A stretch of 64,000 nt of DNA from Prolixibacteraceae bacterium (GTDB lineage: Bacteria; Bacteroidota; Bacteroidia; Bacteroidales; Prolixibacteraceae). Positions within the stretch are counted from its first letter, which is position 1. Each line of letters begins with the position of its first letter. The notes below the pieces were generated by a model. That model made no database searches and had not been told where the DNA came from. It saw only the letters and a program-made list of their open reading frames with translations. Position numbers and translations under genes: made by a program. The stretch is from assembly GCA_019459525.1 (NCBI GenBank), contig JAIBEY010000042.1, positions 1-64,000 of the forward strand, in the 5' to 3' direction. This document shows positions 1-64,000 of this stretch, piece after piece.

Positions 1-792
1 TTCGAATTGGTTGCCGGAAGAATGTTTTCGGAAGAATTCTCCGGAGATAGCCATTTCCGGATAATCGTGAATGAAGCTACTTTAAGGAAATTTTCGATTC
101 CTTACGATAAAGCGATAGGACAGAAACTTAATTTTAATTCAGGGAATAATACCAGCGCCTCTGTTGAAATTATTGGTGTAGTTAAAGATTTTCATTTTGC
201 CGATTTACACCAGCTTATCGAGCCCTACGCATTTTTTCTGAACAATGATTCTGATTTTAATTATATCATCGCACACACGACTACTTCCGATGTCAGTGAA
301 GTCCTCCCTTTTCTTGAAAAGGTATGGAAATCGGTGATTCCTGACGAGCCATTTTCATACAGTTTCCTTGATGAGGATTTTGAAAGCAATTACGCTGCTG
401 ATGCCAACACTTACCGAATTATAAATTCTTTTACGATTATCACCATATTAATCTCGTGCCTGGGATTATTTGGATTGGTTACCTTTTCGACTCAACAGCG
501 CACCAAGGAAATTGGCGTTCGCAAAGTAAATGGGGCTAAAGTCTCAGAAGTTATGGTACTGCTAAGCAAAGATTTTTTGAAATGGATTTCTGTTGCTTTC
601 GTAATTGCCACACCAATTGCCTGGTATATTATGAGCAGATGGCTCGAAAGTTTTGCCTACAAAACCCCGCTAAGCTGGTGGATTTTTGCCCTGGCCGGTT
701 TACTTGCGTTAGTGATTGCTCTGTTGACGGTGAGTTGGCAAAGCTGGAAGGCGGCTACACAAAATCCGGTGGAGGCGCTGAGGTACGAATAG
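1..792 (+). CDS. FtsX/MacB-like ABC transporter permease, 3' part only
   Basis: The reading frame is open from base 1, so the gene starts before the window; about 263 residues remain. What is left is the end of the second periplasmic MacB-like domain (residues ~1-130, including the VVKDFHFADL motif shared with the next genes) and the last FtsX domain with three membrane segments near residues 140-160, 195-213 and 225-245. It ends in NPVEALRYE, the tail shared by all five permeases here. FtsX/MacB permeases couple a separately encoded ATPase to mechanical work on envelope proteins, peptides or lipoproteins; the substrate cannot be told. The next permease starts 20 bp downstream, so the two are probably cotranscribed. 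Confidence 0.9.
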   Translation, partial: FELVAGRMFSEEFSGDSHFRIIVNEATLRKFSIPYDKAIGQKLNFNSGNNTSASVEIIGVVKDFHFADLHQLIEPYAFFLNNDSDFNYIIAHTTTSDVSEVLPFLEKVWKSVIPDEPFSYSFLDEDFESNYAADANTYRIINSFTIITILISCLGLFGLVTFSTQQRTKEIGVRKVNGAKVSEVMVLLSKDFLKWISVAFVIATPIAWYIMSRWLESFAYKTPLSWWIFALAGLLALVIALLTVSWQSWKAATQNPVEALRYE

Positions 793-811
793 AAACAGAA
801 AAAATAGAAAA

Positions 812-3250
812 ATGGGAACTAATTTTATCAAAATTGCATGGCGCCAACTAACCCGTAATAAGGTTTATGCAGCCATTAATATAGTCGGATTGGCCATCGG
901 AATTGCGTGTGGATTGGTTATTTACAAAATAATCAGTTACGAATCGGGATTCGACCAATACCATAAAAACTATTCGAATATCTATCGGATTATTAACCAG
1001 CTAGAGCCTCCGGCAGAAGGAATTGTGTATTCGGAAGGACAGGCACATCCGCTCGGTGCAGCCATTCGGAATGAATTTTCAGGAGTTAACGCGGTAATGA
1101 CCTTCTTTGCTGAAAAGGGTCAGATTGCCATTCAAAACAGCAACGGAAACGTTGACAGATATCAGGAGAAAACAGGGCTGGCTTATGCTGAACCGGAGAT
1201 TTTTAAAATATTTGATTTCGATTTTCTGGCCGGAAATCCTCAAAATGCATTATCAAATACAGGAAGTGTTGTAATCACCTCGTCACTGGCACAAAAATAT
1301 TTCAAACTGAATCCGGAGGATGTGGCTGATGCGTTGGGCAAATCCATAACTATCAACAATAAAACCGTTTTCAGGGTAACCGGCGTAATAGCCGATACAC
1401 CTGAAAATACCGATCTTCCTTTTCAGATTATTGCCGATTACAAAAGTCAGACTGCTTCAAACCCCTATTTCAACAATGGCACCGACTGGCAGGAATACAA
1501 TTCTGCCACCAATTGTTACGTGCTTTTGCCCCACGAAATTTCGCGGGCTGATTTTGAAGGCCAGCTTGCTTCTTTTTCTGCCAAATACATTGGCGGTGAG
1601 TCGCCGGTTAAACAAAAATTTGTTTTGCAGCCCTTATCCGAACTGCATTCGGGGAAGGCCGGGAACTATGGGCACCGGCGGGTTCCTGAAAAAGCACTGT
1701 TTATACTTGGTCTTATCGGGTTATTCGTCATTGGTTTGGCCTCCATTAACTTTATCAATTTATCCACCGCACAATCGTCGAAAAGATTTAAGGAAATTGG
1801 TGTGCGAAAAATTACCGGCGTAAGTAAACTCCAACTGATTTTCCAGTTTATGGGAGAAACCATATTAATTTCATATATCGCAGCATTGATTGGAGTAGCC
1901 GTCGCGCACTTTTTGTTTATCTACCTCGAAGATATACTTGGTTACCGTTTAAACCTGGAAATGCTAAAAAGTCCGGGGACCCTTATTTTTTTAATTACGT
2001 CAACTTTTATCATCGGAATCATTTCCGGTATTTATCCATCCATTATTATGGCAGGCATGAAACCTGTTGGGAATTTGAAAAATTCACTTCCTGCAAGAAA
2101 CAACCCGGGCTCAATATCAGTCAGAAGTATTCTTGTAATTGGCCAATTTGTTATCTCCCTGGTTTTAATAACCGGAACTCTGATCATGCAAAAACAAATC
2201 AACTATTTTTTCACTGCCGATTTAGGATTTAACAAAGAAGCGGTACTGATTGCGCCATTGCCCCAAACAACTACAAATAAGCTGGAAGTATTAAAATCGA
2301 ACCTTTTAAAGTCTCCTGAAATCAAAAATATCACTTTCGAAGCTGCAGGCCCGATGGCGGACTGGAGAGTAAGTAACAGCATTAACTATCCGACAATTGA
2401 GTCCGATCTGCATGATGGAAATTTAAAAACTATCGATGAAAATTATCTCGAACTTTATGAACTTAAATTAATTGCCGGTAAAAATGTTAGTGAAAGAAAA
2501 AACTCAGGAGAAGCAATCGTAAACCTGAAACTAACCCAGCTTTTGGGATTTGACGACCCAAATAAAGCGCTTGGAGAAATCTTCAGCTACGGCAGAGATG
2601 ACATAAAATTTACCATTGTTGGAGTCGTTGATGATTTTCATGCTCAATCGCTCCAACAGGAAATGGATTATATTATTTTGAGCAATGTTTCTTTCAATAT
2701 CAAAGAAATTGCTGTAAAAATTAATCCGGTTACTGCCAGTTTAGCCGGATACAACAGCACCATTAAGATGATAAAGGAAGAGTGGGAAAAAACTTTTCCG
2801 GATGCCATTTTTGAATACAATTTCCTTGACCAGAAAATAGCAGGTTTTTACAACGGCCAGACAAATTCATTTAAACTTATCCGGTTGTTCGCCATAATTG
2901 CCATACTGATTGCCTCGCTCGGACTTTACGGATTAATTTCCTTTATCGCCAACCAGAAAATTAAAGAAATCGGCATCCGCAAAGTGAATGGCGCGAAAAT
3001 TTCGGAAGTAATGGTTATGCTGAATACCAACTTTATAAAGTGGATTGCAATCGCTTTTGTTGTTTCAACACCAATAGCCTGGCTCCTTATGCACAAATGG
3101 CTCGAAAACTTTGCCTACAAAACAGAACTAAGCTGGTGGATTTTTGCTCTGGCGGGAGTGCTGGCTTTGGGAATTGCGCTTCTAACAGTTTCATATCAAT
3201 CATGGAAAGCAGCGACAAAAAACCCTGTAGAAAGCTTACGATATGAATGA
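812..3250 (+). CDS. FtsX/MacB-like ABC transporter permease (permease 2 of the array)
   Basis: An 812-residue inner-membrane protein with the duplicated layout common in Bacteroidota: N-terminal membrane helix (~17-40), periplasmic MacB-like domain (~45-280), FtsX core with three helices (~290-430), another helix (~440-460), a second periplasmic domain and a second FtsX core (~690-805). The motif KEIGVRKITG after the first core and KEIGIRKVNGAK in the second are typical of FtsX permeases. It starts with ATG 20 bp after permease 1. No ATPase partner is encoded in the window. Stop is TGA, and two bases later an orphan tail of the same family follows. Function is inferred from family only. Confidence 0.93.
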   Translation: MGTNFIKIAWRQLTRNKVYAAINIVGLAIGIACGLVIYKIISYESGFDQYHKNYSNIYRIINQLEPPAEGIVYSEGQAHPLGAAIRNEFSGVNAVMTFFAEKGQIAIQNSNGNVDRYQEKTGLAYAEPEIFKIFDFDFLAGNPQNALSNTGSVVITSSLAQKYFKLNPEDVADALGKSITINNKTVFRVTGVIADTPENTDLPFQIIADYKSQTASNPYFNNGTDWQEYNSATNCYVLLPHEISRADFEGQLASFSAKYIGGESPVKQKFVLQPLSELHSGKAGNYGHRRVPEKALFILGLIGLFVIGLASINFINLSTAQSSKRFKEIGVRKITGVSKLQLIFQFMGETILISYIAALIGVAVAHFLFIYLEDILGYRLNLEMLKSPGTLIFLITSTFIIGIISGIYPSIIMAGMKPVGNLKNSLPARNNPGSISVRSILVIGQFVISLVLITGTLIMQKQINYFFTADLGFNKEAVLIAPLPQTTTNKLEVLKSNLLKSPEIKNITFEAAGPMADWRVSNSINYPTIESDLHDGNLKTIDENYLELYELKLIAGKNVSERKNSGEAIVNLKLTQLLGFDDPNKALGEIFSYGRDDIKFTIVGVVDDFHAQSLQQEMDYIILSNVSFNIKEIAVKINPVTASLAGYNSTIKMIKEEWEKTFPDAIFEYNFLDQKIAGFYNGQTNSFKLIRLFAIIAILIASLGLYGLISFIANQKIKEIGIRKVNGAKISEVMVMLNTNFIKWIAIAFVVSTPIAWLLMHKWLENFAYKTELSWWIFALAGVLALGIALLTVSYQSWKAATKNPVESLRYE

Positions 3251-3252
3251 AT

Positions 3253-3330
3253 TTAACCGTGAGTTGGTCTCGCTTTAGGCTAGAGAAAGCAGCAACGCGG
3301 AACCCGGTGGAGGCGTTGAGGTATGAATAA
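3253..3330 (+). pseudogene. Orphan 3' tail of an FtsX permease gene (tail 1)
   Basis: Starting two bases after the stop of permease 2, one frame reads LTVSW, then a short unrelated stretch, then KAATRNPVEALRYE and a TAA stop. This is the C-terminal signature of the neighbouring permeases, with the middle QSW replaced by SRFRLE. There is no upstream coding sequence for it, so it is a remnant of a lost permease copy or a scar of recombination between the conserved gene ends. Confidence 0.8.
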
Positions 3331-3493
3331 AATGACAAATAAATATACAAATTCTGTAAATTATTTTGACAGAATTGAGATCTAGTTTAAAATAAACATA
3401 CTGATTATTAATAGATTGTCATTGTGGTATAGTTCTGGATGTTCGAAACCCAACAACCAGATAAAACAACCAGAAAACAACAGACTCAAAGCC

Positions 3494-5872
3494 ATGATCA
3501 AACATTTTTTCATCAACATTCTCAGGAACATCCGCCACAACAAGATCTTCACAATGATTAACCTGGCAAATCTGGTAATCGGGTTTGCTGTCTTCATCCT
3601 GTTTAGCGCGTTGATCAGCCACGAACTTAACTACGACAAATTCAACGAGAATTACGACAACATATACAGGGTACAAACCCGCCAGGAAGATTCGTCCCCA
3701 ACCAATTTCTGCACGTATAGTCCGGCAGCATATCGTTACCATTTAATGGCCGATGTGCCAGAAGTTGAAAAGGTTTTGCTGATGCGCGAAGTTTCGGGCG
3801 GGGCCAAAGGTTCAGGACAGTTTTTTACGCTTCCCGATGGCAGCCAGTTGTACGAACTTAACGGCTATTGGAGCGAAAACTCGATCTTCGATATTTTTAC
3901 CATTCAGCTTATTGAAGGAAATAAGAGCAATGCGCTTACCGATCCCGGCACCATTGCCCTTTCGAAAACGTTGTCAAAAAAGCTTTTCCCGGAAGGAAAT
4001 GCACTTGGAAAGCAGGTTACCATTGGGAAACGGTTTCCGGCAACTGTTTCTGCTGTTTACAAAGATTTCCCACAAAACTCGAACCTGAAAGCAACCTATC
4101 TGGTGTCGATCCCAACGTACCCGTTACTGAGCGGCGATCCGGCGTATAGTGAAAACTGGACCAGCATTTCGTTCGATAACTATGTGTTGCTGAAAAAAGG
4201 CGCTGACCCAAAGCTCGTAAATGCAAAGATTAAAGATGCCTTTAAGAATGTAAGAAATTTTGAAAAAAGCTCACCCTACCTTCATCCACTTTCAAAGTTG
4301 CATATTTCGCCGAACAGCCAACCCGACGCGATTATTGGCTTGGGAATTCTTTCACTGGCCGCAATTTTAATTCTTATTCTGGCAAGTGTCAACTATGTGA
4401 ACCTTTCGCTGGCCAATTCAACGCAACGATGCAAAGAAATCGGGATTAGAAAGGTCATTGGTTCATCGAAAAAGCTCATCGCTTCTCAATTTCTGGCCGA
4501 AACCATCCTACACACCTTGTTTGCTACAATCATCGCGCTTTTTGTTGCACAGGTTTCGTTTCCGTTGTTAAACCGTATCCTGAACCGGAACATCGATTTT
4601 TCTATATGGGACAACGGACAGTTACTGATCTTCATTTCGCTGGTAAGTTTGCTTGTTGGTGTACTTTCAGGATTGTATCCTTCGCTGGTCATTTCGGCAT
4701 ACAACCCGATTAAAGTGTTGAAAGGAAAGATATTCAGCAATGGTGGAAACTCAATCAGTATCAAAAAGATACTGGTAGCTGCACAATTTTCCATCTCCCT
4801 GTTCATGCTCATCGTTAGTTTTATCCTTTTTAATCACGTTAATTTTATCCTGAACAAAGATTTGGGCTTCGACAGCAAAAAAATTCTTTATACCGAGATC
4901 AACCCTCGCGATAAGATGGAATTCGAAACTGTTAAAACCCGGATGTTGCAGCATCCGGAAATAGCTGGAATTTCGTTTTCGAGTACCATTCCTTTTATCG
5001 GAAATATTGGCGGATATGTGAATTGGGAAGACGCCGCGCCCGACGAAAAGGTAATGATCAGCCGCAACTATGTGAATTATGATTTTGTCCCGACTTTTAA
5101 CCTGAAAATGTTATATGGCCGCAATTTCTCAAAGGAATACCCGGCTGATAATAAGGGTTGCATCATAAACGAAACCGCTTTGAGGGTTTTTGGCTGGAGC
5201 GATCCGATTGGCAAGCAGATTACTTTGGAAGGGAAGTCTTTCCCGGTTATCGGCGTCGTAAAAGATTTTCATCCATACTCGGTTCACAACCCAATTCCAA
5301 CCTACATCATGTTCCTGAACAACAATGTGATTTCAGGATCGACGCTTTTGAGTGTACGTTTTACTGGCGATGAGCAGAAAGCCAGGGCATTGGTAACCAG
5401 CGAACTCAATACTATTTTCCCAAACGATCCATTTGAATTTAAAGATTTTGGTGTGGCCTTTTACCTCGATGAGGCAATCCCATTCTGGCAGACAATGAAA
5501 CGGATGTTCATGTTTTTTGCAGTAGTAACGTTAGTCATTTCTACCATCGGGCTATTCGGGTTGATTCTTTTTACAGTGAAACGCCGCACCAAAGAGATTG
5601 GGGTCCGAAAAGTACTGGGAAGTTCAGTCGGTTCAATTTACTGGCAATTATCGACCGAAGTAGTCGGTATGCTTGGTTTTGCCATTTTGGTTGGATGCCC
5701 GGCGGCAATTTACATTTATAAAACTATGCCTGGAGCCTACAAAGAACCACTTTCGATTACGGCATTTTTTGTTTCGGTAGCGCTTGTCGCCTTTATCGCG
5801 CTTTTGACAATCAGTTACCATGTTATTAAAATTGCCGTGAGTAACCCGGTGGAGGCGCTGAGATACGAATAA
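3494..5872 (+). CDS. FtsX/MacB-like ABC transporter permease (permease 3)
   Basis: A 792-residue permease with the same duplicated MacB-domain/FtsX layout as its neighbours. The frame is open from 3416, but homologues begin at the ATG at 3494 (MIKHFFINILRNIRHNK), which aligns with the starts of the other copies. FtsX motifs KEIGIRKVIGSS and KEIGVRKVLGSS follow the first and second cores. It is the most divergent of the five: the last helix region reads SYHVIKIAVSNPVEALRYE rather than SWQSWKAATRNPVEALRYE, and the cores carry VIGSS/VLGSS instead of VNGAK. A 163-bp spacer with an orphan tail separates it from permease 2, so it may have its own promoter. Confidence 0.92.
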   Translation: MIKHFFINILRNIRHNKIFTMINLANLVIGFAVFILFSALISHELNYDKFNENYDNIYRVQTRQEDSSPTNFCTYSPAAYRYHLMADVPEVEKVLLMREVSGGAKGSGQFFTLPDGSQLYELNGYWSENSIFDIFTIQLIEGNKSNALTDPGTIALSKTLSKKLFPEGNALGKQVTIGKRFPATVSAVYKDFPQNSNLKATYLVSIPTYPLLSGDPAYSENWTSISFDNYVLLKKGADPKLVNAKIKDAFKNVRNFEKSSPYLHPLSKLHISPNSQPDAIIGLGILSLAAILILILASVNYVNLSLANSTQRCKEIGIRKVIGSSKKLIASQFLAETILHTLFATIIALFVAQVSFPLLNRILNRNIDFSIWDNGQLLIFISLVSLLVGVLSGLYPSLVISAYNPIKVLKGKIFSNGGNSISIKKILVAAQFSISLFMLIVSFILFNHVNFILNKDLGFDSKKILYTEINPRDKMEFETVKTRMLQHPEIAGISFSSTIPFIGNIGGYVNWEDAAPDEKVMISRNYVNYDFVPTFNLKMLYGRNFSKEYPADNKGCIINETALRVFGWSDPIGKQITLEGKSFPVIGVVKDFHPYSVHNPIPTYIMFLNNNVISGSTLLSVRFTGDEQKARALVTSELNTIFPNDPFEFKDFGVAFYLDEAIPFWQTMKRMFMFFAVVTLVISTIGLFGLILFTVKRRTKEIGVRKVLGSSVGSIYWQLSTEVVGMLGFAILVGCPAAIYIYKTMPGAYKEPLSITAFFVSVALVAFIALLTISYHVIKIAVSNPVEALRYE

Positions 5873-5876
5873 ACTA

Positions 5877-5891
5877 GTCTGAACTCCCGAC
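5877..5891. repeat. 15-bp repeat, left copy, inverted relative to 11594-11608
   Basis: GTCTGAACTCCCGAC lies just after the stop of permease 3 and its exact reverse complement is at 11594-11608, beyond the orphan tail 3. Similarity continues imperfectly for about 25 bp on the inner side (GGACAA, TATGATT in both). The pair brackets permeases 4 and 5 plus the DUF559 gene. It looks like a fragment of an interspersed intergenic repeat. Confidence 0.6.
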
Positions 5892-5915
5892 TCGTTGGGA
5901 CAAGTTATGATTTTT

Positions 5916-5939
5916 GTGATTAAAGGATTATCCTGATTT
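5916..5939 (+). repeat. 24-bp intergenic direct repeat, copy 1
   Basis: GTGATTAAAGGATTATCCTG followed by ATTT occurs identically at 8510-8533, each time between two permease genes. A shorter match, GATTATCCTGATT, lies near 11519. The repeats sit in equivalent spacers, consistent with duplication of a gene plus its flank. Confidence 0.7.
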
Positions 5940-5984
5940 TTAGAATAGAAACAATCATGGTTTATCACAAATCAAGGTTCTGAC

Positions 5985-6033
5985 AATTGGAAAGCGACCA
6001 TGAGGAATCCGGTGGAAAATATGTTACGAATAG
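5985..6033 (+). pseudogene. Orphan 3' tail of an FtsX permease gene (tail 2, frameshifted)
   Basis: Reads NWKATMRNPVEN and then, after a one-base frame change, YE-stop (TAC GAA TAG at 6025-6033). It matches the WKAATRNPVEALRYE end of the flanking genes at DNA level. It sits 24 bp upstream of permease 4 and has no upstream coding body. More decayed than tails 1 and 3. Confidence 0.7.
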
Positions 6034-6057
6034 TTTAATCTTTTAAAATTTGAATCC

Positions 6058-8487
6058 ATGATCAGGCATTACATCAAAATAGCATGGCGCAACCTGGCCC
6101 GTCAGAAAGGGCTGGCATTCATTAATATCCTGGGTTTATCTATCGGGCTGGCTTGTTTCAGCTTATTCCTGCTTTATACGGTTAACGAATTTAGTTTCGA
6201 CCGTTTCCACGCCAATGCCTCCCGTATTTACAGGGTTTACGACTGGTGGGCTTACAGCGATCGCGAAGGAAGCGAACCCTCATCGGCCACTCCGCTCGGA
6301 CCTGCCATGAAGCAGGATTTGGCAGACGTTGCCGATTTTGTCCGGATCAGTCCGGGCGGAGAGAAATTAATCCGTGTTGACAATCAGGTACAGCGTATCC
6401 AGGTATCGTTTGCCGATCCGCAATTGTTCTCGGTTTTTACGTTCCCGCTGATCGAAGGAAATGTTGCTACGGCCCTCGAGTCGCCCAAACACATTGTTTT
6501 AACCCGCGAAAAGGCCATTCAGCTATTCGGGAAAACCGATGTCGTCGGGAAAACAGTCGAAATCAGAAACGGTGATCAGTTCGAACCTTTTGAAGTTGGT
6601 GCTGTGGCTGAAAACATTCCGGTCAACTCAAGTATCCGGTTTGACATCCTTGGAAACTTCAATTATGTGTTAAACTCTGATTTCGGAAGAGCCAGCATTA
6701 ACGACTGGAACATGACCATTGGCATTTCGGTGTACGTTTTGCTGCACGAAAACAGCAGCCTGATGAACGATCCTGCCCGGCTGGCTTCGTTCCGGCAAAA
6801 GTATTTTCCGGCTGAAACTACTGTCAATCAAGAAAAATCAGGAAAACCTAAAACAGGCAGTTTGCCCAACGGATACGGATTACAACCTTTAACCGACGTT
6901 CATACCGACATAAAAATCGACAAGTGGGGAGCTTCGGACCCAAAACACAGTTGGATTCTGATCAGCATCGCCATTGGAGTTTTACTCATTGCATGCATCA
7001 ACTTTATTACCCTGGCCGTCAGCCGCTCGGCCGGAAGATCAAAAGAAGTCGGGATCAGGAAAGTTACCGGAGGGCACCGTTACCAACTGATTTACCAGTT
7101 TCTTTCCGAATCGCTTTTGATGAGTATGATTTCTGCCATTTTAGGATTAATTCTGGCCTACAGCGTATTACCTTTTTTCAACGAACTTTCCGGCCGGTCC
7201 TTATCGTTCTCATTCAGTCGGTACCCCGAAATGATCGGGATACTTTCAGGAGTTATTCTTTTGGTCGGTGTATTGGCTGGCCTATATCCGGCGCTGGCCA
7301 TATCCGGATTTCAGCCTTCGGAAGTACTTAAAAGCAAACTCCGGTTCTCCGGATCAAACCTCTTCACCAAATCGCTGGTCTCTTTTCAGTTTGTACTTTC
7401 CATAGGGCTGATCATTTCGATGATTGTAATTATGCGCCAACTGTCATTTATGCAATCCAAAGACCTTGGGTTTGATAAGGGAAACGTAGTGATGATTAAT
7501 ACGCAGGGCCTTGATATACAAAAGAACTATCCGGTTTTTAAACAAACGCTAAAGTCGGAAAGCAGCGTGCTGGGAATTGCGGGCTCGGTTATCGGGCTTG
7601 GAAACGGGGAGGGACAAATGGGCCGGGGTTATAAGTTTGAAAACAAAGTAGAGACCGTTATCGAATATCCAATCGACTCTGATTTTCTTGAAGTTTTAGG
7701 CATGCAGCTTGTTGCAGGCCGTAATTTTAATCCTGAAATAGCTTCAGATGCGATAAGCTCCGTGATTGTAAACGAAACGCTGGTTCGGAACGCCCTTGGC
7801 ACCAATCCTGAAGAAGCGTTGGGTAAGGAATTCACAAGCGGAAAAGAGGGTAATCGAAAAGTAATCATCGGGGTAACCCGCGATTTTAATTTCGAAAATT
7901 TAACCCACAATGTTCGCTCTCAGATGTTTTTGTATCCGGCTACTTTTAAACCCAATGCGCTGTTTGTCCGAATTAATCCGGGAGATCCGTCAAAGGCCCT
8001 TGCGGTATTAACCGCAGCCTGGAAAACCATTTCACCCGACTTGCCCATAAAATACAGCTTTCTGGATCAGAAATTTGACGATTTCTACCAAAAGGAAAAA
8101 CGATGGAGTAACATCGTTGCCTGGGCTGGTGGAATCTGCATCTTTCTGGCTTGCATGGGCCTGGTAGGCCTCACCTCGCTGGCTGTTATCAACCGATCGA
8201 CCGAAATAGGTATCCGCAAAGTAAACGGCGCGCGCATTTCGGAAGTGATGATCCTATTGAATAGCGGCTTCGTTAAATGGGTGGCTGTGGCTTTTATCAT
8301 AGCCACTCCAACGGCTTGGTATGCCATGCACAAATGGCTCGAAAACTTTGCCTACAAAACTGAACTAAGCTGGTGGATTTTTGCACTGGCTGGTTTGCTG
8401 GCTTTGGGAATTGCGCTGTTAACGGTTTCATTTCAATCGTGGAAAGCTGCAACGAAAAACCCGGTGGAAGCGTTGAGGTATGAGTAA
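6058..8487 (+). CDS. FtsX/MacB-like ABC transporter permease (permease 4)
   Basis: An 809-residue inner-membrane protein starting at ATG 6058 (MIRHYIKIAWRNLARQKG). First helix ~17-40, MacB-like periplasmic domain ~45-290, FtsX core with helices near residues 300-430 and the motif KEVGIRKVTGG, second periplasmic domain ~460-690, second FtsX core with TEIGIRKVNGARISEVM and the tail NPVEALRYE. The last ~90 residues (WLENFAYKTELSWWIFALAG...) are nearly identical to permease 2 while the rest differs, which points to gene conversion or recombination at the 3' end. Role as envelope-acting ABC permease is inferred from the family; no cognate ATPase is visible. Confidence 0.93.
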   Translation: MIRHYIKIAWRNLARQKGLAFINILGLSIGLACFSLFLLYTVNEFSFDRFHANASRIYRVYDWWAYSDREGSEPSSATPLGPAMKQDLADVADFVRISPGGEKLIRVDNQVQRIQVSFADPQLFSVFTFPLIEGNVATALESPKHIVLTREKAIQLFGKTDVVGKTVEIRNGDQFEPFEVGAVAENIPVNSSIRFDILGNFNYVLNSDFGRASINDWNMTIGISVYVLLHENSSLMNDPARLASFRQKYFPAETTVNQEKSGKPKTGSLPNGYGLQPLTDVHTDIKIDKWGASDPKHSWILISIAIGVLLIACINFITLAVSRSAGRSKEVGIRKVTGGHRYQLIYQFLSESLLMSMISAILGLILAYSVLPFFNELSGRSLSFSFSRYPEMIGILSGVILLVGVLAGLYPALAISGFQPSEVLKSKLRFSGSNLFTKSLVSFQFVLSIGLIISMIVIMRQLSFMQSKDLGFDKGNVVMINTQGLDIQKNYPVFKQTLKSESSVLGIAGSVIGLGNGEGQMGRGYKFENKVETVIEYPIDSDFLEVLGMQLVAGRNFNPEIASDAISSVIVNETLVRNALGTNPEEALGKEFTSGKEGNRKVIIGVTRDFNFENLTHNVRSQMFLYPATFKPNALFVRINPGDPSKALAVLTAAWKTISPDLPIKYSFLDQKFDDFYQKEKRWSNIVAWAGGICIFLACMGLVGLTSLAVINRSTEIGIRKVNGARISEVMILLNSGFVKWVAVAFIIATPTAWYAMHKWLENFAYKTELSWWIFALAGLLALGIALLTVSFQSWKAATKNPVEALRYE

Positions 8488-8509
8488 AAATGTCAGAACT
8501 AAGATTTTA

Positions 8510-8533
8510 GTGATTAAAGGATTATCCTGATTT
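8510..8533 (+). repeat. 24-bp intergenic direct repeat, copy 2
   Basis: Identical to 5916-5939; lies between permeases 4 and 5. Confidence 0.7.
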
Positions 8534-8587
8534 AAGAACATAAAGAATCTAATTTACAGCCCGTCATTGAACAAAAATAAACAGAAA

Positions 8588-10942
8588 ATGAAGAATTTAC
8601 GATTTGCCTTCCACATGTTAAAACGAAACCCGTTGCTGCTTTACATCAGCATTCCTGGTTTGGCCATAGGCTTGTGTGCCTTTTTGTTGCTCGCCGTTCA
8701 CCTGAAATACGAGTTTAGCTTCGACAAGCATTTCTCAACCGGCAACCGGGTCCTTCGGTTGTGCAATGTGTTGTATGATCAGGATAATACCCATACGCAG
8801 TCGATAGGGCTACGCACAGCATACACCCAGTTGCCGGCGCAGGTTCCCGAAGTTGAAAAAGCCGTTCAGATATATCCGGAATGGGGTTCGATTGTAAAAA
8901 CGGAACAAGGCACTTTCGGAAACTTAAACCTGTTGTATGCCGATCCGGAATTTTTTGACGTCTTCGGATTAAAACTGTTGCAGGGTAGCACATCGGATGC
9001 CCTGATCGGGAAAAACAACATTGTATTGTCGAAATCAACTGCGGAGAAATTATTCGGAACAAGCGACTGTTTGGGGAAAACCGTAAAATTCAATGACAGT
9101 CAACTGGTTGTGGCTGGTGTAATTAACGACATCCCGAAAACCACCCATTTTACGTTTGATATGCTGAAGCCGATGCTGTCGCATGAGTTTATCGCTCAAC
9201 AGGGAAGTTTGGAGTTCCGTACCTATTACCTGATAAAAGAAGGAACAAACCTGAAAAAAGCCCAACAAAATATTGCCGCAGCAAACAATAACCTGATGCC
9301 TGTCTGGAAAAAGCGTGGTGCATTCAATGACCGAAAAACTGAAACAATTACAGAACGGTTGGCCGACATTCACTTACACACCAAAGCTTCAGACGACCTG
9401 ATTCCCAAAACCAACCTGTCGCAATTGTTTATTGTGATTGGCATCGCGATTTTTATCCTGCTCATTGCATTAATCAACTTCATTAACATGTATTTGCTGC
9501 ATGGCGAAAAACGAATTGCCGAAATTGCCTCGCGCAAGGTGGCAGGCGCTTCGCGGGGCGAGCTGGCCATCCAGTTTTACCGCGAAAACAGCGTGATTGC
9601 CTTTATTGCGTTGGTCCTTGGTTTAGGACTGGCCGTTTTGGTACAACCGTTTTTTGCAAAAATGCTCAACCTGCCCCTCAGTGTAAGCGACATGTTTACA
9701 CCACTGGGAATCATCATGATTGCGACCATACTGGTTGTATTGGTTCTTGTATCAGGCGCTTATCCCAGCTTCTATTTGTCGAAAATCAACATGCTTTCAG
9801 GTTTAAAGGGCAAACACAAGCATATTTCTAACGGAAGGTTCTCCAAGTCAGTGGTTCTGGTTCAGTTTTTCATTACCGTTCTGCTTATTTCTTCAGTGGT
9901 TGTTATCCGGGCACAGATTAAATACATGAAAGATATTCCGCTCGGGTTCAATGCCAGCAACGTAACCGCGATTACCGATTTTTCGGAGCAAACCGCAAAA
10001 AATGCCACAAACATCCGGAAAGAACTGGAGAAATTGCCTTTCATCCAAAGTGTTGGCCTTTCAGAACACAGCATGGGCGGAGGATGTAGCGGACAGGGAA
10101 TTGCTTTGCTGAATGGCGAAAATGCAAACCCAATCAAAGAATACCGCGTATTTCCCGGCTTTTGCGAAACCATGCAAATCAAACTCCTTGAAGGGAAATT
10201 TTTTACCGGAAACATCAACGATAAAAAGAGCATCGTCCTGAATAAAGCTGCAGCCCAAATGCTTGGATTGCAGTTCTCCGAAGGCATGCAAGTGATGTAC
10301 AACGGCACCCCGGTTGAAGTGAAGGGAATTGCAAACGATTTCTATTACGATGGTTATGCCGGAAAAACGATTGAGCCACTGGTTATTTGCCGGGTTGATG
10401 GCTGGGCATGGAATTTTTACCTGCGCACCACCGATAAGTTCACCGCGGATAACCGGAAACAGGTTGCAGCAATTTTTAACCAGTTTGACCCTGAAAACGT
10501 GATGACTTTTACCCCTCTGGGCGATATTTACGATGCCAAGTTCGAAAAAGACCAACGCATATTCCGCATGGTTTCGTCGGGCGCTTACCTGGCCATCATC
10601 CTAAGTTTTGTTGGAATGCTGTCGCTCACCGTAATGAACGTTGCACGGCGCACCAAGGAAATTGGGATACGCAAAGTGATTGGCAGCAGCGAACGCGAAA
10701 TTGTTGGCAAGCTGATGGGCGAAACACTCATATTGGTAAGTATTGCTTCGCTGTTCGCTTTTGGGATGTCGTACTATCTGATGGGCGAATGGCTAAGCAA
10801 TTTTGTGCTGAAAATCAATTTGCATATGGGCTACTTCCTGCTCAGCGGATTTTTTGCTTTTGTCATTGTATTGCTGGCCGTGAGCTGGCAAAGTTGGCGG
10901 GCTGCAACGCGAAACCCGGTGGAGGCGCTGAGGTATGAATAA
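8588..10942 (+). CDS. FtsX/MacB-like ABC transporter permease (permease 5)
   Basis: A 784-residue permease starting at ATG 8588 (MKNLRFAFHMLKRNP); an in-frame TTG at 8567 is a less likely start. Same layout: helix ~17-38, MacB-like domain, FtsX core with AEIASRKVAGAS, second periplasmic domain containing an unusual GGGCSGQG stretch near residue 505, and second FtsX core with KEIGIRKVIGSS. It ends SWQSWRAATRNPVEALRYE. The first FtsX motif is the most divergent in the array (EIASRKVAGA rather than EIGIRKV). Last complete permease; followed by a repeat-bracketed DUF559 gene. Confidence 0.92.
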   Translation: MKNLRFAFHMLKRNPLLLYISIPGLAIGLCAFLLLAVHLKYEFSFDKHFSTGNRVLRLCNVLYDQDNTHTQSIGLRTAYTQLPAQVPEVEKAVQIYPEWGSIVKTEQGTFGNLNLLYADPEFFDVFGLKLLQGSTSDALIGKNNIVLSKSTAEKLFGTSDCLGKTVKFNDSQLVVAGVINDIPKTTHFTFDMLKPMLSHEFIAQQGSLEFRTYYLIKEGTNLKKAQQNIAAANNNLMPVWKKRGAFNDRKTETITERLADIHLHTKASDDLIPKTNLSQLFIVIGIAIFILLIALINFINMYLLHGEKRIAEIASRKVAGASRGELAIQFYRENSVIAFIALVLGLGLAVLVQPFFAKMLNLPLSVSDMFTPLGIIMIATILVVLVLVSGAYPSFYLSKINMLSGLKGKHKHISNGRFSKSVVLVQFFITVLLISSVVVIRAQIKYMKDIPLGFNASNVTAITDFSEQTAKNATNIRKELEKLPFIQSVGLSEHSMGGGCSGQGIALLNGENANPIKEYRVFPGFCETMQIKLLEGKFFTGNINDKKSIVLNKAAAQMLGLQFSEGMQVMYNGTPVEVKGIANDFYYDGYAGKTIEPLVICRVDGWAWNFYLRTTDKFTADNRKQVAAIFNQFDPENVMTFTPLGDIYDAKFEKDQRIFRMVSSGAYLAIILSFVGMLSLTVMNVARRTKEIGIRKVIGSSEREIVGKLMGETLILVSIASLFAFGMSYYLMGEWLSNFVLKINLHMGYFLLSGFFAFVIVLLAVSWQSWRAATRNPVEALRYE

Positions 10943-10970
10943 TTTTCACCCCAAACCCCTGAAGGGGCTT
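10943..10970. repeat. Left inverted repeat flanking the DUF559 gene
   Basis: This ~28-bp arm (core CCCCTGAAGGGG) begins at the stop codon of permease 5. Its imperfect reverse complement lies at 11380-11409, at the 3' end of the DUF559 gene. Each arm is itself a short palindrome. Confidence 0.7.
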
Positions 10971-10984
10971 AAAGAAGTGCAAGC

Positions 10985-11401
10985 ATGAGCATAAATGATG
11001 AGATTTCAATGTTTTACAATGCCAAACCAATCATTTTTGAGAGGGCAAAGGTAATGCGTGAGAATATGACTCAAGCAGAAAAGGCTGTTTGGGAGCTATT
11101 GAAATCAAACAATATGCTGGGATTAAGATTTAAACCTCAACATCCGATTGACATTTTTATTGCCGATTTTTATTGTCATCCGTTAAAACTGGTCATTGAA
11201 ATCGACGGTGGAATACATAAATCCGTTGATCAAAGGGAGTATGACATTGGCCGCGAAGCAGAATTAGAACGCTGGGGAATAAAAGTCATCCGGTTTACAA
11301 ATGAAGAAGTTGAAAATAACATCACTCTTATACAAAATAAAATAGAACAGATTTGCTCAGAACGACGATCAGAGCTTAAAAGTCCCCTTCAGGGGATTTA
11401 G
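10985..11401 (+). CDS. DUF559 domain protein (Vsr/restriction-endonuclease-like fold)
   Basis: 138 residues starting at ATG 10985. DUF559 proteins belong to the PD-(D/E)XK-like superfamily and resemble very-short-patch-repair nucleases. Visible here: MTQAEKAVWELLK near residue 28, then GLRFKPQHPIDIFIADFYC, LVIEIDGGIH with the acidic pair, and a KVIRFTNEEV strand. The last residues (LKSPLQGI) are encoded by the right inverted repeat itself, so the repeat supplies the stop. The gene interrupts the space between permease 5 and an orphan permease tail. Biochemical role is unproven; DUF559 genes are common single-gene insertions in Bacteroidota. Confidence 0.88.
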   Translation: MSINDEISMFYNAKPIIFERAKVMRENMTQAEKAVWELLKSNNMLGLRFKPQHPIDIFIADFYCHPLKLVIEIDGGIHKSVDQREYDIGREAELERWGIKVIRFTNEEVENNITLIQNKIEQICSERRSELKSPLQGI

Positions 11402-11409
11402 GTGTAAAA
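11380..11409. repeat. Right inverted repeat flanking the DUF559 gene
   Basis: Contains CCCCTTCAGGGG and overlaps the last codons and stop of the DUF559 gene. Reverse complement matches 10943-10970 at most positions over ~28 bp. Confidence 0.7.
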
Positions 11410-11413
11410 CCCG

Positions 11414-11467
11414 CAAAGTTGGAAAGCAGCCACGAGGAACCCGGTGGAAGCATTGAGGTATGAATAG
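11414..11467 (+). pseudogene. Orphan 3' tail of an FtsX permease gene (tail 3)
   Basis: Eighteen codons reading QSWKAATRNPVEALRYE and a TAG stop, a perfect copy of the family tail, four bases after the right DUF559 repeat. No coding body precedes it. Permease 5 already has its own complete tail 470 bp upstream, so this is an extra copy rather than a gene split by the DUF559 element. Confidence 0.85.
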
Positions 11468-11474
11468 TCAGTAA

Positions 11475-11505
11475 GACCTTCAAGGTTTTAAAAACCTTGA
11501 AGGTC
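11475..11505. terminator. Perfect hairpin, terminator-like interspersed repeat
   Basis: GACCTTCAAGGTTTT and its reverse complement form a long perfect stem with almost no loop. It closes the permease/DUF559 region before the oppositely transcribed M24 peptidase. No clear T-run on either side, so it may be a dispersed palindromic repeat as much as a terminator. Confidence 0.55.
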
Positions 11506-11593
11506 TATTAAATTAACTGATTATCCTGATTCCGGAAACATGAATAACCAGAGTCCATCACAGAAACAGATGAATCATAGTTTGTCCTGACGT

Positions 11594-11608
11594 GTCGGGA
11601 GTTCAGAC
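11594..11608. repeat. 15-bp repeat, right copy, inverted relative to 5877-5891
   Basis: GTCGGGAGTTCAGAC is the exact reverse complement of 5877-5891. It lies ten bases beyond the stop of the M24 peptidase gene. Confidence 0.6.
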
Positions 11609-11617
11609 CACTTTCCG

Positions 11618-12811
11618 CTATTCAACTAAAATCAGTCCGGGATTGGTTCCGGTGATGCAGCGCCCACCTTCGGGGGTAACAATAAAGGTGTTTTCAATGC
11701 CCACCATCCCGATGCCTTCGATGCCCTTTTTAGGCTCAACGGCAAAAACCATGTTCGCTTTCAATGGCTCTTTAAAACCTTTGGCCAGAACCGGGTATTC
11801 ATCAACGGTAAGGCCAATCCCGTGTCCAAGAAATTTCACCTGGCGACTTCCGAAACCCATAAAGTTTTTTTGGAAATCGTCACTCAGTCCGGCCATAATG
11901 GTTTCGTAGATAACTTCAGGGACATTGCCCGGTACGAGCATTTCGGCTACACGATGCTGAATATCGACGCACTGCTGATGAATGGTAATCACCTCGTCAG
12001 GCAGCGATTGCCCAAACATGTAAGTCATAGTTTTATCTGAATGATAGCCATTTACACCTAATCCCATATCCACAAAAACGAGGTCACCTTTGTGCAGTTT
12101 ACGGTCGCGGCTACCCAATGTTGGCACTGCGGCATTTAGTCCGCGGTTCCCTCCGGGACCGTCAAAATTGGTCGGGTGCAAAGAGCTTACGCCAAAGCCA
12201 AGCTGGGCCACAATCATTTCGGTATCAAACATTGCAAAACGCGAAATTCCCTGATGCCCTTCCTTCACCATTACGTGGTAAAGTTCGGCGGCAAGGTCGG
12301 CCTCAGTCATGCCCTCGCGCAGCAATCCGGGAACCAGTTCTTCAGAAACCCGCTGATGAATAGCGCCAGCTTTTTCCATAAAACCCAGCTCCCACAAGCT
12401 TTTTACCGAGCGCGTTTGGGCAATCTGAAAGTCGAGCGATTGGTATGATGCAAACGAAAAATGCTTTTGAAACCGTTGAAACATGGCCAAGGGAACAAAT
12501 TCTGTTTCGAGATAGACTTCAGCAGGAATCTGAGCGTAAGTTTGCGCCGCATCGCGGTAACTGCTCATGGGCTTGATTACCGCAAATTCCGATTCGTGCA
12601 GGGTGCGTTCGAAACTGCGCCTTACCCACAACGTTGCACCGTTCCCCCGTTCAACCACCAACATCCCCTCGGGCATTGATCCGGTGAAATACAACAGGTT
12701 AATCTTACTGAAAACTACAGCCATCCTCCAATCGGGATACTGCTGATTCATAATCTGGAGAAACGAACTCATTCGTAATTCAAGTTCCGATGCCGGTATT
12801 CTGTCGCTCAT
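11618..12811 (-). CDS. M24 family metallopeptidase (Xaa-Pro aminopeptidase-like)
   Basis: 397 residues with an N-terminal creatinase-like domain (~1-150) and a C-terminal pita-bread peptidase domain (~160-395). Family metal ligands are present: Asp in VFVDMGLGVNG, Asp in YHSDKTMTY, His in FLGHGIGLTVDEYP, Glu in FAVEPKKGI and Glu in GIENTFIV. These enzymes are dinuclear-metal cytosolic peptidases that remove N-terminal residues, often ahead of proline; the exact substrate is not determined by sequence. It is transcribed alone, convergent with the permease array, and has no signal peptide. Confidence 0.92.
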   Translation of the reverse strand: MSDRIPASELELRMSSFLQIMNQQYPDWRMAVVFSKINLLYFTGSMPEGMLVVERGNGATLWVRRSFERTLHESEFAVIKPMSSYRDAAQTYAQIPAEVYLETEFVPLAMFQRFQKHFSFASYQSLDFQIAQTRSVKSLWELGFMEKAGAIHQRVSEELVPGLLREGMTEADLAAELYHVMVKEGHQGISRFAMFDTEMIVAQLGFGVSSLHPTNFDGPGGNRGLNAAVPTLGSRDRKLHKGDLVFVDMGLGVNGYHSDKTMTYMFGQSLPDEVITIHQQCVDIQHRVAEMLVPGNVPEVIYETIMAGLSDDFQKNFMGFGSRQVKFLGHGIGLTVDEYPVLAKGFKEPLKANMVFAVEPKKGIEGIGMVGIENTFIVTPEGGRCITGTNPGLILVE

Positions 12812-13036
12812 AAAATGGTGTTTTGAGCTTCAAAAGTAAACGATCAGTTGGATGAAAACGAACAAAAGCCAGAAAGAGTGGTCAAGGTTAACTATTGCGT
12901 AAAGTCGGCTATGATACAAAAGATACGTGCTGAGCGTGAATGAACTAGACAACTGCAACAAAAAAAATCAGTACCCCGCCCGCGCTGAATACTGATTTTG
13001 TGTCGTAAAAACATGGTTTGTTGCTTACCACCTGAA

Positions 13037-13912
13037 TTATTTCGAATAAACCTTCGACAAAAATCCGGCGAGATCTTCCGGTTTTTCGCCAATCAATTTT
13101 TCGAGTTCGGTTCCAGGGAAATCAAATTCACCCTGTTTAATCCCTTCGCTGAATGCGCCAACCATACCAATAATCTCCACCGGAACTCCAGCTTCCGAAA
13201 GGGTTTTACTAAATTCTTCAACCGTTGGCGAAATATATACCACTGGCTTTCCACCAATTTTACTGAGTATCTCGGCAACATCGCTGTAAGCATATGATTT
13301 TCCCCCGGCGATTTCATATGTTTTGTTCTCATGTCCTTCGCCTGTTAAAACCGCAACTCCGGCTTTTGCCATATCCGAGCGCGAAGTAAATGCCACTTTC
13401 CCGTTGCCCGCCGGTTGATAAATAACTCCTTTTTCAAGCACATCGGCACCAATAAACATCGGCACCACATCGCTGTACAACGCATGTTTTAAAATGGTGT
13501 AAGTCAACCCGGATTCCTTCAGTAGTTTTTCTGTTAAAAGATGAGCCTGTGCAATCAGAAAGACGGGCGAATTTTCGGTCTCATTTCTCCGTTGGAAACT
13601 GGTATAAACCACGTGTTTTACTCCGGCTTCGCGGGCTGCGGCAACCACATTTTCGTGTTGTTGCAACCGGCTTGAAACATCGCTTCCCGAAACAAAATAA
13701 AGCAGGTCAATTCCATTGAAAGCTTTAACCAGCGAGTTTCTGTCGTTGTAATCGCCGTAAACAACGTCCACGCCCAGTGCCGAAAATTCGGCCAGTTTAG
13801 TGAGATCCCTGGCAATAGCCGAAATCCCGTTGCCACCTGTTTTTTCAACCAACAATTTCAATACCTGGCTACCCAATTGTCCGGTAGCCCCTGTTACCAT
13901 TATCTTTTTCAT
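13037..13912 (-). CDS. qorB: NmrA-like NAD(P)-binding oxidoreductase, QorB type
   Basis: 291 residues with the N-terminal dinucleotide-binding motif VTGATGQLGSQV and an extended atypical SDR fold. Overall similarity in motif order to E. coli QorB/YtfG (GDYND, QHENVVAAAREAGVKHVVYT, YEIAGGKSYAYSD) suggests an NAD(P)H:quinone oxidoreductase that detoxifies quinones by two-electron reduction. It is divergent from an HxlR-family regulator, the same arrangement as E. coli qorB and its YtfH (QorR) regulator, which supports quinone- or electrophile-inducible expression. Assignment is by recalled similarity, so enzyme specificity is inference. Confidence 0.82.
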   Translation of the reverse strand: MKKIMVTGATGQLGSQVLKLLVEKTGGNGISAIARDLTKLAEFSALGVDVVYGDYNDRNSLVKAFNGIDLLYFVSGSDVSSRLQQHENVVAAAREAGVKHVVYTSFQRRNETENSPVFLIAQAHLLTEKLLKESGLTYTILKHALYSDVVPMFIGADVLEKGVIYQPAGNGKVAFTSRSDMAKAGVAVLTGEGHENKTYEIAGGKSYAYSDVAEILSKIGGKPVVYISPTVEEFSKTLSEAGVPVEIIGMVGAFSEGIKQGEFDFPGTELEKLIGEKPEDLAGFLSKVYSK

Positions 13913-13932
13913 CTTCTTTTTTTAAAAATTTA

Positions 13933-13969
13933 TACTCTCTTAAGTATGTTTAGTTACTTTTGGAGAGTA
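13933..13969. promoter_or_regulatory. Inverted repeats in the qorB/hxlR divergent region
   Basis: TACTCTC (13933-13939) and GAGAGTA (13963-13969) are inverted copies. Between them, AGTTACTTT (13952-13960) recurs in the divergent region of the second HxlR gene at 45061, and TACTTTTG (13955-13962) fits the Bacteroidota -7 element TAnnTTTG. A repressor bound here could block expression of either gene. Confidence 0.4.
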
Positions 13970-14017
13970 AAGATAATGGTTAGTTTTCTTGTCTGCAATA
14001 ACTGATTGATTCGTAAT

Positions 14018-14039
14018 ATACTTACCATGAAGTTAGTAT
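14018..14039. promoter_or_regulatory. Candidate HxlR operator
   Basis: ATACTTAC and GTTAGTAT form an inverted repeat (7 of 8 matched) around a 6-bp spacer, 23 bp upstream of the HxlR start. TACT...AGTA half-sites are known for HxlR-family repressors such as YodB. Likely autoregulation. Confidence 0.45.
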
Positions 14040-14061
14040 TGTTGATTTTAAACCGGATAGT

Positions 14062-14427
14062 ATGGAAATTTTTTTAGAAAAATATGTAAACATGGAAAGA
14101 TGCCCGGTCAGAAACGTGCTGGACCGCTTTGGCGATAAATGGTCGATCCTGGTTATTATGATTTTAGGAGAAGGTGAGGTCATGCGGTTTAAGGACCTGA
14201 ACGCAGCAATCAGCGACATTTCTCAAAAAATGCTTACAGTTACTTTGCGGACATTGGAAGCCGATGGATTGATTTCCCGTAAAGTATATCCTGAAATTCC
14301 GCCCAAAGTTGAATACCGCCTGACCGAACTGGGCATTAGTCTATTGCCGCATATCCAGAACCTAAGCAACTGGGCAATGACCAACTTCGAAGCTATTGAA
14401 GAGTCGAGAAGCGCTTTTCAGGTGTAA
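14062..14427 (+). CDS. HxlR-family winged-helix regulator
   Basis: 121 residues, the usual length of the family, with the signature ERCPVRNVLDRFGDKWS near the N terminus, the recognition-helix region SQKMLTVTLRTLEADGLISR and the wing PPKVEYRLTELG. The single N-terminal Cys (residue 14) is the position that senses quinones and electrophiles in YodB-type members, so a redox-sensing repressor of the divergent qorB-like gene is likely. It is a close paralogue of the HxlR protein at 45136, with which it shares most of the DNA-binding helix. Confidence 0.93.
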   Translation: MEIFLEKYVNMERCPVRNVLDRFGDKWSILVIMILGEGEVMRFKDLNAAISDISQKMLTVTLRTLEADGLISRKVYPEIPPKVEYRLTELGISLLPHIQNLSNWAMTNFEAIEESRSAFQV

Positions 14428-14456
14428 GTTTTACCCGGATAAGGACAGTTTGATGC

Positions 14457-14490
14457 AAAAAGAGGCATCCATTTCTGAATGCCTCTTTTA
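14457..14490. terminator. Bidirectional terminator between hxlR and PiT gene
   Basis: AAAAGAGGCAT and ATGCCTCTTTT form an 11-bp stem with a 10-nt loop, with T-rich flanks on both strands. It lies between two convergent genes. Confidence 0.85.
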
Positions 14491-14511
14491 AATTATATGT
14501 GCAGATGCTTG

Positions 14512-16776
14512 TTATTTTGCATCTTTCACTGTCTTGGTAAAGTCGTTCTGAATTTTCATCAGGTTGACCGAATAGATCAGGATGTTTCGGACTTCACTCA
14601 GGATACTCAGCAAAAGCATACTGTTTTTGGTTCCCACATCATTTTTCTTGATCGATTTAATCAGGTTTTTCCGGGCCTCACGCACCATGTCGATAATTCG
14701 AACCTGTTCAGCATTGATTTCAGCCAGCTTGTCTTCATTGTTCGACTCCAGCAGATCAATCATTTTTTTGGTAAACACTGAAAACTCTTCGGCAATTTGA
14801 GTCAGTTCAACAGCTTGCGAGGCCAAAATAGGTTTATGGTTGTTATCCACATGGTTAAACACCGGATCGGTAAGGTAATTGATACAATGAGCCAGCTCCT
14901 TCAGGTAATCTAAGGTTAACACATAATAATGACTGGCCTCTACCGAGTCAGGAGGTAACGAATTGATTGTCTGGTGTATTTTGTTCTTTTTATTCAACAA
15001 CTTCTGCTCCAGCTCAACGGTATTCTGTACTTGTTTTTTTAGTTCCTTACGGTTTTCTTTAATCAGTCCTTTTACGGTTTCGCTAAAAATAGAGCTAACG
15101 GTATTCAGGGTTTTGGTTATTCCTTTGTTGTTTGTTTCAAACATCGAAACTACAGTTGGAATAATTTCAGTTTCTTCAGCGGCAGCCTGAAAATTCTCTT
15201 CGCGTTTTTTGTGCACCAGGTGTGTCCGGTAAAAAGCCAGAATGGCAAACGTCAATATGGCAACTACCCCGAAAACCTGAGCCCAGCCCATAAACAATGA
15301 CAAAAAGAAGGCGACCGAGAAAGCTGCCAATCCGGTAATAAACCAACCACCAATAACCGTAAAAACCCCGGTTATGCGGTAAACCGCACTATCGCGCCCC
15401 CAGGCTCCATCAACCAGCGAAGTACTCATGGCAACCATAAAAGTAACGTAGGTGGTTGATAATGGTAATTTATAAGAAGTCCCCACAGCAATAAGAATGG
15501 AAGCAACCATCATATTTACTGATGCCCTCACCATATCAAACATCGGCGGATTCGGGTCTTTCTTGGTTCTTTCCTCCATCTCCGAAGTATCGAAACGCTT
15601 GCTGATTTTATCAATGACCGGTTGTGGAATGACATGGCTGAAGAAGGTGCCGGTATTTACTACACGGCGAACCAATACTCTTGAAAAGGCTGACGAACCA
15701 AAACGCTCGGTCCCTTCTTCCTGGCGGCTTAAGCTCAACGAGGTTTCGATAACTGTTTGGGCTTTTCTCGAGAACCATAATACGATAAGCATAATAACAC
15801 CGGCACTGATCAGATAATAGGAGGGGGTTTTAATGTCGCCAAGCAATTTACCCATTAACAGGTCGTTACCGTTATTTTCGGCAAATACTTTAAACGACTC
15901 AAGTCCGGCAAGTGGCACACCGACAAAATTCACCAAATCGTTGCCGGCAAATGCCATAGCCAACGCAAAGGTGCCGGTTAATACCACAATTTTAAGAGGA
16001 TTGGTCTTAAATATCCAGCTTGATAATTGCAAAATAGCTGACCAGAAAACAAAACTTAACAGTATAATCAGCAACGTATTTTCTTTAATCTGGGCATACA
16101 TTTCGGGTGTCATAAACGAGGCATCTTTTACCCCTTTGATCAGGATAAAATAAGTAATTGCCGAAATGGCTACCCCACCCCACAACGAACCGTAATATTT
16201 AATTGTTTTTTCGATATTAAAACTGAAAAGTAAACGGCTTAACCATTGGATAACAATACCGAAAACGAAGGAAAAAACCACCGATAAGAGGATGCTGGAG
16301 ATGATGGTAAGCGCTTTGGTGGAATTAATAAAATCGCTGATTTGCGCAATTTTTTCTACTCCGTCCACCATGATAGTGGCTCCATCCCCAACTTTCAAAA
16401 AGGCAATACCAACAGCGGCTCCAAGTAACCCGAATACAAGCGAAACTGTGGTTGAAGTAGGTAATCCAAACGTGTTAAAGAAGTCGAGCAAAAGGACATC
16501 GGTAAACATGACAGCCATAAAAATGAGAATGACTTCGGTAAACAGGAAATACTGCGGGTGGAAAAGCCCTTTGCGCGCAACTTCCATCATCCCGTTTGCA
16601 AAAAGGGCACCAACGATAATCCCGATACTGGCGACAATCATAATCATTCTTCGGGAGGCTACTTTCGAACCAATAGCAGAATTCAGAAAGTTAACGGCAT
16701 CATTGGCAACGCCGACTGTCAGATCGGATATAGCCAAAACAAAAAGCACTATCAAAAAGAAAATGTAAATACTCAT
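14512..16776 (-). CDS. PiT-family inorganic phosphate transporter with C-terminal PhoU-like domain
   Basis: 754 residues. Residues ~1-545 are a polytopic membrane domain with the PiT signature VGVANDAVNFLNSAIGSKVA near the N terminus and a second repeat containing AGNDLVNFVGVPLAG, the duplicated GNDxxN phosphate motif of the family. Residues ~560-750 are a soluble, helical PhoU/DUF47-like region (HYYVLTLDYLKELAHCINYL, ILSEVRNILIYSVNLM). PiT carriers take up phosphate with H+ or Na+; fused or adjacent PhoU-like domains are thought to regulate them. The gene has the dispersed repeat copy 1 about 80 bp upstream of its start. Confidence 0.94.
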   Translation of the reverse strand: MSIYIFFLIVLFVLAISDLTVGVANDAVNFLNSAIGSKVASRRMIMIVASIGIIVGALFANGMMEVARKGLFHPQYFLFTEVILIFMAVMFTDVLLLDFFNTFGLPTSTTVSLVFGLLGAAVGIAFLKVGDGATIMVDGVEKIAQISDFINSTKALTIISSILLSVVFSFVFGIVIQWLSRLLFSFNIEKTIKYYGSLWGGVAISAITYFILIKGVKDASFMTPEMYAQIKENTLLIILLSFVFWSAILQLSSWIFKTNPLKIVVLTGTFALAMAFAGNDLVNFVGVPLAGLESFKVFAENNGNDLLMGKLLGDIKTPSYYLISAGVIMLIVLWFSRKAQTVIETSLSLSRQEEGTERFGSSAFSRVLVRRVVNTGTFFSHVIPQPVIDKISKRFDTSEMEERTKKDPNPPMFDMVRASVNMMVASILIAVGTSYKLPLSTTYVTFMVAMSTSLVDGAWGRDSAVYRITGVFTVIGGWFITGLAAFSVAFFLSLFMGWAQVFGVVAILTFAILAFYRTHLVHKKREENFQAAAEETEIIPTVVSMFETNNKGITKTLNTVSSIFSETVKGLIKENRKELKKQVQNTVELEQKLLNKKNKIHQTINSLPPDSVEASHYYVLTLDYLKELAHCINYLTDPVFNHVDNNHKPILASQAVELTQIAEEFSVFTKKMIDLLESNNEDKLAEINAEQVRIIDMVREARKNLIKSIKKNDVGTKNSMLLLSILSEVRNILIYSVNLMKIQNDFTKTVKDAK

Positions 16777-17218
16777 GGGAAAGTTTTTAGTTCGCAGACT
16801 TTGCTTCTAGGCCGGAAGATACTATGAAAGTGTGGTAAGTAATGAATTTGGGGGATTTCATGTGTTTATAATTTGTTTTTTATTTGCCACATGGAACTCC
16901 CAGATAATGATCCCCCTGTGTGAGGAAGATTTTCTCATGGTCGTTTCATAATATCTTAACCAAATATTAATCAGTTTGTAATTTTAATTTCGGTTGACAA
17001 AAATAATTATTTTATTCTTGACAAGGCAGTAAATAAATTATTTCTCCAATTTATCCGGATTTAGGGTGCATGGGAAACAGGTATTCCGCACTCCTTTGCT
17101 GATGTTTTTTGCTATCATGTACTGTGCTGTTAAAAATTTGGGAAGAATGGGCTTACTTCTGATTCATTGTTCTATTTTTACCGGCAGAAATTCCAATTAA
17201 TGAACAAAAAACAGTCCT
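16777..17218. other. 442-bp intergenic region with dispersed repeat copy 1
   Basis: Lies between the divergent PiT transporter and fucosidase genes. It holds the structured repeat at 16859-16949 and an AT-rich stretch (16960-17060) that probably contains the fucosidase promoter, although I cannot pick a clear -7 element. A 24-codon frame starting at 16861 on the minus strand follows the repeat but looks non-coding. Confidence 0.5.
16859..16949 (-). repeat. Dispersed ~92-bp repeat, candidate structured leader RNA, copy 1
   Basis: Read on the minus strand it starts ATGAAACGACCA, folds back on TGGGAGTTCCAT, and continues into an A-rich stretch AATAAAAAACAAATTATAAA and an ATG. The arms pair as AAC-GA-CCA with TGG-GA-GTT, leaving a tandem G-A mismatch that is conserved in the other two copies, while the flanking pairs differ. 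It lies upstream of the PiT transporter gene on the same strand. Family unknown to me. Confidence 0.6.
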
Positions 17219-18664
17219 ATGAAATGCTTTAAACTTATTCTTTTGTTTCTGACTTTTTCTGCGTTGAACGTTTCGGCTCAACACGAAAGTCAGACTTACG
17301 TTCCGGATCCCAATCCTCAAATTCAGCAGCGAATTGACGAATGGCAGGATATTAAGTTCGGTTTGCTTATGCACTGGGGGCCTTACAGCCAATGGGGAAT
17401 TGTTGAGTCGTGGTCCATTTGTCCCGAAGACGAAGGATGGTGCATCCCCGATACCGTAAAAGATTATTTTTCGTACAAGAAGCAGTATGAGAACCTCGGA
17501 AAAACATTTAATCCGACACATTTCGAACCTGGGAAATGGGCCAAAGCAGCTAAAAATGCAGGCATGAAATACGTGGTTTTCACGACCAAACACCACGACG
17601 GATTCTGCATGTTCGACAGCAAATACACCGATTATAAAATTACCGGCAAAGATTGCCCTTACCACACTAACCCCAAAGCCGATGTTACCAAAGAAATTTT
17701 CAACGCGTTCCGGAACGAAGGGCTGTGGATTGGAGCTTATTTTTCGAAACCAGACTGGCACAGCACCGATTACTGGTGGCCACAGTTCCCGCCGCTCGAC
17801 CGGAATGTGAATTACGATCCGGAAGCTTATCCTGAACGGTGGAACAACTTTGTAAATTTCACGCACAACCAGGTGATGGAACTTTGTAGCAATTATGGAA
17901 AAATTGACCTGATGTGGTTTGATGGCGGATGGGTGCAAAAACATACTTCTTTAGGGAAAGCGCCTCATGTTGAAGGTTTCAGGGTAAAAAAAATGCTGAA
18001 CCAGGATATTAAAATGGATGAACTGGTCGAAAAAATTCGCTCGAAACAACCCGATTGTATTGTGGTAGATCGTGCTGTTGAAGGTAAAAACCAGAATTAC
18101 CTAACCCCGGAAAATCAGGTTCCCGATAAAATGTTGCCTTACCCCTGGGAGTCGTGCATGATTTTGGGAGGCGGCTGGTCGTTCTCGTACGATGCCAAAA
18201 TGATGGAGACTAGGAAAGTGGTTCATATGCTGAGCGATATTGTAGCCAAAGGCGGAAACCTGCTGCTGAATATTGGACCCGGACCCGATGGAACCTGGTA
18301 CGAAGAAGCTTATTCGCGATTAAACGAAATGGGTGACTGGCTCAAAATTAATGGCGAGGCTATTTACAATACCCGAACCATTGCTCCTTATTACGACGGA
18401 AAACTTCGCTATACAAAAGGAAAAGACGGCGCCGCTTACCTTATTTACCTGCTGGACGAAAATGAAAAAATCCCGGCAGAAATTCAGGTAAAAGGTTTTG
18501 TTCCTGAAAAAGGTGCTAAAATCAGTTTGCTTGGCAAAAAGGGCAGTTCGTTAAAATGGAAAGCCGACAGCAACGGATTTAAACTTTCAATTCCGGAAAG
18601 TATAACAAAGGTTTTACCTTCGAAATACGCCGTTGCATTTAAAGTGAGCCAGATAGGAAAATAA
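17219..18664 (+). CDS. Alpha-L-fucosidase, GH29
   Basis: 481 residues with a signal peptide (residues 1-20, cleavage after NVSA). GH29 hallmarks: GLLMHWGPYSQWG near residue 48, the fucose-binding His pair in TTKHHDGFCMFD (~125), and LMWFDGGW with the catalytic nucleophile Asp near residue 235. A C-terminal beta-sandwich follows from ~390. It releases alpha-linked L-fucose from glycans in the periplasm or outside. The ATG at 17219 gives a proper signal peptide. It converges with another fucosidase-type gene, with a shared terminator between them. Confidence 0.93.
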   Translation: MKCFKLILLFLTFSALNVSAQHESQTYVPDPNPQIQQRIDEWQDIKFGLLMHWGPYSQWGIVESWSICPEDEGWCIPDTVKDYFSYKKQYENLGKTFNPTHFEPGKWAKAAKNAGMKYVVFTTKHHDGFCMFDSKYTDYKITGKDCPYHTNPKADVTKEIFNAFRNEGLWIGAYFSKPDWHSTDYWWPQFPPLDRNVNYDPEAYPERWNNFVNFTHNQVMELCSNYGKIDLMWFDGGWVQKHTSLGKAPHVEGFRVKKMLNQDIKMDELVEKIRSKQPDCIVVDRAVEGKNQNYLTPENQVPDKMLPYPWESCMILGGGWSFSYDAKMMETRKVVHMLSDIVAKGGNLLLNIGPGPDGTWYEEAYSRLNEMGDWLKINGEAIYNTRTIAPYYDGKLRYTKGKDGAAYLIYLLDENEKIPAEIQVKGFVPEKGAKISLLGKKGSSLKWKADSNGFKLSIPESITKVLPSKYAVAFKVSQIGK

Positions 18665-18676
18665 CATATCGATTAT

Positions 18677-18718
18677 AAAACAAACAAGCCCGCTCTGAAA
18701 AGTGGGCTTGTTTGTTTT
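18677..18718. terminator. Bidirectional terminator between two fucosidase genes
   Basis: An 18-bp stem (17 matched), AAAACAAACAAGCCC and its complement, around a CTGAAA loop, with A-run and T-run flanks giving termination in both directions. Confidence 0.9.
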
Positions 18719-18736
18719 TGAATTAATTCCAGCATT

Positions 18737-20140
18737 TTATCTCTGCTCGTTATAGACACCAAATTCAGCAATCTCAGCCTGGCCTGAAAATTCATCAACA
18801 ATAATTTTAACCTTGCTGCCCCAAACCCGATCAAACCGGTGAATCTTAATTTTATCCGGGTTTTCTCCTGAAAATATAGTCTTCCATTCGCCATTATTTT
18901 CATACACCAACCGATACTTTTTAATCGTACTTTTTGAATCGGCAACGGTAATCATATTGAACGACTCAACTTTTAGCAAATCAACTTCATACCAGGGAAC
19001 TTTTACCATTGGGTTCGATTTCCATGAAAAATTGAAGTTGTCGTCGTTGGCAAAATCCATAATCCACATATCATCACTCCAGCTCGAATTGGAAGGTTTA
19101 TGTTTTGCCATATTCGTCGAAACAATTGGCGCATCAAATGCCGGAAGCGTTGCATCAACTGGCTTTCCGGTCCATATTTTTCCGATTGCTTTTAATGCCT
19201 CCAGTGCATTGCTATCAATGAGCCCATCCGTATTCGGGGCAACATTCAGGATAAAATTACAATACGCTTTATTGAAAGGGACAATGTTGTCGTTAACCAG
19301 GAATTCTGCTTTTTTAAGCTCATCGGTAGGAAAAGAAGATTTCCAGAACCAACTCGACTGAACCGGAAGACACGACAACGCCGGAAGATGATTGGATTCG
19401 CTGGAAATATGTTGTCCTGCATTTTGCTCGTACGATTTAATATCGGTGTAAAATAAGGCTTCGGCAGGATATTTTGCCGCGTTGAGATCCATCACCAGGC
19501 AATTGGGCTGAAGGTGTTTAATTAATCGGTAAATTTCCTCAAACGGAACATCTTCGTACGAAATCCGCGACCATGGCGCATCCCAGCCGTCAATAATCAG
19601 GGCCGAGATCTCGCCGTAATGGGTCAGCAATTCGGTCAACTGGCCTTTAACCATTTCAATGTGAGCTTTCGAAATATGTCCGGGGCGAAGCTTGTGGTGC
19701 GTATCCAGTATCGAATAATACAACATGGTTCGAAGTCCCTTTTTCCGGAAAGCCTCAACGTATTCTTTTACCACATCTCTTTTTAGCGGACTATTCATCA
19801 CATTATAGTCCGTTGTTTGGGTATCCCAAATGCAGAAACCACTGTGGTGTTTGGTGGTCAGGCAGCCGTAACTCATTTTTGCTGACTTTGCGGCTTCGGC
19901 CCACTGGTTACAGTCCAGTTTTTTCGGATTAAAGATCGCAGGCGTGGCATCAGGGTCGGCCCAGTCCTGGTTCATAAACGTGGGAATGTTAAAATGAATG
20001 AACATTCCAAACTTTAAATCGACAAATTCCTGCTGGAGATCGTGTAAGTTCCGGGCATTTTGTTTTGCCTGGGCTTTTAGCTGCTGCGGAACTGTGCAAA
20101 GAGTAAAAATGACACAGCCCATGATCCATAAATTCCTCAT
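18737..20140 (-). CDS. GH29-type alpha-L-fucosidase with C-terminal discoidin-like domain
   Basis: 467 residues from the ATG at 20140 (the frame is open further upstream, but this start gives a signal peptide ending near LKAQ, residue 24). GH29 motifs: LKFGMFIHF (~42), CLTTKHHSGFCIWD (~93) and ISALIIDGWD, whose Asp near residue 184 aligns with the nucleophile. Residues ~345-465 (WYEVDLLKVESFNMITV, GSKVKIIVDEFSGQAEIAEF) look like a F5/8 type C, carbohydrate-binding domain. It diverges strongly from the neighbouring fucosidase, so fucose linkage or even sugar specificity may differ. Confidence 0.88.
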   Translation of the reverse strand: MRNLWIMGCVIFTLCTVPQQLKAQAKQNARNLHDLQQEFVDLKFGMFIHFNIPTFMNQDWADPDATPAIFNPKKLDCNQWAEAAKSAKMSYGCLTTKHHSGFCIWDTQTTDYNVMNSPLKRDVVKEYVEAFRKKGLRTMLYYSILDTHHKLRPGHISKAHIEMVKGQLTELLTHYGEISALIIDGWDAPWSRISYEDVPFEEIYRLIKHLQPNCLVMDLNAAKYPAEALFYTDIKSYEQNAGQHISSESNHLPALSCLPVQSSWFWKSSFPTDELKKAEFLVNDNIVPFNKAYCNFILNVAPNTDGLIDSNALEALKAIGKIWTGKPVDATLPAFDAPIVSTNMAKHKPSNSSWSDDMWIMDFANDDNFNFSWKSNPMVKVPWYEVDLLKVESFNMITVADSKSTIKKYRLVYENNGEWKTIFSGENPDKIKIHRFDRVWGSKVKIIVDEFSGQAEIAEFGVYNEQR

Positions 20141-20417
20141 AGTATATTTTTCAGATGGTTTAGCTTTCGAATTAACAACCGATTGTTTGGTATTCAGGAA
20201 AAGGGCTGCCCTGCCAGCCCGTTGTGATTTACAACTCCACACACATTCTCCGGATTAACACACAACCGGTTTCTACTTGTATCCGCAAATCTATAAAATT
20301 TGTACACCTTTCCGAATCAATGCAAACATAATACGAGTACATCTTCCCCTTTTTTCTTTCGGAATAGGCGCCAATAAAATAAACGATTGACAAACTCAGT
20401 CCTGCCTTTCCCTTTTT

Positions 20418-20512
20418 CATCTGTGTATAATTTGTTTTTTAATTGTCAGATGGAACTCGCCATGGATAATCATCCTTCAGTGTGTGAGATTTTCTCTCAT
20501 GGCTCGTTTCAT
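20418..20512 (-). repeat. Dispersed ~92-bp repeat, candidate structured leader RNA, copy 2
   Basis: On the minus strand: ATGAAACGAGCCATG pairs with CATGGCGAGTTCCAT, leaving a tandem G-A mismatch. Internal hairpins TGAGA/TCTCA and GGAT/ATCC lie in the loop. The element ends with ACAATTAAAAAACAAATTA, then CACAGATGAAAAAG, the same 14 bases as in copy 3. About 280 bp upstream of the minus-strand fucosidase gene. Confidence 0.65.
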
Positions 20513-20556
20513 GTTTTTAAAGATGTTTCATTATTCAGCAAAATGAATTTAATTTG

Positions 20557-20570
20557 TATGTCTGAACATA
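20557..20570. promoter_or_regulatory. Candidate GntR operator
   Basis: TATGTCTGAACATA, a palindrome with 5-bp arms, ends 7 bp before the start codon of the GntR gene. Position fits autoregulation. I see no second copy ahead of the kinase or GH92 genes. Confidence 0.35.
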
Positions 20571-20577
20571 TGAACAA

Positions 20578-21306
20578 ATGGAATTAAAGATTGATCACCA
20601 AAGTCCGGTACCGCTGCATTTTCAGGTAGAAGAATTATTGCGGAAAATCATTGAACTGCCGGAGTACAAAAACGGAGGTTTTTTGCCCAAAGAAGTAGAA
20701 CTGGCCAAAAGACTGGGTATTTCGCGAAATACAATCAGGCAGGCCACCAATAAACTGGAATATGAAGGTTTGCTGACACGTAAAAAAGGCGTTGGAACGA
20801 AGGTTGCCGAAAATACAGTTACCACCAGCCTCGACAGTTGGCACAGTTTCACCCAGGAAATGTCGGAAAAAGGAGTCGTATTTGTCAATTTCCGAATCGA
20901 GACCAAGTGGGTAAAAGCCGATGCCAAATTAGCTGCCTTTATGCAGATTCCGGAAGAAACCGAAGTACTTTGCCTCGTGAGGTTGCGCGGATTCGAGGAT
21001 GGCCCTTTTGTATATTTCGAAAGTTATTTCCACCCGCGCATCGGGCTTACCGGGAAAGAGGATTTCGCCCGCCCGCTTTACGACATAATCGAAGAGGATT
21101 ACCACGTTGTTCCGGTGCTTTCGCGCGAAAAAATACGGGCAAAAACTGCATCGGCCATTACCGCCAAACGATTGAAAATCAGAAATGGTGACCCGGTTTT
21201 GGTTCGTGAGCGATTTGTTTTCGATCCGGGAAACAGGCCCATCGAATACAACATTGGATTTTACATAGCCGAAAAATTCACCTATTCCATTGATATTAAG
21301 AGATAA
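20578..21306 (+). CDS. GntR-family transcriptional regulator (HutC subfamily, UTRA domain)
   Basis: 242 residues: N-terminal winged helix (~1-75; LAKRLGISRNTIRQATNKL is the recognition helix, GLLTRKKGVGTKV the wing) and a C-terminal UTRA effector domain (~95-240; LCLVRLRGFEDGPFVYFESYF, LVRERFVFDPGNRPIEYNIGFY). HutC-type regulators usually sense a sugar phosphate or related metabolite and repress the adjacent catabolic operon. It opens the run of sugar kinase, transporter and glycosidase genes, so it probably controls them, perhaps with mannose-6-phosphate or another pathway intermediate as ligand (inference). Confidence 0.93.
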   Translation: MELKIDHQSPVPLHFQVEELLRKIIELPEYKNGGFLPKEVELAKRLGISRNTIRQATNKLEYEGLLTRKKGVGTKVAENTVTTSLDSWHSFTQEMSEKGVVFVNFRIETKWVKADAKLAAFMQIPEETEVLCLVRLRGFEDGPFVYFESYFHPRIGLTGKEDFARPLYDIIEEDYHVVPVLSREKIRAKTASAITAKRLKIRNGDPVLVRERFVFDPGNRPIEYNIGFYIAEKFTYSIDIKR

Positions 21307-21359
21307 TATTAGTCTGCAATTAACTAACCAACAACAACTTATACAAACTTATCAATTAA

Positions 21360-22295
21360 ATGAAGAACATAGCTATTGGAGTGGATATTGGCGGAAGCCA
21401 TGTCAGTTGCGCTGCGTGTAACATTGATGAAAAAAGGTACCTGGCCGAAACCTTATCCGGAAATGATTTGGATAACCAGGGATCCGTTGATGAAATTATT
21501 GGCGCCTGGAGCAAAACAATTCAAAATACAATCGATAAAGTTGGCCGCGAAAATGTAAAAGGTATCGGCTTCGCCATGCCCGGTCCGTTCGACTACCTGA
21601 ACGGAACAGCCCTATTTAAAGGAAACAACAAAAAGTACGAAAACCTTTATGGGTTGAACATCCCGGAATTACTTCGCCAAAAACTGGATCTGCCTGAAGA
21701 TTTTCCAATCCGTTTTATCAACGATGCCACCGCTTTTGCCATTGGCGAAGACTGGATTGGCAAGGCATCAGGCACAAACCATTCGTTATCCATAACCCTT
21801 GGAACCGGATTTGGGTCTGCTTTTCTGAGCCATCACATGCCTGTAACCAGTGGTGCAAACGTTCCTGAAACCGGAGCTGTATGGCACCTTCCTTTTGAAT
21901 CGGGAAATGCCGACGACTACTTTTCGACCCGCGGTTTATTAAGCCGTTACGAAACCAGAACCGGGAAACAGCTTTCAGGAGTGAAAGAACTGGCACAACT
22001 GGCTTCTGTTGACGCTGTAGCTCAGGAACTTTTCGTCGATTTTGGCCAAAAAATGGGTATTTTCCTGAAGCCCTGGATCGAAAAATCGAAGATCGAAGTT
22101 CTGGTGATCGGGGGAAACATTTCCCACGCGTTTCACTGGTTCGGGAAACACCTTCATGATTATTTTTCTGAAAACGGGCTTGAAATCCGCATTGAAGTTT
22201 CGGACCTGAAAGAAACAGCCTCGATGATAGGCAGTTCTGTTTTGGCCAACAACACCTATTATGAGCAGTTAAAGCCGCTTTTGGCCAACATGTAA
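21360..22295 (+). CDS. ROK-family sugar kinase
   Basis: 311 residues with the actin-like ATPase motifs of ROK kinases: GVDIGGSHVSCAA (phosphate 1), GFAMPGPFDY, INDATAFAIGE with the catalytic Asp, and TLGTGFGSAFL. The CxCGxxGC zinc motif found in many ROK proteins is absent, and so is an HTH domain, so this is a kinase rather than a regulator. Flanked by a GntR regulator and a sugar transporter, and followed by a mannosidase and a mannose-6-phosphate isomerase, it most likely phosphorylates mannose (or glucose) at C6 in the cytosol. Confidence 0.9.
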   Translation: MKNIAIGVDIGGSHVSCAACNIDEKRYLAETLSGNDLDNQGSVDEIIGAWSKTIQNTIDKVGRENVKGIGFAMPGPFDYLNGTALFKGNNKKYENLYGLNIPELLRQKLDLPEDFPIRFINDATAFAIGEDWIGKASGTNHSLSITLGTGFGSAFLSHHMPVTSGANVPETGAVWHLPFESGNADDYFSTRGLLSRYETRTGKQLSGVKELAQLASVDAVAQELFVDFGQKMGIFLKPWIEKSKIEVLVIGGNISHAFHWFGKHLHDYFSENGLEIRIEVSDLKETASMIGSSVLANNTYYEQLKPLLANM

Positions 22296-22316
22296 AAACC
22301 AACTAAAACTATAAGC

Positions 22317-23477
22317 ATGTCGAAATCAACAATATCGATGAAGTTTGTCACTCCAGTGCTCATGTCGTTCTTTGTCATGAGTTTCTGCGATTTGGTCGGA
22401 ATTGGAGTTGACCGTATTAAAATTGATTTTACACTGAGCAATACGCTGGCACAGCTCATCCCGTCGGCTGTTTTTCTGTGGTTTTTTGTTTTGTCGGTGC
22501 CGGTTGGTATCCTTCAGGACCGGATCGGAAAACGCACCGTACTCAATATCGGGATGAGCATTACTGCTCTGGGACTTTTCTTCCCGTATATTTTTTACTC
22601 GTTCGAAATGGCTTTGCTGGGTTTTGCCCTGTTGGGCATCGGAAATACCATAGTTCAGGTGTCGGCCAACCCTTTGCTGGTCGATGTTGTTCCTTCCAAC
22701 CGAAGATCAAGTTTCCTGAGTTTCTCACAGTTTATAAAAGCAATTGGATCTATGATTGCCGCACCGCTGGCTGGCTGGTTTGCCCTTCGGTTTGGCGACT
22801 GGAAGTTGCTTTTCCTGGTTTTCGGGATGGTATCGGTGTTATCAGTTATCTGGTTGTATTTTACGCCAGTTGAAGAAACCCGTAACTCCGAAAAAAGAGC
22901 CACGTTCGCATCGTCCTTTCAATTGCTGGGTAACGGATACATCCGCATGATGGTCATAGGTATTTTTCTGGTTGTTGGCATTGATGTAGGCATCAACGCC
23001 TTTTCCGGCCAGTTCCTTCTGGCAAAATTCGCATCAGCACAAACCCTGGCCGAATCGGGTCGAAGCGTTTATTTCCTGGCCAAAATGCTTGGGACTTTTG
23101 GGGGCGCCATCCTGCTTTCCAAACTTCCGGCCCGCAAATTTTTCATTGCATCAGCACTCCTCGGACTGGTTTCGCTCCTGGCACTCATCCTCGCTCCGTC
23201 TGATACCGTTGCTCTGGTCGTCATCTTCATTGCTGGCCTGGGTATTGCCAATATTTTCCCGATTATCTTCTCGCTCACAGTCGAAAAATATCCACTGCGG
23301 TCAAACGAAATCTCCGGACTGATGATCATGGCCGTTTGTGGAGGGGCAGTTCTTCCTCTTCTGATGGGCTGGATCAGCGATTTGACCAGTAACGCAACGA
23401 TGGCAATGTTGGTTCTGATAGCTGCCATCGGTTACCTTTTAGTTGTTTCACTATTCCTCGGAAAACCAAAAACCTAA
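22317..23477 (+). CDS. MFS sugar transporter
   Basis: 386 residues with 12 predicted membrane helices and the MFS loop motif GILQDRIGKRTVLN after helix 2; NTIVQVSANPLLVDVVP after helix 4 resembles the fucose/glucose-galactose permease (FHS) group. It starts 21 bp after the ROK kinase and is surely cotranscribed. As the only transporter of the locus it probably brings the released monosaccharide (mannose is favoured by context) across the inner membrane with H+ or Na+. Confidence 0.9.
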   Translation: MSKSTISMKFVTPVLMSFFVMSFCDLVGIGVDRIKIDFTLSNTLAQLIPSAVFLWFFVLSVPVGILQDRIGKRTVLNIGMSITALGLFFPYIFYSFEMALLGFALLGIGNTIVQVSANPLLVDVVPSNRRSSFLSFSQFIKAIGSMIAAPLAGWFALRFGDWKLLFLVFGMVSVLSVIWLYFTPVEETRNSEKRATFASSFQLLGNGYIRMMVIGIFLVVGIDVGINAFSGQFLLAKFASAQTLAESGRSVYFLAKMLGTFGGAILLSKLPARKFFIASALLGLVSLLALILAPSDTVALVVIFIAGLGIANIFPIIFSLTVEKYPLRSNEISGLMIMAVCGGAVLPLLMGWISDLTSNATMAMLVLIAAIGYLLVVSLFLGKPKT

Positions 23478-23640
23478 ACAATGAAATAGTCATAAGAGCT
23501 AAAGCTCATACCAACCGAAAATGATTATTTATGGCTATTCGCTTCGCGGATTTCGCAAGCGCAATTCCATACGTTGCGACTTAATTAAAAAACAATAGTT
23601 AATACGAAAATTATACGATCAATATTGAAAAAATAAACAC

Positions 23641-26034
23641 ATGAAAATAACAAAGCTGAATTTAAAATTACTGGTATTTATAGGTTTGATCGGAACGATT
23701 ATTTCCTGTTCCCCAAACAGAGAAACGTTTAATCCGTCTAAATATGTCGATCCGCAGATTGGTTCGGTGCATGGGCGCTGGTTCTTTTACACCCCGGCAG
23801 CATTGCCTTTTGGCATGGCCAAATTGGCTCCGCACACCAATGCTTATGGAAGCGGGGGCAGTTGGGCTCCTTGTGGTTACGACGACCGGCACACGTCCAT
23901 CGAAGGATTCGGACATTTTCACGAATTTCAGATTGGTGGGCTGGTAGCCATGCCAATAACCGGCGTTTTACAGACCATTCCGGGTACGCTTGAAAATCCG
24001 GATTCCGGATACCGGTCGCGTTTCGACAAAGAATCGGAGCACGCCGAACCGGGTTATTATTCGGTATTCCTGAAAGATTACGGCATTAAAGCCGAACTTA
24101 CGGCAACCGAAAGGGTGGGTTTCCATCGCTATACTTTTCCTGAATCGAACGAGTCACGCATCATCTTCGATGTGGGGCACCGCCAGGGCGAAAGCAGCGG
24201 GGTTACTGAAGCCCTCATCCGCTTATCGGGAAAAGCGGAGTTGGAAGGTTCGATTGAAACGCTTCCGGAATACCTCAAATTCTGCGACTTCGACAAACGG
24301 GTCAGGATGTATTTCGTCATTCAGCTCAGCAAAGAACCCGAATCGTTCGGCGCATTTACCGATTCGCTCATCGTCCAAAATCAAAAAGAATCCAAAGGCA
24401 TTGGCAACGGTATGTTCCTGAATTTCATCACAACAAAGGATGAAATTATTGAAATGCAAGTTGGCCTTTCGTACACCAGCATCGAGAACGCACGAAAAAA
24501 CCTGACAGCCGAAGCCACCGGACAAAACTTTGAGGCTGTTCGGGAAGCAGCACACGAAAAATGGAACGGGAAACTGAGCCGCATCAAAGCCGAAGGTGGC
24601 GACAGCCTCAGCCGCGTGAAATTTTACACCGGCTTATATCATGCACTTTTGGGGCGCGGTACGTCAACCGACATAAACGGGCAATATCCCTTGTATAACG
24701 GAACCATTGGGCAAGTACCGCTCGACAAGAATGGGCAGCCCAAATACAATCATTACAACACCGACGGTATCTGGGGTGGTTTCTGGAACCTCAGCCAATT
24801 GTGGGCGTTGGCCTATCCCGATTATTTCAGGGAATACATTCAGTCGAACATCGATTATTACAAAAGTCGTGGCTGGCTGCACGATGGCGAAGCTGCCGGG
24901 GCCTATACCAACGGGGTGCAAACCAACTTTCAGGGCTTGCTGATTGCCTCGGCGTACAACTGCGGCATTCGCGATTTTGAAGTAGAAACCGGATACGAAG
25001 CGGCGCTTAAAAATGAAGTGGAATACCACGGGCGCGACCTCGGAAACGGCAAATACGACCTGAATTATTTTGTCAAAAACGGCTATGTCCCTTACAAAGA
25101 CACAGCCATTGCCAACGGCTGGGTGTTCAATTTTGGGTCTTCGCATACGCTGGAATATGCTTTCAGTTCGTATGCCGTGGCGCAAATGGCCAAAGCCCTG
25201 GGCAAAGAACCTGATTACGAAAAGCTGATGAAACAGGCAACCTATTACCAAAACCTGTTCGATCCGGAAACCAAATACATCCGCCCGAAAATGCTCGACG
25301 GAACATTCATTGAAAAATTTGATCCGATGAAAGCCTGGGACGGATTTCAGGAAGGAAACGCCTTTCAATACACCTGGTATGTGCCGCACGATGTTGCAGG
25401 ACTCATTCAACTGATCGGAAAAGACGAATTCAACAGGCGGTTGGGCGAGGTCTTTACCCATGCACAAAAGAGCCAGTTTGCCGGTGGTACTGACGAGATT
25501 CATAGCTTTTCGGGTATCGATAAACAGTACAATCACGGCAATCAACCTTGTTTGCACGACTCGTGGTTGTTCAATTACAGCGGGCAACCCTGGCTGACAC
25601 AGAAATGGACACGCGCCATTTGCGACGAATTCTACGGTACTGAACCGCTTCGTGGTTACGGAGTTGGCCAGGATGAAGACCAGGGGCAGTTAGGTGCCTG
25701 GTATGTAATGGCAGCGCTGGGATTATTCGATGTTCAGGGGCATTCGGCCATGAACCCGACCTTCCAGTTTGGGAGTCCGCAATTTGATAAAGTGACCATC
25801 CAACTCGATCCGAATTACTATTCAGAAAAAGAACTGGTGATTGAAACCAAAAACAACTCGAAAGAAAACGTATATGTTCAGTCGATTTTGTTGAAGAACG
25901 AAAAGCTTGAAAATTGCTGGGTCGATCGTAAAAAACTGACAGAAGGAGGAACTTTGACTTTTGAAATGGGAGCTCAGCCCAATACCAATTGGGGTACCGG
26001 AACTCCACCGCCAAGTATGAGTTCCGAAAAATAA
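23641..26034 (+). CDS. GH92 alpha-mannosidase, lipoprotein
   Basis: 797 residues with a lipobox (TIISC, Cys at ~23), so anchored to a membrane. GH92 features: N-terminal beta-sandwich with PQIGSVHGRWFFYTPAALPF and GYDDRHTSIEGFGHFHE, the linker into the alpha/alpha barrel (SRVKFYTGLYHALLGRGTS), EGNAFQYTWYVPHDVAGLI, and the acidic motif YGVGQDEDQGQLGAWYVMA that carries the catalytic acids of the family. GH92 enzymes are Ca2+-dependent exo-alpha-mannosidases acting on N-glycans and fungal mannans. The usual GNDDxGQ is GQDEDQGQ here, a slight departure. Linkage specificity is not deducible. Confidence 0.93.
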   Translation: MKITKLNLKLLVFIGLIGTIISCSPNRETFNPSKYVDPQIGSVHGRWFFYTPAALPFGMAKLAPHTNAYGSGGSWAPCGYDDRHTSIEGFGHFHEFQIGGLVAMPITGVLQTIPGTLENPDSGYRSRFDKESEHAEPGYYSVFLKDYGIKAELTATERVGFHRYTFPESNESRIIFDVGHRQGESSGVTEALIRLSGKAELEGSIETLPEYLKFCDFDKRVRMYFVIQLSKEPESFGAFTDSLIVQNQKESKGIGNGMFLNFITTKDEIIEMQVGLSYTSIENARKNLTAEATGQNFEAVREAAHEKWNGKLSRIKAEGGDSLSRVKFYTGLYHALLGRGTSTDINGQYPLYNGTIGQVPLDKNGQPKYNHYNTDGIWGGFWNLSQLWALAYPDYFREYIQSNIDYYKSRGWLHDGEAAGAYTNGVQTNFQGLLIASAYNCGIRDFEVETGYEAALKNEVEYHGRDLGNGKYDLNYFVKNGYVPYKDTAIANGWVFNFGSSHTLEYAFSSYAVAQMAKALGKEPDYEKLMKQATYYQNLFDPETKYIRPKMLDGTFIEKFDPMKAWDGFQEGNAFQYTWYVPHDVAGLIQLIGKDEFNRRLGEVFTHAQKSQFAGGTDEIHSFSGIDKQYNHGNQPCLHDSWLFNYSGQPWLTQKWTRAICDEFYGTEPLRGYGVGQDEDQGQLGAWYVMAALGLFDVQGHSAMNPTFQFGSPQFDKVTIQLDPNYYSEKELVIETKNNSKENVYVQSILLKNEKLENCWVDRKKLTEGGTLTFEMGAQPNTNWGTGTPPPSMSSEK

Positions 26035-26096
26035 CCTTACTGGATGGCTTTTCTCTGATTATCTTTTTACTAAAGTTCAACTAAAACAGCAAATCA

Positions 26097-28451
26097 ATGA
26101 AACAATCTATTTTCATTTTTCTTCTGTCAATTTTAGGAATGCAATCTGTAATTGCTCAAACCAGCTTTAAAACAGATCGGTTTCGGCTGACACTTTCAGC
26201 GGTAGGACAACTCACAGAAATGACAGATCCTTCAACCAATAAAAATTACCTGGCGCTTGGAGAAAAAGCCCCTTTGTTGAAAATTCGTGTTGGCAACGAA
26301 TGGGAAGAACCGGGCAGGGCTGTTTTTAATAGCAAATCAGGAACCATTACCCTGAGCTTCCCTACATCGAAAATATCAGTTGATATAAAAGTGGTTCAGA
26401 AAAAGAGCCATCTCGTTTTCGAATTGATACGGCTGAGTGCCAAAGAAAAAGTGAATGCTGTGTATTGGGGCTCCTATCCCACTATTGTCAACCAAACAAT
26501 CGGTGAAGTTATTGGTGTTGTGCGCGACGGCGAATATGCTATTGGGTTGCAAGCACTCAATACAAAAACGCTGGGCGGAGTATTGAAGAATGAAGGAGGG
26601 ATTGATGATTCAAGAGGCTCGGCGGCCCTTGCTCAATCGTATGGAAGCAGCTTACAGGCCTTCAGTCTCGACCGCTCGAAACCTCGCCGGATTTCAGTTT
26701 GGAACGATCAATATCCCGATGTTCCGGTTGAAGCCATACCCAACGAAACGACAATCGGATCGAAGATTGCCTTGTTTGGCTGTGCCGAAGATCAGGTTTT
26801 AACCCGTATAGGTGAAATTGAACTGGCAGAAGGCCTTCCACATCCGTTAATTAACGGTATTTGGCACAAACAGTCGCCCGAAACCGGCCGGGCCTACCTC
26901 ATTTCCGATTTCAACGAAAACAACATTGACGAACTGTTGGATTTTACCAACCAAGCTGGCTTGGTATCGCTCTACCACGAAGGGCCGTTTCAGTCGTGGG
27001 GTCATTTTATTCTCGACCCGACCAGTTTTCCAAACGGAAACGCCGGAATGAAAACCTGTGTCGAAAAAGCGTCAAAAAAAGGTCTCCGCATTGGCGTGCA
27101 CACGCTCAGTACGTTTATCAATACCAACGATCCATATGTCACTCCAATACCCGATAAACGTCTCGCCCAAACCGGTTCGTCCAAACTTTCAGGAAATATA
27201 ACCGCCACAAGTGCTGAAATTCCGGTTGAATCCAATCAGTATTTTAAGAATATTAAACCCAGCACCCTGCATGCAATCCGCATTGGCGATGAAATTATTC
27301 GCTTCCGTGAAGTGACTGCCGAGGCGCCTTATCGGTTACTCGATTGCCAGCGTGGCGCTTACGGCACCAAAGCAACCGATCATGCAAAAAGCGAAACAGT
27401 GGTTATGCTGATGGATTATCCGTATAATACACTTTTCCCAAATTTCAACTTACAACAGGAAATTGCCGGAAATTTAGGTCGCTTTTTTAACGAAACCGGC
27501 GTTTCACACATGGACTTTGATGGTCACGAAGGTTGCTGGTCTTCAGGCGAAGGAGATTACGGGGTACAGGCTTTTGCTGAAAAAGTTTTTCAGGATACCA
27601 AACACACGTTGGTTAATGGCACCAGCCGGTCGAGCCACTATTACTGGCACATTTGCCATTACTGGAACTGGGGCGAACCCTGGTATGGCGGATTCCGGGA
27701 ATCACAGGGCGATTACCGGTTGGAAAATCAACCCTTTCTGGAGCGCAATTACATGCCCAATATGTTGGGCTGGTTTTTACTTTCGGCGACAACCGGCGCT
27801 GAAGACATCGAATGGATGATGGCCCGCGCGGCCGGATACCGTGCCGGGTTTGCACTGGTTGCCCGTTACAACAGTCTGAAAAAGAATCCCAATACGCAAC
27901 AATTACTTGGCCTGATCAAGCTTTGGCAGGAAGCATCCCGGCTAAACATTTTCTCGGCCGATCAACGAATCAGGCTTAAAAATCCGGCTAACGATTTTCA
28001 TTTGGAAAAAGATGGGCAAACCTGGAAACTTTATCCATTCAGGAAGTACACGTTTGAACACACCAAGCAGTTGCTCCAGCCCGGACAGCCAACCTATTCG
28101 GAATGGCAGTTTGAAAATAAAGATGCCGGACAACCACTTAATTTTACCCTGACTTTTATGGGCAAAGAAGGTTCGATTCGCAACCCCTGGATGGAGCTCG
28201 ATGGCTATTTTAAGCTGGAATTACCTGGAGAATTTGAGGCTGGCAATTCTGTTGTTTGCGACGGGACAACCCTTAAAATCTATACGAATAAAGGCAGTTT
28301 TAAAAAGCAAATCGAACTAAACAAGCCTATTCCAACCCTGAATCCGGGAAAGCACACCGTCAAATTCGATTGCCAGTTTCCGGAAGAAACAGAGCTGACC
28401 AACCGGTTCATCATCAAAACAATTAGTAATCCTGAAATCATTCAAAAATAA
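26097..28451 (+). CDS. Secreted protein of unassigned family, glycoside-hydrolase-like
   Basis: 784 residues with a signal peptide (ends near IAQ, residue 21). I do not recognise the family with certainty. An N-terminal beta-rich part (~20-250) precedes a region that reads like a TIM barrel (~255-600): INGIWHKQSPETG, GLVSLYHEGPFQSWGHF, KGLRIGVHTLSTFI, then GVSHMDFDGHEGCWSSGEGD, whose acidic residues are candidates for catalysis, and ICHYWNWGEPWYGGF. A C-terminal beta domain follows. It sits between GH92 and another glycosidase-like gene (12-bp gap to the next), so a glycan substrate is likely. Related in style to GH27/GH36-clan enzymes, but this is inference. Confidence 0.7.
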   Translation: MKQSIFIFLLSILGMQSVIAQTSFKTDRFRLTLSAVGQLTEMTDPSTNKNYLALGEKAPLLKIRVGNEWEEPGRAVFNSKSGTITLSFPTSKISVDIKVVQKKSHLVFELIRLSAKEKVNAVYWGSYPTIVNQTIGEVIGVVRDGEYAIGLQALNTKTLGGVLKNEGGIDDSRGSAALAQSYGSSLQAFSLDRSKPRRISVWNDQYPDVPVEAIPNETTIGSKIALFGCAEDQVLTRIGEIELAEGLPHPLINGIWHKQSPETGRAYLISDFNENNIDELLDFTNQAGLVSLYHEGPFQSWGHFILDPTSFPNGNAGMKTCVEKASKKGLRIGVHTLSTFINTNDPYVTPIPDKRLAQTGSSKLSGNITATSAEIPVESNQYFKNIKPSTLHAIRIGDEIIRFREVTAEAPYRLLDCQRGAYGTKATDHAKSETVVMLMDYPYNTLFPNFNLQQEIAGNLGRFFNETGVSHMDFDGHEGCWSSGEGDYGVQAFAEKVFQDTKHTLVNGTSRSSHYYWHICHYWNWGEPWYGGFRESQGDYRLENQPFLERNYMPNMLGWFLLSATTGAEDIEWMMARAAGYRAGFALVARYNSLKKNPNTQQLLGLIKLWQEASRLNIFSADQRIRLKNPANDFHLEKDGQTWKLYPFRKYTFEHTKQLLQPGQPTYSEWQFENKDAGQPLNFTLTFMGKEGSIRNPWMELDGYFKLELPGEFEAGNSVVCDGTTLKIYTNKGSFKKQIELNKPIPTLNPGKHTVKFDCQFPEETELTNRFIIKTISNPEIIQK

Positions 28452-28462
28452 AATACCAGTTT

Positions 28463-29761
28463 ATGAAAAAGTATTATCCCATTTTTATGTTATTTTTACT
28501 GACGTTTGCGTGTGCAACTCCGACAAAAAAGTCAGAAAACAAAGAACTTTCGGATCAAATCGCAAAAAACGAATACATACCATTCGTTAAAACCAAAGCT
28601 CTCGAAATAATGAAAACCGGGTTCAATGCCGGCGATGGTTATCGCGAAGTATGGATACGCGATTACAATACCTTTATCGAACTGGCCGCCCAGGTTTTTC
28701 CCAAAGAAGAGCTGAAAGAAAACCTGCTCGTTTTTTGCCGGATGCAAGGTGAAGATGGAAACATTATTGACGGGTTTACTCCCATTGAAAAAGTTGGCAC
28801 AGTAGCCTATGATTTTTCCTATTCGAAGCTGGAACCTCGTTACGCAGCACATAAAAACTCAGTGGAAACCGACCAGGAAAGCTCTCTGATCCAGGCTGTT
28901 TACAAATACATCAAACTAACCGGCGACACCACCATCCTAACCGAAAAAGTGGGTGATAAAACGGTGGCCGAACGGCTCGAATGGTCGATGGATTTTTTAA
29001 TGCAGCACCGGTTTAATCCGCAATACGGACTCATCATCGGAGCTACAACAGCCGACTGGGGCGACGTTCAGCCCGAACATGGCTGGGGAGTCGATCTGGA
29101 TGCCAACACCCATCCAGCTATTGACATTTACGACAACGCCATGTTCATCATTGCACTAAATAACCTGACCGAAATACTTCCGGCCTCCCAAACCAAATGG
29201 AACCCTATTAAGGAAAGCATTGCCCAAAACTGCCGCAAACACTTGTGGGATAATACCAATCAGAAATTTATCCCTCACATTTATCTTGAAAAAGGATCAC
29301 CGTTCCCAGCCGATTTCAATGAAAACGAGATCTATTACTTTGGTGGAACAGCGATTGCCATTGAAGCAGGTTTGCTGAGCAAAGATGAAATTAAAACTTC
29401 ACTGGACGAAATGATCAAACGCGTTAAACAGGCCGGAGCGCCGTCAATCGGCCTGACCCTTTATCCGCCCTACCCCGAAGGTTATTTTGTGAATAAAATA
29501 ATGAACCCCGTTTACAGCTACCAGAACGGCGGCGACTGGACCTGGTTCGGAGGCCGGATGATTCAGCAGCTAATTGAGAACGGTTTTGTTCAGGAAGCTT
29601 ACGAACAGGTGCAACCCATGCTAAAGCGCGTAAAAGACAACAACGGATTTTACGAGTGGTATTCAGTTGACAACAAACCGCGCGGATCGGGCACTTTCCG
29701 TGGCGAAGCGGGAGTGCTTTACACGGCTATTGTCATGTTCGAAAAATGGATTAAAGAATAA
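28463..29761 (+). CDS. Six-hairpin (alpha/alpha)6 glycosidase-like lipoprotein
   Basis: 432 residues with a lipoprotein signal (LTFACATP, Cys at ~17). Motifs typical of (alpha/alpha)6 glycosidases: [16 protein letters not shown] near residue 54, [20 protein letters not shown] (~133), [17 protein letters not shown] and [14 protein letters not shown] (~200-230), and [18 protein letters not shown] (~355), which has candidate catalytic acids. The exact family is uncertain (amylo-1,6-glucosidase-, GH63- or GH125-like). In a mannoside locus an exo-acting alpha-glycosidase is plausible. Starts 11 bp after the preceding gene and ends 7 bp before the isomerase gene, so part of one operon. Confidence 0.78.
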
Positions 29762-29768
29762 TAAAGAA

Positions 29769-31538
29769 ATGGAAAACACAAAATGGCGCAAAACCGATCA
29801 GTTTCTGATGCCGGTGAGCAAAGAGGTTTCAGCAAAAGGAATGTACGATATTTACCCAACGCTGAAAATTGAGGATGGAGAAATAGCCGAAGGATTTGGA
29901 TCACTTGCTCAGCAAATCGCCGATGAAAAACAACTCGTTATTGATGGTTATGTTGGCGTATTTTTTCCTGATTTTCAGGAAAAGCTGGATGCGGAATTGC
30001 GGAAACTAGGTAAAAAAACAGCCTGGTCGTCAATGGAATCGGCCTTGAAACCGGAGGAAGTGATGAATCAACTGACGGAACCTTTTCTGGGTGGCGACGA
30101 CCCCATTTTTGGAAAACGGACAACGCTGCAACTGGCCGATTTTTACGATGCAGACAAACTTCAGCGCCTGAAACCCGAAACAGATGCCGATATCCATATT
30201 CTGATAGGTTGTGGTGCGGCTTTGGCCGGATGGAAAGGTTTGCTCATTTACATCGACCTGCCCAAAAATGAACTGCAATTCCGGGCAAGGGCCAAAGTAA
30301 TCACCAACCTGGGAGTTGCCCAACCGGCCGATATTAAACTCATGTACAAACGGTATTATTTTGTCGATTGGGTAGTTTTGAACCGTCATAAACAGCAAAT
30401 TCTTTCCACCATCGACCTCATAATTGACGGGCAACGTCCCGATCAGCCCACGTGGATGAAAGGTCAAAGTTTACGCCAGTCGCTGCAAACGATGAGCCTG
30501 AATGTTTTTCGCGTTCGCCCGTGGTTCGAGCCGGGAGCCTGGGGCGGACAATGGGTAAGGAATAAGATTGACGGATTAAACAAAGACGTTATTAATTACG
30601 CCTGGTCGTTCGAGCTCATTGTTCCTGAAAACGGGCTGCTCATTGAAAGTTCAGGTAAAATGCTTGAAGTTTCGTTCGATTGCATCATGTTTCAGGAAAA
30701 CCAGGCCGTTTTAGGGAAACATGCCGGTCGGTTTGGCGTTGAATTTCCGATCCGTTTCGACTTTCTGGATACGTTTGATGGTGGAAACCTTTCGGTACAA
30801 TGCCACCCGCGGCCCGATTACATGAAAGAACATTTTGGAGAGGATTTTACCCAGGAAGAAACCTACTATATTTTAGATGCCGCCACCAACGCGACCTGTT
30901 ACCTCGGTTTTCAGGACGACATTAATCCGGCAGCATTCGAAAAAGACCTTCAGGAAAGTTTCGAAAACAACCGAGCCATCGATATTACCAGGCATGTTCA
31001 GATTCATGAATCGCATAAACACGACCTTTTCCTGATTCCTCCGGGAACCATACACAGTGCGGGAATAAACAACCTGGTACTTGAAATTAGCCTGACACCC
31101 TACATCTTTACATTCAAAATGTACGACTGGGTAAGGCTCGACCTGGATGGAAAACCCCGGTCATTGAACATCCGGCGGGGAATGGACAACCTCTACTTCG
31201 ACCGGAAAGGGTCCTATGTGAAAGACAAGCTGATTGCCCATCCGTATTTGCTGGAAGAAGGAGCCGGATGGAAACTGTATCATTTGCCCACTCACGAAAA
31301 ACACAGTTACGATGTGCACCGGATTCATTTAAATACCGAAGTAGAAATTGACACCGAAAATAAATGCCATGTACTTTCGCTGGTTGAAGGCACAAGCATA
31401 CTCGTTGAAACCCCAAATGGCATGAAACAACGATTAAATTATGCCGAAACTTTTGTAATTCCTGCGGCTGCCGGAAGTTACCGCATTATTAACGAGTCGG
31501 AAAACGAAGCGATGTTGGTTAAAGCATTTTTAAAGTAA
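29769..31538 (+). CDS. manA: Long class I mannose-6-phosphate isomerase
   Basis: 589 residues from ATG 29769 (the frame is open upstream into the previous gene). The C-terminal ~330 residues are a class I phosphomannose isomerase: VQCHP with a zinc His near 346, Glu in QEETYYI near 363, and PPGTIHSAG with His near 429. The N-terminal ~250 residues ([58 protein letters not shown]) are not part of the classical enzyme and faintly recall uridine-kinase-like folds without a P-loop. It converts mannose-6-P to fructose-6-P, closing the pathway fed by the ROK kinase. Its stop abuts the stop of the convergent desaturase. Confidence 0.88.
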
Positions 31539-32549
31539 CTACGGCCTTCCGTTGAAGGATACCATCTTTTGGATTTGTTCGTCCCACAGGCGCAGCTTCA
31601 GCGATTTGATACTCCTGATAAATGTAACTGGTTTTACTTCCTTGAAAATGGAATTTTCGCGGTAACAGGTGTTGAGGTAATAGTTTGGAATCCGGGCATT
31701 CAGGTGATGAATGTGATGAAAACCGATATTTCCGGAAAACCATTGCAGCAATTTCGGAAATTTGACGAATGAACTGCCTTCCAGCGCTACTGTCCGGTAA
31801 TTCCATTCTTTATTTCTGAACCAGGTCACATCTTCGTATTGGTGTTGGAGGTAGAACAACCACAAACCGGAGATAGCCGCGATATACAGGATCGAAAGCT
31901 GGACAATCACGAAAGTTCCAAACCCGATGGCAAAACTCATACCCGTAAAAAGAATCAGGAGTGCGGCATTGGTGAAATATATATTCAGTTTCTCCTTTCG
32001 GGTCATATCTTTTTTGGTCAGGCGGTTTTGAATCAGGAATACATACAGCGAACCTATGCCAAACATGACCAGCGGGTTGCGGTAAATCCGGTATTTAACC
32101 CGATTCCACTTGTCACTCGCCTGGTATTCCTCTTTGGTCATCGTCCACACATCGCCCACCCCGCGTTTGTCGAGGTTCCCAACTGTGCCGTGATGCCGCA
32201 TGTGCTGGTTGTGCCATTTATCGTAAGGCGTAAAGGCCAGTATCCCGAAAAACATCCCGATAATCCGGTTGGCTTTTTGCGACTTAAAATACGATCCGTG
32301 TCCGCAATCGTGAAAAATGATGAACAGCCGCACCAGAAATCCTGCGGCCAGTAGGATAAGAAAAGCTGTAAGCCAGTACGAAACAGAAAGGCTGTAAACG
32401 ATTAAAACCCATAAGCCCACATAAGGTATAAATGTGTTCACGATTTGCCAGATACTTCTGCCAACGCTGGGTTTCTGGTACTTTTCTATGTTTTTGCTGA
32501 TTGCCATCCAGGGGTTGGCTTCCGTATTTATATTTTCAGGGGATTTCAT
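31539..32549 (-). CDS. Membrane fatty acid desaturase
   Basis: 336 residues with hydrophobic segments near 40-75 and 195-235 and the three histidine boxes of membrane di-iron desaturases: HDCGH (~80), HNQHMRHH (~114) and HHIHH (~275). These enzymes insert a cis double bond into acyl chains of membrane lipids and help adapt fluidity. The layout resembles omega-6/delta-12-type desaturases; regiospecificity is not deducible. Its TAG stop is directly adjacent to the stop of the convergent isomerase gene, with no spacer and no visible terminator. Confidence 0.92.
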   Translation of the reverse strand: MKSPENINTEANPWMAISKNIEKYQKPSVGRSIWQIVNTFIPYVGLWVLIVYSLSVSYWLTAFLILLAAGFLVRLFIIFHDCGHGSYFKSQKANRIIGMFFGILAFTPYDKWHNQHMRHHGTVGNLDKRGVGDVWTMTKEEYQASDKWNRVKYRIYRNPLVMFGIGSLYVFLIQNRLTKKDMTRKEKLNIYFTNAALLILFTGMSFAIGFGTFVIVQLSILYIAAISGLWLFYLQHQYEDVTWFRNKEWNYRTVALEGSSFVKFPKLLQWFSGNIGFHHIHHLNARIPNYYLNTCYRENSIFKEVKPVTFIRSIKSLKLRLWDEQIQKMVSFNGRP

Positions 32550-32839
32550 TTCTTTTAAATTAATAGTTTCACATCCAAATATTTAAACGTTATGGGGTAT
32601 CATCTTGTTCTACTATCCGACTTGTTTATGGACATGTTGCTTTTCCTGTTTGAACCAGACTCTGTCATCGAATTCGTACGGGAACAACCAAAATTCATGA
32701 CCAAAAAGCACCAAATAGCTCTATATCAGTAACTTTAATAAGTATGTGATAGTTAATAAATTCATAACCTGAAGGTTAACATCAGTTGATTGCATCTAAA
32801 AATTTTCTTCTTTTGTAAAAACATTGATTTACCAGTACT

Positions 32840-35539
32840 ATGATCCACAAAATTTTATCCGCAGCCCTCGTTTTATTGCTCTTTGTTTCATGCTCGAAAG
32901 AAAAAGCGTTGATTCAAAATCCGGAACGTTTGGCCGACATTCAGCGCATGTTGACTGAGCAGAAAGAACTGAGCTCGAAAAGTCAGGTTCCGATCTGGGA
33001 CATTTTTAACACGCCACTTTCCGCCGAAGAAAAACAAGCTTTGGAATTCGTTTATGCCTACATGCCGCTCAGCGATCTGGCCGATTACCAACCCGAATTT
33101 TTTCTGAAGAACGTGCAGTACAGCCTGAAAGCCCGTGCCGAAATGCCCTGGGGAAAAACAATTCCGGAGGAAGAATTCCTGCATTTTGTGCTGCCATTGA
33201 GGGTGAATAACGAAAACCTCGACAATTTCCGCGAAGTGATGTACAACGAAATCACCCAACGCGTGAAAAGTATGGACATGAAACAGGCTGCTCTGGAAAT
33301 CAATCACTGGTGTCACGAAAAGGTGAATTACCGCGGAACCGACTCGCGTACCAGCGCACCGCTCAGCACGGTGAAAAAGACATTCGGACGTTGTGGCGAA
33401 GAATCAACTTTTACTGTAACCGCCATGCGAACCGCCGGAATTCCTGCCCGCCAGGTGTACACGCCGCGCTGGGCGCATTCCGATGACAACCATGCCTGGG
33501 TAGAAGTTTGGATCGATGGCAAATGGCAGTACCTCGGTGCCTGCGAACCCGATGTTGACCTGAACATGGGCTGGTTTAGCGAACCTTCGCGCCGCACCAT
33601 GCTGGTGCACACCCGCGCCTACGGACGCTACATGGGCAGCGAAGATGTGGTGATTGCCGAAGACCGTTTTTCGGAACTGAACCTGACTTCGAACTACGCC
33701 ACGACCAAAAAAATAACCATTTCGGTGAAAAAAGCCGATGGAACGCCAGCCGACAGCGCCAAAGTAGAATACCAACTGTAGAACTACGCCGAATATTACC
33801 CGATTGCTACCGGATTTACGAACACAGCAGGTTTCACAAGCCTAAACACCGGCATGGGCGACCTCGTTATCTGGGCCGCCAAAGATGGAAAATTCGGCTA
33901 CCAAAAACTTTCGGTTCCTGAAAAAGATACCCTCGAGCTGGTGCTGAATCAAAGCACTCCGGTAAACCCGGGAGAAATTTTCGACCTGGTTCCGCCACAT
34001 GCCGCCAAAGTAGAAAGTTCGGTCACTCCGGAAGCAAAAAAGGCCAACGACATCCGCCTGGCCAAAGAAGATTCCATCCGGAATGCCACAATGGCCACGT
34101 TTAAAGATTCAGTTTGGATTGCTGAATTTGCAGCCAAAACCCAACTGCCGGCCGATACTATTTCACGTTTAATCAAACTGAGCTACGGCAACTGGGACCA
34201 GATTTCGGCTTACCTCGAAAAAAATGCACCAGCCAATCGCAGCACCGTTCTCGAACTGGCCATTCAGTTGGCCGACAAAGATTACAGCGATGTTCCGGAA
34301 ACGATCCTGACCGATCATCTCGTTCAGACCGCTCAACTGAGTTTGCAAAAATTGGTTCCTTCCAAAGAACTGTTTACCAAATACATTCTCGGACCACGCA
34401 TTGCACTCGAAAATCTGAGCCCGTGGCGCAGTTTTCTGGCAACATCGTTTGGCGCTGAAATGGCTCAATCGACCAGCAACGATATTTCGGTGCTGACCAA
34501 CTGGATTCGCGAAAACATCCGGGTGAATACCGTGGCCAACAAACATTCGCGGGCGCCGCTCACCCCGATAGGTGTGTATAACCTGCGCGTGGCCGATCCG
34601 CTTTCGCGCGACATTTTCTTCGTAGCCGCCTGCCGCACGTTTGGCATTCCGGCCCGCTTAAATCCTGAAACTCAAATTCCGGAATACAACCAAAGCGGCC
34701 AGTGGTTACGGGCAGGTTTCGATCCTGAAGCGATTGCCCAGCCTGAAAAAGGCTTGCTGAAACTGACAGAAAAGAACAATCCGGTAACTCCGCAATATTA
34801 CCTACATTATACCATTGGTTTTCTGAAAGATGGCTTTTACCGCACGCTCGAATTTCCGGAAGGTGGCAGTTTGACCAACAGCGCCAAACCGATTGAACTG
34901 GAAGTGGGACAGTATGCTCTGATTACCGGTAACCGATTAGAAGACGGCTCGGTGCTCAGTAGTATGACCTTTTTTACCATCGAAAAAGGTAAAACGACTA
35001 CTGTTCCGGTTGAACTGCGCAAACAATCGGGCGAGCTGAAACCTTCAGGAAAGCTGGATTTTAATGCGCTGAACCTACAGAAAACTAGTGATAGCCAAAC
35101 TGTGAGTTTATCGTCGGTAGTAGCCGGAAAATATGCCGTGCTGGTGGTGCTCGACCCCGACAAAGAACCATCGAAACACATCCTGAACGATTTGGGTCCG
35201 TATGTCGATCATTTCAACAAATGGGGCGGCCAGTTTGTGTTTGCCATGTCAGCCGAAAAAGCCGGACAGGCCGGAGTGCTAAAAACCTATCAACTGCCAG
35301 CACAACTGGAGAGTGGCATCGATCCCAACGACCAGATCCTGAATGCCATTTCGGTTATTTACGGCTCCGGGCTCAAAGACAAACTGCCTTTGGTGCTGTT
35401 CTGCGATGCAACCGGAAATGTTTACCTGTATTCGTCGGGCTACAAAATTGGTATGGGCGAACAATTGCTGAAAGTGATTTCAGCCATCGAATCGAATCCG
35501 AAAACAGTTGACCCCCAGGCTTCGTGCAGCAAACCTTAA
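32840..35539 (+). pseudogene. Transglutaminase-like lipoprotein gene with in-frame amber codon at 33779
   Basis: One frame runs from ATG 32840 to TAA 35539 (899 codons) broken only by TAG at 33779-33781. Translation before it ends VEYQL and after it resumes NYAEYYPIATGF, a continuous beta-strand pattern, so a Tyr codon has probably become TAG. Part 1 (313 aa): lipoprotein signal (LLFVSC, Cys 18) and a transglutaminase/protease core with Cys 185 (FGRCGEES), His 218 (DDNHAWVEVW) and Asp 238 (ACEPD). Part 2: a second transglutaminase-like region (NWIRENIRVN, AACRTFGIPARLN) and a C-terminal thioredoxin-like domain (YAVLVVLDPD). Either a recent pseudogene, a read-through gene, or a sequencing error. 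Confidence 0.85.
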
Positions 35540-35574
35540 AATTGTGAATGACGGTTTAGACTCATTCGTCGTAC

Positions 35575-35637
35575 ATACTCGGAGTGACGTCTCTGCGAAG
35601 ACGAGGAACGAGGATGAAGCAGTCTCAAACAGAAATA
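35575..35637. repeat. Degenerate interspersed repeat
   Basis: Contains CGAGGAACGAGGATGAAGCAG next to TCTC, which resembles the CGTCATTGCGAGCGAAGCGA-type dispersed repeat found intact at 42732-42807. Only one arm is preserved. Confidence 0.4.
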
Positions 35638-35665
35638 TGAGCCTTAACAAAACACTAGCATTGTT

Positions 35666-35679
35666 GTTTTGGCATCAAA
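35666..35679 (+). repeat. 14-bp direct repeat, left copy
   Basis: GTTTTGGCATCAAA; identical copy at 36718-36731. The two flank the AT-rich orphan gene at 35746-36519 and could be a target-site duplication or attachment sites. Confidence 0.55.
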
Positions 35680-35682
35680 ACT

Positions 35683-35715
35683 ACAGAGCGGGTGACTCGA
35701 AGTCACCCGCTCTGT
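35683..35715. terminator. Perfect 15-bp hairpin, terminator-like
   Basis: ACAGAGCGGGTGACT and its exact complement around a CGA loop. It lies between convergent genes. No T-run follows on either strand, so it may be a small palindromic repeat rather than an intrinsic terminator. Confidence 0.55.
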
Positions 35716-35745
35716 AAATAATAAGTCAAATTTTCTATACATTGT

Positions 35746-36519
35746 TTATTTCAGCCTTTGTACTTCCCAATCAATCTCATTATTAATAATACTATAAGAA
35801 AAGTCTACGGATTCTAATTTTTTAACTAGAACTGGGTATTTTGTTTTAAAAAATTGGTATGTCTGTATATTTTTAGATCTGAATTTTGGATCTGAATTAT
35901 TGACTCCTTGATTATAATAACTTTTAATCATATCAATATCAGTAGGCAATCCCAAAAACTCAGGACTATCCTCAAATAGACTACTTGGGACTGGTGTTTC
36001 TCCTTTCAGCAAGGAATAAAAAAGATCAAATGGCTGATTAAGAAACACATAATCAAGCTCATTGTCGTATTCTATTGTTTTAAATATTTTATTACGATGT
36101 AAAATATCCTTACGAATAAAGAGACCAATTCCATTGATTTCTTTTTCTTTTTTATAGCTATTGATTAAAGCTTGACCATGGTAACATTGGATGTTGTTTA
36201 ATTTATAATATTCAAACTCATTATAGCTTAAAATAGCTCTAAATGGAATATCTAAATTATTTGCAACAGATCTATACAAAAGATCCTGAACAAATTCGCA
36301 AGAATACATGACATGATATTCATGGGAATGGTCATCATTGAGATCATATTTATTTGCTACAAGAATTGTATCAGAAAAGACAAACGTATCAAAAGCGTCA
36401 TGTCTATGTACATTGAGCTCATCCACTATTTCGTATATTTTTCGAATACGGTTATCATTACTAGATGATAAATTTGAAAACCCAAGAATATCGATGTATA
36501 GTAGATATTTGTTCTCCAT
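35746..36519 (-). CDS. Orphan protein with nucleotidyl-cyclase-like motif
   Basis: 257 residues, no signal peptide or membrane segment. The N terminus reads YIDILGFSNL (Asp 10) and about 40 residues later FVFSDTILVAN (Asp 50), a spacing and pattern that recall the two metal-binding aspartates of class III nucleotidyl cyclases (FxDIxGFT ... GD). The rest is not recognised; a Lys/Arg-containing region follows (GIGLFIRKDIL). The coding sequence is clearly more AT-rich than its neighbours and isolated, flanked by a hairpin and by a 14-bp direct repeat, so it was probably acquired by transfer. Cyclase activity is only a hypothesis; no effector gene is adjacent. Confidence 0.65.
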   Translation of the reverse strand: MENKYLLYIDILGFSNLSSSNDNRIRKIYEIVDELNVHRHDAFDTFVFSDTILVANKYDLNDDHSHEYHVMYSCEFVQDLLYRSVANNLDIPFRAILSYNEFEYYKLNNIQCYHGQALINSYKKEKEINGIGLFIRKDILHRNKIFKTIEYDNELDYVFLNQPFDLFYSLLKGETPVPSSLFEDSPEFLGLPTDIDMIKSYYNQGVNNSDPKFRSKNIQTYQFFKTKYPVLVKKLESVDFSYSIINNEIDWEVQRLK

Positions 36520-36717
36520 ATAGTTGTTGAATTGAATATTCCATTTCTGTTTCCAAAGTTAATAATCTCCACTCATTCTCTCCTTTTGTTCTGCGCCTTT
36601 TGATAAACATATTTTATCGTTCCATTTGAAGAACTGACTTTCGGCGTTCAGGGAGCTGAAGTCAGCGAAAATATTTACTTTTTTGAGCGAAGCTGTTTTT
36701 CTTTTGCGGAGGGAAAC

Positions 36718-36731
36718 GTTTTGGCATCAAA
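36718..36731 (+). repeat. 14-bp direct repeat, right copy
   Basis: GTTTTGGCATCAAA, identical to 35666-35679, about 1.05 kb apart in direct orientation. Confidence 0.55.
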
Positions 36732-36791
36732 CCAACTCCATACCTCGACGGAATAAGGGAAGTTATTCGGACTGACTATAAAAAGGGATAG

Positions 36792-36819
36792 TTTGACCAA
36801 TTTTATTCCTCTATCTTTG
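36792..36819 (+). promoter_or_regulatory. Promoter of the DEAD-box helicase gene
   Basis: TTTG (36792-36795), a 16-bp spacer and TATCTTTG (36812-36819) match the -33 TTTG and -7 TAnnTTTG elements recognised by the primary sigma factor of Bacteroidota. The start codon lies 25 bp downstream. Confidence 0.7.
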
Positions 36820-36843
36820 TCCCGGAAACTTATCACAGATTTT

Positions 36844-37986
36844 ATGTCTTTTTCATCATTCGGTTTATCGCCGGCATTAGTAAAAGTATTGGCTGCCCAG
36901 CATTACGAACAGCCTTATCCCATTCAAAAAGAAGCCATCCCGGCTATCCTGCAGCGGAAAGATGTTTTAGGTATTGCCCAAACGGGTTCAGGAAAAACGG
37001 CCAGCTATGTGCTGCCCATCCTGTCGAACCTGCAAGGAAACACCACCGTAAAAAACAGGCATGCACGGGTTTTGGTACTGGTGCCCACACGCGAACTGGC
37101 TGTTCAGGTACGCGAAGTGTTCATCCTGTTGGGCTCAGAACTTCCGGAGCGCGTAAAAACGCTGGCTGTTTTTGGCGGCGTATCCATTAATCCGCAAATG
37201 ATTGGTTTGCAGGGCGTCCAGGTTTTGGTTGCTACTCCCGGACGATTACTGGAACTGGTTGAGTCGAATGCCGTACATTTGTCGGAAATTGAAACCTTGG
37301 TTTTAGACGAAGCCGACAAAATGCTGAATCTGGGGTTTCGCGAAGAAATGAACCGCATTTTTACACTGTTGCCCCAAAAGCGGCAGAACCTGCTTTTTTC
37401 TGCAACGCTGAGCCCCGAGGTGGCCAACATTAATCAAATTATTTTGCACGATGCGGTAGTCGTTAAAATTGAACCCGAAAAAGAACAGATCGATCTGATT
37501 GAACAAACGGGCTATTTTGTTACCCTCGAAAAGAAAGGCCCGTTGCTGCGTTACCTCATCAAAAAGAATGGGTTACAGCAGGTGCTGGTTTTTATCTCTT
37601 CTACCTTTCAGGCCGATAATGTGGCCGATAAACTTTGTAAAAACGGGATAGATGCCGTTTCGATTCACAGCAAAAAGAGCCAGGGTGCACGAACCGAAGC
37701 TTTGCGCGAATTCAAAACAGGTAAACTTCGTGTGCTGGTTACCACCGATTTGCTTGCGCGGGGTATCGATATTGAGTTTCTGCCTTGTGTAGTCAATTAC
37801 GAATTGCCCCGTTCACCGAAAGATTATATCCACCGGATCGGGCGTACCGGACGTGCCGAAAATCCGGGCGAAGCCATCTCCTTTGTAACTCCCGAAGATC
37901 AGCATCACTTCCGGATCATCCAGAAGAAAATGGGCAAGTGGGTGACTATGATCGACAGCCAAAACATTGACTTAAAAGGCTTTTAG
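36844..37986 (+). CDS. DEAD-box ATP-dependent RNA helicase
   Basis: 380 residues from ATG 36844. Helicase motifs in order: Q motif region (YEQPYPIQKEAIP), motif I AQTGSGKT, Ia PTRELAVQ, Ib TPGRLLEL, II DEAD (VLDEADKML), III SAT (FSATLSP), IV VFISSTF, V TTDLLARGIDI, VI HRIGRTGRAE. Length is that of a minimal helicase without a basic or RNA-binding C-terminal extension (RhlE-like). Such proteins unwind short RNA duplexes in ribosome assembly, RNA decay or cold adaptation. The start is set by the promoter just upstream, which excludes the earlier TTG. Confidence 0.95.
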   Translation: MSFSSFGLSPALVKVLAAQHYEQPYPIQKEAIPAILQRKDVLGIAQTGSGKTASYVLPILSNLQGNTTVKNRHARVLVLVPTRELAVQVREVFILLGSELPERVKTLAVFGGVSINPQMIGLQGVQVLVATPGRLLELVESNAVHLSEIETLVLDEADKMLNLGFREEMNRIFTLLPQKRQNLLFSATLSPEVANINQIILHDAVVVKIEPEKEQIDLIEQTGYFVTLEKKGPLLRYLIKKNGLQQVLVFISSTFQADNVADKLCKNGIDAVSIHSKKSQGARTEALREFKTGKLRVLVTTDLLARGIDIEFLPCVVNYELPRSPKDYIHRIGRTGRAENPGEAISFVTPEDQHHFRIIQKKMGKWVTMIDSQNIDLKGF

Positions 37987-38037
37987 ATCAAATCGCAACT
38001 TAAGTCCACTGAGTTTTATACCCGTTTTCTTTGAGAA

Positions 38038-38463
38038 TCAAACGCGCGGATCCGAATGCTTATAATATTTCATCAAAATGTCTTCAAGCATTTCCTTTGT
38101 TAAGGGTTTGGTTTTGAACTCGGCAAGTATATCGTAAGTTTTTGCCAAAGCTTCGTCCTCCGGATTGACAGATGTTGTAAGCATAATTACGATTAACTTG
38201 CTTTGTAAGGCTTTGTCAAGCTTTTTAAACTCCTCAAGAAACTCCCATCCGTTCATGCCCGGCATATTGATATCGAGAAAGATTAAGTCAGGAAGAGGAT
38301 TTACAGGATCTATAGTCGATTCTAAATACTCAAGGGCATCTAATCCCGATTCTTTGATTACGACATGATCGGCTGCATCGTTTTTGATAATAACACGCTC
38401 ATGGTAATAGTTATCGGCGCTATTGTCGTCAACCAGCATTATACAGTTTACTTTTTTAATCAT
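38038..38463 (-). CDS. Single-domain response regulator (CheY-like)
   Basis: 141 residues, receiver domain only. Acidic pocket VDDN (residues 11-14), phosphoacceptor Asp 64 in [15 protein letters not shown], Thr in MLTTS (~96) and Lys in FKTKPLT (~118). The start codon overlaps the stop of the upstream histidine kinase by four bases (ATGA), implying translational coupling. Without an output domain it probably acts as a phosphorelay intermediate or by protein binding; this fits receivers that pair with phytochrome-like PAS kinases. Confidence 0.94.
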
Positions 38464-39908
38464 ACCTGAAAATTTGAAATTGAAAATTTAAAAGTGCTCC
38501 CCTTTCCCAGCTCTGATTCAATCCATATTTTTCCACCATGCATCTCAGCAATCTTTTTACAATTCGCCAAACCAATACCATATCCTTCAAATTCCCGATC
38601 GGCATTTAATCGCTGGAAAATCTGAAAAATGCGATCGAAATGCTTTTCCGAAATACCTATACCATTGTCAGTTATATAAAATTCAAAATGCTCGTTATAA
38701 TTCTCACATCCGATAGTGATTTGAGGCGCAGTATCCTTTTTCCTGAACTTTATGGCGTTATTGATGAGATTCTGAAACAATTGGTGTAGTTCCGTTTCGT
38801 AAGCATTGATCACAGGCAAATTTCCGACCTGTATTTTTGTCCCGGTTGTTTGAATAAGACTATTCAGGTCGGCGATAACATTCTCTACAATTTCATTACA
38901 ATCAATGGAAACCAATTTTCTGTCGCGACCAAGTCTTGAAAAATCGAGCAAATAGCGTATCAGCGTACTCATTCGCGAGGTGGCCCGCTGAATGGTCCGA
39001 ATATGATTTTTAGCTTCCTGGCTTAGCTCTTCCGAAAAATCTTCCTCCAGTATTTGTATATAATTCGACACCGTTCGCAGAGGTTCCTGCAAGTCGTGCG
39101 AAGCGATATAATTAAACTGTTCGAGCTCTTTGTTTTTTAATTCAAGCGTTACTATTGCTTCGTGCCTTTTCCGCTCGGTAATATCGATAACCGATGCCAA
39201 AACAACTGTTCCTTCGTCGGTATCAATCGGATTCAGGCCAATTTCTACCGGAAATTCCGTTCCGTCCTTTCGCAAGGCAAACAACTCACGGCCCGCCCCC
39301 ATTGAACGAACTGAAGGCGAAGAAAAAAACGATTCCCTCAGATGGGGATGATTTCCGCGAAACCTTGTGGGGATAATTAATTCGAGCTTGTTTCCGATCA
39401 GTTCATTGCGATGGTAGCCGAATAGTTTTTCTGTTTGGTTATTAATAAGCGTAATTTTCCCTTCCTTGTTGGTAAGTATCATCGCATTTGGAGCCGACTC
39501 CACAACCAACCGAAACCTTTCTTCGGCCTTTTTTCTTGCACTGATATCAATAATGGAAACTAACACCATAGTGACATCAACGGTAACCAAAGGATTTAAA
39601 CCAACTTCTACAGGAAATTCAGTACGATCTTTTCGAATAGCATATAACTCACGGCCAGAACCCATTGTCCGGGTTTCGGGACTGGAAAAAAACATCGTTC
39701 GAAACTGGGGATGATTCTTGTGGTAGCGTTCTGGAATTAGTATTTCCACCATCCGGCCAATCAGTTCAATACGGTCATATCCAAATAGTATTTCAGTCTG
39801 GTGATTGGCATAAGCAATTTTTCCCTCCTTGTTCACAAGTACGATGGCATTGGGGGTTGCCTCTACAATCGCCTGAAAAGTCAACTCAGAGTATTTTACC
39901 TGATTCAT
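38460..39908 (-). CDS. PAS-PAS sensor histidine kinase
   Basis: 482 residues, no membrane helix, so cytosolic. Two PAS domains (~10-125 and ~130-245) that are clear tandem duplicates of each other ([20 protein letters not shown] and [20 protein letters not shown]). Then HisKA with the phosphoacceptor His 271 in [12 protein letters not shown] and a HATPase domain with NLINNAIKF (N box), TDNGIGI (G1) and GYGIGLANC (G2). It feeds the overlapping single-domain response regulator. The signal is unknown; no Cys ligand for a chromophore or typical heme-binding motif stands out. Confidence 0.94.
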
Positions 39909-40274
39909 TGCTTCTGGTATTTCCTGAGGTGTATCTACAGTTTTTCAAGCACAAATGCCAATCCTGTTTATCGTAGAATCCAGACCAGTAAACAGGCCTG
40001 TCTGGTTCCATTTCTGATATTTACTTTCCTGATGGCACAAAAAAAATAACGCTATTGTCCATTTTAGAAAGATTTAGATGGCTCTGGTTTAGATTATATG
40101 CTGCTTTAACTCGATACGACCTCATTGTTTCAATCAAGTATAACAACAATTAATCGGAATAGTTGATTGATACCGATCGTATAGCAGTCATATTTATGAG
40201 AAGCAAGCCTAAGAACAGTTGCTTAAAACGATTATTTCCAGAGTAAAGTGAGTGTTTTACAAGAATCTACCGCC

Positions 40275-40308
40275 AACAAAAAAGGGAAGAATTTACATTC
40301 TACCCTTT
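40275..40308 (-). terminator. Rho-independent terminator of glnS
   Basis: On the minus strand AAAGGG-T-AGAAT, loop GTAA, ATTCT-T-CCCTTT followed by TTTTG: a stem with matched single-base bulges and a T-run, about 115 bp after the glnS stop. Confidence 0.75.
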
Positions 40309-40319
40309 CGATATTTTCC

Positions 40320-40423
40320 CTTCGACACGTTACACTGCCCAGGGAGCGTTGCTCCGGTCACTGGTCTCCGGACTTTTCGGGAGCTGAGACTTCGGCGTGA
40401 GCTCAGTCGAACGCCTGTCGAAG
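40320..40423. repeat. MITE-like inverted-repeat element
   Basis: Bounded by CTTCGACA and TGTCGAAG (8-bp perfect inverted ends) with two internal hairpins (GGAGC/GCTCC, CTGAG/CTCAG). About 104 bp, ending two bases before the glnS stop codon. Looks like a dispersed palindromic repeat unit. Confidence 0.5.
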
Positions 40424-40424
40424 C

Positions 40425-42125
40425 TTATTTGCACTGGACTTTGGCCCAGGTATCTTTCAACTGAACGGTACGGTTGAATACCAGTTTTTCTGAAGATGAA
40501 TCCGGGTCAATATTGAAATAACCCAAACGTTCGAACTGAAAATGATCCAACGCTTTGGCATCTTTCACAAAGGGTTCGATGTAGCATTTGGGTAACACCT
40601 GCAACGAGTCGTGGTTCATAAATTCTTTAAAATCAACATCTTTGTGCCCATCTGGTTCTTCATCCAAAAACAACCGGTCGTACATACGAACTTCGGCCTC
40701 CACATTTTCGGTAGCCGAAACCCAGTGAATGGTTGACTTTACCTTACGTCCGTCGGGCGAATTTCCTCCGCGCGAAGCCGGATCGTAAGTACAATGTATT
40801 TCGGTGATTTCGCCATTGGCATCTTTCACCACATTGGTACAGGTGATAAAATAGGCGTAGCGCAAGCGAACTTCTGTTCCGGGTGACAAACGGAAGAATT
40901 TCTTTGGTGGTTCTTCCATAAAGTCATCGCGCTCAATGTACAACTCACGGGTAAATGGCACCAAACGTGTTCCCATTGCTGCATCTTCCGGATTATTTAC
41001 AGCTTCCATCTGTTCAACTACACCTTCAGGACAATTGGTAATCACCACTTTCAGCGGATTTAAAACTCCCATCACCCGCTGTGCACGTTTGTTCAGGTCT
41101 TCACGAATCGAATGTTCCAAAAGGGCCACATCGGTAATCCCGTCGGTTTTGGTTACCCCAATGCGCTCGGCAAAATTCCGGAGCGATTCCGGAGTATAAC
41201 CACGGCGGCGCAATCCGCAGATAGTAGGCATACGTGGATCGTCCCAACCGGTAACGTGATTGTCTTTTACCAGTTCGAGCAATTTACGTTTGCTCATTAC
41301 GGTATAATTCAGGTTCAAACGCGAAAACTCGATTTGTCGCGGACGGTAATCCGAATCTTTCAACTGATCGACAAACCAATCGTATAGCGGACGGTGAACT
41401 TCAAATTCCAGCGTACAAATCGAATGGGTAATTCCTTCCCAATAATCGCACTGCCCGTGAGCAAAATCATACATCGGGTAGATGCACCATTTGTCGCCGG
41501 TGCGGTGATGCGGCGTTTTCATGATCCGGTAAAGGATCGGATCGCGCATGTGCATATTGGGCGACGACATATCAATCTTAGCACGCAAAACCAGGTCGCC
41601 TTCATTGAATTCGCCAGCTTTCATGCGCATAAATAAATCGAGGTTTTCTTCCACAGAACGACCGCGGAAAGGACTTTCGGTACCCGGGCGGGTAGGTGTA
41701 CCTTTTTGTGCACTGATGGTTTCAGCATCCTGATCGTCGATGTAGGCTTTACCTTCGTTGATCAGTTTCACCGCAAATTCGAAAAGCCGGTCAAAATAAT
41801 CCGAAGCATAATAAAGCCGGTCATCCCAGTCAAAACCAAGCCAGCGAACATCTTCCATAATGGAGTCAACGTATTCGGTTTCTTCTTTCGAAGGGTTGGT
41901 ATCGTCAAAACGAAGGTTAGTTAAACCGTTGTATTTCTGAGCGGTGCCAAAATTCAGGCAAATGGATTTGGCATGACCAATATGCAGATAACCATTGGGT
42001 TCCGGAGGAAACCTGGTATGCACACGTCCATTATTCTTTCCGGCGCTAATCTCTTCTTCAACAATCTGGTGAATAAAATTATTCGATTTCACCGCATTGT
42101 CATTCTCTACTACATGTTCGCTCAT
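40425..42125 (-). CDS. glnS: Glutamine--tRNA ligase
   Basis: 566 residues, class I synthetase. HIGH motif in [17 protein letters not shown] near residue 45, NLRFDDTNP, and the KMSKS equivalent VMSKRKLL near residue 285; a C-terminal beta-barrel anticodon-binding domain follows (~345-560). These distinguish GlnRS from GluRS. It charges tRNA-Gln with glutamine in the cytosol. The start gives the normal N terminus for the family; a TACTTTTG -7-like element lies about 45 bp upstream on the minus strand (42169-42176). Single gene, ending beside a MITE-like repeat. Confidence 0.97.
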
Positions 42126-42376
42126 CGTATTCAGTTTAAAATTCCCTTATTTTGAATGGCATTAACGACAAAAGTACAAAATGATTTCATGTGTCAGTAA
42201 TTAAGCCTTTTTAAAATTGAATTCAGAAACAATAAAATTAATTTTGCTTGCTGAACCCAGAGAACAGATAGCGAATGTAAAAATTTGAGGATTTAAAAAT
42301 GAGATGACGAGTTCAGAGGTTTAATCTCAGAACTTTAGTTCACTTTAGGCACTTCGAACTTTTTAATTGTAAATAT

Positions 42377-42727
42377 ATGGCACTGATCGAAATTGAAGGA
42401 ATGGAGTTTTATGCTTTTCACGGGCATTTTGAAGTAGAAAAAGTGGCAGGGAACCGCTTCCTGGTGAATCTGAAGATAGAAGCCAACCTGATTAAAGCCA
42501 GTCAAACCGATAAACTGGAAGATACACTTGATTATCAGAAAGCATACCTGGCTGTAAAAGAAGAAATGGCTATACCTTCCGACTTGCTTGAACATGTTAC
42601 CCAACGCATTATCGACCGGATTAAAGCGGAATTTCCTGAAGTAAAAAGAGTAATCGTGAAAGTTTCGAAAATGAATCCGCCAATGGGTGGGCAAATTGAA
42701 AAGGTAAGTTTGACGATGGAAGGATAA
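42377..42727 (+). CDS. folB: Dihydroneopterin aldolase
   Basis: 116 residues, the normal FolB length. Family residues are present: MEFYAFHGHFEVEK (substrate-binding region after the first strand), LEDTLDYQKAYLAVK, LLEHVTQRIIDRI with the conserved Glu, and VIVKVSKMNPPM with the catalytic Lys. It converts dihydroneopterin to hydroxymethyl-dihydropterin and glycolaldehyde in folate synthesis, as an octameric cytosolic enzyme. It stands alone here. Confidence 0.95.
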   Translation: MALIEIEGMEFYAFHGHFEVEKVAGNRFLVNLKIEANLIKASQTDKLEDTLDYQKAYLAVKEEMAIPSDLLEHVTQRIIDRIKAEFPEVKRVIVKVSKMNPPMGGQIEKVSLTMEG

Positions 42728-42731
42728 AATC

Positions 42732-42807
42732 CGAAGCGTCATTGCGAGCGAAGCGAAGTAATCTCAACAGATTGCTTCAGTCATTCTTCCTTCGCAATGA
42801 CGCTTCG
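42732..42807. repeat. Dispersed inverted-repeat element (CGTCATTGCGA type)
   Basis: Perfect 16-bp ends CGAAGCGTCATTGCGA (42732-42747) and complement (42792-42807) around a 44-bp centre. It begins four bases after folB and lies between convergent genes, where it could also end transcription. A degenerate relative lies near 35600. Confidence 0.75.
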
Positions 42808-42815
42808 ATCTATAT

Positions 42816-44195
42816 TTATTTTATTTTCGAAAACCGCACCAATACCGAAGCATGAAGTTCAACCGAAACCGTAAATTTATCGGTGACACTACCTTTATCT
42901 TCTTTGCTCCATAAATCTTTTACCAAGTAGTTTCCCGAAACTCCAAGTTCGGCCAGGGTGACCGAAATATCAGAAATTCCGGCATCGTTGCTATTAAAGA
43001 ATGCCACATATTTATCTTCCGTTTCCGGCACATTTGCGGTCCAAACGATGAGTCCGTTTTCTTCCTTCAACTGTTTATTGTTGGAGCTGTGCTGATTCAC
43101 CGCCAGTACTTCATCGTTGGTCAGTAACGAAAGAGTAAACTCGTCGTTACTTGGCAAGTCGCCACCAAACATCAGCGGCGAACGAAATATGGCCCAAAGA
43201 TTCATCAACGTATATTGCTCCGTTTGTGTAAAACCAGTCATACGATCGTCACCGCGTTCGCCACGCACCGAAATCCGACCCAGCGGAAGCATGTCGGCAT
43301 CGGGCCAGTGACCTTCGCCAACGTACGGAGCCCAATCGGCACAGCGTTTAAATTGAGGATACAACATGCCCCAATTGTCCCAGAAATCGTCGCAAATACG
43401 CCACAAATTGGCATGATTCATTACATGCCCGGCCTTTTCGAGCGGAGTTGCTCCGGGCGAAGTGGAGAAAACCATGGGGCGACCGCTTTGGTCAATGGCT
43501 TTGCGAATCATCGCAATCTCGCCATAGTGGTATGGCCTTGACAAGTCATCAACCTTCACGTAATCGACACCCCACGAAGCATACAGCTTAAAAATCGAAT
43601 TGTAATATTCCTGAGCGCCTGTTTTCAGGGTATCAATGGTGTACATATCGCGCAACCATTGGCACTGCAAAGAGTCCGAATAAATTTCTGATGCCTTTAC
43701 ATTGCTCTCCAATATCGGAGTGTTTTTCTTCACCGCTTCAACCGGAATCCCACGCATAAGGTGAATCCCAAATTTCAAGCCTTTGGAGTGAATATAGTCG
43801 GCCAGCGTTTTAAATCCATTCCCGTCGGCGGCCGATGGAAATTTTTTCACAGCGGGTAAAAATCGTCCGTATTCGTCCATCGTATAAATCGGGTCGGTTT
43901 GATTGTAACCACCGGCCTTATCGTTTTCAACAAACCAACGGATATCGACTACAATATATTCCCAACCGTGCTGTTTCAGGTGTTCGGCCATATAGTCGGC
44001 ATTTGCCCTGATTTCTGTTTCCGTAACAGTTGGACCATAACAATCCCAGCTATTCCAGCCCATGGGAGGGGTTTTCGCTATTTGCCAGAATTGCTTATCC
44101 TGATTTTCAGTTACGGGCTTGGTTTGTTTTCCGGCACACGATGCCATCAAAACAACAACGATGCTTAAAAGAAGTAGGTTGGTTCTGTTTTTCAT
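42816..44195 (-). CDS. Alpha-galactosidase, GH27, lipoprotein
   Basis: 459 residues from the ATG at 44195, which gives a lipoprotein signal (VVLMASC, Cys 20). GH27 motifs: TPPMGWNSWDCYG (~42), WEYIVVDIRW (~79), KFGIHLMRG (~141), VDYVKVDDL with the nucleophile Asp near 216, and GEGHWPDADMLPLG with the acid/base Asp. C-terminal beta domain from ~365. It removes terminal alpha-galactose (or related beta-L-arabinopyranose) from glycans. It is a single gene between folB and the nitroreductase. The frame is open to 44279, but nothing upstream of 44195 fits a signal peptide. Confidence 0.92.
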   Translation of the reverse strand: MKNRTNLLLLSIVVVLMASCAGKQTKPVTENQDKQFWQIAKTPPMGWNSWDCYGPTVTETEIRANADYMAEHLKQHGWEYIVVDIRWFVENDKAGGYNQTDPIYTMDEYGRFLPAVKKFPSAADGNGFKTLADYIHSKGLKFGIHLMRGIPVEAVKKNTPILESNVKASEIYSDSLQCQWLRDMYTIDTLKTGAQEYYNSIFKLYASWGVDYVKVDDLSRPYHYGEIAMIRKAIDQSGRPMVFSTSPGATPLEKAGHVMNHANLWRICDDFWDNWGMLYPQFKRCADWAPYVGEGHWPDADMLPLGRISVRGERGDDRMTGFTQTEQYTLMNLWAIFRSPLMFGGDLPSNDEFTLSLLTNDEVLAVNQHSSNNKQLKEENGLIVWTANVPETEDKYVAFFNSNDAGISDISVTLAELGVSGNYLVKDLWSKEDKGSVTDKFTVSVELHASVLVRFSKIK

Positions 44196-44311
44196 TTCTG
44201 AAGGTAAATTAGTGGTTAATTCGGCTCTAAAAGTGTAAAAATAACATTTATACTTTTTCCTGAAACCAATCGTCCACAACTATTTCGCTATTTTGGTGCT
44301 ATCTATAATGC

Positions 44312-44348
44312 AAAAACCGGGAATCATTGAAAAAACAATGATTCCCGG
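44312..44348 (-). terminator. Rho-independent terminator of the nitroreductase gene
   Basis: Perfect 13-bp stem CCGGGAATCATTG with a 6-nt loop, followed on the minus strand by TTTTTG. 27 bp after the nitroreductase stop. Confidence 0.9.
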
Positions 44349-44374
44349 CCTGAAAGATATAGGTAAGCAATAAT

Positions 44375-45004
44375 TTATAGCCTGACAAATAGTTCGTCTT
44401 TCACTCGTCTTACTTTTGCTGCCCCACTTAAATAATCTTTTTCAGCATCCCGGTAACCCAGAACCAGAATTACGGTACTGCGTAATCCCTTTTCATTCAG
44501 GCCAAGAGCTGCATCCAACGCATCCGGGTCAAACCCCTCCATAGGCGTAGCATCAACCTGTTCTTCTGCGGCAGCAACTAATCCGGTGCCAAGCGCTATG
44601 TACGCCTGTTTCTGGTTCCACAACAGCAATTGTTCAGGAGTTTTTCCTGCAATAGCCCCGGTAATCATGTTGCGCATTCCTCCTAGAGATTCAGCAGGAA
44701 TCCCGCGAAGCGTAGCAATATGGTTGATGTAGTTATCTACATTTTCATTGGTGTATTCTTTCCATGCAGCAAATACCAACACGTGTGAACCTTCGGTAAT
44801 CTGTGGCTGATTATAAATTGCAGGAGCAATTTTTGCCCTTAAACCGGCATCTTCAACTACCAAAACGGTAAAAGGTTGCATCCCGATAGATGTTGGGGCT
44901 AATTGAATTGCTTCCAGAATATTTTCCAGTTTTTCTGCCGGAACTTTTTGTCCGTTCATTCTTTTAGTGGCATAACGCCATTTCAAATTTGTTAATGTGC
45001 TCAT
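44375..45004 (-). CDS. Nitroreductase-family NAD(P)H oxidoreductase
   Basis: 209 residues of the NfsB/nitroreductase fold. Visible: WRYATKRMNGQKVP (FMN phosphate contact region), LAPTSIGMQPFTVLVV with the N/Q-rich FMN site, and GFDPDALDAALGLNEKG near the C terminus. Such flavoproteins reduce quinones and nitroaromatics. It is divergent from an HxlR regulator and separated by an inverted repeat, so it is probably an electrophile- or quinone-induced detoxification gene. Physiological substrate unknown. Confidence 0.92.
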   Translation of the reverse strand: MSTLTNLKWRYATKRMNGQKVPAEKLENILEAIQLAPTSIGMQPFTVLVVEDAGLRAKIAPAIYNQPQITEGSHVLVFAAWKEYTNENVDNYINHIATLRGIPAESLGGMRNMITGAIAGKTPEQLLLWNQKQAYIALGTGLVAAAEEQVDATPMEGFDPDALDAALGLNEKGLRSTVILVLGYRDAEKDYLSGAAKVRRVKDELFVRL

Positions 45005-45060
45005 TTTTTAATTGTTTTTAACGACTTATTTGTTTCTGATTTGCATATTTAAAGTCTAAT

Positions 45061-45095
45061 AGTTACTTTTAGTGCCTCAATAGTACAAAGTAACT
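45061..45095. promoter_or_regulatory. Candidate HxlR operator between nitroreductase and hxlR
   Basis: AGTTACTTT (45061-45069) and AAAGTAACT (45087-45095) form a perfect 9-bp inverted repeat with 17 bp between. The left half is also present in the qorB/hxlR divergent region at 13952-13960. Position between divergent genes fits control of both. Confidence 0.5.
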
Positions 45096-45135
45096 TTTGA
45101 ATACACAACAACGCATTTTAACAAACCCAAAGAAC

Positions 45136-45561
45136 ATGGAAGTAACCAATGCAGATTACCAGACGATTGACCTTCAGAAAAAATTAAAAGTTTTTTTTCA
45201 AGAAGATGAAAAACACCATGAGTTTTGTCCGGTTCGTGATATTATGGACAGGTTTGGTGACAAATGGTCATTACTGGCCATCCTGAATTTAGGTTATTCA
45301 GGTAAAACCAGGTTTAATGAGTTGAGAAAAAAAATTGATGGAATTTCGCAGCGCATGCTAACTGTTACGCTTCGTTCGCTCGAACGCGATGGGCTGATTA
45401 CCCGAAAAATATATGCAGAAGTGCCACCCCGTGTTGAATATGAACTAACCTCGTTAGGAACCAGCCTGCTTCAGCAAATTCTGGGGCTGGCACAGTGGGC
45501 CTCGGGCAATATGGGAGAAATTGCGCAGTCGCGATTGGAATACGACAGCAAACTTCAGTAA
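45136..45561 (+). CDS. HxlR-family winged-helix regulator
   Basis: 141 residues from ATG 45136; an in-frame TTG at 45097 overlaps the operator-like repeat and is less likely. Signature EFCPVRDIMDRFGDKWS, recognition helix region SQRMLTVTLRSLERDGLITR and wing PPRVEYELTSLGTSLL. The Cys in EFCPVR is the redox-sensing position of YodB-type HxlR proteins. Close paralogue of the regulator at 14062, and likewise divergent from a quinone/nitro-reductase-type gene. Confidence 0.92.
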   Translation: MEVTNADYQTIDLQKKLKVFFQEDEKHHEFCPVRDIMDRFGDKWSLLAILNLGYSGKTRFNELRKKIDGISQRMLTVTLRSLERDGLITRKIYAEVPPRVEYELTSLGTSLLQQILGLAQWASGNMGEIAQSRLEYDSKLQ

Positions 45562-45591
45562 ACGTATTTTTTACTGAAGACAGATTTTCCC

Positions 45592-45623
45592 TTGCAGGTT
45601 GGAAGATTTTTTTGTTATCTTTG
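45592..45623 (+). promoter_or_regulatory. Promoter of tRNA-Cys
   Basis: TTG at 45592-45594 and TATCTTTG at 45616-45623 with 21 bp between, matching the Bacteroidota -33/-7 pattern, 29 bp before the tRNA. Confidence 0.65.
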
Positions 45624-45652
45624 CCCACCCAAAAACGGGAAAACCATAATTT

Positions 45653-45723
45653 GGTCGGTTGGCCGAGTGGTTAGGCAGCGGTCTGCAAAACCGTGTACGG
45701 CGGTTCGAATCCGCCACTGACCT
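45653..45723 (+). tRNA. tRNA-Cys (GCA)
   Basis: Cloverleaf: acceptor GGTCGGT pairs with ACTGACC (one G-T), D arm GGCC...GGC, anticodon loop CTGCAAA with GCA at 45685-45687, T arm GGCGG-TTCGAAT-CCGCC, discriminator T. CCA is not encoded. 71 nt. Confidence 0.95.
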
Positions 45724-45756
45724 CAAATAATTCTTTTACGGAATTTAATTTTGCTT

Positions 45757-45788
45757 AAAACCTCTGATTTTCAGGGGTTTTTTGTTTT
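45757..45788 (+). terminator. Rho-independent terminator after tRNA-Cys
   Basis: AAAACCTCTGA, loop TTT, TCAGGGGTTTT followed by TTGTTTTT. 34 bp after the tRNA end. Confidence 0.85.
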
Positions 45789-45925
45789 TATAATATCAGT
45801 AAATCAAGTTTTTCCCTTAAAAATAAGCTTACGGCATTTTAGGACTAATAGCAAATTTTTAAATACTATATCCGAAAATAGTATATAAATATATACCTTT
45901 ACAGCATAATTTAAACAGTTGAAAA

Positions 45926-46108
45926 TTGAAGTATTCAGAATTTCATCGAAAGATTGTAAAAAATGGCTGGAAATTTAGTCATGCTGAAGGCAGCCACTAT
46001 TTTTATCTAAAAGATGGAATTTTGTCGGAGCCTGTACCTTATCATGGCAGTAAAGAAATAGGGGAAAGTTTAAGAAAGAAAATTGCAAAAAGTATGGGTT
46101 TAAAATAA
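45926..46108 (+). CDS. hicA: HicA-family toxin (mRNA interferase)
   Basis: 60 residues, typical HicA length, starting at TTG 45926. The double-stranded-RNA-binding-like fold shows the family motif GWKFSHAEGSHYFYLKDG, with the catalytic His in GSHYFY, followed by PVPYHGSKEIGESLRKKIAKSMGL. HicA cleaves mRNA and tmRNA when free of HicB. The gene lies 200 bp after tRNA-Cys and 18 bp before hicB; both are AT-rich relative to the neighbourhood, suggesting acquisition. Confidence 0.9.
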   Translation: MKYSEFHRKIVKNGWKFSHAEGSHYFYLKDGILSEPVPYHGSKEIGESLRKKIAKSMGLK

Positions 46109-46126
46109 CCTGAAATTTATAACGCT

Positions 46127-46534
46127 ATGGAAAAGTTAATTATTCAGATTGAGGCAAGTAAGAATTTTTTTGATGGGTTTGCCGTTAACGTAGATGGCAT
46201 TTCAGGCGGTGGAAATACTATTGAGGAGTGTAAGACGAATATATTGGAAGGGTTAAAACTAATGGTGAAAAATAGTGATAAAAGTTACTGCAAAGCCCCA
46301 CAATGGTTAATCAATGGCGATTACGAAATTGAATACAGGTATGATACGCAAAGTATATTGAACCATTATTCAACCGTATTTACAAAGCCTGCTTTGGAAA
46401 GGTTAACCGGAATTAATCAGAAACAGTTACACCACTACGCCACGGGATTGAAAAAACCACGTTTAGAGCAACGGAAAAAGATTGAAAACGCCCTTCATAA
46501 TTTGGGGAGCGAACTGTTAACCATTCAACTGTAA
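46127..46534 (+). CDS. hicB: HicB-family antitoxin
   Basis: 135 residues. The N-terminal half is the HicB partial RNase H-like fold (FFDGFAVNVDGISGGGNTIEECKTNILEGL); the C-terminal half carries a helix-turn-helix (LERLTGINQKQLHHYATGLK) that should bind the operon's own promoter. Neutralises the upstream HicA and represses the pair. Confidence 0.9.
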   Translation: MEKLIIQIEASKNFFDGFAVNVDGISGGGNTIEECKTNILEGLKLMVKNSDKSYCKAPQWLINGDYEIEYRYDTQSILNHYSTVFTKPALERLTGINQKQLHHYATGLKKPRLEQRKKIENALHNLGSELLTIQL

Positions 46535-46626
46535 AACGGTAAAAACCGCACCTCTGACCGCACCTAAAAGAAAGTTAAATTACAAGTAATTGATAGTCAA
46601 CACATAGTTGAGATAACGTCAAAAAC

Positions 46627-46662
46627 AAAAAAGGCGTTCAACTTTCTTGAACGCCTTTTTTA
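46627..46662. terminator. Bidirectional terminator after hicB
   Basis: AAAAAAGGCGTTCAA and its complement TTGAACGCCTTTTTT around CTTTC. Serves hicAB and the convergent VOC gene array. Confidence 0.92.
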
Positions 46663-46689
46663 TTTTTGAGCTGTAAGGATAGGTCAATT

Positions 46690-47127
46690 CTATTTCGCAG
46701 AATAATTGATCATCCACTTGACGCCAAACCGATCGGCGAACGAGCCAAAATAATCTCCCCAGAACATATCGGCCATGGGCATTTCTACCACTCCACCTTC
46801 AGTGAGTTTTGCGAATAAATCATCGGCCTGAGCCCGCGAATCAGTATGAACGGAAATGTACACGTTGTTCCCTATATTCGCGGTGAATCCCATTGATTCG
46901 GGAGCATCCGATCCCATCAGCAAATGTCCTCCGAGAATGGGAAGTGCAACATGCATAACCAGGTTCTTGTCTTCTTCGGGCAGCAGAGGCATGCCTTCCA
47001 TGGGAGGCATTTCACCAAACCGGTTGATTCTACCATCAATATAATCTCCACCAAATACTGATTTGTAAAAGGTGAAAGCTTCCTCGGTGTTGCGGGGAAA
47101 ATTGAGATATGTGCTAATCTTTGCCAT
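46690..47127 (-). CDS. VOC-family (PhnB-like) protein
   Basis: 145 residues of the glyoxalase/bleomycin-resistance fold, PhnB subgroup: YLNFPRNTEEAFTFYKSVFGG at the start, HVALPILGGHLLMGSDAPE in the middle and FWGDYFGSFADRFGVKWMINY at the end. Such proteins are often co-located with SRPBCC and DHFR-like genes and presumed to act in small-molecule modification or resistance; no substrate is known. Last gene of the minus-strand array. Confidence 0.88.
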   Translation of the reverse strand: MAKISTYLNFPRNTEEAFTFYKSVFGGDYIDGRINRFGEMPPMEGMPLLPEEDKNLVMHVALPILGGHLLMGSDAPESMGFTANIGNNVYISVHTDSRAQADDLFAKLTEGGVVEMPMADMFWGDYFGSFADRFGVKWMINYSAK

Positions 47128-47191
47128 TGTTTTAATTTTTAATGGATTAATAATACAGTACTATAATCATTTTACAGTTCGTTGTTTTTTA

Positions 47192-48076
47192 TCATTCCTT
47201 TTTGTCAAGAAAACTTTCAATCATTGGAACTGCAACAAAATCACTTTCTTTATAATCGGGTTTTAGAGTTATTATCTCTCCAATATATTCTCCGTGTCCA
47301 CCGGGGATTATTGCTAATTCTGAGTTGTCAATCAGGCGATGCATCTCAATTGCATGTTCCGGTGTAATCACATCTTTATCGCCAATTAGAATTAAGGTCG
47401 GCGCTTTAATTGATTTTATTTTCTCGTCTGGAATGTCTTTAAAGACAATCATTCTTTTTGCGTCCTTGTCGTGCATAACTTGTAACCCGCTTGTATCCGG
47501 TGCAACTTTTTTATAGCCTTCTTTTAACTGCTCCGGCATATTTTCAAGTCGCGCCTGTTCCATAAAACCCCAGAACTGTGAAGGAACTCCATTCCGTTTA
47601 CAGAGTGCGGAAGCTGCAACCAGTTTATCAACTAATTCAGGATGGCGAATGGCGATTTGAAAAGCTGTAGTACCGCCATTGCTAAAACCAAAAATATCAG
47701 CCTTGACAATGTTGAGATTTTTCAACAGTGCTGCAACATCATCTGCGTCCTGCTCAAATGAAACTTCACTATCCCTGTCGCTGGTTCGACCGTGAGCTTG
47801 CAATTCAACTGCAATGAGTTTTCTATGTTTGGCCAGCATAGGGATCACTCTTCCAAATGTTGTCTGAATAGTAGAACCACCGCCGTGAATTAACACAAGC
47901 GGTTTTCCTTCTCCGTATATTTCGTAGTACATTTTTAGTCCATTCACTTCAGAATAGCCACTTTTGAAAGCCAGACTGTCGATTTTTGTATCCACAGTAT
48001 TTTTATTTGTTCTGCTCTCTTTACATGAAGCCAGAATCAAAATTATTAAAGCAAAAAATGTTATTGTCCGTTTCAT
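47192..48076 (-). CDS. Alpha/beta hydrolase, lipoprotein
   Basis: 294 residues with a lipobox (LILASC, Cys ~18). Hydrolase fold motifs: VLIHGGGSTIQTTFG (oxyanion HG), the nucleophile elbow GFSNGGTTA with Ser near 131, LILIGDKDVITPEHA with the acidic residue, and IIPGGHGEYIGE with the catalytic His. Probably an envelope esterase or peptidase-like hydrolase. It sits inside the VOC/DHFR/SRPBCC array but is the only exported member. Substrate unknown. Confidence 0.9.
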   Translation of the reverse strand: MKRTITFFALIILILASCKESRTNKNTVDTKIDSLAFKSGYSEVNGLKMYYEIYGEGKPLVLIHGGGSTIQTTFGRVIPMLAKHRKLIAVELQAHGRTSDRDSEVSFEQDADDVAALLKNLNIVKADIFGFSNGGTTAFQIAIRHPELVDKLVAASALCKRNGVPSQFWGFMEQARLENMPEQLKEGYKKVAPDTSGLQVMHDKDAKRMIVFKDIPDEKIKSIKAPTLILIGDKDVITPEHAIEMHRLIDNSELAIIPGGHGEYIGEIITLKPDYKESDFVAVPMIESFLDKKE

Positions 48077-48114
48077 TGTTGTCGATGATGTTAGGCATTC
48101 GTTGTTTTCGTCAG

Positions 48115-48543
48115 TTACTTTTGTCCGTTAGAAAAATCCACCATCCATTCAATACCGAATTTGTCTCTAAACATCCCAAAATATGAGCCCCAGGGACTAT
48201 CGTCCATAGGCATTTCAACAGTTCCACCTACTGAAAGTCCGCTAAATAACTTGTCGGCTTCTTCACGACTTTCAGCACTAATCACTATTTTAGATCTGTT
48301 TTCATTTTCATTTACCGGACCCATACTTTCCGGAACATCATTGCCCATTAAACTGTTTTTGCCAATAGGCAACGCAATGTGCATTATTTTTTCTGCATCA
48401 TTTTCTGCTACTGGAAATTCAGGGCCTGATAGGTCTTTCAAACGAACAATCGTTGCGAACTCTCCGCCAAATACCGATTTGTAAAAATTGAATGCTTCTT
48501 CGGCATTTCCGTTGAAGTTAATGTGTGGATTGATAAGTGCCAT
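48115..48543 (-). CDS. VOC-family (PhnB-like) protein
   Basis: 142 residues, paralogue of the gene at 46690: INPHINFNGNAEEAFNFYK at the N terminus, IALPIGKNSLMGNDVPESMG in the middle and PWGSYFGMFRDKFGIEWMVD at the end. The fold is a VOC beta-alpha-beta dimer; metal ligands are not obvious. It starts 12 bp before the DHFR-like gene's stop, so reads as one transcript with it. Confidence 0.88.
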   Translation of the reverse strand: MALINPHINFNGNAEEAFNFYKSVFGGEFATIVRLKDLSGPEFPVAENDAEKIMHIALPIGKNSLMGNDVPESMGPVNENENRSKIVISAESREEADKLFSGLSVGGTVEMPMDDSPWGSYFGMFRDKFGIEWMVDFSNGQK

Positions 48544-48555
48544 AATTTTTATTTT

Positions 48556-49116
48556 TTAAGTTGTTTTTTCGTTTGTCGGTTCATAATAAAGCGTTACTGC
48601 GCCACCTTTAAAGGTTTTAGTCTTTATGAGTTTAAGAACAGTCCTGTCGTTTATATTTTCAAATAAGGACAGACCGCTTCCTGCAACAACAGGGTGAACA
48701 CAAAGTTGGTATTCATCAATCAAATTAAGTTTCATTAGTTGTATAATTAAACTCCGGCTACCAACTAAAATGTCTTTACCCGATTGTTGTTTGAGTTCTA
48801 AAACTTCTTCTTCAATAGCTTGATTTGATAATCTTGCGCTGTCCCATTCTACATCATTCAGTGTATGCGAAAAGACAATTTTTGGAATTTTGTCTATAGC
48901 AATGGCAAAGTCGTCCATCGATTTTTCGCCTGAAGGATTTTTAAGTAGAGTTTGCCAATACTGCATGAGTTGGTAAGTTATCCTTCCATATAGAATAACG
49001 TCTGCGTTATCTAGCAGTTTAGCGTAATGTTGATGGATTTCTTCATCTGGGATGCCTGCTGTATGATCGCAAAACCCGTCAAGCGTCATATTGATTGCTG
49101 CAATTAGTTTTTTCAT
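48556..49116 (-). CDS. Dihydrofolate reductase / RibD C-terminal family protein
   Basis: 186 residues from ATG 49116 (the open frame extends upstream without similarity). Family features: KLIAAINMTLDGFCDHTAG, ILYGRITYQLMQYWQ, DILVGSRSLIIQLMKLNLIDEY and VHPVVAGSGLSLFE. This group resembles bacterial RibD C-terminal reductases and YwjB/YyaP proteins rather than FolA; it likely binds NADPH but the substrate is unknown. One of two paralogues in the array (the other at 50738). Upstream A-rich leader ATTAAAAAACAAA resembles the end of the dispersed repeat. Confidence 0.88.
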   Translation of the reverse strand: MKKLIAAINMTLDGFCDHTAGIPDEEIHQHYAKLLDNADVILYGRITYQLMQYWQTLLKNPSGEKSMDDFAIAIDKIPKIVFSHTLNDVEWDSARLSNQAIEEEVLELKQQSGKDILVGSRSLIIQLMKLNLIDEYQLCVHPVVAGSGLSLFENINDRTVLKLIKTKTFKGGAVTLYYEPTNEKTT

Positions 49117-49313
49117 ATTTTGTTTTTTAATTGTCTGTCTTTTGACTACTTGCGGCGGCGCTTTACAATGACCGTAAACGAGAAAGCTACACGCTGGGGC
49201 GGATTGTCTCGTCTGAGGCGAGATCAATCCAAGTTAACCGGGACTGAGCGGAAAGATTCACACCAAAAACCACTGCCGCCAAGAGGGTTGCTGATGTCAT
49301 AGGCAGTGTCCTT
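49117..49313. other. Intergenic region with inverted repeats, possible remnant
   Basis: 197 bp between two minus-strand genes of the array. It is GC-richer than neighbouring spacers and has a hairpin at 49201-49230 (GGATTG-T-CTCG / CGAG-AT-CAATCC) and TTTAC/GTAAA at 49160-49180. No coding frame. Confidence 0.4.
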
Positions 49314-49805
49314 TCATTTGTCATAGTTTAACTTTCGAAAGATTTTACTCTCACATATTTCTTTCAACTTGCCGAGTGCTTTTGGGTAGGTCTGGTTCAT
49401 ATAATCTAAAAAATCTTCAGTAGTAGCGTCTAAGTCAACGATAACGGTTGTAGATCCATTGTTTTCTTCGAAGGTATAGTTTTCAAATCCGTTTGCCCAT
49501 TTTTCAACTTCAGGCCCTTCTGTAATTTCCTTGTCAGCTTTTAAAAGACCATAATGTTGAATCGAAACAAATCGGTTGGGAATGTTTTCAGCTATCCTGG
49601 AAACCATACCTCCCTTTTCTCCATTCTCATCAACTCCAATAAACAGAATCTTATTTCCCTTGTCCCAACTTCCTTCATAGGTAGATGTGGGGTTAAACAA
49701 AGAAGTCCATTGCTCATAAGTTGATTTACTGTTGATGCCAAGCATAAAATCATATATCCTGGGCACAGGTGCATTGATGCTTACTTTGAACTGTAACTTT
49801 TTCAT
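49314..49805 (-). CDS. SRPBCC-family protein (AHSA1/START-like)
   Basis: 163 residues starting KKLQFKVSINAPVPRIYDFM, the usual SRPBCC opening (strand and helix that bind ligand), with GSWDKGNKILFIGVDENGEK and a closing helix FLDYMNQTYPKALGKLKEI. The fold makes a deep hydrophobic pocket; function of this subgroup is unknown. Its start codon is the ATG that ends the dispersed repeat copy 3, so the repeat is its immediate leader. Confidence 0.88.
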   Translation of the reverse strand: MKKLQFKVSINAPVPRIYDFMLGINSKSTYEQWTSLFNPTSTYEGSWDKGNKILFIGVDENGEKGGMVSRIAENIPNRFVSIQHYGLLKADKEITEGPEVEKWANGFENYTFEENNGSTTVIVDLDATTEDFLDYMNQTYPKALGKLKEICESKIFRKLNYDK

Positions 49806-49894
49806 CTGTGATTAATTTGTTTTTTAATTGCCGGATGGAACTCGCATGTGAGATTGTCACCCGTGTTTGTGTTTAGCGAACATGCTCGTTTCAT
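49803..49894 (-). repeat. Dispersed ~92-bp repeat, candidate structured leader RNA, copy 3
   Basis: On the minus strand: ATGAAACGAGCATGT pairs with ACATGCGAGTTCCAT, again with a tandem G-A mismatch and with stem pairs that differ from copies 1 and 2 yet remain complementary. A GTGA/TCAC hairpin sits in the loop. It runs through CAATTAAAAAACAAATTA and CACAG into the ATG of the SRPBCC gene. Confidence 0.65.
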
Positions 49895-49979
49895 AATTTC
49901 AATATTTGTTTGAATTATTCTTTAGGTTCTTTGTTTACAGTCACTTTTGGCAGTCGTTTAAAATTGTCTAAACAACCTG

Positions 49980-50210
49980 TTATAAACTATCTTCGTTTTT
50001 CATTCCTTTCAAAAGTGCATAAATCGCCATGGCGTGGCCATGTCCCAGGGCAAAATCTTCCTTTAGCCAACTAACAATTTCACCTGCTTTTGTGTCAGGT
50101 TTCAATTTTCCGCCTTGACTAAATCCTTTTTCTTCTGCCATTTTCCTGAAATCTTCAGGACCTTTGCCAGTCTTCGATTTGATTGTATTTAAATAAGCCT
50201 GAAACGACAT
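49980..50210 (-). CDS. DUF4287 domain protein
   Basis: 76 residues of a small soluble helical domain: FQAYLNTIKSKTGKGPEDF, LKPDTKAGEIVSWLKEDFAL and GHGHAMAIYALLKG are the conserved blocks of DUF4287. No function is established; the domain is often fused to or found beside SRPBCC and DUF5655-type proteins. Here it is the downstream partner of a VOC gene (30 bp gap), in the same array. Confidence 0.88.
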   Translation of the reverse strand: MSFQAYLNTIKSKTGKGPEDFRKMAEEKGFSQGGKLKPDTKAGEIVSWLKEDFALGHGHAMAIYALLKGMKNEDSL

Positions 50211-50240
50211 ATCAATTTGCTTTAATGTTGAGTATTTCGG

Positions 50241-50720
50241 TTAATTGGTCGTCTGAAACATTGCACTCATCCGTTTTTGCATTTCCTCGAAAGAAACGTC
50301 CTCGATGTGTGTCATGATTGACCACCGGTGACCAAACGGATCAGTAATGCCGCCAGTACGGTCGCCGTAAAATTGGTCTTTCACTACCATTTCCCCGGTA
50401 ACTTTTGCTCCCGCCTGAAGTGCTTTGGCAAATACGGCATCCACATCTCCCACATATAAACAAAGGCTTACCGGAGTTCCGCCGATTGTTTGCGGACTTA
50501 AGTTTCCCCACTGTTCATTCTCTTCGGCGATCATAATTTTGGAATCGCCTATTTCCAACTCAGCATGACCAATGCTTCCATCGGGCATCGTGAGTCGCCC
50601 TGTTTCTTTTGCGCCGAAAGCACTTTTGTAGAATTCGATGGCGTCGATGGCGCCTTTCACAGAAATGTAGGCAGTTAATGAATGCCATCCTTCCGGAATT
50701 GCTTTTACTTTTGTTTTCAT
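50241..50720 (-). CDS. VOC-family (PhnB-like) protein
   Basis: 159 residues: LTAYISVKGAIDAIEFYKSA at the start, GHAELEIGDSKIMIAEE in the middle, and DQFYGDRTGGITDPFGHRW with the GxDPFGHxW ending typical of the glyoxalase-like PhnB group. Candidate metal-facing residues (His, Glu in GHAELE) are kept. Function unknown; third VOC gene of the array, 17 bp downstream of a DHFR-like gene. Confidence 0.9.
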   Translation of the reverse strand: MKTKVKAIPEGWHSLTAYISVKGAIDAIEFYKSAFGAKETGRLTMPDGSIGHAELEIGDSKIMIAEENEQWGNLSPQTIGGTPVSLCLYVGDVDAVFAKALQAGAKVTGEMVVKDQFYGDRTGGITDPFGHRWSIMTHIEDVSFEEMQKRMSAMFQTTN

Positions 50721-50737
50721 GATTAAAATTTTAATTG

Positions 50738-51310
50738 TTAAATAGTATTAGTTGTATAATGAAGGCAAATAACTCCTGAGGCAAATGTTTTGCTAGTCAG
50801 GAGTTTTAGCCTGATTTCATGTGAAATATCCTTGAACAAAGAATTGCCTTGCCCAAGCAGGATTGGGTTGATGAATAGCCAGTACTCATCGATTAAATTT
50901 TCATTCATCAGGAACCGTGTCAGGGTCGGACTACCAAACAGGACGATTTCTTTTCCTTGCTCATTTTTCAATTTCCTGATTTCATCCGGTACATTCTCGC
51001 TGATAAGCTTCGCATTCTTGATTTCGGAACCTTTCAATGTTTTTGAAACAATAATTTTTTGAACACTTTTGTACCAGGCCGAATGTTCAATGTCGTGTTT
51101 GGATGCATTGGGCTGATCGGCCGCTGTTGGCCAGTAGGCTTCCATTATTTTGTATGTTCCCCGCGCGTAGATGGCGGTGTCCGACTTCAGGGTTTGCTGT
51201 CCGGCAATTTCGAACATTTCCTCATCCGCCAGAATCCAATCCATTTGTCCCTGCGAGTTGGTGGTAAAACCATCCAGCGAAATGTGCATAAATGAAACTA
51301 GTTTTCTCAT
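50738..51310 (-). CDS. Dihydrofolate reductase / RibD C-terminal family protein
   Basis: 190 residues: KLVSFMHISLDGFTTNSQGQ, AIYARGTYKIMEAYWP, IVLFGSPTLTRFLMNENLID and NPILLGQGNSLFKDI. Same family as the gene at 48556, with which it shares domain order, but diverged. Probably an NADPH-dependent reductase of unknown substrate. Confidence 0.9.
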   Translation of the reverse strand: MRKLVSFMHISLDGFTTNSQGQMDWILADEEMFEIAGQQTLKSDTAIYARGTYKIMEAYWPTAADQPNASKHDIEHSAWYKSVQKIIVSKTLKGSEIKNAKLISENVPDEIRKLKNEQGKEIVLFGSPTLTRFLMNENLIDEYWLFINPILLGQGNSLFKDISHEIRLKLLTSKTFASGVICLHYTTNTI

Positions 51311-51329
51311 TTTCAGATCTTTATTTGGT

Positions 51330-51539
51330 TTAAATCAGAACTTCAGCATGATAGCCATTTCGATGGAGTATCTCAATAATTAGTTGGTTTGAAACACTTT
51401 CAGCCTCAATCCTCAAAATTCTATCGCAGTCTTCCAAATCGAAATTGATCTGACTATTTGGAATATGGTTAATAATTTGATCAATAATTATTTCTGAATG
51501 CTCGGGCTGCTCAACATTTGTTTTGAAAACCTCTACCAT
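51330..51539 (-). CDS. Small hypothetical protein, ferredoxin-like fold suspected
   Basis: 69 residues, acidic, no Cys pair. The pattern VEVFKTNV, helix, INFDLEDCDRILRIEA, helix, GYHAEVLI suggests a beta-alpha-beta fold like heavy-metal-associated domains but without the CxxC metal site. It lies 19 bp before the DHFR-like gene and was probably translated from the same transcript. Function unknown. Confidence 0.7.
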   Translation of the reverse strand: MVEVFKTNVEQPEHSEIIIDQIINHIPNSQINFDLEDCDRILRIEAESVSNQLIIEILHRNGYHAEVLI

Positions 51540-51584
51540 ATCGTTTGTAATTACTAATAGCCGATCGTTGATTTATCCCGGCGC

Positions 51585-52085
51585 TTATTTTAATTTCCAT
51601 TTTCTAACTATCTCGGCATTAAAACCATCTCCCTCTTTAGGGTTAGGATGTCCCTCGCCAATGGTAATTAAATCGAAAAGGCTTTTTTCTATATAGTTGC
51701 CCCAGGAATCGATGCAAATTTCGTAGCATTCGTATTCCGGAACTAATCCTTCGTGGGTGAATAGCAATTTAGTCTTCCCCCCTTCGTTGGAAATAGTAAA
51801 GATTAGTTTTGTGTTTATCCATTCACTTTTGTCTTCCGTAAAACTAAATTGATTGTCAATTACCTGGTAAACTAATTCTTTGTCAGGAATTAAATTGATA
51901 AGTTTTATTTTACATAAATGAACATCTTTGTAGTGATAAAAAAACACTTCATTTAGTTTTTCTGTACTACCTTCAATTTCTTCGGACCACCAGCCACGAA
52001 AATTTCTGGCGGCATCAAAAACTTCCTGCGGGCTTTGCTCAACCCAAATGGTTGCTGTAAAATCTTGCTTATCCATACTTGTCAA
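51585..52085 (-). CDS. SRPBCC / AHSA1-family protein
   Basis: 166 residues: ATIWVEQSPQEVFDAARNFRGWW and WSEEIEG at the N terminus, and TKLLFTHEGLVPEYECYEIC with SWGNYIEKSLFDLI near the C terminus, both typical of the activator of Hsp90 ATPase-like SRPBCC group. A second ATG three codons in (52076) is an equally possible start. Ligand unknown; second SRPBCC gene of the array. Confidence 0.9.
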   Translation of the reverse strand: MTSMDKQDFTATIWVEQSPQEVFDAARNFRGWWSEEIEGSTEKLNEVFFYHYKDVHLCKIKLINLIPDKELVYQVIDNQFSFTEDKSEWINTKLIFTISNEGGKTKLLFTHEGLVPEYECYEICIDSWGNYIEKSLFDLITIGEGHPNPKEGDGFNAEIVRKWKLK

Positions 52086-52127
52086 TTTTGTAAAATTTGA
52101 TTTCTAATGGGTTTCACCTTTCCACAA

Positions 52128-53069
52128 CTATGAATTATGATAGACCTGCATTAATAAATTGAGGTCTAGTTTTTTCATTTGAAGCATGGCTTGCATCACA
52201 TTGCCGCCTTTATCCGGGTGGCTTAATAATTCGCCTAAAACAGTCAGCACAATTTGCCACGAAACTCCAAACTTATCCTGAAGCCAGCCGCATTGCTGTG
52301 CGCCTTCGAAACCACCGTCCGTAAGTTTTTCCCAGTAAAAATCAATTTCATCCTGAGTTTCACAATTCACCACCATCGAAATGGCCGGATTAAAATTCAT
52401 GCCCATATTTTCATGGCTGTCCATGGCGATGAATTCCTGTCCGTTAAGGGTGAATTTGGAGTGAACGACAGCGCCTTCCGGCCCGACTTCCTTTCCATAT
52501 CGTTCCAACTGAATAATATTGGAATCGCTGAATATGGAGGTGTAGAAATTGATTGCTTCTTCGGCTTTTTTATGCTGATCGCCTGAAAACATGAAGCACG
52601 GCGTGATTTTTTGTTCACGTTCAGGTAAAATTAACTGCCACGAAACGCCATATTTATCCTGAATCCAGCCATATTTTTCGGCAAATGGGTAGTTGTCGAG
52701 CTCCATCATTACCGTTCCGTTTTCCGATAGCTTACCCCAAAGCCGGTCTATTTCCTGGATAGTTTCGCAATTCACAAAAAAGGAGATGGTTGGATTGATT
52801 TGAAAAACGGGGCCACCGTTTATAGCCACAAAATCCAGTCCTTCAATCTGGAAATCCATCGTCATGACCGAATTGTCAGGCATTCCTGTAGCTTTTGCCC
52901 CTTCTTCACCGTAGCGGGTGGTTCTTTTTATCTTCGAGTTATTAAAAACAGTGAGGTAGAAATTTACAGCTTCTTCGGTTTGATTGTTGAACCATAAGAA
53001 TGGGGTAATCTTTTGAATTTTAGCCCCCATCTTTATTTTACCTGGGTTCGGTTTAATTTGTGTTTCCAT
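52128..53069 (-). CDS. Tandem VOC (PhnB-like) protein
   Basis: 313 residues made of two PhnB-like VOC domains (~20-150 and ~152-285) that repeat the same blocks: ITPFLWFNNQTEEAVNFYLT / ITPCFMFSGDQHKKAEEAINF and YGWIQDKYGVSWQLIL / CGWLQDKFGVSWQIVL. A short helical tail follows. Single-chain duplication mimics the dimer made by one-domain members. An internal Met at residue 14 is an alternative start. It is the first gene of the minus-strand array, divergent from the AraC-type regulator. Confidence 0.92.
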   Translation of the reverse strand: METQIKPNPGKIKMGAKIQKITPFLWFNNQTEEAVNFYLTVFNNSKIKRTTRYGEEGAKATGMPDNSVMTMDFQIEGLDFVAINGGPVFQINPTISFFVNCETIQEIDRLWGKLSENGTVMMELDNYPFAEKYGWIQDKYGVSWQLILPEREQKITPCFMFSGDQHKKAEEAINFYTSIFSDSNIIQLERYGKEVGPEGAVVHSKFTLNGQEFIAMDSHENMGMNFNPAISMVVNCETQDEIDFYWEKLTDGGFEGAQQCGWLQDKFGVSWQIVLTVLGELLSHPDKGGNVMQAMLQMKKLDLNLLMQVYHNS

Positions 53070-53093
53070 GATTTCTGTTGTTTAATTTATTAG

Positions 53094-53126
53094 TAACATT
53101 TTTGTTATTCCCAAAGTTCGAACTTT
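53094..53126. promoter_or_regulatory. Palindromes between the VOC gene and the AraC regulator
   Basis: TAACATTTTTGTTA (53094-53107) and the perfect 14-bp palindrome AAAGTTCGAACTTT (53113-53126) lie 25-57 bp upstream of the VOC gene start. Likely promoter/operator elements for the array. Confidence 0.4.
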
Positions 53127-53168
53127 TTGGTAGTTAGACCGGTAACAAAAAAGGTCAAATTTCGGGGT

Positions 53169-53192
53169 ATTTAAGACGAAAATGTCTTAAAT
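53169..53192. promoter_or_regulatory. Candidate operator of the GlxA-type regulator
   Basis: ATTTAAGAC and GTCTTAAAT form a perfect 9-bp inverted repeat with a 6-bp spacer, 18 bp before the regulator's start codon. Confidence 0.5.
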
Positions 53193-53210
53193 TAGCAAAA
53201 AAGTGAAGAA

Positions 53211-54182
53211 ATGACAAACTTAGGATTAATAGTGCCTTATGATTATAAGCTATTGAGCATAGCTGCGATTCTTGATGTGTTTGAAACCGTGAACCGGATT
53301 TACAGCGGAGAAAATCGGGAAAAACCTTTTGTGATTCACGTTCTGCGTACGCCGGATCAGATTGAAAAGGAAGGTGCTTTGTTGCATGGTTATCCTGTAA
53401 CCTCAATAAAATCAGAACTGAAAGCAGATGTGGTTTTGATTCCTTCGTTTTCAACGGAAAACATGAAGGAAACACTAACTAAGAATCAAATGTATATTCC
53501 CTGGCTGCATCGTCAATATCAGGATGGAGCTGAAATTGCCAGTTTTTGTACCGGAACGTTTCTATTCGGCGCATCGGGTTTGCTCAACGGGAAACTGGCA
53601 ACCACGCACATTGATGCCTGTACCCGGTTTTCAATGGCTTTCCCGACGGTTATTTTAAAACCCGACCATGTGGTTACGGAGGATGGTCGTTTTTATACCA
53701 GCGGTGGATCAACTTCAACCTTTCACCTTTTGCTGCGGCTGGTTCAAAAATACTGCGGAAATGAAATGGTAATCCGGATCGCTAAAATTTTTGCCATTGA
53801 TTTGGATCGGTATAGCCAGAGTTATTTTGGAACTTTCGTGCCTAGTCGTAATCACAAAGATGATCTGGTGAAAAAAGTTCAGGAAAATATGGAAACCCGG
53901 TTTCATGAGATTGGGTCGCTGGAAGATATTATGAAAGACATTCCTTCGAGCAGAAGAAATTTTGCCCGGAGATTTAAGCTGGCAACCGGAATTCCACCCA
54001 TTGAATATTTACAAAATGTACGCATCGAGTCGGCCAAGAAACAATTGGAACAAACGAATCAGAACATTAACGAAATTATTGACCAGACCGGTTATTCCGA
54101 CCCGAAATCATTCAGGAAGGTCTTTAGTAAATTGGTGGGAATGACTCCGATGGAATACCGGGAAAAATTCAATGTAAAATAA
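53211..54182 (+). CDS. GlxA-family AraC-type transcriptional regulator
   Basis: 323 residues: N-terminal DJ-1/PfpI-like domain (~1-185; GLIVPYDYKLLSIAAILDVF, ASFCTGTFLFGASGLLNGK with the Cys at the nucleophile-elbow position) and C-terminal AraC HTH domain (~215-320; SSRRNFARRFKLATGIPPIEYL, IIDQTGYSDPKSFRKVFSKLVGMTP). These regulators sense small molecules or amine-type ligands and usually act on adjacent genes. It is divergent from the VOC/DHFR/SRPBCC array, which it may control. Confidence 0.93.
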   Translation: MTNLGLIVPYDYKLLSIAAILDVFETVNRIYSGENREKPFVIHVLRTPDQIEKEGALLHGYPVTSIKSELKADVVLIPSFSTENMKETLTKNQMYIPWLHRQYQDGAEIASFCTGTFLFGASGLLNGKLATTHIDACTRFSMAFPTVILKPDHVVTEDGRFYTSGGSTSTFHLLLRLVQKYCGNEMVIRIAKIFAIDLDRYSQSYFGTFVPSRNHKDDLVKKVQENMETRFHEIGSLEDIMKDIPSSRRNFARRFKLATGIPPIEYLQNVRIESAKKQLEQTNQNINEIIDQTGYSDPKSFRKVFSKLVGMTPMEYREKFNVK

Positions 54183-54314
54183 AAGTGTCGGTAAATTAAA
54201 GTAGACCAGCTGTTTTAAAGACTTGAGATGCTAATACGGTAATCCGCATTTCGAATCTCTTTTTCGACGAATGCCATTAACATACTTTGGATTGAAAACC
54301 GCAGCATCTGGGGT

Positions 54315-54635
54315 TTACTTATCGTCACTATTTCTTGGCCTTTTCGACCGTTTAATAATAACCAATGGTTTTGGTCTTTTTTCGATCTTTTTTTCAGGTT
54401 CAGGTTTGCGGTCCGCTCCTGCCGGTCCGCGCATATAAATAATAAGACCATTCAGAAAATTCCGAAGTAACTGGTCGCCGCATTCTTTATAATTAGGGTG
54501 GTCTTCCACCCGAAACAAGGCGCTGACCTCACTTTTAGAAACATCAAATTCAGCAAGTTTCAAAATTTGAATAATGTCTTCGTCGCGCAGTTTCAGCGCT
54601 ACACGGAGCTTTTTAAGAATATCATTGTTAGTCAT
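54315..54635 (-). CDS. DUF1456 (YehS-like) protein
   Basis: 106 residues. DUF1456 domain: NNDILKKLRVALKLRDEDII, ILKLAEFDVSKSEVSALFR and LLRNFLNGLIIYMRG. The C-terminal ~35 residues are basic (Lys/Arg-rich), suggesting nucleic-acid contact. E. coli YehS is uncharacterised, so function is unknown. Single gene. Confidence 0.9.
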   Translation of the reverse strand: MTNNDILKKLRVALKLRDEDIIQILKLAEFDVSKSEVSALFRVEDHPNYKECGDQLLRNFLNGLIIYMRGPAGADRKPEPEKKIEKRPKPLVIIKRSKRPRNSDDK

Positions 54636-54819
54636 ATCGTAAATCTTTGTGGTCCCGGAATTGGTCCGTCAAAGAAACGAAAAAAAACAGAGAAGGATTC
54701 CCTGTTCCATTGCCGAATAGAATCTGAATTGAATCCTCTGTCCAAATTTCAAAAAATTCTTTTTTCGAAGCTTGAAATTTTTTGATTATTTTGTTCCCGC
54801 TTAAAACCAATCATTCGCC

Positions 54820-55554
54820 ATGAAGAAAATACTTTCGTATCTCCTGACTCCTCTATATTTACTCAATTTCGGACTTCTTTTGGTCATTTTTCACCCCATA
54901 CAAATGTTTACCAACTGGATCTGGGGTTATCCGGTACGCAAAAAAGCTGTAGATATACTCAATTTCGGGTTGCTTTATGGCCTGCGGATTTTAGGCACAA
55001 AAATTACATTCAAAGGACTCGATAAAATTCCGCAAAACCGGCCAATCATCATCGTTGCTAATCATCAGAGTACACTCGACATACCCACTGTAATTGTAGG
55101 TTTCCGAAAAAATCATCCGAAATTTATCTCGAAGATTGAGTTGGGTAAAGGTATTCCGAGCATTTCGTATAACCTTCGTCATGGAGGATCGGTACTGATT
55201 GACCGTAAAAACCCCAGGCAGTCGGTGAAGGATATTTTGCTGCTTGGCAAACATATTGAAGAAAACAATTATGCCGCTTGTATTTTTCCGGAAGGAACAC
55301 GAAGTAAAGACGGGCTTTTAAAACCATTTATGCCTGCCGGAATTGCATCGCTGATTAAAACAGCTCCGTCAGCGTTAATCGTTCCGCTGGCTATTGACGG
55401 CAACCACGAGCTGATGAAACATGGTTATTACCCCATGACTTTGGGCGTGCATCTGAAATTAACCGTTTTCGACCCTATTGACCCGAAAGGAATGGACAGC
55501 ACAGAACTGGCCCAAATCATTGAGGACCAAATCAGAGGTGCACTAAAACAGTAG
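54820..55554 (+). CDS. plsC: 1-acyl-sn-glycerol-3-phosphate acyltransferase
   Basis: 244 residues with an N-terminal membrane anchor (~5-28). Acyltransferase blocks: NHQSTLDIPTVIVG with the catalytic HX4D (~83), FISKIELGKGIP, GSVLIDRKNPRQ, and FPEGTRSKDGLLKPF (acyl-acceptor phosphate site). It acylates lysophosphatidic acid at sn-2 to make phosphatidic acid at the inner membrane. It converges with the aminotransferase-like gene with a 15-bp gap. Confidence 0.93.
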   Translation: MKKILSYLLTPLYLLNFGLLLVIFHPIQMFTNWIWGYPVRKKAVDILNFGLLYGLRILGTKITFKGLDKIPQNRPIIIVANHQSTLDIPTVIVGFRKNHPKFISKIELGKGIPSISYNLRHGGSVLIDRKNPRQSVKDILLLGKHIEENNYAACIFPEGTRSKDGLLKPFMPAGIASLIKTAPSALIVPLAIDGNHELMKHGYYPMTLGVHLKLTVFDPIDPKGMDSTELAQIIEDQIRGALKQ

Positions 55555-55569
55555 AAGGAAAAGCTTTTT

Positions 55570-56721
55570 TTATTTTATTGAAGGAACAAGTCTCAGTCTC
55601 TCGGCTGCTTTTTCGAGTGTTTCACTGTTTTTAGCAAAACAAATCCGAACCATTTTAAGCTTGTTTTTTTCGTGCATAAAGGCTGAAACCGGAATCACCC
55701 CAACCCCAAACTCGTTGGCCAGGCGAAAGGTAAAATCAGTGTCCGATTCATCAGAAATTTTCGAATAATCCAGAATTTCAAAATAGCTTCCCTGCGAGGG
55801 TAGAACTTTAAATAAGCTATCGTTTAGCAAACGATTAAAATAGTTGCGTTTACCCTGATACATTTCAGAAATATCTTTGTTGGCTTCTTCGGTCTGAAGA
55901 AATTCTGAAAGGGCATATTGAAGTGGAGTATTTACGTTGTAAATCTGGAACTGCTGAATCCGGCGGAAATCGTTCATCAGTTTTTCCGGAGCTAAAATGT
56001 AAGCCAAACCCCAACCATTGATATTGAATAGCGGACCGAAAGATGAAACAATAAAACTCCGGTTTGCCAATTTTTCGTACCGGGCCACACTCTGATGGGT
56101 ATTGTTGTCAAAAACAATTGATTCAAAAACCTCATCGCTTAAAATTACGATATTGGTCCCATTGGTCAGGTGCTGAAGTTGAACCAGATCGGAATCGGAC
56201 AAAACGGCTCCGGTAGGATTGTGGGGAGAGTTTATAATGATCATTCGCGTTTTCGAAGTAATCATTTTCCGTACTTCTTCCCAGTCAATATGGAAATTGG
56301 GCTGTTTAAGCGTTACATAAACCGGACGGCCGCCGTTAATCGAAATCGCGGGAGCATAGGATTCGTAAGCTGGTTCGAAAAGGATGACCTCATCATCTTC
56401 TTTAACTACCGAACTGATTGCAGTCATGATTGCCTGAACATTGCCGGCCGTAATTGTTATTTCAGTTTCGGGATTGTATGTGTGATTGTACATCGTTTTA
56501 ACCCGTTCCGAAATAACTTCACGCAATTCGCTGATCCCTTCGTGAGGTGCGAAGTTATTATAACCCGATCGAATATAGGTAGCCGCCAAATCGGCCAATT
56601 TTTCCGGACATGGAAAATCAGTTTTCCCCAGAGATAAGTCTATTGCACCGGTTTCTGTAACCAGCTTATTGACGGTGGAAAAAATACTTCCTTTTGTATT
56701 TGGTAATTTCGAAAGAGCCAT
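55570..56721 (-). CDS. Class I/II aminotransferase homologue lacking the PLP lysine
   Basis: 383 residues, full length for the methionine/kynurenine-aminotransferase (YbdL) type of fold I enzymes. Conserved: SGYNNFAPHEGISELRE, NSPHNPTGAVL with the Asn, SDEV with Asp ~196, and KMVRICFAK with the substrate Arg. Not conserved: where active members have SSFGKTFHxTGWKxGY, this reads SSFGPLFNINGWGLAY, so the Schiff-base Lys is Pro 230 (codon at 56032-56034), and the Tyr of DEVY is Phe 199. The frame is intact. It may be a pseudoenzyme with a binding or regulatory role, or an early pseudogene. Confidence 0.9.
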   Translation of the reverse strand: MALSKLPNTKGSIFSTVNKLVTETGAIDLSLGKTDFPCPEKLADLAATYIRSGYNNFAPHEGISELREVISERVKTMYNHTYNPETEITITAGNVQAIMTAISSVVKEDDEVILFEPAYESYAPAISINGGRPVYVTLKQPNFHIDWEEVRKMITSKTRMIIINSPHNPTGAVLSDSDLVQLQHLTNGTNIVILSDEVFESIVFDNNTHQSVARYEKLANRSFIVSSFGPLFNINGWGLAYILAPEKLMNDFRRIQQFQIYNVNTPLQYALSEFLQTEEANKDISEMYQGKRNYFNRLLNDSLFKVLPSQGSYFEILDYSKISDESDTDFTFRLANEFGVGVIPVSAFMHEKNKLKMVRICFAKNSETLEKAAERLRLVPSIK

Positions 56722-56819
56722 GAATTATCTATTGATTTGCAAAGTTAAGAAAATATGCCATTCACTTGCTTTCCTGCTTCAGAAGTAATTATTTTTCGAC
56801 TGATAATTTCTCAAATCCT

Positions 56820-57545
56820 TCACTTCAAAACTTCTTTTAATACGGTTAATGATTTGATTTCGCCCAAACCGTCGAAGTGAATTTTGTAAAATTCCAACAA
56901 TTTTTCGAGCACAATTTTTCGTTCATTATGCGTGTAATTTAACTCTTCAAGCGAGGCCGATTCTACATCAAAAAGTCTTGAAAATAAAACAGTTGACTGC
57001 TTGTCGGCAAATTGGCTATGGAGAGGTTCATGGCTTACAAAAAGTGCCGATTGCAAGTCGAAAAAATTGCTGATCTTCGAATTGTCCTGGCTGGGATAAA
57101 TACCCAGAAACTGGGTTAATTTAAACAGGAACCAGATGTGGAAATTACCTATACCCGAATCAGATAAATCGAGAAAAGTCAACGCATGAAAAATGAAATC
57201 GAACAGTTCTTTATTCGCCTCTTCCTCGCGTAAACATTTGTACAAAATTTCTGAAAGAAAAATGGCTTGCGAACTCTTGCGAATATCGAATGGAATAGAA
57301 GTATATGGACTGGCGATACGGGCATTTTTCAAACGGTGAATTTCCCTACCCGTTTTGTAATAAATTTCGAGGTCGAGTAAATAAAGTGGCTGAAAAACAG
57401 CAGCTTTAACCGATGAATTTTTACTTCGCACCCCATTTATCAGGAACGATTGACGACCATACGCTTCGGTATAAATAGTGGTAATCAGGCTGGTTTCAGA
57501 ATACTTAATACCATGCAGAAATATTCCGCGGGTTTTTTCGAGCAC
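56820..57545 (-). CDS. recO: DNA repair protein RecO
   Basis: 241 residues starting at GTG 57545, 11 bp after porZ. N-terminal OB-fold (GIFLHGIKYSETSLITTIYT, GRQSFLINGVRSKNS, FQPLYLLDLEIYYK) and a helical C-terminal domain (LFDFIFHALTFLDL, NFHIWFLFKLTQFLGIYP). No zinc-finger Cys set is visible, as in many Bacteroidota RecO. RecO loads RecA on SSB-coated ssDNA with RecR in gap repair. Placement directly after porZ is a common order in the phylum. Confidence 0.92.
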   Translation of the reverse strand: MLEKTRGIFLHGIKYSETSLITTIYTEAYGRQSFLINGVRSKNSSVKAAVFQPLYLLDLEIYYKTGREIHRLKNARIASPYTSIPFDIRKSSQAIFLSEILYKCLREEEANKELFDFIFHALTFLDLSDSGIGNFHIWFLFKLTQFLGIYPSQDNSKISNFFDLQSALFVSHEPLHSQFADKQSTVLFSRLFDVESASLEELNYTHNERKIVLEKLLEFYKIHFDGLGEIKSLTVLKEVLK

Positions 57546-57556
57546 AGTTGCTGGTT

Positions 57557-59902
57557 TTAATGTATAAATAACAGCTTTGTAATTTTCGTTTTCTCACCTG
57601 CCGGATCGGTCATAAAAACCAGATAAACACCGGTTTTGCAGCGGTTTCCATTCAGATTTCGCCCATCCCAAATGGCCTGTCCGCCTAACGATGTGGTTTT
57701 AAACACCAGGTTTCCGCTGATATCGGTTATTTTCACATCGGTGTCGTCAACAAGCCCTTTTACAACAATGGGGCCATCATACGTTTCGCGTACCGGGTTC
57801 GGATACACGTAAACATCGCTGAATTCATCGTTCCCGGCGGTTGCTTCGCCCATGTAAGATATTAATCCGGAGGATGTGCCCATAAAAACTTCGCCGGTCT
57901 TCTGGTTAATGGCAATATCCGTAATTTCGTTACTGGGCAACGGACTATTTTCAGTATTAAAATGCTCAATTTCAGTATCGCCATTCTCCGAAATCAAAAA
58001 TACGCCGGAAGCTTTAGTCCCAATCCATTTCCGGTTGGCGCCATCAATAGCAATCGCAGACACGGTTTCGGTTTTGAGCAGTGGATTAAAAACATTATCA
58101 CCCAAATCTAAACTGGGGCGACTGGCATAAGTCACGTTTTCTGTCCATATTTTTGGGGGATCGCTAAAAACGGCCACCCCGCCCGATGTCCCCACCCAAA
58201 TTTCGCCTTTCTGATCTTCGACCAAAGCGTAAACATCGCCCATATCCGTATAAATCTCATCTTTACCATTGGAAAAGTAGGCAACTACCTTCTGCTCTTT
58301 AGATTTGTCGTTGGTACTGTTTAAAGCATACAGGCTCTGGCCTTTCCCACGTGGAACCAGTATCCATTTATCGTCGTTTTGGGTTACAATCACTTTCCCA
58401 ATCGAATATTTATTGGCGATCCCGCTTAGTTCAAATGCGTTCCAATTTCCATCGGTTTGTAAAACTGAAATATTTTTAGCAACATCTGAATTGGTTACCC
58501 AAAGATTTCCTTTGGAATCGAAAGCCATTCCTCCGATGCGTACATAGGGGGCATCAGGTTGTCCGGGCAGTGCGGTTTGCAAGGTGCTGTTAAAATTGTC
58601 GTATCGTTTTACAAATTTTCCGTTGTTAAATTCCAGAACTCCACCGCCCCATGATCCGGCAAAAACATGATCCGGATTCTTGGGATCAGCAGTAACACAA
58701 ACTATATCCCTGAAATCGTTTGTTACGGGAAAAATCTTACTGTCAAAAACAGACCATTTCCCTTCCCTGTTTAGCTGAAATTTAGGCTCATTATAAAGAT
58801 TGCCCCAGGAGTTATTTATCCCTCCACTGCCAATCCAAAGATCCTGTCCGTTCATGTGGAGCGAATATATTCTATTATCAATGGGCCCTTCGGGAACAAT
58901 ACGCTCTGCCTGATTACCAAGTTTTAACAGACCATGCTCCAGGTAGGCTATCCAAAGTATATTCTGATCGTCGAGTACCGCAGACAACGTTTGGGCAAGA
59001 AGTCCTTCGTAACCTGGAAGTGGAGATTTCAGGACATATTTTACCAGTTCAAAATTACCATTGTAAACAAAGACTTCTTCGCGGCTCGAAAAAACAATAT
59101 AATTTCCGTTAATCGTTATGTCGTTAACGTAACGAATATTGGTGAAGAACGGAGTCCAGACACCCCCGTTAAGCTGATAGATTTCGTCTTCGGCCCAGGC
59201 ATTATTATCCGTTCTGTAATTGGCAATTATTTTCCCCTTAAAATATTCGATGTGGCTGAATTTTTTGTTTGCATTCGGAATAGAAGTCTGTTTTACCCAA
59301 TTGGCATAATTCTGAAGGTTAGGATCCGAAGCGTTTGCCTTGTAGATACCGTTGACGGTAGCCGCATACAAAAAACTCCCGTCAGTTGCGATATCGCATA
59401 CATTCAGATAAGCTCCCTCGTTACCAATAAAATAAGTGTCTTTTATCTCTTTCTTTTCCAGATTAATAACCACAATGCCAAATCCGCAGGAGAGGTAGGC
59501 CAGTTTTCCGGTGAACATTACATTATTGATAGTTTTATCGGCAGGTATTTGTTTGCGCTTGATGTCGGAGATGTTAAAAATGTCATTCCCTATCAGTAAA
59601 TCGATATTGGCATTTTGATAGGCTATGAGCAGAATGCCGTTCTCTTTGCTGTATGCCAGACGTTGTACACCAACATCGGAGAGACCATTAATTCCCGACA
59701 TCTTTTGAATGCTGTTATCCGTTTTGTTGTAAGAGAACAGTCCACCCTCGGTAACACAATAAATTTTTTCACCTGTATCAACTACATTCTTTGCGTGGGC
59801 ATACGATTGGTAATCAGTCCATTCTCCAACCGAAGGTTGCGCATATGCCCGGAAGATTGTCAGGCCGATTAATGCGATTAATAACAGGTATTTGTTTGCC
59901 AT
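57557..59902 (-). CDS. porZ: PorZ-like beta-propeller protein of the type IX secretion system
   Basis: 781 residues: signal peptide (ends AYAQ, residue 22), two seven-bladed-propeller-type regions rich in two-component-regulator propeller motifs (WTDYQSYAHAKNVV, ILWIAYLEHGLLKLGNQAE, GEIWVGTSGGVAVFSD, NRKWIGTKASGVFLI), and a C-terminal T9SS sorting domain (DVYVYPNPVRETYDG ... KLLFIH). PorZ is a surface component of the attachment complex that supplies anionic LPS to cargo at the cell surface. It indicates the organism has a T9SS. The ATG overlaps the rdgB stop by one base; recO follows, so rdgB-porZ-recO form one operon. Confidence 0.92.
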   Translation of the reverse strand: MANKYLLLIALIGLTIFRAYAQPSVGEWTDYQSYAHAKNVVDTGEKIYCVTEGGLFSYNKTDNSIQKMSGINGLSDVGVQRLAYSKENGILLIAYQNANIDLLIGNDIFNISDIKRKQIPADKTINNVMFTGKLAYLSCGFGIVVINLEKKEIKDTYFIGNEGAYLNVCDIATDGSFLYAATVNGIYKANASDPNLQNYANWVKQTSIPNANKKFSHIEYFKGKIIANYRTDNNAWAEDEIYQLNGGVWTPFFTNIRYVNDITINGNYIVFSSREEVFVYNGNFELVKYVLKSPLPGYEGLLAQTLSAVLDDQNILWIAYLEHGLLKLGNQAERIVPEGPIDNRIYSLHMNGQDLWIGSGGINNSWGNLYNEPKFQLNREGKWSVFDSKIFPVTNDFRDIVCVTADPKNPDHVFAGSWGGGVLEFNNGKFVKRYDNFNSTLQTALPGQPDAPYVRIGGMAFDSKGNLWVTNSDVAKNISVLQTDGNWNAFELSGIANKYSIGKVIVTQNDDKWILVPRGKGQSLYALNSTNDKSKEQKVVAYFSNGKDEIYTDMGDVYALVEDQKGEIWVGTSGGVAVFSDPPKIWTENVTYASRPSLDLGDNVFNPLLKTETVSAIAIDGANRKWIGTKASGVFLISENGDTEIEHFNTENSPLPSNEITDIAINQKTGEVFMGTSSGLISYMGEATAGNDEFSDVYVYPNPVRETYDGPIVVKGLVDDTDVKITDISGNLVFKTTSLGGQAIWDGRNLNGNRCKTGVYLVFMTDPAGEKTKITKLLFIH

Positions 59903-60486
59903 TAGTTGTCTTTATGCTGAATTAAATACTCCACTAATTTTTGAACTGCTCTTCCGCGGTGACTGATTTTACTTTTTTCTTCCATCGGCATTTCGGCAAA
60001 GCTGAGGTGCGATTCTTCGGGTTGAAAAATGGGGTCGTAACCAAAACCAGTCTTACCACGCTTCTCTTCCAGGATCTGCCCGTCAACAATACCTTCAAAC
60101 TGAATTTCATGGCCGTCAATCACCAACGATATAACTGTTCTAAAACGAGCTTTTCGGTTTTTTATTTTGGCAAGTTTTTCTAAAACCAGGTTCATGTTAT
60201 TCTCTGCACTTCTTTCGTCGCCGGCGTACCTGGCCGAATACACTCCGGGCTCGCCGTTTAGTGCTTCAATTTCGAGGCCGGTATCGTCGGCAAAGCAGTT
60301 GAATCCGTATTTGTTGTAAATGTAAAACGATTTTTCGGCAGCATTTCCCTCCAGTGTTTCCTGATTTTCAGGAATTTCGTCGTTGCAATTGATGTCGTTC
60401 AGGCTCAGTAATTCGATCGAATTACTGAGCAAATGTGATATTTCCTGAAGTTTATGGGGATTATTTGTGGCAAATACAAGTTTCAT
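59902..60486 (-). CDS. rdgB: Non-canonical purine NTP pyrophosphatase (RdgB/HAM1)
   Basis: 194 residues: [18 protein letters not shown] at the N terminus (SxNxxK motif), [20 protein letters not shown] with the catalytic Asp region [25 protein letters not shown], and [23 protein letters not shown] at the C terminus. It hydrolyses ITP, dITP and XTP to the monophosphate, cleaning the nucleotide pool. Five bases separate it from the deoxynucleoside kinase gene, consistent with a nucleotide-metabolism operon. Confidence 0.96.
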
Positions 60487-60491
60487 ACGAA

Positions 60492-61106
60492 TTAAAATAG
60501 TCCGTGTATCTGGGCATCAATGCGGTCGATTATTCCACTCAAATCCTCCGGATTATTCTGAAAATCAATACGATCAACATCAATAATCAGTAATTTTCCG
60601 GCTTTATAGCGGTTTACCCAGGCTTCGTAACGTTCGTTTAGCTGTTTCAGGTAATCAATTCGGATGGAATTTTCGTATTCCCTGCCGCGTTTCTGAATTT
60701 GGTTGACCAAGGTCGGAACCGAAGCTCTCAGGTAAATCAGCAAATCCGGAGCCTGAACCAGTCGGCTCATCATTTTAAAAAGATTCGTATAGTTGTTGAA
60801 GTCGCGGGTCGTCATCAATCCCATAGCATGGAGGTTGGGCGCAAAGATCTCGGCATCTTCATAAATGGTCCGATCCTGAATTACTGTTTTCGACGAACTC
60901 CGGATATCGACCACCTGTTTGAAACGGCTGTTCAAGAAGTAAATCTGGAGGTTGAACGACCAGCGTTGCATGTCTTCATAAAAGTCGTTCAGGTATGGAT
61001 TCTCGTCAACATCTTCGTAATGGGCACTCCATTTGTAATGTTTGGCAAGTAATTCGGTCAGGGTTGTCTTTCCGGCACCAATGTTTCCAGCTAAAGCAAT
61101 ATGCAT
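60492..61106 (-). CDS. Deoxynucleoside kinase
   Basis: 204 residues with the P-loop [34 protein letters not shown] (catalytic Glu/substrate site), [16 protein letters not shown] (DRS-type motif) and the LID region [18 protein letters not shown]. Belongs to the deoxyadenosine/deoxyguanosine-type kinase family, which salvages deoxynucleosides. Base preference cannot be told. Five bases upstream of rdgB. Confidence 0.94.
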
Positions 61107-61173
61107 TTTTTGATTTTTAAAATTTGAACTAAATTACAAAATAAAACGTGGACAAGAGGGCAAATCCAAAAGT

Positions 61174-62691
61174 TTAAAGCGATTTATTCAGTTCGGTTAA
61201 TGGATCGAGGTATTGCCTGTCGTTTGCCAAACGGGGTATTTTGTTTTGTCCGCCCACCTTGCCCCTTAGTTTCATCCATTCGTAGAACAACCCTTTTTTT
61301 GCCACAATTACATGAGGCATTTCCAGGCTTAAATTCCGATGCCGTTTAGCCTCATAATCAGAGTTTATCGTCTTTAACGCACCATCAAAAAGCAGGATAA
61401 AATGATCCAGATCGTCGGGTTCCTTTTCAAATTCGATGATCCATTCGTGCGCCCCTTTCTGATTGTCTTTCATGTAGATAGGGCCTCCGGTATATTCAGA
61501 GATGATTGCGTTGGTGCGGGCACAGGCTATTTGAAAAGCTTTCTCAGCATTATCAACAATAACCTCTTCTCCAAAGGCATTGATAAAATGTTTGGTTCGG
61601 CCGGTAATTACAAACTTAAAGGGATATTTCGATGTAAATCGGATTGTATCGCCAATCAGGTATCGCCACAATCCGCCGTTGGTCGAAATCACCATCGCGT
61701 AGTTTTTACCTGTTTCTACTTCTTGCAGCGAAATGGCATTCAGTTTGTCCGACCGGAACTCATCCATCGGAATAAATTCGTAATAAATCCCGTAATCCAG
61801 CATCAGAAGCATGTCCTTTTTGTCGGGCTCGTCCTGAATTCCAAAAAATCCTTCCGAAGCATTGTAGGTTTCCATGTAGTGCATCTGCGTACCCGGAAAC
61901 AGTTTTTCGTATTGTTCGCGATACGGATCGAATTTGACACCACCGTGCGTAAACACTTCCAAATTTGGCCAAACCTCCAGTATATTGCTTTTGCCTGTTA
62001 CTTCCAAAACCCTTTTCAAAAGAACCAGGTACCACGATGGAACACCGGCAAATGAGGTTACATTTTCGTTGAGCGAGTGCTCAATAATCTTTTCTATCTT
62101 CTCCTCAAATTCTTCGAGCAGTGAAATCTCGGTGGACGGAGTGCGGTAAAAATCGGTCCAAAAAGGTATGTTTTCGATTATAATTGCAGAAAGGTCGCCG
62201 TAATAACTGTTATTGTTGTAATTGCTCACCCGGTGGCTCCCGCCCAAAGTAAGGGCTTTGCCCGAAAGAACTCCTGAATCGGGGTAGTTTTTTAGGTAAA
62301 TAGCCAGTACATCGCGTCCTCCGCGAATATGAACATCTTCGAGCGAATCTTTGCTTACCGGGATAAATTTACTCTTATCGTTTGTGGTTCCAGATGATTT
62401 GGCAAACCATTTGGTTTCGCCAGTCCATAGCAGGTTTTTTTCTCCCTGCATCATCCGTTCAACGGTCGGTTTGATATCGTCGTACCCCTGAATGGGTACA
62501 AATTCCCGAAATTCTTTTTCGGAACGAATACCCTTAAAGTTATATTTTATGCCAAATTCAGTACTCGAAGCGTTATCTAAAAGTGCAAACAGCACTTCAC
62601 GCTGAACTTCGTGGGGGTGTTTCTTAAATAGCTCAATCTGATATATTCGCTTAAAATTGACCCAATTAATGATGGAATTGATAACTGGCAT
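61174..62691 (-). CDS. GH3 auxin-responsive promoter family protein (acyl-adenylating fold)
   Basis: 505 residues of the GH3 family (ANL adenylating superfamily): KWFAKSSGTTNDKSKFIPVS is the ATP-binding STG-type motif (~95-115), YNASEGFFGIQD (~295), GLWRYLIGDTIRF (~340) and KHFINAFGEEV (~370), followed by a C-terminal domain. In plants GH3 enzymes conjugate amino acids to jasmonate or auxin; in Bacteroidota the substrate is unknown. No signal peptide. It is the first gene before the kinase, with an apparent promoter in the 170-bp gap to cvpA. Confidence 0.92.
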   Translation of the reverse strand: MPVINSIINWVNFKRIYQIELFKKHPHEVQREVLFALLDNASSTEFGIKYNFKGIRSEKEFREFVPIQGYDDIKPTVERMMQGEKNLLWTGETKWFAKSSGTTNDKSKFIPVSKDSLEDVHIRGGRDVLAIYLKNYPDSGVLSGKALTLGGSHRVSNYNNNSYYGDLSAIIIENIPFWTDFYRTPSTEISLLEEFEEKIEKIIEHSLNENVTSFAGVPSWYLVLLKRVLEVTGKSNILEVWPNLEVFTHGGVKFDPYREQYEKLFPGTQMHYMETYNASEGFFGIQDEPDKKDMLLMLDYGIYYEFIPMDEFRSDKLNAISLQEVETGKNYAMVISTNGGLWRYLIGDTIRFTSKYPFKFVITGRTKHFINAFGEEVIVDNAEKAFQIACARTNAIISEYTGGPIYMKDNQKGAHEWIIEFEKEPDDLDHFILLFDGALKTINSDYEAKRHRNLSLEMPHVIVAKKGLFYEWMKLRGKVGGQNKIPRLANDRQYLDPLTELNKSL

Positions 62692-62864
62692 GTAAAATCG
62701 TTTTCAGTGCCGTCAAATTTATTAAAAATTCTGACTTTACTTAAGCCTGTACGACTGCTTCAGGCCAAAGCCCAAAATGGCCAACTAAAACGATTACCAC
62801 GTAAGCTGAAATTTTTTTTTCTACTTTTACTTCCGATTTCAGTTATCACATCAAGCTTTATCTT

Positions 62865-63413
62865 ATGAATTACATTGATCTGGTTCTTGCCATTATCCTG
62901 ATTATAGCCGCAGTACAGGGGTTTCGGAAAGGTTTTATTGTTGAGCTTGCTTCGTTGGCAGCCTTAGTTCTGGGTATCTGGGGAGCAATCAAATTTTCGG
63001 ACTGGACTTCGGGTTTTATTACTGATACTTTTAACTACCATTCGGAGCACCTCAGCACCATTGCTTTTGTGATAACCTTTATTGTCATCGTGATACTGAT
63101 TCACGTATTGGGGAAAATGCTCGATAATGTGGTAAAAGCAGTTGCATTAGGTTTTCTGAATCGTTTGGCCGGAATTATTTTTGGCATTTTAAAAACGGCT
63201 GTAATCTTGAGCATTTTTCTTTTGTTGTTCGATAGTGTGGATGAGAATGTACACCTTTTACCCGCCAAACAAAAAACCGAATCAAAAATTTATTCACCAA
63301 TGAAACAGTTGGTTCCAACGTTATTCCCTTTCATAAAACTTTGGGATTTCGATAAAGATACGAAACCTGAAGAAAAGGCGACTGGCTCTAAAACGACAAC
63401 AAAAACGACTTAA
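62865..63413 (+). CDS. cvpA: CvpA family membrane protein
   Basis: 182 residues with four predicted membrane helices (NYIDLVLAIILIIAAVQGF with GFRKGFIVELASL, then HVLGKMLDNVVKAVALGFLN and GIIFGILKTAVILSIFLLL), the usual CvpA/colicin V production layout, and a polar Lys/Thr-rich C terminus. The family is linked to envelope integrity and purF expression in enterobacteria; function here is unproven. Adjacent to tyrS on the same strand. Confidence 0.88.
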   Translation: MNYIDLVLAIILIIAAVQGFRKGFIVELASLAALVLGIWGAIKFSDWTSGFITDTFNYHSEHLSTIAFVITFIVIVILIHVLGKMLDNVVKAVALGFLNRLAGIIFGILKTAVILSIFLLLFDSVDENVHLLPAKQKTESKIYSPMKQLVPTLFPFIKLWDFDKDTKPEEKATGSKTTTKTT

Positions 63414-63593
63414 CGAATTTCGGTTCAGGTTCCCGGTAAATTCATTTTCAATACCCCGGATACCTATACCGGCGCCGTATTCAGGAATAGTACCGTTGCC
63501 TCCCCTGCTCTCAAAATTTTAGTCAAACAACCCGTCAATCATATACGGCCTGATTTTCTCAGGCGATAGTTCAGCGTTAAGCCGTTGATTTTA

Positions 63594-63601
63594 TATCTTT
63601 G
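63594..63601 (+). promoter_or_regulatory. -7 element of the tyrS promoter
   Basis: TATCTTTG matches TAnnTTTG, 64 bp before the tyrS start. A convincing -33 partner is not seen. Confidence 0.4.
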
Positions 63602-63665
63602 GGCGGTTTTTATATCAAAAACGCGTTTCAATTTTACTGACGTTTAACTCACAATACAAAGTACG

Positions 63666-64000
63666 ATGAATTTTGTTGACGAATTGACCTGGAGGGGCAT
63701 GATACACGACATGATGCCCGGAACCAAAGAACAACTGGACAAAGAATTAACCTCAGCATATGTCGGGATTGACCCAACCGCCGATTCGCTGCACATCGGA
63801 CACCTGGTAAGTGTGATGATGCTGAAGCATTTCCAGATCGCTGGCCATAAACCTATTGCCCTGGTTGGTGGCGCAACCGGTATGATTGGCGATCCTTCAG
63901 GCAAGTCGCAGGAAAGGAATTTGCTGGACGAACCAACCCTTCGCCACAATCAGGAATGCATCAAAAAGCAACTGTCGAAATTTCTTGATTTTGAATCGGA
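63666..64000 (+). CDS. tyrS: Tyrosine--tRNA ligase, 5' part
   Basis: Starts at ATG 63666 and runs off the window edge with about 111 codons. Reads [20 protein letters not shown], then [20 protein letters not shown] with the HIGH motif, [19 protein letters not shown], the adenylate-binding loop, and [11 protein letters not shown]. This is the catalytic N-terminal half of bacterial TyrRS, which charges tRNA-Tyr. The KMSKS half lies outside the window. Confidence 0.96.

Follow-up and report, generated by a model that had tools for sequence, protein, structure and literature searches.

A candidate mobile hairpin element of about 90 bp that targets start codons in Bacteroidales

Introduction

Insertion sequences of the IS200/IS605 family insert without target duplication. 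Their rules, as given in excerpts of PMC6006769, comprise hairpin ends, a short flanking target, a like sequence at the other end and an internal guide for both. In REP/RAYT systems, a genome holds many short hairpin repeats whose movement is attributed to Y1 proteins acting in trans (excerpts of PMC3733652 and PMC6006769); in the same excerpts, REPs measure 20–40 bp (PMC3733652) or 21–65 nt (PMC6006769), carry a GTAG-like tag and often lie near a RAYT gene. Two further classes occur in Bacteroidetes: TAACTGA direct repeats just upstream of start codons, present in some members of the phylum too (PMC4679880, abstract), and structured-RNA motifs held in Rfam, such as Bacteroidales-1, Flavo-1 and others, which are taxon-limited candidates (PMC2864571, in the part available to us).

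Here we analyse repeats found in a 64,000-nt stretch of a Prolixibacteraceae genome (contig JAIBEY010000042.1, positions 1 to 64,000, hereafter the window). Judged from sequence, their best description is a start-codon-targeting mobile hairpin element of ~88–92 bp. Like IS200/IS605 members, the element adjoins a fixed short target (the host ATGAA, at its right end in the sense orientation) without target duplication, and it has a guide 5' of the hairpin, where antisense ATGGAA is predicted to pair with TTTCAT or TTCAT. Unlike that family, which has subterminal hairpins of ~20–25 nt at both ends, it possesses one large hairpin of ~50 nt and one stem of 6–9 bp, a guide shared by both ends and no transposase in cis; its target is the complement of a start codon, and nearly all copies seen are sense to genes. 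The element resembles REPs in being short, hairpin-bearing and present in many copies per genome, and differs from them in its length (~90 bp), in the lack of a GTAG-like tetranucleotide, as read from the alignments, and in its position, since copies do not lie beside Y1/RAYT genes (26 loci) and the five Y1 genes that we inspected are accompanied by other palindromes. TAACTGA repeats are heptamer arrays, and the abstract of PMC4679880 mentions neither hairpins nor empty sites nor an ATGAA target. Similar to Bacteroidales-1 and Flavo-1, the element is structured and taxon-limited; unlike them, it is not reached at threshold by any Rfam 15 model. Among the papers listed by our literature searches, judged by titles and abstract openings and with few subscription papers covered, none described the element.

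Results

Architecture of the element and its three copies in the window

A sequence-only reading of the window had reported three minus-strand copies of a leader repeat, with stems flanking a tandem G-A mismatch. Copies and stems were all found as described, and the last bases quoted in that reading correspond to the host ATG. Each copy spans one ATGAAA to the next ATGAAA, in the order ATGAAACGA-hairpin-GAGTTCCAT-XYZ trimer-A-rich loop-Z'Y'X', and its right end abuts the host ATGAA. In detail, [ATGAAA]CGA is followed by a variable hairpin and GAGTTCCAT; then come XYZ, an A-rich loop whose consensus is GGCAATTAAAAAACAAATTAT, and the XYZ complement. The features in the window are as follows.

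16862..16949, minus strand: element copy 1 (GTG/CAC type, 88 bp); the PiT gene at 16776 lies 85 nt downstream
20421..20512, minus strand: element copy 2, 92 bp, with the host ATGAAA next, at 20420-20415
20507..20512, minus strand: left ATGAAA of copy 2, borne by the element; a spare start codon that opens stem 1
20450..20455, minus strand: TTCCAT 'guide' of copy 2 (antisense ATGGAA)
20447..20449, minus strand: XYZ trimer CTG of copy 2, left arm of hairpin 2
20421..20423, minus strand: Z'Y'X' trimer CAG of copy 2, right arm of hairpin 2 and final bases of the element
49806..49894, minus strand: element copy 3, 89 bp, CCG with an unmatched CAG end

The guide TTCCAT of copy 2 is complementary to both the left ATGAAA and the host ATGAA except for one A.C (T.G on the antisense strand). 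Pfam matches identify the gene behind copy 1 as PHO4/PiT (PF01384) and the one downstream of copy 2 as an alpha-L-fucosidase (PF01120), in agreement with the PiT and GH29 assignments made earlier; the third assignment, SRPBCC, was not recovered, as the 163-aa protein behind copy 3 has no Pfam match at E<=1e-5. Copy 3 is flush with the start codon of the ORF 49314-49805, and the GH29 gene likelier starts ~280 nt than 178 nt from its element. A tRNA gene at window positions 45653-45723 is the sole Rfam match at gathering score in the window.

Copy number and distribution

The genome (5.54 Mb, 116 contigs) contains 38 exact matches to ATGAAACGA...GAGTTCCAT and none to a reversed control pattern, and we rejected chance as the origin of the repeats. 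A covariance model built on 37 exact copies yielded 71 matches in the genome at E<=1 and 62 at E<=0.01. Scanning related genomes with such a model, as had been proposed from the window alone, returned matches at E<=0.01 in 41 of the 61 genomes of the order, with a maximum of 69 in one genome.

In a scan of GTDB contigs, at least 120 stretches carried the pattern. Among the 80 matches listed, whose genera are in part those to which we take them to belong, all titles name Bacteroidota bar L170, L212 and L161/L178. The stretches from a Chloroflexi MAG (L170) and from Mesorhizobium (L212) carry the pattern without a model match; those from the unclassified BMS3Abin03 (L161, L178) do have model matches. 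Viral-contig stretches with the pattern have a model match in 4 of 22 instances (L269, L273, L277, L286). Tandem copies are not confined to this genome: Marinilabilia, Geofilum, Thermophagus and others have them too. Two or three elements stand head to tail at L201 2799-3109, L225 67-273, L153, L165, L176 and L208, the hosts of these arrays being Thermophagus, Marinilabilia, Geofilum, Carboxylicivirga and a Porphyromonadaceae MAG.

The initial impression that the repeat belongs to no named RNA family held up in the Rfam search suggested at the time. A known Rfam family was rejected, as no model reached its gathering score on the element: the sub-threshold matches of one search fell off the elements, the strongest in an empty site (L059), and those over the element stayed far below gathering score (E 2.5–9.7).

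The element is absent from most orthologous start sites

We compared 80 orthologous start stretches from seven congeners, corresponding to 24 element-bearing genes, and dropped six in which the start was not alignable. Among the remaining 74 starts, two harbor an intact element (L075, L101), two a decayed one (L102 and L104, E 0.05 and 0.006) and 70 none. These empty starts include 33, for 15 copies, that align well to the element-bearing locus (at least 70% alike over 30 nt upstream, a likeness reached by 2.7% of 300 random pairs), and ATGAA begins 29 of these 33 sites; in four of the 70 empty orthologs, the aligned position lacks a start codon. In the RlmN ortholog of G003, which lacks the element, the flanks are identical right up to the two element borders. 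In addition, copies 96.6–97.7% alike lie at different genes, pointing to recent movement. Since orthologous starts are mostly empty, near-identical copies occur at different genes and copies stack in tandem, the element is very probably mobile; we give the same weight to its insertion before ATGAA.

The same data led us to reject a regulatory leader conserved with its genes, as first envisaged: only four of the 74 starts hold an intact or decayed copy, and three of these four belong to one gene. At this gene, behind L003, which looks to us like an S41 peptidase gene, an intact or decayed element stands at the start in three of five congeners, and a fourth (L105) has a weak one ~100 nt upstream. 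The elements concerned lie at L003 1469-1565, L101 558-655, L102 140-203, L104 140-199 and L105 252-349, with different subfamilies in two. This gene counts against pure turnover; because the G003 element there is of another subfamily, the site may be a hot spot or hold an old, replaced copy. A strong element (89.6 bits) is also present in G003 at L109 460-557, on the strand opposite to the compared gene, and probably belongs to a divergent neighbour.

ATGAA as the probable insertion target

Across all loci we collected 207 distinct copies of the pattern, 178 of which have ATGAA 20–43 nt behind the guide. The other 29 include matches due to chance, copies that are masked or cut off and a few genuine ones with a different host start, namely GTG (L015, L151), ATGAGA (L030) and ATGGAA (L162). 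In a set of 176 copies, chosen by a paired right stem and a left TGAA, ATGAAA is found on both sides in 149 and on the left side in 170. The host hexamer is ATGAAT (11), ATGAAG (3), ATGAAC (2) or ATGAGA (1) in 17 copies with a left ATGAAA, and one further copy at a host ATGAAT has TTGAAA on its left. The variable host hexamer beside a constant left ATGAAA indicates that the left ATGAAA is the element's own, that the target is ATGAA and that no target duplication is needed. Among the 20 further model matches of this genome described below, the left hexamer is altered in 11 (GTGAAA 4, TTGAAA 2, ACGAAA 2, ATGAGA 2, ATGAAG 1). As the borders read, insertion falls directly ahead of the ATG, does not disturb the coding sequence and brings the element's own ATGAAA upstream; in practice, the target is mostly a start codon followed by a Lys or Asn codon.

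To place the copies relative to genes, we examined 58 sites in the genome, comprising the 38 exact copies and the best 20 of 33 further model matches; two precede another element, leaving 56 non-tandem sites. With start codons called by a crude ORF caller without annotation, an ORF of at least 100 aa begins at 43 of the 56 sites (P 8e-6); a count of 44 starts gives P 2e-6. Start codons follow 31 of the 37 non-tandem exact copies versus 48% of non-genic ATGAAA sites (31/65; P 6e-6), and make up ~10% of all ATGAAA sites in the genome. The 13 non-start sites comprise eight in sense within ~180 nt before a gene (seven with the more distant GH29 start), one that precedes a sense gene by 340 nt, one broken sugar kinase start, one 71-aa ORF, one without a nearby sense gene and one not assigned. 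Omitting the broken gene, the short ORF and one unassigned site, sense leaders within 200 nt account for 8 of 10 non-start copies (P 0.007), or 7 of 10 with the more distant GH29 start (P 0.035), against a background of 41 of 111 non-start intergenic ATGAA sites.

The ten host genes that we looked up share no common theme and include those for IspD, RlmN, a biotin carrier, a Clp ATPase and phosphoglycerate mutase, among others. At L007, on the minus strand below 3510, an element lies at the start of a frame-broken gene resembling a PfkB-type sugar kinase.

A covarying hairpin incorporates the host ATG

The element comprises one hairpin of ~50 nt and one stem of 6–9 bp with a ~22-nt loop. We aligned 37 of the 38 exact copies (alignment A1), omitting the long second copy of L025; the two conserved blocks are invariant by construction, as the search pattern fixed both, and the trimers are free. 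The sequence-only reading had proposed covariation in the left stem. By column, little of it is seen in the 37 copies, where three of five pairs are invariant and one pair is double-changed in one sequence, whereas the inner part of the stem does change on both sides between subfamilies (GCAT/ATGC 52, GCCA/TGGC 28, CCAT/ATGG 2, GCAC/GTGC 2 and ACAC/GTGT 2 among 178 copies). Compensatory changes are thus present in the enlarged set, and they are strong in a second hairpin that the reading had not described.

This second, right-hand hairpin, CAT-XYZ / Z'Y'X'-ATG, includes the host ATG in its stem. In A1, both sides are changed at one pair in 16 of 37 sequences and at another in 12 of 37. Its covariation score is equalled by 0 of 500 shuffles, while the number of further pair types is equalled by 344 of 500, and shifting the partner by one column lowers paired cells from 98.5% to 15–21%. 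In the 178-copy set, which involved no selection on the trimers, these are exact complements in 139 copies and of ten types, compared with a mean of 23.1 and a maximum of 39 in 2000 shuffles. In other genera the right stem extends up to 8 bp (L128, L129, L141). The CAT of the guide can pair with either the left ATG or the host ATG, and the two pairings are mutually exclusive.

The tandem G-A had been read as a sign of a sense-strand RNA. It is not decisive: the opposite strand has a T.G wobble in place of the stem's A.C, and the G-A is replaced by Watson-Crick pairs in a few copies from relatives (L131, L133). Counts of mismatches by strand vary with the set, sense-strand G.T outnumbering A.C by 53 to 15 in an early selected set and by 20 to 15, hardly a preference, in a less selected one, with the opposite lean in the right stem (10 versus 16). 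Relative to shuffled sequences, fold stability has a mean z of -2.5 for the sense RNA and -2.0 for the antisense, and the energies show no clear preference for a strand.

A tentative model for movement and its alternatives

Our preferred reading, held tentatively and at somewhat less than even confidence, is that of a non-autonomous mobile DNA element that travels in folded, single-stranded form, following the logic of IS200/IS605, a likeness of layout from which membership in that family or among REPs does not follow. Its antisense strand reads TTCAT^XYZ...Z'Y'X'-ATGGAAC-TC-hairpin-TC-GTTTCAT^, where XYZ is the complement of the sense end trimer. On this strand the target TTCAT would flank the left end and the element would end in the like TTTCAT; the guide ATGGAA, 5' of the large hairpin, would pair with TTCAT or TTTCAT, and cleavage and joining there would fall to a Y1-type HUH enzyme provided in trans. 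Y1 genes are present in 54 of the 61 genomes of the order, and the element occurs in 40 of these 54 versus one of seven Y1-free genomes, by a single weak match (Fisher P 0.004, relatedness ignored). Over the 61 genomes, copy number and Y1 number correlate positively (rho 0.57), which they do not within the genus (rho -0.21, P 0.33). Several observations run against this mechanism: the hairpin is bigger than an IS200/IS605 end, the guide lies 3 nt off the hairpin foot, the tandem G-A favours a sense-strand fold, and non-start insertions, too, are mostly sense, counter to what a strand-blind DNA mechanism predicts.

The link to particular Y1 genes was also examined. No element model match was found in 26 Y1 loci (4 own, 22 other), and five Y1 genes inspected by eye (four here, one in G005) are flanked by other palindromes. 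G005 has 69 copies and one Y1 gene, and G011, with 33 copies, has no match to that Y1 subfamily at E<=1e-20; together with the other palindromes beside it, this weakens the sole Y1 subfamily of G005 as the cognate enzyme. The DH.H / WQ / Y..NQ..HH motifs of subclass 1.2 are, as we read the sequences, present in the G005 Y1 protein and in three of the four from this genome; for this subclass the table in PMC6006769, a source available to us in part, gives no terminal structures. A search with exact right halves revealed no long autonomous copy in the genome; 41 of 46 such halves fall in model matches and the other five have untypical trimers. The palindromes flanking Y1 genes (e.g. CCCAAGGCGTTGCCGTTGGGC; L312 around 1300-2180, L034-L037, L297) look REP-like and unrelated to the element.

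That another enzyme moves the element is possible, if rather unlikely in our estimation. It might be a tyrosine recombinase acting on a 5-bp core TTCAT/ATGAA in a folded single strand, like integron attC, or a rolling-circle enzyme with the sense strand as its substrate. The 5-mer shared by both junctions would allow crossover anywhere within it, tandem arrays are consistent with such an activity, the 7-base arms ATGAAAC/GTTCCAT with the tandem G-A make a good sense-strand hairpin, and Y1 genes are not clearly linked to the element. The attC core consensus is matched in the element only at AAC/GTT, which counts against a recombinase. A cis-regulatory leader RNA, in which TTCCAT would pair with the upstream or the true start codon in the manner of a riboswitch or translational switch, would account for the two exclusive CAT pairings, the sense orientation before genes, which the enlarged data bear out together with the structured nature of the element, the covarying structure, mainly in hairpin 2, the sense fold being more stable than shuffled sequences, and the element or remnant at the L003 gene in most congeners. 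We consider it improbable given the 70 of 74 orthologous starts without element and the ten host genes without common theme; the element, though no conserved leader, may still affect expression. We give very little weight to movement at the RNA level, in which base pairing would bring the element into mRNA where start codons are accessible, and reverse transcription would return it to DNA. Its preference for start codons (43/56) or sense 5' leaders (7–8 of the 10 others) and the sense-strand G-A pairs agree with such a route, but RVT_1 matches and the element are not associated (P = 1). An RVT_1 reverse transcriptase as a requirement was rejected, as 16 of 24 genomes without an RVT_1 match carry the element, among them G012 (one contig, 49 copies).

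Consequences for the host gene

Should some host genes be essential, as is to be expected, expression must survive insertion. We propose that it would do so because the right end provides an A-rich leader before the host's own start codon. At the right end of the 178 copies, A is found at -6 (129), -12 (155) and -13 (128), and C at -3 in 162. A Kozak-like context was rejected as an explanation since, common as A is at -6, -12 and -13, the C at -3 does not fit the A-3 rule given in the consulted part of PMC6847099.

Whereas genes are normally avoided or destroyed by insertion elements, the present one exploits a 5-mer characteristic of many gene starts and spares the gene. It is abundant (up to 69 model matches per genome) and sits at starts such as those of ispD and rlmN, where changes in expression and wrongly annotated start codons are to be expected. 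Its enzyme, if found, could be put to use in inserting short sequences precisely ahead of start codons. In a more speculative scenario, which we think unlikely, the element would be a parasite that targets translation starts as such, with insertion coupled to transcription or to an exposed start region; its left ATGAAA would let ribosomes start, stop soon or at once, and then resume at the true ATG by restarting or hopping, leaving the insertion barely noticeable to the host, even at essential genes.

With the old leader in front of it, the left ATGAAA may serve ribosomes as a start. Among the 38 exact copies, the frame opened by the left ATG runs for 4 to 55 codons in 36 and continues in frame into the host gene in two (L016, L030), and its stop overlaps the true start as ATGA in seven. 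Met-Lys-stop stands at the left end in the relatives L131, L133 and L134 and in four further copies of this genome (L348-L351).
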